A stretch of 24,507 nt of DNA, from IMG/VR virus record IMGVR_UViG_3300006754_006448, positions 1 to 24,507 of that record. One strand, written 5' to 3'. Positions 1 to 24,507 of the stretch are shown here, piece after piece. Source of the DNA: a virus. Position 1 is the stretch's first letter. Each line of letters opens with the position of its first letter. The position numbers were made by a program, and so were the translations under genes. Below the pieces are notes generated by a model, which saw only the letters and a list, made by a program, of their open reading frames with translations, did no database searches and had not been told where the DNA came from.

Positions 1-1
1 C

Positions 2-769
2 AGCAAGTTTGAAATCTTCCAAGGGGCCGAAGAGGTTAAACTAAACTTAGGCACCCTGTCTGCGCTTATTCAGGCTGGTGCGCTAGAAGGAAGCTACAGC
101 CAATCGAGAAGTAAGATTGTGCTCGAGGCCCAGTTATGGAAAATTTTAACGAGAAGAGAGAGGGAAAGATGCTTGGCCCTCGCTCAAGAAAAAAATCACA
201 ATCTAATAGATATAATAAATCATTTAAAAAAACCCCAGAAGCAAGACGGCAAACCATTTATCAAAGAGTCTAGGTACGGAACGATTAAAAAGAGATACTT
301 ACCGTATTTAGAAATATACAAACAAAATAGCGTTTCAGAGTCATTTGCAAACTGGTATTATGAAAATAGTCTCCTCGGATATACCCACGGAAAAATGCTG
401 AAAGATATATTTTCTGACGAAAGACAAGACCTTGTGACCATAGAAGAAATAGAAGATTCTGTTGAAAATTCAAGAGTTACTTGCATCGGCACGGTGACCA
501 AAGGCTGGAGCAGGAAAAGTAAAAACGGAAACTCTTATTATAAGTGCATATTCACGGACGAAACGGGAGAATATCAAGCGATGATATTCAATAGCAAGAT
601 GGGCAATAAAATGGATCGGTGCAAAGAGGACAACGGGGGGCTACCTAAAGAAAAGAATATTGTTATAATTCGAGGAAGAAAAAAAGATGGCGGAGTAATA
701 TTCGCAGAGATGATAACCGTACAAGATTATAAAATCTTCACTAAACTTTCAGAACTAAAAGACAAATGA
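2..769 (+). CDS. dnaE: DNA polymerase III alpha subunit (DnaE-type), C-terminal part
   Basis: This is the 3' end of a replicative polymerase gene; the frame is open from base 2 and enters from outside the window. A GTG at 119 is only an internal codon, because the family signature begins upstream of it. The visible protein of about 255 residues shows the C-terminal order of DnaE: a helix-hairpin-helix-like segment (LSALIQAGAL, near 50-85), a segment resembling the DnaE LLGxxxSGHPL element (SLLGYTHGKML, near 370-400), then an OB-fold with GTVTKGWSRKSKNGN and FTDETGEYQAMIF (near 475-600), which in DnaE binds single-stranded DNA. The catalytic palm and PHP domains lie outside. It ends in an ATGA overlap with the epimerase gene, so the two are probably co-translated. 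Assignment to the DnaE family is firm; whether the whole polymerase is intact cannot be seen. Confidence 0.8.
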   Translation, partial: SKFEIFQGAEEVKLNLGTLSALIQAGALEGSYSQSRSKIVLEAQLWKILTRRERERCLALAQEKNHNLIDIINHLKKPQKQDGKPFIKESRYGTIKKRYLPYLEIYKQNSVSESFANWYYENSLLGYTHGKMLKDIFSDERQDLVTIEEIEDSVENSRVTCIGTVTKGWSRKSKNGNSYYKCIFTDETGEYQAMIFNSKMGNKMDRCKEDNGGLPKEKNIVIIRGRKKDGGVIFAEMITVQDYKIFTKLSELKDK

Positions 770-1650
770 AATATTTAGTAACAGGCGGTGCAGGATTTAT
801 CGGAAGCCACATTGTTGACAGGCTCATAAACGAAGGAAATGAAGTTGTTATTATCGATAATCTCGTTGGCGGAAATAATATAAACCCGAAAGCAGAACTT
901 GTCGTTTTAGATATTAGTAAAGAAGAAAACCAAACGACCCTTCGCAGAAAGATGGAGAATACTGATACAGTCTTTCATTGCGCAGCCATCCCAAGAGTTC
1001 AGCCGTCAATAAAAAATCCGCGAAAGTATCATAAGGCAAACGTCGACGGAACCTTTAATGTTCTGTTGTCAGCAAGGGATAGCGGCGTCCGTAGAGTCGT
1101 ATACAGCGCATCTTCATCAGCTTATGGAGACCAAGAGGAAAGCCCCCAGACAGAGTCTATGCCCGTTGCCCCCATGAGCCCATATGGGCTACAAAAATTA
1201 ATAGGGGAGCAATACTGTTTTGTCTTTTCAAAATGTTACGACCTACAAACCGTTAGCCTTAGGTATTTTAATATATATGGAGAGAGACAAGTCGTTGATG
1301 GAGCATACCCGACAGTCATAGGAATATTTTTAAAACAAAAACAAGATCGCGAAAAGCTTACCATAACTAATGACGGAGAGCAAAGAAGAGACTTTACTTA
1401 TGTCGCTGACGCTGTTGAAGCAAATATTTTAGCGTCGAGAAGCGACAAGGTCGGTCACGGTGAAGTGATCAACATAGGGAGAGGTAGCAATTATTCAGTT
1501 AATGAAATTGCAAACATTATAGGCGGGGAAACAGAAAACATTGGAGAAAGGCCTGAGCCAAGACAAACCCTTGCTGACCGGTCATTGGCCGAAAAATTAC
1601 TGGGGTGGGTTCCTCGAACAGACGTAAAACATTGGCTAATTAATAAATAA
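766..1650 (+). CDS. NAD-dependent nucleotide-sugar epimerase/dehydratase (extended SDR)
   Basis: This 294-residue extended short-chain dehydrogenase/reductase is probably a nucleotide-sugar 4-epimerase. The N-terminus has the NAD-binding glycine motif GGAGFIG (7-13) and an acidic residue ending beta-2 (D31). HCAA is at 71-74, the catalytic serine region SASSSAYGD at 114-122, and the catalytic YxxxK pair is Y140 and K144 in SPYGLQK. RYFNIYGERQ (166-175) and RRDFTYVADAVEA (207-219) are typical of GalE/WbpP-like epimerases. The length is slightly below the usual 310-340, with a short C-terminus. It starts on the ATGA overlapping the polymerase stop. In context it could supply an activated sugar to the downstream glycosyltransferases, which is inference. 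The exact substrate (UDP-Glc, UDP-GlcNAc or another) cannot be read from the sequence. Confidence 0.85.
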   Translation: MKYLVTGGAGFIGSHIVDRLINEGNEVVIIDNLVGGNNINPKAELVVLDISKEENQTTLRRKMENTDTVFHCAAIPRVQPSIKNPRKYHKANVDGTFNVLLSARDSGVRRVVYSASSSAYGDQEESPQTESMPVAPMSPYGLQKLIGEQYCFVFSKCYDLQTVSLRYFNIYGERQVVDGAYPTVIGIFLKQKQDREKLTITNDGEQRRDFTYVADAVEANILASRSDKVGHGEVINIGRGSNYSVNEIANIIGGETENIGERPEPRQTLADRSLAEKLLGWVPRTDVKHWLINK

Positions 1651-1665
1651 AATACATGGAGAAGC

Positions 1666-1694
1666 TTGACAAAGCTTAATTCCTGTGTTAGAAT
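1666..1694 (+). promoter_or_regulatory. Sigma70-type promoter, leaderless, for the SSB-like gene
   Basis: A perfect -35 box TTGACA (1666-1671) is followed by a 17-base spacer and the -10 box TAGAAT (1689-1694). An extended -10 TG lies at 1686-1687. Only six bases separate the -10 box from the ATG at 1701, so the expected transcription start (seven bases after the -10 box) falls on the A of the start codon. There is no room for a Shine-Dalgarno sequence. The sequence match is direct; the start-site position is inferred from standard spacing. Confidence 0.75.
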
Positions 1695-1700
1695 GACCTT

Positions 1701-2246
1701 ATGATACAGTTCTATAAACCAAACGCAAAGAATACAGGAACCGCGTGCTCCTTTTGGCTGAACAGAGATGGCTCTGTCATGTCTTCTATGATTAAACAGG
1801 CTTCTTGGGATAGCAAGAAGAGGATCGGCTCTTTCGCGAAAAATAAAGACAACCCCAAGGGCAGGGTAATAACAAAACTGAGCAGGACAGAAGTCGGGGG
1901 AGTACTAGACTCACTTGAAAGTAATAGAGAATTTTCCGCCTATCACCAAAGCCAAAACCAAGTCCTTCAGATAAAGTTTTGTCCATACTTGCGAGACGGA
2001 AATCAGGTCGGCTTTTCTTTCTCTATTAATAAGCAGGAAAAGGAAGACTCAACTGCAAAAACAGGCTTTATTATAGGCTTTACTTTTCCAGAGGCTAGAC
2101 TTTTAAGGCACGACTTGGAAAATTTTTTAGATAAAACGGCTCCTTCTTCTCAAAATAACCAAGAAGAAAAGCCCATCGAAATCGAAGAGTCTGACTTGAG
2201 TGATGAAAATGATGGTGACGACGACGGCGGCGAAATGCCGTGGTGA
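1701..2246 (+). CDS. Putative single-stranded DNA-binding protein with acidic C-terminal tail
   Basis: The protein has 181 residues. The first 145 or so have alternating beta-type sequence with basic and aromatic residues (FYKPN, FWLNRDGS, LQIKFCPY, FSFSINKQ), compatible with a small ssDNA-binding fold. Residues from about 155 form a strongly acidic tail with runs of D, E and G, ending in GEMPW. Bacterial SSB and T7 gp2.5 also end in an acidic tail with a terminal aromatic residue that recruits partner proteins, and that resemblance is the main ground for the call. The family is not recognised by sequence. Its own strong promoter, the polymerase gene upstream and a probable annealing protein downstream fit a role in replication or recombination. 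An unrelated acidic-tailed DNA-metabolism protein remains possible. Confidence 0.5.
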   Translation: MIQFYKPNAKNTGTACSFWLNRDGSVMSSMIKQASWDSKKRIGSFAKNKDNPKGRVITKLSRTEVGGVLDSLESNREFSAYHQSQNQVLQIKFCPYLRDGNQVGFSFSINKQEKEDSTAKTGFIIGFTFPEARLLRHDLENFLDKTAPSSQNNQEEKPIEIEESDLSDENDGDDDGGEMPW

Positions 2247-2253
2247 GTTCGCT

Positions 2254-4173
2254 ATGTCTAAAAAGAAAAAGATATTATTTCAAAGCGATTATTCGCTAGC
2301 AAAGACTGGCTTTGGCAGAAATGCCAAAGCCGTACTTACTTATTTATATAAGACCGGAAAGTATGATATAGTTCATTACTGCTGTGGCTTAAATTGGTCT
2401 AACCCCCAACTAGAAAGAACGCCTTGGAAATCTATAGGGGCTCTTCCAGACAGCCAGCAGGAGATGGAAAATTTGCGAAGAGACCCCACCCTAGAAAGAA
2501 TGGCTAGCTATGGGGCGCATTATTTAGATAGAGTTATAGAACAGGAAAAGCCAGATGTATATATCGCAGTTCAAGATATTTGGGGTGTAGATTTCGCAAT
2601 TGAAAAGCCTTGGTTCGATAAAATAAATTCTATTATTTGGACAACGCTCGATTCCTTACCGATCCTTCCAAGCGCGATAGAAAAAGCTCCGAAAATAAAA
2701 AACTATTGGATTTGGAGCAACTTCGCGACCAAGGCCTTACACAAGCTTGGGCACGAACACGTTAAGACTGTTCACGGTGCGGTAGATGATTCAGAATTTT
2801 TAAGACTTACGGATAAAAAAAGAAAAGAATTAAGAAATAATTCTGGAGTCCCAGAAAATGCTTACGTCATCGGATTTGTTTTTAGGAATCAATTAAGAAA
2901 ATCTGTACCGAATCTACTTGAGGGTTACAAAATTTGGAAAGAAAGAAACCCCAAGACAGAAAGTCGCCTCCTCTTACATACCCACTTCGGGGAAGGCTGG
3001 AATATTCACCGCTTGGCCGACGAGCATGGCATAGACAAAAATGAGATTCTGACAACTCACATTTGCAGATCGTGCGGAGCATATGAAATAAAGCCATTTG
3101 ACGGACAAGACAAAGACTGCTCCTCCTGTAAAGCTGAAAAGTCAGTAGTAACCACGCAGGTTAGCAATGGCATAACTGAGTCTCAGCTTAATGAAGTATA
3201 CAATTTAATGGATGTTTACTGTCACCCCTTCACTTCAGGCGGACAAGAAATACCAATACAAGAAGCAAAGTTGACAGAATTAATTACGCTAGTTACAAAC
3301 TATAGCTGCGGAGAAGAAATGTGCGAGCCAGAAGCAAATTCCATTGCTTTGAAATGGAGCGAATACAGAGAACACGGTACAGAATTTATCAAAGCGTCTA
3401 CTTGCCCCAAATCGATAGCAAAGGAATTGAACAAGGTATTCAAAATGTCTCCCCAGAAGAAAAAAGAAATGGGAAAAAAAGCTAGGCAGTGGACAATCGA
3501 TTATTTTTCTCCGAAAAGTGTTGGCGATATTATTGAGAAAAAAATAGATTCCTGTGATTTCGTAGAATATAATTTTTCCCTAAAAGAAGAACCCAAAAAT
3601 CCTCACGCGGAGATACCCGACATGGAGGATGACGCAGAGTGGTTAATTGCTATATACAAAGAAGTATTAAAAATGAAAGTTGACCAAGAGGACGGGGGTC
3701 ACAAATATTGGATGGAAGAAATCTCCAAGGGGATGAAGAGGGCAGACATAGAAAACTACTTTAGGAAAGTTGCTTCAGAAAACGAAAACAAAGTAGAAGT
3801 AAAATTTGAAGATACGCTTAGTAAAGATGACGATGGGAGAAGAATACTTTACGTTATGCCAGAAAGCATAGGGGATGTATTTTTATCTACGAGTTTATTT
3901 AAATCAATAAATGAACTTTATCCTAATTATAATTTATATGTTGCCACCAAACCAGAAAATTTTGAAGTACTAGATGGAAATGAATACATTCATAAAACTT
4001 TACCGTATACGCCCCAAATGGATAACCTGCTTTGGTTAGAGGGTCAGGGGCAGCACAAAGGTTATTTCGAAATCGCATTTCTACCTCATGTTAATACCCA
4101 AAAAATGTTAACATATTTACATAACGCCAAAGATAAATTAGCCTACGATATTAAATATGCCACACCTAATTGA
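2254..4173 (+). CDS. Multidomain glycosyltransferase: GT4 with zinc ribbon, DUF4214-like segment, N-terminal half of GT9
   Basis: The protein has 639 residues. The ATG at 2254 is preferred over 2200 because GGTGAG lies eight bases upstream, overlapping the previous stop, and because it avoids a 47-base overlap and a low-complexity start. Residues 5-435 are a GT-B fold, GT4-like enzyme: N-terminal Rossmann domain with TGFGRNA, nucleotide-binding half from VIGFVFRN (205-212), and SGGQEIPIQEA (328-338). In that last element the second Glu of the EX7E motif is present (E337) but the first is Gly. A zinc-ribbon-like insert has Cys271, 274, 289 and 292. Residues about 460-508 resemble DUF4214 (WLIAIYKEVLK, YWMEEISKGM). 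Residues 529-639 match the acceptor domain of GT9 heptosyltransferases (RILYVMPESIGDVFLSTSLF). The GT9 domain stops mid-fold and continues in the next frame. Confidence 0.75.
   Translation: MSKKKKILFQSDYSLAKTGFGRNAKAVLTYLYKTGKYDIVHYCCGLNWSNPQLERTPWKSIGALPDSQQEMENLRRDPTLERMASYGAHYLDRVIEQEKPDVYIAVQDIWGVDFAIEKPWFDKINSIIWTTLDSLPILPSAIEKAPKIKNYWIWSNFATKALHKLGHEHVKTVHGAVDDSEFLRLTDKKRKELRNNSGVPENAYVIGFVFRNQLRKSVPNLLEGYKIWKERNPKTESRLLLHTHFGEGWNIHRLADEHGIDKNEILTTHICRSCGAYEIKPFDGQDKDCSSCKAEKSVVTTQVSNGITESQLNEVYNLMDVYCHPFTSGGQEIPIQEAKLTELITLVTNYSCGEEMCEPEANSIALKWSEYREHGTEFIKASTCPKSIAKELNKVFKMSPQKKKEMGKKARQWTIDYFSPKSVGDIIEKKIDSCDFVEYNFSLKEEPKNPHAEIPDMEDDAEWLIAIYKEVLKMKVDQEDGGHKYWMEEISKGMKRADIENYFRKVASENENKVEVKFEDTLSKDDDGRRILYVMPESIGDVFLSTSLFKSINELYPNYNLYVATKPENFEVLDGNEYIHKTLPYTPQMDNLLWLEGQGQHKGYFEIAFLPHVNTQKMLTYLHNAKDKLAYDIKYATPN
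3064..3129 (+). other. Zinc-ribbon-like CxxC-x14-CxxC insert in the GT4 domain
   Basis: Residues 271-292 of the glycosyltransferase carry two CxxC pairs (CRSC and CSSC) separated by 14 residues, the spacing of a rubredoxin-type zinc ribbon. The insert lies between GT4 core elements in the C-terminal Rossmann half, after EHGIDKNEILTTH. Zinc binding is inferred from the cysteine pattern. Confidence 0.6.
4139..4173 (+). other. Frame junction (+1) splitting a GT9 domain between two overlapping ORFs
   Basis: The GT9 domain is encoded in frame 1 up to TGA 4171-4173 and continues in frame 2, which is open from just after TAG 4139-4141. The shared window is 4142-4173. Joining the frames here would give a continuous heptosyltransferase-like protein with nothing missing. 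The longest single-base run in the window is AAA (4153-4155). An ATG at 4157 lacks a clear Shine-Dalgarno. Candidate explanations are reinitiation, ribosomal frameshift, mutation or a sequence error. Confidence 0.7.
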
Positions 4174-5347
4174 GACATACGCACTGAACTGTGGGCTTAA
4201 GATAGATGAGCCTTCAATTTTGGAAAAATATTATCCAATTAATTTGGATAAATACATTACCCTTCACCCGAGAAGTAAATATAATTCTAAATGTTATGAC
4301 TATTGGCAAGAAGTTATAGATATAATCCACAAACCCCTTGCTGAAAAAAATATACACATTGTGCAAATTGGGGGCAAGGGCGACCCGCCCTACAATAAAT
4401 GTCAGCATACTCAAGGAAGCACAAATATAGGTCAGGTAGCCTACATCGTCAGCAACGCAGATCTTCACCTTGGCGTAGATAGCTTCCCCACCCATGTAGC
4501 CTCGAAATATAGAAAAAAAATTGTAAGTTTGTATTCGAATACGTATGCAGATATAGTCGGCCCATACTGGGGGGACAAGAAAGATCACATATTAATAGAG
4601 CCAGAACTGACAGAGGCAAGGCCAAGGCCGTCCTATTCTGCTGAAGAGGCCCCCAAGTCTGTCAATGACATAAAACCAGAAGACATTGCCTCTTGCGTTT
4701 TTGAACTTCTTGATATAGAATACAAAAACAAACTTCTCTCCGTAACCAGAGGCCCTTCATATTTACAAAAACAAGTCGAGGCTATTCCAGATTCAATAAT
4801 TGACATAAATAAGATTGGTGTTGACTCCCTAATCGTAAGAATGGATTATCATTTCGATGAAAATATTCTCTTAAATCAGATGGCTAGAAACCCATGTTCA
4901 GTTATTACTGATAAACCAATAGACTTGAACATCTTTAAAAACCTGAGAAAAAACTTGGTGCAAGTAATCTATCTAATTAAAGAAAACCATGACCCAGACT
5001 TTGTTAAAGCTTGCCACAATCTTGGCGTCCAATGTATTTTATTGAGCGAACTAGACGCAGATAAAATTGAATCAGCTAAACTTTATTACATGGATTATGG
5101 AACCGTAATTAAAAAATCCACCATTGCCCCACAAGATATAGAGGCCGTAAAAAAGCACGGAATAAAAAATCTTTTTTATAAATCAAATAAATTTTTAGTA
5201 AGCGAAGGAAAAGTTTACCCCTCTAAAGCTGCGTGGGAAGAAAAAAAACCTACAGATATGTTAATCCCAAAGGTTTTCCCCGTCATAAACAAAGATTCAT
5301 TTTGGGAAAAAATGGATGAGTATTATATTCTTAAGAAAGACCCTTGA
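4157..5347 (+). CDS. C-terminal half of GT9 heptosyltransferase-like protein plus unknown C-terminal domain
   Basis: The frame has 396 residues from ATG 4157. Residues 1-150 match the donor-binding half of GT9 (ADP-heptose:LPS heptosyltransferase family): YITLHPRS (33-40), VQIGGKGD (69-76), then IGQVAYIVSNADLHLGVDS followed by FPTHVAS, equivalent to the family pattern of a stretch of small residues ending in vGvDSGpxHlA. The conserved Gly after DS is replaced by Phe. The acceptor half is in the upstream gene, overlapping by 17 bases in another frame, so this may be expressed as a fusion or as a separate half. Residues about 190-396 are not recognised; they are mixed alpha/beta with many Asp and Lys. 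The TGA stop (5345-5347) lies inside the -35 box of the next gene. Confidence 0.65.
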   Translation: MPHLIETYALNCGLKIDEPSILEKYYPINLDKYITLHPRSKYNSKCYDYWQEVIDIIHKPLAEKNIHIVQIGGKGDPPYNKCQHTQGSTNIGQVAYIVSNADLHLGVDSFPTHVASKYRKKIVSLYSNTYADIVGPYWGDKKDHILIEPELTEARPRPSYSAEEAPKSVNDIKPEDIASCVFELLDIEYKNKLLSVTRGPSYLQKQVEAIPDSIIDINKIGVDSLIVRMDYHFDENILLNQMARNPCSVITDKPIDLNIFKNLRKNLVQVIYLIKENHDPDFVKACHNLGVQCILLSELDADKIESAKLYYMDYGTVIKKSTIAPQDIEAVKKHGIKNLFYKSNKFLVSEGKVYPSKAAWEEKKPTDMLIPKVFPVINKDSFWEKMDEYYILKKDP

Positions 5348-5372
5348 CACCACCTCTAATGTGTGTTAATAT
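5344..5372 (+). promoter_or_regulatory. Sigma70-type promoter, leaderless, for the Rad52-like gene
   Basis: The -35 box TTGACA (5344-5349) is perfect, the spacer is 17 bases, and the -10 box is TAATAT (5367-5372) with an extended TG at 5364-5365. The ATG at 5378 is five bases after the -10 box, so transcription should start at or within one base of the start codon. The layout closely repeats the promoter at 1666-1694. The -35 box contains the stop codon of the upstream gene. Confidence 0.75.
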
Positions 5373-5377
5373 GTAGT

Positions 5378-6115
5378 ATGACAGCAGCAAAAAAGAAGGC
5401 CGAGTGCGTACCCCCCACTACATTTACAAGAAACAAGTTCGGTCTTTTGGATCATGTAAATTATATTTTTAATGAGGACGGCCTGATTGACTGGCGAAAG
5501 ATGGTAGACACGGAACACTTAGTGCCCAACCGTCAATACACCAATGAAACAGATGTAACGAAACTAAGAGACAATCAACTACTTATTCTTCTCGGGGGTA
5601 TAAAAGAGCTTGCTCAAATTCGTGGTTATACGAGTGTCGAATACGATACCGCATCCCCCTCCGCTGACTATGTAGTGGCAACTTGTAAAATTTCTTGGAT
5701 ACCCAATTACGAAACTGAACAAAATCAAATAATCTTTTCTGCGATAGGAGACGCTGGGCCGCACAATACAGATAGCTTTGCCAAGAATTTCTTAGGCCCA
5801 ATTGCTGAGAACAGAGCTTTCGTCCGCTGCGTCCGCAACTTTTTAAAAATTCATATAGTCGCAAAAGACGAGATGGCCCCTAGCGCCAAGACAACTAGGC
5901 CCACCTCTACTGATCCTGACAACGGCGGCACAGACCCCAAGTCATTACTTCAAAGCGTTATGAAGGAAAAAGGAATTTCGTTCGACAATATTAAACAAAG
6001 GCTGAAGGAAGAGAAGTTCGAGGGGTCAGAAAGTATAAAAGAAATATCAGACATATCTAATGTTAAAATTTTTGAACTAATACAAAGACTCAAAAAACTT
6101 AAATCTAAATTTTAG
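5378..6115 (+). CDS. Putative Rad52-superfamily-like ssDNA annealing protein
   Basis: The protein has 245 residues. The start at ATG 5378 is chosen because an upstream in-frame GTG at 5363 lies within the promoter spacer, upstream of the expected transcription start. The core (about 20-165) has LGGIKELAQIRGYTSVEY and AENRAFVRCVRNFLKI (143-158). The latter resembles the conserved helix of phage annealing proteins of the Rad52/Sak group, where an A-E-x-R-A/K-R-A-x-R pattern is common. A Ser/Thr/Pro/Asp-rich linker (about 165-185) leads to a small helical C-terminal domain (LLQSVMKEKGISFDNIKQRL) of a kind seen at the end of recombinases. With the polymerase and SSB-like genes nearby, a role in recombination-dependent replication is plausible. 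It overlaps the convergent minus-strand gene by 11 bases. The family call needs a structure-based search. Confidence 0.45.
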   Translation: MTAAKKKAECVPPTTFTRNKFGLLDHVNYIFNEDGLIDWRKMVDTEHLVPNRQYTNETDVTKLRDNQLLILLGGIKELAQIRGYTSVEYDTASPSADYVVATCKISWIPNYETEQNQIIFSAIGDAGPHNTDSFAKNFLGPIAENRAFVRCVRNFLKIHIVAKDEMAPSAKTTRPTSTDPDNGGTDPKSLLQSVMKEKGISFDNIKQRLKEEKFEGSESIKEISDISNVKIFELIQRLKKLKSKF

Positions 6116-6431
6116 GATTATCTTCCTTAACAAATTTAATATAATTTATTAATTCATCGAGTTTCTCAGGCCTACCCATTTGCGCCTCCGTAAGGGCTTC
6201 AAATTGTTTGTGGGTGGGCCATTCAGAAAGAATACTTCTTCTTCTGTTTTCTAAGACTTCTTCATTATTTAACTTGCCTTGAAATTCTTGACTATCCCAT
6301 GTTTCTTGCAATTCTGATTCATTAGGTTTTGCGACCCCTTGATCCTGCCACACGAGACCCACATATGAATTGCCAGCTAGGCTCCACTCACAGTCTGCGT
6401 AATTTAATTCTAGTATTTTTGCTATGTCCAT
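6105..6431 (-). CDS. Small tail-fibre-associated protein
   Basis: This 108-residue protein is the last gene of the minus-strand fibre operon. Its N-terminal half contains EWSLAGNSYVGLVW and QGVAKPNESELQETW, a W-x-G-x-Y-x-GL-x-W ... KP-x-E-x-EL-x-x-W pattern I associate with small proteins or domains next to phage tail fibres. The C-terminal half is helical and charged (LDELINYIKFVKEDN). Its ATG overlaps the stop of the collagen-like fibre gene (TAATG at 6433-6429), suggesting translational coupling and a shared stoichiometric or chaperone role. Its stop overlaps the opposite gene's 3' end by 11 bases. A fibre chaperone or a fibre component are both possible; the function is not proven by sequence. 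Confidence 0.5.
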   Translation of the reverse strand: MDIAKILELNYADCEWSLAGNSYVGLVWQDQGVAKPNESELQETWDSQEFQGKLNNEEVLENRRRSILSEWPTHKQFEALTEAQMGRPEKLDELINYIKFVKEDNPKI

Positions 6432-8179
6432 TATGGTCCTTGCTCTGGGTATAATTCATATATTGTTATAGAGGAGGTCGCTGCATCGCCGAAAAGGTTT
6501 GAACTACTTTTCGTTCTATTTAGATAAACTGTCCCCCGCTGCTCCGAATTCGATCGGCCCCCTATTCGAAGCTTCCAAGTTTGGCCCAAGGTGTTTGACG
6601 CTGCAGCCGTATACTTTAATCTTAACGTTGCCCCCATATTTTGGCTATAAACATGACCCAGCCAAGCTTTACGCGGAGTGGTTTCGTCGTCCTTGAACAG
6701 GCAAGCCATGATTTCCGTATAGTCTGTAGCTGAAAAACTTAAGTCAATTTCCATAGCCAAAAGGTGACCGGGATTGGTTGGGTAGATAGTGGCAGAAGCA
6801 ACCTCTATGCCCTGTGTACTTGTGGGGGAGTCTGAAAATCTAGATGTCGTTGCATATTCAGTATCCCATTGTGCATACACCCCCTGAATTGCCGCGCCAT
6901 TAGAAAAACCTCGAGGCCCTCTTTCTCCGCTTGGCCCAGTATCGCCCGGAGTGCCCTGAAGCCCCTCTGCGCCGCTGGAAAGAACACTCCAATAATTATC
7001 GTTTACACCAGACGGGGGATTATTCGTATTGTCCGACGCAAGACTAAAATAAGAATTACCACTATTGTAAACACCATCACTGTGATAGTATTTAATAGTT
7101 GGGCTCCACTTCCCGCTCCAGTTCATGCCGACCTCACCCGTTGGTCCCTGAATACCTTGGATACCTTGGACACCTTGAATTCCCTGATCGCCTTGATCGC
7201 CCTGACTACCTTGAATACCCTGTTCCCCCGAAGGCCCCGCTTCGCCCGAAGGCCCCTGAATACCCTGCACGCCCTGAACGCCCTGAATTCCTTGCGGTCC
7301 TGCTGGCCCTGCCCCACCACGACCCATTATGTTTGCAGCAAAATATGTTTTTTTCTTGTCGCCCTCTAAGGTAATTGGTATGCTTGGGTCTGTATTATCA
7401 AGCCTCATATCAAAATAATCTCCGCTAAGACCAGAAACAATTCTCGTTATAGAGGCCTCGTTGGCCGCATAGGAATTATTATCAAAAGGGCAGGACTCAA
7501 TGGTATCGCTACCATTTTTCGTGAGTTCCAAATAATAGAATTGCCAACTACTGGAGTGAATTGTTAATGCAACCTTAGAGTCAATAAGGTAATTACCGTC
7601 ACTCTCTAACTTAAATCTGTAATTTGATGTATCATAATGTTCTTCTTTGTTCCAATCAGTATTGTCAAACTCTATAATAGATGTGGTAGAAGGATCAACA
7701 GTTTGATCGCTTCCATTCATGTGGGCGAAGAATGATGTATTAATACCTGTCTCATATTCTAGACCCTGCCTTTTATGTACCAGCCCATTTTCGTCAATTG
7801 CTAAAAACCCGGTAACGAGGGGGTTGGCGTCCACCCCGCCGACTGTTAAAGAACCCGTTATGTCTACGTCACAATAAAAATTACAATCCGATTGCCTTAT
7901 ATTAAAGCAGCATTTTTCTGTCGAGGAGCTTGTATTTGCTATTTTTACCTTAAGGTCATCATCGTAAATTCTCACATTGGGGACAGTCCCAGTTGCTCGC
8001 CCATCGCTGCCGACCTCGAAAGGTACGGGCATATGGCCGTCGAAAGCATCTACAAACCATAAACTCGTAGCTGAATGCACCCCACTACCGCTTATCGCAA
8101 AGGCACTACCAGTTAAACCCTCTACTGGTTCAAAACCAGAGATGTATATTTTCTCTTCAAATGAAAAATTATTACCCAT
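6431..8179 (-). CDS. Collagen-like tail fibre protein with IPT, carbohydrate-binding-like and head domains
   Basis: The protein has 582 residues and is modular. Residues 10-85 resemble an IPT/TIG domain (IYISGFEPVEGLTGSAFAI). A middle beta-rich region (about 105-286) includes a jelly-roll-like segment. Collagen-like Gly-X-Y repeats occur at 288-350 (21 triplets, mostly GIQ and GVQ) and 403-424 (7 triplets). Between them (352-402) is a small Trp/Tyr module (NWSGKWSPTIKYYHSDGVY, NNPPSG, YWSVLS) resembling CBM5/12 carbohydrate-binding domains. The last 158 residues form a beta-rich head, the likely receptor-contacting part. The start overlaps the upstream gene stop as ATGGGTAA and the stop overlaps the next ATG as TAATG. 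A trimeric fibre is inferred from the collagen repeats. The host ligand is unknown, though the module hints at glycan binding. Confidence 0.8.
   Translation of the reverse strand: MGNNFSFEEKIYISGFEPVEGLTGSAFAISGSGVHSATSLWFVDAFDGHMPVPFEVGSDGRATGTVPNVRIYDDDLKVKIANTSSSTEKCCFNIRQSDCNFYCDVDITGSLTVGGVDANPLVTGFLAIDENGLVHKRQGLEYETGINTSFFAHMNGSDQTVDPSTTSIIEFDNTDWNKEEHYDTSNYRFKLESDGNYLIDSKVALTIHSSSWQFYYLELTKNGSDTIESCPFDNNSYAANEASITRIVSGLSGDYFDMRLDNTDPSIPITLEGDKKKTYFAANIMGRGGAGPAGPQGIQGVQGVQGIQGPSGEAGPSGEQGIQGSQGDQGDQGIQGVQGIQGIQGPTGEVGMNWSGKWSPTIKYYHSDGVYNSGNSYFSLASDNTNNPPSGVNDNYWSVLSSGAEGLQGTPGDTGPSGERGPRGFSNGAAIQGVYAQWDTEYATTSRFSDSPTSTQGIEVASATIYPTNPGHLLAMEIDLSFSATDYTEIMACLFKDDETTPRKAWLGHVYSQNMGATLRLKYTAAASNTLGQTWKLRIGGRSNSEQRGTVYLNRTKSSSNLFGDAATSSITIYELYPEQGP
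6908..6973 (-). repeat. Second collagen-like tract, 7 triplets
   Basis: Residues 403-424 of the fibre read as seven Gly-X-Y triplets (GAE, GLQ, GTP, GDT, GPS, GER, GPR), directly after the carbohydrate-binding-like module and before the C-terminal head. Confidence 0.85.
7130..7318 (-). repeat. Collagen-like Gly-X-Y repeat tract, 21 triplets
   Basis: The tract encodes residues 288-350 of the fibre protein as uninterrupted GXY triplets with GIQ, GVQ, GPS, GEQ and GDQ units. At DNA level it is a degenerate 9-base periodic repeat, which makes recombination or length change likely and also creates long open frames on the opposite strand. Confidence 0.9.
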
Positions 8180-11100
8180 TATAGTTATGATCCATTATTA
8201 AAATTTCCCCAGTAGGTGATCCCCAATCGCATGGGTATATGTCGATTAAATGAACTTGGTCATATATTGGATCACCGTAAAGGTCAGCCAGTCTTATACC
8301 GCTTATAAAATCAGTCACAATACATTCTTTTCCTGCGGCCGCGTCTTGAAATTTTACGCCCGTTGCACCTAAAAAGTTTCTACCAGATATAGTTATTGCG
8401 GTATTTGTACGGCCCTGCTCTGGATATATTCCGGAGACAATTGGTTCTCTTCCACTTATCTCTATCGAGGGCCCCAAAAATACTAAATTTGCCTTGACGC
8501 CGGCTTGAGCAGAGCCCACATAGTCCCTTATAACATTGGGGCTCGTGGTAGTGTTAGGGTACTCAGCACTTGGCAAAAAAGTTGGGGTGTTCTCTGGAAT
8601 TAAATCTTTAGATATTAAAAAGACTTGTCCAGTTCCCGCAAAAGATGAATTAATAACCCCCGTAATTATTGACTGTCCAGTTTTGAGGCTGTCCGGCATG
8701 TCTCCAGTTATGTCAAAAATATTGGAACCATACCCATTAAAATAAGTCCTTTCGCCGCTAGGCACATATGCAGAACTATTTGAAATTATTTCTAGTGTAT
8801 TTTTATTAGTCCTTGAAGATATGCCACTGATTGCGAGCACGGATGCGGCGTTGGTCGCATTTATGCCCGTTAGCCTAAATGTATCTCCTACATAATATTT
8901 GGTTTTTTCTATTCCACTAATTGAGGGAATGGGAACAAAAAATTGATCAGAGACTTTAAATAAATCGTCCCCGCTTACATAAAGATTACCAGCTTGAATT
9001 TCCTTAGGGACAGATATATAAGCACCAGTTTTATTTGTCAAAGTGGTATTAAGCGAACGTACATAATTATTTTCTTCACCAGTAGTGAAGCCTTGGAAAT
9101 AAAAATCTACATTTTCTAAATGAGTTCCAGATATAAGGATATCTTTTCCGTGCTCTCCAGATAATGGATAGCCTAAAAATACAATCCCAGTGTCTATAAT
9201 TTTCAGGATGTCCTCCGAAGTCGAAGACTGTATTATAGATGCTCCTGATTTTTGTGCAACAGAAAACGTTTGGTAGGGGGCTACGCCACTAGGTATCGCT
9301 GTTTCAATTCCGGTTGTATTCACTCCTGTGAAATCACTTACGCCGAGTACATCATAGGTCCTAGATAATGTAATTGAGTCACCTCGATGCCCGCTAAATA
9401 TTATATCTGTTACGTTGTGTAAGCTTTTTCCGGATATAGAAATTACATCCCCATAATGCCCCGACTTTGGACTAAAATCTTGGATAGCAATACTTGGTTC
9501 TTCTACTATCAGTTTTCCTAAATTATCAGATAAGTGATTATAATGATCGCCAGAGTAAACGTGGCTCCAATTTAAACAACTTATATAAACTATATTTGGA
9601 ATGATATTTTCATTTTTCCACTCTACGCCCTTATGGTCTGTTCTTACTTCCGGCGGCAAGGGGCACAAAGGGCCATCTTCAAATACTACTTCTTGTGCAT
9701 ATATATTTTCATAGTAAGTTCTTTCTGACAGCCTTAGGTCTATGCCAGTTACCCCAGTGACATAGTTGAGTTGACTCGTCTTCGAGCTATTCGGCGCATC
9801 AGAATGTCCCCTGATCCAAAGACTTAACGTCTCTCCAGAGGCTATTCCACTAAGGGGAATTTCGTAAGGGGAATATTCTATTTCTTCTACATCAGCCCCC
9901 CAAGTTTGGCTCCAAGTTCTCGCTGGGTTATAGCGCAAGTCTCTGAAATCTATATACCCAGTATGGCCAGAAATTTGGCCCATTCCATTTGAGTGTCCAC
10001 TAGCCAGAACATCTCCAGTTACGCCGACAAATCCAAATTTTAATTCGCCGCTATTACTCCAAGTGTCCACCTCTCCCAAACCGTAAACAGCATCACCCGT
10101 TGTATACCCCTGCGCATTTTTAACGATCGCCCACATCCAAGAGCACCCTCGGCCCTCTAAAACTTCTTTACCAGTTACTTGATAACCACTATATAAAGTA
10201 TTAGTTAGCCGCCCTTTTCTTGCGTGGAACCTTAATTTGTAATGTCCCGACTGCTCTCCGACACTATATGGCTCGATAGGAGTGCCATAAGTACCATGCC
10301 AAGGCTTTGCCACGTCTAAAGTATAAGCCGCCGCATAATAATTGCCATGTTCGTCACGCCCTACCCCAGTTTCCTCGCATGATCCATGCTTGAAGGTACA
10401 AACATTATAAGATAGCTCTTCTGTTCCATATTTACCATATGTATCTGCAGTACTTACACCCCCTCCGGAGCCGTAAATATGAATATCGTTTGTAGTCGCT
10501 TCATTGGGGATAACAAAATCAATACCAGTTTCACTTTCTATAGTAAAATCATTTATTGTCGTTTCCCCTATCGCCATACCAGTGACGCCAACAAATTCTG
10601 AACCAGAGATAATAATATTCTCCCCCCACTCTCCAGTTTTCGGCAAGAACCCGCTTATTCGAGGTTCGTGCAGATATCTTGAAGAGCCGCTTATATCAAT
10701 AATTTTTATTCCATTATTAAGCCGAAGCGTCATTTTATTTGCGCCCGGTTTAATTCCTGTAATTATATTTTTATCTGGCGGGAGAGCCATAAAATCTAAC
10801 TTCCAATTATCTTTGTCTATCCTAGTGTGATTCTTTAATTGGAACTTTAAACTTATACAATAATCTGGTGGTGATGATGGAAAAACGGCAGACAAAACAT
10901 CATTACCGTCTATAAATTGTTCATAATATAAATTTTTTCCAACGATAGAGAATTCAGTATCGTTTTGTATTGTTGTATCTGTGATCCAATTTGAATCGTC
11001 AGTATCTATTTCTGGGTCACTCGCAATCTCTATAGCATTTTTTGCTTTAATGAGATTGCCATCAGAATCGGCCATTACTAAATCATGCTCGCCTTGAAAT

Positions 11101-12632
11101 CCATCAGGGGGGATAAATTGGACTTCTCCCTGTTCGTTTTCAGATTGTGGTTCTTCAATAGTGAATATAGGGCCATGACTATATGGGTCGTAAACACCAT
11201 AGCTAGAGCCTTGGTCCATATTCAAGTCTCTTAGGCTGTAGCCCGGAGAGCCCGTAACCATAAGGTCAATAAATTTCCCCAAGCATGTTGCCTTCACTGC
11301 GAACGCGGTGGGTCCGCCCAAAGCGTCGGACGCTCTCCCGGTGGCAGGCGCAGCACCAACATAATAATCACCAGAAAGACCGGTAGGTTTCCAAACGTTT
11401 AATGAATTTTGAGTTCGCACCTCTACGAACTCCAGAGGACAACAAGGAACAAGGAACTTATCATCGGATGAGCTATACCAATTACCTTCTATATTTTCAT
11501 TTTTTGCGATGCTTACCCTTCCGCTAACAGCCCAATCAGGAACTATTCCGGTTAATAAAGTATCACTTTCTTTTTGAAACCAGCCCGTAGTACCGCTTGG
11601 CTCAAATGTTACTAAAAATCCAGTGGAATCTAGAACTTCAAAATAACCAGTTCCGCCGACGCCAGTATAGAAATGATCATAATAAAATAATTTATCCGGC
11701 GCGCCGCTGGGTATTTCGAAAGACGTATATGCTTCATTCCCAGACCCCGGAGTATCATAAAAAGTCACCCCTGACTTGAACTCTCCAGAATACCAACCAG
11801 AATCTATGTCTCCCCAAGGGCCGTCTGGGATCAAACCTATTCTGAATTGATGCCCCAGATTGCTTGTATCACTTTGATTAAAATAATATGTTTGATTTTT
11901 ATATAATTTTATCGTTGGCGTCTCGTAAAAATTATCACTCCCAGATGAACCGATGCTATAGCTTCTGGAGACAGTCCCCATAAGAAGGTCGATGCCGGTA
12001 AGTGAGCTTTCATTATATTTTATTTCATATTGATTATTAGAATCTGAGAACCCAGACATTAAATCATCAAAGAAATAATTACCCATTAAACCTATACCTT
12101 CTCCAGAGCAACCAGAGGGCGAAGAAAATCCAGTCACTTTTATGTCTGGTATGAATTTATCTTTACTTTCAGCGCTTAATTCGCCCGAAGCTTCGGAAGG
12201 TAATTCTGAATAAACTTTGACCAAACCATATGTATTACCAGAGGGGACCGTTACAGAAACCCCAGTATTAGATTGAACTGAAAAATCCGCCGACAAGCTA
12301 TTCACCTCTACCCCTGTCGTAGCATATAAAGAATTTCCAGATACCGAAAATGATTCTCCGGATATACCAGTTGAAGGATTTAAAGTTTCTATATGGGGCT
12401 TGGGATAAAATTTATTTTCTGTATATCCCGTTATCTCCCTTTCTTCAGAAATGACAGTTAGATACCCAGCTTGGGGGTTGTGAGGGACCGTGGTATTTAA
12501 TAAATCTAATCTAATTTCTTCGTAAGAAGCAGGGACTTCGCCGGAAAATATAACATTACTAATCCTAGACAAGTTATTTCCAGAAATGGAAATAATATCA
12601 CCGACTTGTCCTGTAGTATTTATTATTTTCAT
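8172..12632 (-). CDS. Giant multi-IPT/TIG tail protein with a cupredoxin-like domain
   Basis: The protein has 1486 residues and is built largely from immunoglobulin-like IPT/TIG units, recognised by repeats such as GxxGDxISISGxxL, STGISGESFSVSGNSL, KTGEWGENIIISGSEF, SGHYGDVISISGKSL and QGRTNTAITISGRNF. Clear units start near residues 1, 78, 165, 655, 1045, 1145 and 1395. Residues about 225-335 are a cupredoxin-like domain. Residues about 745-985 have no family I recognise; they may form a lectin-like beta domain (HYKLRFHARKG, LKFGFVGVTGD). No signal peptide is seen. It is joined to the upstream gene by TAATG and to the fibre gene by ATGGGTAA. A string of Ig-like domains fits an extended side fibre or tail-tip spike that contacts the cell surface. 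This role is inferred from architecture and context. Confidence 0.75.
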   Translation of the reverse strand: MKIINTTGQVGDIISISGNNLSRISNVIFSGEVPASYEEIRLDLLNTTVPHNPQAGYLTVISEEREITGYTENKFYPKPHIETLNPSTGISGESFSVSGNSLYATTGVEVNSLSADFSVQSNTGVSVTVPSGNTYGLVKVYSELPSEASGELSAESKDKFIPDIKVTGFSSPSGCSGEGIGLMGNYFFDDLMSGFSDSNNQYEIKYNESSLTGIDLLMGTVSRSYSIGSSGSDNFYETPTIKLYKNQTYYFNQSDTSNLGHQFRIGLIPDGPWGDIDSGWYSGEFKSGVTFYDTPGSGNEAYTSFEIPSGAPDKLFYYDHFYTGVGGTGYFEVLDSTGFLVTFEPSGTTGWFQKESDTLLTGIVPDWAVSGRVSIAKNENIEGNWYSSSDDKFLVPCCPLEFVEVRTQNSLNVWKPTGLSGDYYVGAAPATGRASDALGGPTAFAVKATCLGKFIDLMVTGSPGYSLRDLNMDQGSSYGVYDPYSHGPIFTIEEPQSENEQGEVQFIPPDGFQGEHDLVMADSDGNLIKAKNAIEIASDPEIDTDDSNWITDTTIQNDTEFSIVGKNLYYEQFIDGNDVLSAVFPSSPPDYCISLKFQLKNHTRIDKDNWKLDFMALPPDKNIITGIKPGANKMTLRLNNGIKIIDISGSSRYLHEPRISGFLPKTGEWGENIIISGSEFVGVTGMAIGETTINDFTIESETGIDFVIPNEATTNDIHIYGSGGGVSTADTYGKYGTEELSYNVCTFKHGSCEETGVGRDEHGNYYAAAYTLDVAKPWHGTYGTPIEPYSVGEQSGHYKLRFHARKGRLTNTLYSGYQVTGKEVLEGRGCSWMWAIVKNAQGYTTGDAVYGLGEVDTWSNSGELKFGFVGVTGDVLASGHSNGMGQISGHTGYIDFRDLRYNPARTWSQTWGADVEEIEYSPYEIPLSGIASGETLSLWIRGHSDAPNSSKTSQLNYVTGVTGIDLRLSERTYYENIYAQEVVFEDGPLCPLPPEVRTDHKGVEWKNENIIPNIVYISCLNWSHVYSGDHYNHLSDNLGKLIVEEPSIAIQDFSPKSGHYGDVISISGKSLHNVTDIIFSGHRGDSITLSRTYDVLGVSDFTGVNTTGIETAIPSGVAPYQTFSVAQKSGASIIQSSTSEDILKIIDTGIVFLGYPLSGEHGKDILISGTHLENVDFYFQGFTTGEENNYVRSLNTTLTNKTGAYISVPKEIQAGNLYVSGDDLFKVSDQFFVPIPSISGIEKTKYYVGDTFRLTGINATNAASVLAISGISSRTNKNTLEIISNSSAYVPSGERTYFNGYGSNIFDITGDMPDSLKTGQSIITGVINSSFAGTGQVFLISKDLIPENTPTFLPSAEYPNTTTSPNVIRDYVGSAQAGVKANLVFLGPSIEISGREPIVSGIYPEQGRTNTAITISGRNFLGATGVKFQDAAAGKECIVTDFISGIRLADLYGDPIYDQVHLIDIYPCDWGSPTGEILIMDHNYNG
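11628..11960 (-). other. Cupredoxin-like domain without copper ligands
   Basis: Residues about 225-335 of the giant IPT protein match a cupredoxin-like pattern I associate with marine phage proteins: TPTIKLYKNQTYYFNQSDTS, GHQFR, a TPGSG turn and LFYYDHFYTGVGGTG. In the usual form the last motif is LYYYCxxHxGMG, carrying Cys, His and Met ligands. Here these positions are Asp, Tyr and Val, so a type 1 copper site should be absent and the fold is probably structural. Confidence 0.6.
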
Positions 12633-13651
12633 TATAGCCCAGAGTCTCCCACTGTTATATCCATAGAGCTATCTTTACCACCATAAGTGGTCAGATATAT
12701 TCTTTGTAATCCCGGCATTGTATCATCGGCCAAAGTTCCGCTGACTTTGTTGGCGCCAAACACGGTAATTTCTTGTACAGTCCTGTCGCCAACCTGTATC
12801 GCTGTTGTATTTAGTAAGTTCGAACCATGAAGCTCAAACCCCTCCCCGCCAAGCGCCATAGCGTTTCCTGTCGTTGTCACAGATGTAAGGCTGGGTTTTT
12901 CATCTATGAAATTCTGAGAAATACTTAATTGAGAGTTCATTATCGCTCCAGCCTGTGCAGATATAAACCTAGATTCTAAAGGTCCCGACACGCTATACTT
13001 TTCTGCGACACCAGTATCATTATTTATATTTAGCGCAGCCTGAGTTTCCTGACCTTCGAACGGTAAATTTCCGCTTATGCCGCAAGTATTTATCTCCATA
13101 TTGGATTGTTTTTTTATAAACCTTATTTCTGATGGGGTAGAATCTCCAGCACAATATAATGGTGTTATCTCAGAATTAAACCCGTATCTCATGCTTTGTA
13201 TTTCGTCTTCCCCGATACCGCTTTTATTTATTGTGACGTCGGTAAAAGTTAAAATTTTGTTGCTTGGTAATTTTTCTGTAGTCGGGGCAAATTCCCCACT
13301 TAGATTACCGAAAAAATCTATCGTCGCACGAACCAGAACTGGTTGAAATGGTACGCCGTTAATGCTGTGGCTAGTTAAGTAACCGCCATTAAAATAAATG
13401 CCGCCCAAACTACCCGTTAAAGCAGTCTTCTCGTTCACTATGAATGGCTTAAGCGGGTCTGATCCGGTGATGTAATAGGAAATAGAAAACGTACCCCTAG
13501 ACCCGTCAGTGGCCTTACTGAAAAAGCTACTCCTCTCCTCCGATAGATAAACTGGAGAAAGGCTGGTCTTCGAGGAGAGGTCTACACTTTTCGCAAAAAA
13601 TGTATTTCCATTAATTGTTGCCTTAGCATTACTGTAGCTCGTGTATGACAT
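12632..13651 (-). CDS. Putative tail structural protein, tube-like, with C-terminal IPT domain
   Basis: The protein has 339 residues. Residues 1-125 and 130-250 look like two related beta-rich domains. The first contains a pattern recalling tail-tube proteins: SISYYITGSDPLKPFI, GGIYFNGGYLTSHSI and VRATIDFFGNLSGEF. Residues 252-337 form an IPT/TIG domain (GNAMALGGEGFELHGSNLL). Two tube-like domains plus an Ig-like C-terminus resembles the layout of the T5 major tail protein pb6, but the similarity is by eye only. AAAGG lies four bases before the ATG region as a Shine-Dalgarno. The stop overlaps the next ATG (TAATG). Placement in the fibre operon also allows an adaptor that anchors the IPT protein to the tail tip. 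Confidence 0.45.
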   Translation of the reverse strand: MSYTSYSNAKATINGNTFFAKSVDLSSKTSLSPVYLSEERSSFFSKATDGSRGTFSISYYITGSDPLKPFIVNEKTALTGSLGGIYFNGGYLTSHSINGVPFQPVLVRATIDFFGNLSGEFAPTTEKLPSNKILTFTDVTINKSGIGEDEIQSMRYGFNSEITPLYCAGDSTPSEIRFIKKQSNMEINTCGISGNLPFEGQETQAALNINNDTGVAEKYSVSGPLESRFISAQAGAIMNSQLSISQNFIDEKPSLTSVTTTGNAMALGGEGFELHGSNLLNTTAIQVGDRTVQEITVFGANKVSGTLADDTMPGLQRIYLTTYGGKDSSMDITVGDSGL

Positions 13652-13679
13652 TCAGCCTTTTACCTTTTACCATACATAT

Positions 13680-14669
13680 TTACACCTTCGAATCATCATC
13701 CGGAACTGGAGATAGATTTTCTTGGTATAGTTTTTCTTGGATTTCTGATATGGAGATCAAATCGTCGTCTTCTGTCACTTCTCTGGCTACAAATCCGTCC
13801 GGAATATCAAGAAATTGGCGAAGGTCAATTTTATCTAAATCAAAGTTTCCCGACGGGTTGTTTGGCGGCGTGCCCTCGGTTTCAAATGGAGCTAGTAATT
13901 CATTATCTTTTAAAAATTTTTTAAAACTGGCCCACTCATCGAAACGATCCTGTTTTTCTCGAGGCTTTGAGGTTGTTCCCACCCTTGCATTATAGTGGGC
14001 CGCCACTATATCGTCTACGGGGGCTGCCAGAAACTTACATTTTACTAATTCCCTCCAAAGGAGTAAATCTTCATGTATATCTCTCTCTTCGTAAAACAGT
14101 TCTCCATCTGGGGGTATCATATTCTTATGCATGAGCGTAGCCCAAGGCCCGAAGGTTAATTGCTCTAAACTTTTGCTTGCCCCCTTATCAATTCGCTGGG
14201 TTGAATGATTGTATTCCCATGACCCAACCAGAAGAGGGGAATAAGTCTTTTGCGCGACCTGAAATAGGCCCTTAGCCCTGCCCACGCCCATCAAGTCATC
14301 GGCATCATGCAGCAATATAGATTGATATTCGTCAAAAAATTTTAATGATTTTTTAATTGCTTTATTTTTAGCCGTAGCCACGTTCTTAGCTTTGTCGAAG
14401 GCGAGTATTTCGAAATGGTCAGCACGGCTTTTTTCTCTATATTTTTTTGCTACAGCCAGCGTGCCATCTACACTATAATCATCAGCAAAAACCATAGTCC
14501 ATTTTGTTCCGCGCATTGCTGACTCAATACTTTCAAAATTTTTTGGCAAGAAATCTTCCTCATTGCGAGCAGACATGATAACTAAAAAACCGTTATCTTG
14601 CGAAGTACCCCAATCAACACGCTTGTTTACTTTTTTAAAAAAGTCTTGTCTTTCTTCGATGGTTCTCAT
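13680..14669 (-). CDS. Family 2 glycosyltransferase in the tail-fibre operon
   Basis: The 329-residue protein has a GT-A fold, GT2-like. The N-terminal part has VIMSARNEEDFLPKN (30-44), the first nucleotide-binding acidic pair in FADDYSVDGT (61-70), and the metal-binding DXD-type motif HDADD (121-125). ERDIHEDLLLWREL (195-208) contains the ED pair (E200, D201) common near the catalytic base of GT2 enzymes. The C-terminal 60 residues are acidic and not part of the core. No membrane segment is seen, so it is soluble. It is the first gene of the minus-strand operon, 28 bases upstream of the tail protein gene. The probable role is glycosylation of a virion protein such as the fibres made by the same operon; modification of host surface sugars is an alternative. 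Confidence 0.75.
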   Translation of the reverse strand: MRTIEERQDFFKKVNKRVDWGTSQDNGFLVIMSARNEEDFLPKNFESIESAMRGTKWTMVFADDYSVDGTLAVAKKYREKSRADHFEILAFDKAKNVATAKNKAIKKSLKFFDEYQSILLHDADDLMGVGRAKGLFQVAQKTYSPLLVGSWEYNHSTQRIDKGASKSLEQLTFGPWATLMHKNMIPPDGELFYEERDIHEDLLLWRELVKCKFLAAPVDDIVAAHYNARVGTTSKPREKQDRFDEWASFKKFLKDNELLAPFETEGTPPNNPSGNFDLDKIDLRQFLDIPDGFVAREVTEDDDLISISEIQEKLYQENLSPVPDDDSKV

Positions 14670-14775
14670 AGCTTATAAATTCTCTATAATACTAGAAAAA
14701 TCAGCGTTTAAATCTATAATTTTTGGAAAATAGAACCCATAAAATCAGTGTAACGGTATATAAGGAAAAAGGATT
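14670..14775. promoter_or_regulatory. Divergent intergenic region with probable promoters
   Basis: This is the only non-coding stretch over 100 bases and it separates the divergent GT2 and M-homologue genes. It is very AT-rich. TCTATAAT occurs twice, 30 bases apart (14683-14690 and 14713-14720), giving two perfect plus-strand TATAAT boxes without a good -35. AAAATCAG occurs at 14697-14704 and 14741-14748. TATAAATT at 14674-14681 is close to a T4-like late promoter. Two Shine-Dalgarno-like runs (AAGGA 14762-14766, AAGG 14769-14772) precede the ATG at 14776. Which boxes are used cannot be decided from sequence. Confidence 0.45.
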
Positions 14776-15324
14776 ATGGCAAGTATATACGAGAAAAGAA
14801 CATGGCAGAGCAGCGATAAGGATTTGCCATATCTCAAAAACACTGCAGTTTGGCGCCCCTCATGTAATAAATTTTATTATAACATATCTGACATTACGAC
14901 TCCCGCCACCAACTGGGACCCCTGCAACAACTCCGCCACCAGCAATAAATATTGGGGCGGGCACACAAACCACAATGGCGTAGATAAGCCCCATTTCTTC
15001 TGGAAACCTTCATATAATTTAAATATAAGTAAGGCCCCCGTAGTTAAAAGTATTCGTTTTGGGGACGGGTACGAGCAAAGAATAGAGGACGGCATAAATC
15101 ACAATTTAAATATAATAGATTTAAAGTTTGAGAATAGAAGCTTAATTGAATCTACAGCTATTTTACATTTTCTAGAACACCGAGGGGGCACAGAATCATT
15201 TGTTTTCACCCCGCCGCCCCCGTACGCTAGAGCATCTTTATACGTCTGTAGGAATTGGGACTCTTCATATGTTTTTTACGATAACTACAGTATAAAAATG
15301 CAGCTTGAAGAGGTCCCTGAATAA
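14776..15324 (+). CDS. M: Minor tail protein, lambda gpM-like
   Basis: This 182-residue protein is a tail-tip component homologous to lambda gpM (Phage_min_tail family). The family core is at residues about 85-182: VKSIRFGDGYEQRIEDGIN, then LKFENRSLIESTAILHFLEHRGG with TESFVFTPPPP, and YSIKMQLEEVPE at the end. The N-terminal 80 residues are longer than in gpM and rich in Trp, Asn and Thr (AVWRPSCNK, NWDPCNN, KYWGGHTNHNG). That suggests an added surface domain of unknown kind. AAGGA and AAGG precede the ATG. It is the first gene of the plus-strand tail-tip operon, and its TAA overlaps the next ATG (TAATG). In lambda, gpM joins the initiator complex of gpJ, gpI, gpL, gpK, gpG/GT and gpH. The assignment is strong for the C-terminal part. 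Confidence 0.8.
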   Translation: MASIYEKRTWQSSDKDLPYLKNTAVWRPSCNKFYYNISDITTPATNWDPCNNSATSNKYWGGHTNHNGVDKPHFFWKPSYNLNISKAPVVKSIRFGDGYEQRIEDGINHNLNIIDLKFENRSLIESTAILHFLEHRGGTESFVFTPPPPYARASLYVCRNWDSSYVFYDNYSIKMQLEEVPE

Positions 15325-16421
15325 TGAAAAAATCAGAAGCAAAAACATCCATAAAAAAGATAGTTAGCGATTCCGCTTCGCTTTCACCTACATCTTTAAT
15401 TAATTTATTTGAAATAGATGTATCCGAAATTGCCGTCAGCGAAACACTTTTAAAAAATGTCCGTTTCAGAAACAGCAACCCACAAACCGTTTTTAGATTT
15501 CATAACAACGTCAAGATAACGCAAAGTGCGATATGGTTTCAGGGTGTTAAATATATAGCGGCCCCGATTTCGGCAGAGGGATTTGAGATTTCATCGAAAG
15601 GAACTCTTCCCAGACCAAGGCTATCTCTCACCATAAACCCAAAAGGTGTAGAAAGTTTTTCTATTTTTAAAGACTTAATGAGAGATTTAAATGATCTAGT
15701 CGGCGCGAAAGTAATAAGGAAAAGAACTTTCCTAAAATATATTGATTGGGAAAATTTTTACAAAGTAGACTCGAACAAAAACCCCCTTAACCCCCTTGTT
15801 CCGATAGTCGGTGAACTTGATCTTCCTAAAGATTTTGACCCAGACCCCAACGCAGAATTTCCTAATGATATATATTTTATAGATAGAAAATCTGGCGAAA
15901 ATAAACTTAGTCTAGAATTTGAATTAGCGTCAGCGCTGGAGCTAGAAGAAGTAAAGTTGCCGGGAAGAATTCTTTCCCAAAAAAAGTGTCCATTTACATA
16001 CAGGGGCGAAGGCTGCTGTTATGAATATGCCTCTAGAAAATCTTCTATACATGGAGATGCAGATTTGCCGGCCAAAGCACCCCCGATAGCTAACGAGAAA
16101 GACGAACTTATTTCAGATGCGGTAGATAATTATGACCCCGTCTCGGCGACTATTGAGCTTTGGAAACCTAATACTCCTTATCCTGCTAAAAAGGGAGTTT
16201 TCATTATTGTGAAGGACATCAATTACTACTATGTCGCAAAATCCGACGGGGTTCCGGCAAACGAGCCGCCACCAAATTCAAAACACTGGGTTCCTGACCA
16301 GTGCTCGAAAAGCTTAAAGGGTTGTAGTCTCCGCTGGGGAGACGGAACCGAGGGGCAAAAAAGCAGCACCCTAAAGGGACACTTGCCATTTGGGGGTTTC
16401 CCCGGAATAACTAAGAGATAA
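15324..16421 (+). CDS. L: Minor tail protein, lambda gpL-like, iron-sulfur, with inserted carbohydrate-binding-like module
   Basis: The 365-residue protein is longer than lambda gpL (232). Residues about 25-210 form the beta-rich N-terminal part (LINLFEIDVSE; RPRLSLTINPKG). The C-terminal domain has the four cysteines that coordinate an iron-sulfur cluster in gpL-like proteins: Cys222 and Cys231 (C-x8-C in CPFTYRGEGC) and Cys327 and Cys334 (C-x6-C in CSKSLKGC), followed by the family ending SLRWG ... LPFGGFPG. Both spacings match lambda, but the pairs are 95 residues apart instead of about 22. The insert contains a Trp/Tyr module (about 277-326) like CBM5/12. An extra Cys232 sits beside Cys231. 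The gene overlaps its neighbour by TAATG. It links the tape measure end to the tail tip in lambda. Confidence 0.85.
   Translation: MKKSEAKTSIKKIVSDSASLSPTSLINLFEIDVSEIAVSETLLKNVRFRNSNPQTVFRFHNNVKITQSAIWFQGVKYIAAPISAEGFEISSKGTLPRPRLSLTINPKGVESFSIFKDLMRDLNDLVGAKVIRKRTFLKYIDWENFYKVDSNKNPLNPLVPIVGELDLPKDFDPDPNAEFPNDIYFIDRKSGENKLSLEFELASALELEEVKLPGRILSQKKCPFTYRGEGCCYEYASRKSSIHGDADLPAKAPPIANEKDELISDAVDNYDPVSATIELWKPNTPYPAKKGVFIIVKDINYYYVAKSDGVPANEPPPNSKHWVPDQCSKSLKGCSLRWGDGTEGQKSSTLKGHLPFGGFPGITKR
16150..16301 (+). other. CBM5/12-like module inserted in the gpL iron-sulfur domain
   Basis: Residues about 277-326 read IELWKPNTPYPAKKGVFI, YYYVAKSD, NEPPPNSKHWVPD, matching the small aromatic module W-x-P-x-x-x-Y ... 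G-x-x-V ... YY-x-A ... PP ... W of CBM5/12-like domains. A similar module occurs in the collagen-like fibre (6974-7126). Glycan binding is inferred. Confidence 0.55.
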
Positions 16422-16422
16422 T

Positions 16423-17139
16423 ATGTTAAACGAGCGCAATAAAAATTTTATAAAAGAACAAGCCTTGGAGGCGTCTCCATATGAATGTTGTGGTTTGCTT
16501 GTGTCTAATGGGAAGGGGGGTGAGCGGGTTGTAAGGTGTAGAAATACGGCCGAGAATCCAAAAGAAAATTTTACTATTTGTCCGGAAGACTACCTTAAAG
16601 GTTCCTCGGAGGGGGAGATCGTAGGTACATACCACTCTCACACGAACCACCTTGATGTATTCTCAGAATTTGACAAATTTAATAGTGAGTCTCATAAATT
16701 AAAATATATTTTATATTGCCTGAAGAATGATACATTTTTAGAATACGACCCAGACTACGAATTTAATTCTTACGCTGGAATAGAATTTAAAATTGGCGAA
16801 GCGGACTGTTATAACTTGGTGAAAGATTTTTATAACAAAGAACTTTCTATAAAATTGAACGATTATTTTAGAGATGAAAATTGGCGGGACAACTTGGAGG
16901 AATTATTTGATAAGAATTATACCGACGAAGGATTCGCTAAAGTGGAGGGCGAATATAAAAAATATGATTGCCATCTTTTTAAGTATAAAAAAAATTCACC
17001 GTCGCAACACATAGCAGTAAATTTAGGAGATGATCTTATATTGCACCAGCCCCTTAATAGTCTTTCCAGAATAGAAAGATTAACAGACAGACACAAGCAA
17101 TACATAAACTATACAATTAGACATAAGGATTTATTATGA
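16423..17139 (+). CDS. K: Tail assembly protein, lambda gpK-like: JAMM protease plus NlpC/P60 domain
   Basis: The protein has 238 residues and two hydrolase domains, as in lambda gpK. Residues 1-110 are a JAB/MPN domain with a complete JAMM metal site: E21 in SPYECCGLL, H71 and H73 in YHSH, S81 and D84 (HxH-x7-S-x2-D). Residues 120-238 are an NlpC/P60 peptidase with catalytic Cys129 (EADCYNLVKDFY) and His196 (QHIAVNLGDD), and a further conserved His208. The NlpC/P60 half may cleave peptidoglycan peptides during genome entry; the JAMM half may act in tip maturation. Both are known of the family and not shown here. The start is one base after the L stop. The last four bases are shared with the next gene (ATGA). 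Confidence 0.88.
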   Translation: MLNERNKNFIKEQALEASPYECCGLLVSNGKGGERVVRCRNTAENPKENFTICPEDYLKGSSEGEIVGTYHSHTNHLDVFSEFDKFNSESHKLKYILYCLKNDTFLEYDPDYEFNSYAGIEFKIGEADCYNLVKDFYNKELSIKLNDYFRDENWRDNLEELFDKNYTDEGFAKVEGEYKKYDCHLFKYKKNSPSQHIAVNLGDDLILHQPLNSLSRIERLTDRHKQYINYTIRHKDLL

Positions 17140-17813
17140 ACCAAACAGTTGACGTTACTTTGCATGGGGTTCTCGGGGAATCAGTTGGGGAAAAATGGAA
17201 GCTTGCTGTTTCTAGCGTTGCAGAAGCTATGCACGCTATCCAAATGAATTCCGACCGCAAACTTTACAAAACGCTACTTGAAAACGATAAAAAGAATATA
17301 AAATATAAAGTTCTAGTAAATAAAAAAGAAGTAAAGACAGAGAAAGAATTAACAATAGATGATCCAAAAGCCATAAGGGAATCTGAGCTCTGCATAGAGA
17401 AAAAAAATATAAAAAGTATAGACATAGTACCCGTATTGGAGGGGGCAGGAAGTTTTTTTGAAAATGCTTTCTTTGCTATTTTTATGGGGGTTGTTTTAGC
17501 TGCCGCCGGATTAGGCTTGCTCGGCTTTGCGTCCAATCCGATGCTGCTTATGGCTGGCCTAGGTTTAATTTTTCAAGGCGTAGCCAACTTGCTGGCAACC
17601 CCGCCGAAATTTGAAGAGTTCAGAGATATAGAACAAAATCAATTAAACAAAAGATCATCTTATCTATTTTCCGGCCCGCAGAATACTGTAAATGAGGGCG
17701 GTCCGATCCCCGTACTTTATGGAAGACTATTAATAGGGTCACAAGTTATAGCATCGTCTTATGAAATAGATTATAAAAAATCCTCAGAAGCAGGATCAAC
17801 AATAACATCATAA
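17136..17813 (+). CDS. I: Tail assembly protein, lambda gpI-like
   Basis: The protein has 225 residues. Residues 1-100 form a ubiquitin-like beta-grasp-type segment (VTLHGVLGESVGEKWKLAV; YKVLVNKKEV). Residues 110-153 are a Gly/Ala-rich hydrophobic segment (FMGVVLAAAGLGLLGFA), typical of gpI. The C-terminal motif SYLFSGPQNTVNEGGPIPVLYGRLLIG belongs to the same family (given here in parts: SYLFSGPQNTV at 175-185, then GGPIPVLYGRLLIGSQVIA at 188-206). It acts with gpJ, gpL and gpK in the tail-tip initiator in lambda. The start overlaps K by ATGA, with AAGGA upstream. It ends 10 bases before J. Confidence 0.85.
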   Translation: MNQTVDVTLHGVLGESVGEKWKLAVSSVAEAMHAIQMNSDRKLYKTLLENDKKNIKYKVLVNKKEVKTEKELTIDDPKAIRESELCIEKKNIKSIDIVPVLEGAGSFFENAFFAIFMGVVLAAAGLGLLGFASNPMLLMAGLGLIFQGVANLLATPPKFEEFRDIEQNQLNKRSSYLFSGPQNTVNEGGPIPVLYGRLLIGSQVIASSYEIDYKKSSEAGSTITS

Positions 17814-17823
17814 AGAATTTATT

Positions 17824-20800
17824 ATGCCAACCGAATCACCAGAAGGAATTTTTAGAGGAGCGACTTCGTCCGCGGGTGACCGTTACTTTTCCGTTAGCCA
17901 AATAGAAACCCAAGACCTTTTGTCCGAGGGCCAAATAGAAGGTATCGTAACTGGCGAATACCTTTATAATGGCACGCAGGGAAATGTTGGTTGGGATACA
18001 GCAACTCTTGGCCCAACATATTCTTTCCTTCGTTCGATGTACTGGAATGAGGTTCCAGTAATGGATAGCAGTAATAACCTCAACTTTCAACAAGTTACTG
18101 CTAAAGTCAGCAAAGGAAAACCCAATGGCGAGGTGGACACAAGGGACAAGCTAAAAGAGGAAACCTCCTTAACTAGAAATATATCTGAAAGACTCAGGGG
18201 GCCGACCTATATAGGCGGTCGCCTTGCTGCGGCCCAAGATGAATTCGCAAAAATCTATCGGGTTCTTAATAAAGACTGCAGCAGGATAAATGTAAATGTT
18301 AAAGTAACTAGTTTATCTAAAACAAGCAGACTCCCCGCGTCGATGGGAGACATAGTAGATAGTTACGTTGAGTGTTCCTTAAGATATAGGCCGCTTTTTT
18401 CCACAGCAGGAAAAGAGGTCTCCTTTATAAGCTCTGGCGCAGATTTCAAAGTCCGCGGAAAAAGTAGTGGTCCATATATTCACTCCGCCTACCTTGGCCT
18501 CGCGCACTCTCACTCCTTGGATCCCGATTTTATAGGTTGGGAAATTAAGATATGGAGAAATACGGCGGAGCCTGAGACGATGGACATAAGAAATCAAACA
18601 TACGTTGATAGTATAACAGAAGTTTATAATTCTAAATTTGCCTATCCGAATTCAGCGATAGTGTCACAAAAATTTAGTGCAGAATATTTTAGCAGTATTC
18701 CCCAAAGAGCATTTGATACGAGGGGGATAAAAGTAAAGATTCCTTCCAACTACGACCCCATTAAGAAAACATACACTAATTACTGGGATGGTAAGTTTTC
18801 CACAGATACCAGTGGCCCCTATGGGGGCAAAGGTAAATACTGGACCGATAACCCAGCATGGTGCTTTTATGACCTAATTACAAATAGTAGATATGGTCTT
18901 GGTAAATATATTCCAGAATCTTTTGTCGATAAATGGAGCCTATACGAAATAGCAAAATACTGTGATGTACTCGTTCCCGACGGCATGGGTTCGGTAGAAC
19001 CAAGATTTACCTGTAACTTGTATATACAGTCTAGAGATGAAGCCTTCAAGGTTGTTAATGATATGGCTAGTATATTTAGGGGTATAGCCTATTCTGCTGC
19101 TGGGGGAATTTTTACTATACAAGATTCTGAGAAAGACTCAATATATACTTTTTCTAATGCGAGTGTAAAAGACGGAGATTTTAATTATTCTAATAGTAGT
19201 AAAAAAGTAAGACATACCGTAGCAATAATAAGATATAATGATAAAACTAATTTTTATAAACCAGCCATAGAGTATGTAGAAGATGTCGATGGCATAAGAA
19301 GACACGGCATACGAGAAACCGAAATGACAGCTTTCGGATGCACGAGTCGCGGACAAGCCGTAAGGTTAGGCAGATGGGCTCTATTTACTGAGAACATGGA
19401 AACAGAAAGTATAAGCTTCTCTGTCGGCGTCGAGGGCGCATACATGAGACCCGGAGATGTATTTACAATTCACGATTCAAATCGGACAACGAAAAGATGG
19501 GCCGGCAGATGCAAGATGATAGACATATATCCCTCGAGCAGCACTCATACAGATGGTTATAATAAAATTGTTATTGATCAAGACATAATGGCCCAAGTCA
19601 AACAGGGAAGAGAATATAAGTTTACCTTATTAACGCCAACGTATAATTATGACCCTACGCAAGTAACCGATTTAGATTCCAGAGACTATTCTGATATAAG
19701 AAGAACGCAAATACAAAATTATGTTTTTACCGGCTCAAATTCAGCCAGCCCTAGCGTTGCCCCATATACATATGATAATGGTAATACGGGGCATTACCCC
19801 GAGTTGAGTGGCTATACTGTTGTAAATCTTTTTAGTGGTTTTAATGACGATGATCACGTTATCAATAAAAATTCTGTTTGGACGATAGAACCAACTTCCG
19901 CAGATTATACCGCTAGCGAACTAGAAGACGGGGTGCTTCCCGATAATAAATTTAGAGTAATAAAAACAGAAGAAACTGAAGACGGTTTTTATAATGTGGC
20001 GGGATTAGAATATTCAGAAAATAAATATAGTGCAATCGAATCCGGCCTGAGTTTTGATGACGCCATAGTAACTATTGTTCCAGATCCGCCGAAAGATATA
20101 ATACTTTCTGAAAGGGTGGTGACGACGAACACAAGATTAATTGATTATGAAATCACAAAACCAGATAATCTAAATGGTTTGTCTAATTATAACGTTTATA
20201 CAAAGCAGGCCTCGCAATGGAGTAAAAGGGATTATACAGGAAATTACCCCTACTTAATTTCCCAAGGAAACTTAGACGCAAAGCAAACAGACGATAAACT
20301 TATCCCTGATGCGAGGTGGAGAGTTGCAGTTTTACCGCATGATACGCGGACCGACACTTATTTACCCACGGGAAAAGGAGATTACATTTTTAGGGCATTT
20401 TCTTCTAACATAGCTGGCGTACACTCGCAGGGCAGCGCGGTTAAAAAAATTAATATTTCTAAAGTTCAACCTCTCCTTGATGTAAAGATAAAAAACTTAA
20501 GAGAACTGGATGATACAGACCAACAAGATAACCCGGCGGGACATAAACAGTCATATACAACAACTAAAACTGATCTAAAATTTAAATGGGAAACGGAAGT
20601 CGCTTCTGAACAAGTTTCTCTTTCCAATTACTCTTATAGAATTACAGTTAGGGAACCGACCTTCAAACAATCTATAAGTTCAAATATTCTATATGAAACC
20701 ACAGACTACAACCCAGACTCAAATTTATATGCTGAAGGTTCAACTGCACTTAATGGTTGGGACTTGGACTTTACCGGAAATGCGGGCAATTTAAAAAATG

Positions 20801-22266
20801 GCCCGTGGAGACAGTTCGATGTGGTCGTTGAAGCTCACGATGATAATAATAATAGTTCTGCAGGGGGGACATTTAGTTCGACCTCAGATTCGAACTACAC
20901 CAATACCAACGGCTATGATAAATATGAAATATTTAACCCTGCTATAACTGACCCTATCTTGGGCACAAGCAGCAATATCATAACAGAACAGACTTTAACC
21001 ATAGATAAAGAAGTAAAAATTCTTTTCAGAAGAAACAAATACACAGACATAGAGGGCGCATACGTATACATTAGTAAAGACCCCTTTACTACATCTGACG
21101 TACAGTGGAAAACTTCGGCAAAAGTAGCAAGCGATAGGGCATCGGCCGGAAAAGCGGTTATTGAAATTCATAAAGTTGAACCATTCAACAATACAATTAT
21201 AGTAACTCCCGAAGACTATGACCTAAGGAACACAGAAACAGCATATATAGCGTATAGCCTTTATGATTCTTTTGACAAGCAGCGGGCCGTAACGCTTCAA
21301 CCTTCTCAGGAACCTCTCCTCCAGCCAAACGTAACTGACATGCACGTTAGTAATGTAGCGACCATTAAAAAAGGAACTGAAATTATTGACGTAGTTGGAG
21401 ATGGATACAAAGTTTGGGTGAGGATGACAGTAGATGGCCGCTGGGTAGGCAAGGGAATTGATCGGGTCGAGGCGCTCGACATGACTAAAAATGCCAGTAA
21501 CGGAGCTTTGCCTGACCGTTATAAAAAATATAATGGTTTTTCGCAGTACTCCTGTTCTGCAATTCATTCATATTTGGGTGTTCAGGACCCTTGGGGTGGT
21601 GCCTATGGCCCATTTAATGTTAAGTGGGCATCTGACGGAGGAATAAATGGATTAGGGAGAGTTCCCGCAGGGGAACTTGCGGCATATTTCCCAAATTACT
21701 ATTGCGGGTGGGTACCAAGGACTCTCAATCGCGGCGGTAGAATAAGACCCGTATATAACGATATGAACAACCCCGGCGCCGGGATTAAAAAATGGGAGAA
21801 GATGGACAATTATAAAGAAACTTTCAGAAGATATAGAATATGGATTGACACCAAATTTGCCCCCGATTCTGATGATTACGCAATTATTGGACTGAACATA
21901 AACAATCACGGATATGAAGACCTTCATCCAGTTGATCAACAGAATTTCCAAGCATACTATATACACACGATGGAATTAATTAGCAGAAATCCTGTTTGGA
22001 AAGACGCGAACGGCAATTCTACAGAGCCCGGTGGATATGATAGTTATTATGGCAGCAGCCCCGGCGGCATACAGCATCACCCCGCTGGTTTCGGTCAGGG
22101 TTTTGGCAACTTAGTAAGGAATAAAAAATATTTTGATGTCCACTTGGGGCACCTTATAGACATGAGTTATCTAAAGGAGGGGTTCTTTGGAATGTTGACT
22201 CAGGGCGACGACAAAGATCAAGGCGGCAAGACCATCACCCCCAACATGGACGGTAGGGCTCGCTAA
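17824..22266 (+). CDS. J: Central tail tip / host specificity protein, lambda gpJ-like
   Basis: The 1480-residue protein is the tail-tip hub and probable receptor-contact protein. The N-terminus has the gpJ signature (SVSQIETQDLLSEGQIEGIV, 23-42). The Phage-tail_3-like region spans the middle, with GVEGAYMRPGDVFTIHDSN around 535-553. Fibronectin type III-like domains begin near 755 (PDPPKDIIL). Residues about 1170-1480 form a Gly, Tyr and Trp-rich C-terminal domain with no family I recognise (WVGKGIDRVEALDMT; GGYDSYYGSSPGG); this is the usual place for receptor binding. Length is above lambda gpJ (1132), mostly because of this tail. There is no clear Shine-Dalgarno before the ATG (TTTATTATG), so expression may depend on coupling to I, 10 bases upstream. 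Confidence 0.9.
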   Translation: MPTESPEGIFRGATSSAGDRYFSVSQIETQDLLSEGQIEGIVTGEYLYNGTQGNVGWDTATLGPTYSFLRSMYWNEVPVMDSSNNLNFQQVTAKVSKGKPNGEVDTRDKLKEETSLTRNISERLRGPTYIGGRLAAAQDEFAKIYRVLNKDCSRINVNVKVTSLSKTSRLPASMGDIVDSYVECSLRYRPLFSTAGKEVSFISSGADFKVRGKSSGPYIHSAYLGLAHSHSLDPDFIGWEIKIWRNTAEPETMDIRNQTYVDSITEVYNSKFAYPNSAIVSQKFSAEYFSSIPQRAFDTRGIKVKIPSNYDPIKKTYTNYWDGKFSTDTSGPYGGKGKYWTDNPAWCFYDLITNSRYGLGKYIPESFVDKWSLYEIAKYCDVLVPDGMGSVEPRFTCNLYIQSRDEAFKVVNDMASIFRGIAYSAAGGIFTIQDSEKDSIYTFSNASVKDGDFNYSNSSKKVRHTVAIIRYNDKTNFYKPAIEYVEDVDGIRRHGIRETEMTAFGCTSRGQAVRLGRWALFTENMETESISFSVGVEGAYMRPGDVFTIHDSNRTTKRWAGRCKMIDIYPSSSTHTDGYNKIVIDQDIMAQVKQGREYKFTLLTPTYNYDPTQVTDLDSRDYSDIRRTQIQNYVFTGSNSASPSVAPYTYDNGNTGHYPELSGYTVVNLFSGFNDDDHVINKNSVWTIEPTSADYTASELEDGVLPDNKFRVIKTEETEDGFYNVAGLEYSENKYSAIESGLSFDDAIVTIVPDPPKDIILSERVVTTNTRLIDYEITKPDNLNGLSNYNVYTKQASQWSKRDYTGNYPYLISQGNLDAKQTDDKLIPDARWRVAVLPHDTRTDTYLPTGKGDYIFRAFSSNIAGVHSQGSAVKKINISKVQPLLDVKIKNLRELDDTDQQDNPAGHKQSYTTTKTDLKFKWETEVASEQVSLSNYSYRITVREPTFKQSISSNILYETTDYNPDSNLYAEGSTALNGWDLDFTGNAGNLKNGPWRQFDVVVEAHDDNNNSSAGGTFSSTSDSNYTNTNGYDKYEIFNPAITDPILGTSSNIITEQTLTIDKEVKILFRRNKYTDIEGAYVYISKDPFTTSDVQWKTSAKVASDRASAGKAVIEIHKVEPFNNTIIVTPEDYDLRNTETAYIAYSLYDSFDKQRAVTLQPSQEPLLQPNVTDMHVSNVATIKKGTEIIDVVGDGYKVWVRMTVDGRWVGKGIDRVEALDMTKNASNGALPDRYKKYNGFSQYSCSAIHSYLGVQDPWGGAYGPFNVKWASDGGINGLGRVPAGELAAYFPNYYCGWVPRTLNRGGRIRPVYNDMNNPGAGIKKWEKMDNYKETFRRYRIWIDTKFAPDSDDYAIIGLNINNHGYEDLHPVDQQNFQAYYIHTMELISRNPVWKDANGNSTEPGGYDSYYGSSPGGIQHHPAGFGQGFGNLVRNKKYFDVHLGHLIDMSYLKEGFFGMLTQGDDKDQGGKTITPNMDGRAR

Positions 22267-22276
22267 GGCTTAGATT

Positions 22277-23050
22277 ATGAATAATATATTAATAGTTTAT
22301 TATGAAGACGGAGAGAAGATCGTAACTTCCTTTGCCGCTAGCAAAACTGAAAAAGAAGCCGTAGAATCTCTTGCCTCTGTTGGCTCCAGAAAAATTAAAA
22401 AATTCTTTTTCGTAGAAAATGCAACACACAGCCTTGAATTTTACCAAAATTATTGCGAGGCAGGCAAGAACGACGAGCTAGAGCTCGACGAAATATCTGC
22501 GATTATAGACAGTAAAGAAGATTCAATAAAAGAAACAAGAAACCAACTACTGGAACAATTAGATATCCCCTTTATGAGAGCTATAGAAGACGACTGCTCG
22601 GATTGTAAGGAGCATATAACAAAGCTTAAGAATTTCTTAAGGGATGTTCCAGATAATTTAAGACTTAAAGAACTTCAAACAAAAGAAGATTTTACATACT
22701 ATAATCCATTCAATAATATTTTTAATGTAGCCTTAGTAAAAAAGGGGTCTGGTTATACTTCCCCGCCAGAAGTTACTATTAGTGCTCCAGATAATAATTT
22801 TTTTATTGGCTTCCCCGCGAAAGCAGTAGCTCTTATAAAAGATGGTTCAGTTGAAAAAATTGAAATAACTGACCCCGGTTGCGGTTATCATAAAACGCCC
22901 ATAGCAACAATTAGTTCGCCGCAAGAAGACGGTGGCTCTCAAGCTGTCGGGGTATGTTTCCCTCCGGAAAACACTATGGAAATTACAACAAATATGGGTC
23001 TGGATCCAAAAGAAGTACACGACTGGCAAAAGGAAGCAGGCTTACTTTAA
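22277..23050 (+). CDS. Chaperone-like/structural tail protein with GxGY repeats
   Basis: The protein has 257 residues. Residues 85-130 (ETRNQLLEQLDIPFMRAIED ... LKNFLRDVPDNLRL) resemble the segment R-x-x-LL-x-x-x-D ... LRD-x-P found in phage tail-fibre assembly proteins and chaperones. Residues 150-215 hold two copies of a beta-strand repeat seen in phage structural proteins: KKGSGYTSPPEVTI and ITDPGCGYHKTPIATI, separated by AKAVALIKDGSVEKIEI. The N-terminal 50 residues look like a small alpha/beta domain. AAGG precedes the ATG 10 bases after J. It is the last gene of the tail-tip operon. Its TAA shares the TTAA of the opposing tape-measure stop. Whether it is a chaperone or part of the virion is open. 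Confidence 0.5.
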   Translation: MNNILIVYYEDGEKIVTSFAASKTEKEAVESLASVGSRKIKKFFFVENATHSLEFYQNYCEAGKNDELELDEISAIIDSKEDSIKETRNQLLEQLDIPFMRAIEDDCSDCKEHITKLKNFLRDVPDNLRLKELQTKEDFTYYNPFNNIFNVALVKKGSGYTSPPEVTISAPDNNFFIGFPAKAVALIKDGSVEKIEITDPGCGYHKTPIATISSPQEDGGSQAVGVCFPPENTMEITTNMGLDPKEVHDWQKEAGLL

Positions 23051-24507
23051 CTGCCCTGATACAAAAGTCCACCGGGGCGCTTCTCTTTAATAAGCGTTGA
23101 CAGAACAGCGTTATTTACCATCTCAGCAATTTGTTTGCCGCGCTCTTCTTCTGCCGCATTGCCATCAGAATTATTTGAGGCACTGGTTGCAGTATTGCCA
23201 TTTTGGTCAACGTTAACGACGATGTTAATGTTGTTGTTCGTGGATCCGGTTCCGCCGGCGTCCTCTGAACCCATAGCATTTCTTGTTACGCCGCCAACAT
23301 AGCCGCCCTCTGCGTAGCCCCTAACCGAACCGGCGTTTAGCCTTTCAAAGAAGTCTTGGCCGTACTTGTCTACCGTTCTTCTGTTGACTACATACTCACC
23401 GCCAGTGAGCATGGCGGGTACATTGTCACTACCCACAGTCGCGGCATTTCTTATTGCTCCGCCCATCGCGTGACCCGGAATTCTGTGGTCCCAGCCCATA
23501 GCCCGCGCTGTTGCTGCGAGGCCACCTGTACCGCCGCCACGAATATTTGCGCCACCGCCACGAATATTTGCGCCACCGAAGGCATGATCAGCCCATCTTT
23601 CGTTATCCCCCCGATCGCCTCGGAACTGTATATTGTTGCGATTATTCATTATTTTGGGAGCTTTGCCGCCGCCCGTGAATGGACTAGCAGCCCCCGGCCC
23701 GCCGTAACTTCTTGCCGTCGGACTCCACCACTGTTTCATACCCTGCATGAATGGGTTGTCGGTTACGGGCCGTTGGGTGTATTTAAATTTCTTCAACCTC
23801 TTGCTCATCTTAAAGCCGTCAACTTTATTTTCTCGCTGGGTTCTTAACGCCCTATGGAAAGCTTTTGCCCCCCTCTCATGTTGTAATGCCCCACCGGGGC
23901 CATATGCCCTTTCAAGGCGTCTTTTGCTTTTGGCTGGTAACGAGGCCATTGCTTCCTTATTAATTCGTCCGGTTTCAGGATCAGTTACGTCACCCATTAT
24001 ACCCTGTGCCCTGTTAGCCTCGGCGGCATTTGCCCAATTCATAAGACCCTCAGCAGCCATAGAGGTTGCGATACTGATGCCGGTTGAAATAAATGCACCT
24101 TTTATGTTCTTTTTCTTCTGATCGTGGAAATTCTTTAGTTGTTCTTCATATGCTTTTCTATGCTCCTCTTTTGCCTCGAGGTAATTCAGGAGTGCGTCTT
24201 GTTTACCAAATTTAAAGGCATTGTGTGGGTTGTCCGGGTCAGTAAGAGCTAGCGCAGACAAACCTATTTCATTCGGATCGTTCGGGTCTTTTCTTACGTC
24301 CACATTAAATTCGCCCTTCGTGGGCCTTGTTCTGTGGTCAACAGTATATGTATTTTTCAACAACATGTCGGCCATGTCATTTTCAAGCTCTTTCCTTGAA
24401 GTTATAAAAGCTTCTGGGTCCGCGTTTTCGACAGCCTTGGAAGTCACATGTCCTTCGTCAACGAGCCTTTTTAATTCTTCCTTACCTGCCAGCCCCCAAC
24501 CCGAGGC
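23047..24507 (-). CDS. H: Tail tape measure protein, C-terminal part
   Basis: The frame is open to the window edge; the GTG at 24447 is an internal Val codon and the 5' end lies outside. The visible 486 or so residues contain a charged coiled-coil-like segment (LNYLEAKEEHRKAYEEQLKN, about 24200-24100), a short hydrophobic helix (GAFISTGISIATSMA, 24055-24099), a basic segment, a Gly/Asn-rich region, and the C-terminal tape-measure motif VPAMLTGGEYVVNRRTVDKYG followed by FFERLNAG and GGYVGG (parts around 23300-23450). The tape measure sets tail length and enters the cell envelope. In lambda it sits upstream of M on the same strand. Here it lies after J and points the opposite way, sharing TTAA stops. 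A minor tail protein with the same C-terminal motif is the main alternative. Confidence 0.7.
   Translation of the reverse strand, partial: ASGWGLAGKEELKRLVDEGHVTSKAVENADPEAFITSRKELENDMADMLLKNTYTVDHRTRPTKGEFNVDVRKDPNDPNEIGLSALALTDPDNPHNAFKFGKQDALLNYLEAKEEHRKAYEEQLKNFHDQKKKNIKGAFISTGISIATSMAAEGLMNWANAAEANRAQGIMGDVTDPETGRINKEAMASLPAKSKRRLERAYGPGGALQHERGAKAFHRALRTQRENKVDGFKMSKRLKKFKYTQRPVTDNPFMQGMKQWWSPTARSYGGPGAASPFTGGGKAPKIMNNRNNIQFRGDRGDNERWADHAFGGANIRGGGANIRGGGTGGLAATARAMGWDHRIPGHAMGGAIRNAATVGSDNVPAMLTGGEYVVNRRTVDKYGQDFFERLNAGSVRGYAEGGYVGGVTRNAMGSEDAGGTGSTNNNINIVVNVDQNGNTATSASNNSDGNAAEEERGKQIAEMVNNAVLSTLIKEKRPGGLLYQGS
23534..23578 (-). repeat. Two tandem 21-base units in the tape-measure gene
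   Basis: Two perfect copies of a 21-base unit (23534-23554 and 23555-23575) plus three bases encode ANIRGGG twice. It is a short in-frame repeat in the Gly-rich region, probably from slippage or unequal recombination. Confidence 0.85.

Follow-up and report, generated by a model that had tools for sequence, protein, structure and literature searches.

A putative GT9 glycosyltransferase encoded as two chains by separate phage genes, with its acceptor half fused to a GT4 enzyme

The whole stretch of DNA analysed here (the window), a virus record of 24.5 kb, includes lambda-like minor tail genes. It contains two genes, P1 and P2 (Table 1), for which the original prediction, made from the sequence alone, had placed the acceptor half of a GT9 glycosyltransferase at the end of one reading frame and the donor half at the start of the next, with a +1 shift and a 17-base overlap. 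This layout was borne out by the coordinates, by a PF01075 match to the donor half and by structure. P2 reaches position 5347, about 200 residues past the donor domain, which corrects the earlier description. A sequence check also confirmed that the longest run before position 4157 is AAA, and that no Shine-Dalgarno-like motif precedes the ATG at this position; the absence of the motif is weak evidence, because a crude pattern finds one in just 7 of the 16 genes of the window. A collagen-like tail fibre gene is located at 6431-8179. A role for the pair in collagen glycosylation found no support, with a (GXX)8 repeat near the pair in just 5 of 159 loci.

Table 1. Features of the P1/P2 locus, in window positions
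Feature	Position	Strand	Basis or remark
P1: GT4 enzyme, 639 aa, C-terminus a predicted GT9 acceptor (N-terminal) domain	2254..4173	+	ATG 2254, TGA 4173
P1 residues 3-438: complete GT4 GT-B enzyme	2260..3567	+	PF00534; model against BshA 3mbo_A
P1 residues 436-517: middle part, mostly helical	3559..3804	+	model m7d7ee6b92ec7; weak DUF4214 match
P1C (P1 residues 518-632): predicted GT9 acceptor domain, ~115 residues, Rossmann-like	3805..4149	+	sequence profiles, structure, covariation
P1 Asp541: aligns with Asp13 of WaaF, which is proposed as the catalytic base in GT9 (excerpt of PMC5713226)	3874..3876	+	profile alignment to 1psw
P1/P2 overlap, 17 bases	4157..4173	+	ORF coordinates
P2: predicted GT9 donor domain plus ~200-residue C-terminal domain, 396 aa	4157..5347	+	ATG 4157
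P2N (P2 residues 1-190): predicted GT9 donor domain	4157..4726	+	PF01075; profile against 1psw, E 5e-6
P2 Asp108: in donor motif GVDSFPTHVAS, GT9 Asp261-type residue	4478..4480	+	alignment of 159 pairs
P2C (P2 residues 191-396): C-terminal domain with conserved RMDxxF(N/D)E motif	4727..5344	+	well predicted in model
Upstream neighbour, 181 aa, conserved	1701..2246	+	relative in 150/159 loci
Downstream neighbour, conserved	5363..6115	+	relative in 153/159 loci

P1 belongs to GT4 by its GT-B fold and its profile match: the GT4 part matches PF00534 (E 5.5e-6, 26.5 bits, cut-off 26.4), and residues 3-438 of the model superimpose on BshA 3mbo_A with a Z of 32.1 and an rmsd of 3.5 over 360 aligned residues. 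The weak DUF4214 match of the middle part lies under its cut-off. For P1C, the NCBIfam heptosyltransferase II profile gave a weak match at its positions 1-40 (E 0.011), and a P1C profile searched against the PDB returned two GT9 enzymes at the top, 3tov (E 0.04) and 1psw (E 0.2). A broader P1C profile placed dihydropteroate synthases first (E 0.026), with 3tov fourth and 1psw tenth, and no PF01075 match was present in any of the 14 P1C members scanned. The sequence thus hints weakly at a GT9 N-terminal domain, an assignment that appears clear from the modelled structure.

P2 matches PF01075 at positions 100-227, the donor half of the family (E 2.9e-10, 40.3 bits, cut-off 22), and 37 of 43 P2 members match it at E<=0.1. 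From its sequence, P2N can be assigned as the donor (C-terminal) Rossmann domain of this family. Profile searches gave no assignable match for P2C, a domain of about 200 residues that is conserved and well ordered in the model.

P1C and P2 were modelled together as a single tethered chain, in which the tether favours contact. The model has a pLDDT of 90.8 and a pTM of 0.88, with a disordered junction (<50). Among solved structures (VIA), 3tov_B was its best match (Z 22.7, 265 residues, model residues 15-311 on chain residues 2-344), followed by 1psw (Z 21.6), WaaC 2h1h (Z 20.5) and TibC (Z 19.9). The top rows are all GT9; after them comes a plant NDH subunit of similar fold (Z 19.3), and the first rows outside the GT9-like fold have a Z of 12.4. 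The model therefore argues strongly that P1C and P2N together correspond to a complete GT9 enzyme from end to end. In this predicted two-chain composite, the GT9 N-terminal acceptor domain is recognized by structure, with weak sequence support. P1C is less certain in a model of P1 alone, at about 80-85 compared with 93-96, by blocks, in the P1C+P2 model; the alignments of the two differ. The original claim of a fold with nothing missing holds approximately: 265 of the 344 residues of 3tov align, and the acceptor half is compact. The conserved beginning of the donor half follows directly after the break, which had been placed at the natural linker between the Rossmann domains; disorder is predicted for the final ~18 residues of the P1 portion.

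According to an excerpt of PMC5713226, Asp13, Lys192 and Asp261 are important for the activity of HepI (WaaC). The corresponding residues in the window would be Asp541 on P1 and Lys45 and Asp108 on P2, so that the composite is predicted to have a catalytic-type Asp in its N-domain and a Lys and an Asp in its C-domain. Of 158 aligned P1C rows, 155 conserve Asp541 and 3 have Asn at this position; one further row is gapped. Position 45 of P2 is Lys in 87 and Arg in 53 of 159 pairs, and taking Lys45 as the counterpart of Lys192 is a reading of the motif. Asp108 is Asp in 132 of the 159 pairs and Asn in 22. In the 27 pairs where Asp108 is replaced, mostly by Asn, Asp541 is usually kept, and the replacement may reflect the use of another donor or a loss of activity; together with the 3 Asn at position 541, it means that some pairs may be inactive or changed. 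Gly540 and Asp108 tend to occur together (121 pairs with both, 24 with neither, 2 with Gly540 only, 11 with Asp108 only and 1 with a gap). On the tree, an average of 4 of 6 independent pairs changed the same way and 0 the opposite way, giving a median p of 0.125 once independent changes are counted, and we therefore make no claim from this association alone.

Covariation between the chains was analysed in 149 of the 159 pairs, those with P1 frames of more than 600 aa. We found that P1C-P2N pairs, which make up 9.4% of the available pairs, account for 59 of the 100 strongest inter-chain couplings, and P1C-P2C pairs for 1. When columns were evolved at random on the same tree with equal numbers of changes, 29 simulations placed between 4 and 21 P1C-P2N couplings in the top 100 (mean 9.5). 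A simpler, uncorrected first version with 155 pairs gave 45 of 100. Among the top 100 cross-domain couplings, 46 were P1C-P2N, even though these two domains belong to separate chains, 20 were between the GT4 part and the middle part and 2 were P2N-P2C. On P1, the coupled sites cluster in the loop 537-543, near Asp541; on P2, they cluster at positions 37, 42, 89 and 109-112, near Asp108. Couplings taken singly are not significant, as the largest observed z was 11.0 against a largest null value of 12.4. As a set, the couplings support contact of P1C with P2N.

Our preferred reading, to which we assign a probability of about 0.8, is that P1 and P2 encode a naturally split two-chain GT9 enzyme, with the acceptor half fused to a complete GT4 enzyme, and that the two proteins form an active complex. 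P1 and P2 would be normally translated genes whose products associate, with P1C (Asp541) and P2N (Lys45, Asp108 and His113) completing one GT-B fold that has one GT9-type active site between the chains. Because P1 carries a complete GT4 enzyme, the assembly would hold two different transferases. These could act in sequence on one glycan, possibly on the cell surface or the virion.

The most serious alternative, which we consider improbable, is that the two proteins have no joint active site: the Rossmann appendage of the GT4 enzyme P1 would be decaying or structural, and P2 would be a protein that stands by itself. The loss of the donor Asp in 27 of 159 pairs would fit this explanation, as would a small group of 5 distinct P2 sequences that have no adjoining P1 (L106/L108, L124, L133-135, L154 and L263). 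A narrow P1C profile, with E up to 1, found no match in the whole records L106, L108, L124, L133, L134, L135 and L154, one of which is 142 kb long, and a broader profile, with E up to 10, found none in these records save L106; in the same search, the broader profile matched 4 of 4 control records that bear P1. L131, where P1 is likewise absent, has a P1C remnant at the contig edge. The P2-only sequences cluster on the P2 tree, apart from L131 (in a tree built without L263), and the four that were compared keep Gly106, Asp108 and His113. By eye, deaminase-like and small membrane genes lie upstream of the P2-only genes. P1 could be located outside the fragment, the acceptor half could come from another protein, or the role of P2 could have changed; P2 may thus work without P1 or with another partner. 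Against two proteins without a joint site stand the retention of the P1C Asp in 155 of 158 rows, the concentration of coupling between P1C and P2N (46 of 100 cross-domain couplings, compared with 2 for P2N-P2C) and the match of the composite to entire GT9 enzymes.

We regard it as very unlikely that P2C is itself the acceptor domain, which would turn P2 into a whole enzyme in permuted form. In favour are the good order and conservation of P2C and the occurrence of P2 without P1; however, in the model that contains both candidate domains, the GT9 match takes P1C (model residues 15-311) and not P2C, and just 2 of the 100 strongest couplings across domains pair P2N with P2C.

The remaining explanations concern whether the split is real, and here relatives of the pair are informative. 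Searches of viral and genome contigs, plus a few record fetches, gave 330 loci, many of which overlap on shared contigs; three contig scans kept the best 80 of 103, the best 80 of 195 and the best 80 of 206 matches, and the others kept every match (3, 12, 6, 56 and 11). Domain-wise profiles were run over all reading frames of each locus. Among the matches listed for these 331 sequences (330 loci and the window), no ORF contained both P1C and the donor domain. Among the same matches, all 200 distinct P1-P2 pairs, counted as distinct junction sequences and not as independent phages, were split, and 0 were fused. By this measure, the acceptor and donor halves are stably encoded by separate genes, as in the Alg14/Alg13 type. 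The start of P2 lies at a constant position within the domain, with ATG in 198 pairs and GTG in 2, and the conserved start of the donor half is mostly M-H-L/I-x-E (M-H in 141 of 200, others mostly M-R or M-S). The spacing between P1 and P2 ranges from -17 to +683 bases: 76 pairs overlap, 105 are separated by 0-60 bases and 19 by more than 60 bases. All three frame relations are seen, in 102, 85 and 13 of the 200 pairs. Each of the 8 inserts read in long gaps is filled by an open frame, and scanning one insert of each kind identified a DUF6165 protein and a glycosyltransferase resembling Anp1. Trees of P2 and of the GT4 part show at least 23 changes of spacing class, with no fusion in either.

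These results support the suggestion in the original prediction of a split enzyme made from two genes, and the conserved split with variable spacing excludes a recent mutation and, as a mechanism of the whole family, a frameshift fusion. That programmed frameshifting or readthrough of the stop codon joins the frames in a single polypeptide has a negligible chance of being correct: the window itself has the 17-base overlap and a +1 frame open from 4142, but across relatives the gap and the frame relation both vary, an ATG or GTG stands at the constant P2 start in 200 of 200 pairs, and the 19 widely spaced pairs and the open frames in 8 of 8 inserts leave little room for it. A programmed frameshift gene was therefore rejected, as a conserved overlap and frame relation, looked for in the 200 pairs, were not found. 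Least credible of all is that a fused gene was misassembled or recently inactivated by mutation; no support for this was found other than one relative (L080) with a broken P1 frame. It had been proposed that close relatives all carrying one continuous frame would point to this, and the comparison gave the opposite result, with all 200 distinct pairs conserving the split. The evidence of relatives thus led us to reject sequencing error and recent mutation as well as frameshift fusion. For the two-gene reading, translational coupling or reinitiation at the P2 start is plausible in the window, where the P2 start codon precedes the stop codon of P1 by 14 bases.

Natural split GT-B enzymes are known from eukaryotes (Alg14/Alg13) and from bacteria and archaea (EpsE/EpsF), and the excerpt of PMC8993221 available describes these as thought to stem from one split, with later re-fusions. 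As is proposed for P1/P2, each is a GT-B enzyme divided between its two domains, so that an acceptor protein and a donor protein are encoded by mostly split genes and the active site lies between the proteins (same excerpt of PMC8993221). However, they are related to GT1/GT28 whereas P1/P2 is assigned to GT9, and the re-fused forms reported for them in that excerpt have no counterpart among the P1/P2 loci listed. Two further features set P1/P2 apart from them: a GT4 enzyme fused to the acceptor half and an extra domain on the donor half. Descent from the GT28/MurG-like Alg13/Alg14/EpsE/EpsF was rejected, as GT9 enzymes give the best matches in both sequence and structure. The best reading by analogy is that P1/P2 is a putative two-chain enzyme that would work in the manner of Alg14/Alg13, although its fold and sequence place it in GT9. 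WaaC, WaaF and the Veillonella protein 3tov share the two-domain fold and the counterparts of Asp13, Lys192 and Asp261 with P1C+P2N, but are single chains, whereas the N- and C-domains here come from two genes.

A related phage record (G009), which also holds a split P1-P2 pair, encodes a 714-aa protein (L257) in which a GT9-like module (TIGR04414, E 2.5e-95) comes after a GT4 one. This protein differs from P1/P2 in being one continuous frame of the TibC/Aah family, and it indicates that GT4-GT9 fusions exist in another subfamily. In engineered systems, a stable and active dimer can be formed by domains taken from two GT-B enzymes, according to an excerpt of PMC10937113; these dimers are artificial and, in that excerpt, belong to families other than the GT9 of P1/P2. 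No P2 relatives were found in 50,697 phage records; for P1, the sole hit was a weak one, to a GT4 sequence of Synechococcus phage S-CBS4. We found no description of a split GT9 or of a phage split transferase in the open-licence literature, the coverage of which is incomplete. A Foldseek search of viral models showed that whole and partial GT9 proteins occur in viruses, and our results suggest that some phage genes regarded as partial GT9 genes may be subunits and not broken genes.

A more tentative and rather doubtful extension is that P1/P2 is a modular two-chain, two-enzyme machine, in which a GT4 enzyme bearing a GT9 acceptor half recruits a separately encoded donor subunit, with one P2 group apparently parted from P1 and using another acceptor half. 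If so, donor subunits would be exchangeable parts. The 200 paired halves also provide a set for reading residue pairing across the GT-B cleft from covariation. Of 159 loci, 150 have a relative of the upstream neighbour and 153 one of the downstream neighbour, so the pair occupies a conserved place in these genomes and is likely important to this uncultured phage group. If confirmed, it would represent an independent natural split of a GT-B enzyme, within GT9 and in phages, in which the acceptor half is tied to another transferase.

The OB-fold protein gene lies upstream of the split pair, the two genes that encode the probable acceptor (P1) and donor (P2) halves of one GT9-type fold, in 128 of the 159 loci; like the conserved 181-residue gene, it is unassigned, and both are perhaps replication genes.

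Features around and within the split pair
Feature	Window positions	Strand	Remarks
OB-fold protein fragment	2-769		weak tRNA_anti-codon match
Conserved 181-aa gene	1701-2246		upstream of the pair in 150/159 loci
P2 C-terminal domain	4727-5344		conserved motif RMDxxF(N/D)E
Tail-fibre-like protein	6431-8179	-	collagen, C1q-like and Pgp3 C-terminal-like matches

A one-chain protein of 714 residues that joins a GT4 enzyme to a TibC/Aah-type heptosyltransferase is encoded at L257:1908-4052 (minus strand) and is matched by profile TIGR04414 (E 2.5e-95). The 193-kb virus record that carries it, G009, also contains a split pair. No P1 was detectable for the P2 genes of L108, L124, L133-L135, L154, and L263; judged by eye, P2-only loci seem to retain the gene downstream of P2 and have different upstream genes. 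In one relative (L080), the P1 frame is interrupted near residue 540 and P2 is intact. The contigs that carry the P1 relatives L163-L174 were assigned to flavobacterial, Halobacteriovorax, Lokiarchaeota, and other MAGs. They could be phage contigs placed in the wrong bin, and the bins are therefore uninformative on host.

Family searches with the P2 C-terminal domain gave no match here, and its predicted structure was of good quality. In the donor half of P2, Asn replaces Asp108 in 22 of the 159 pairs (L061-L075, L153-L161, L228-L243, and others), and Gly540, which precedes the catalytic-type Asp541 of P1, is usually altered too. Pairs with this replacement possibly use a different donor sugar.
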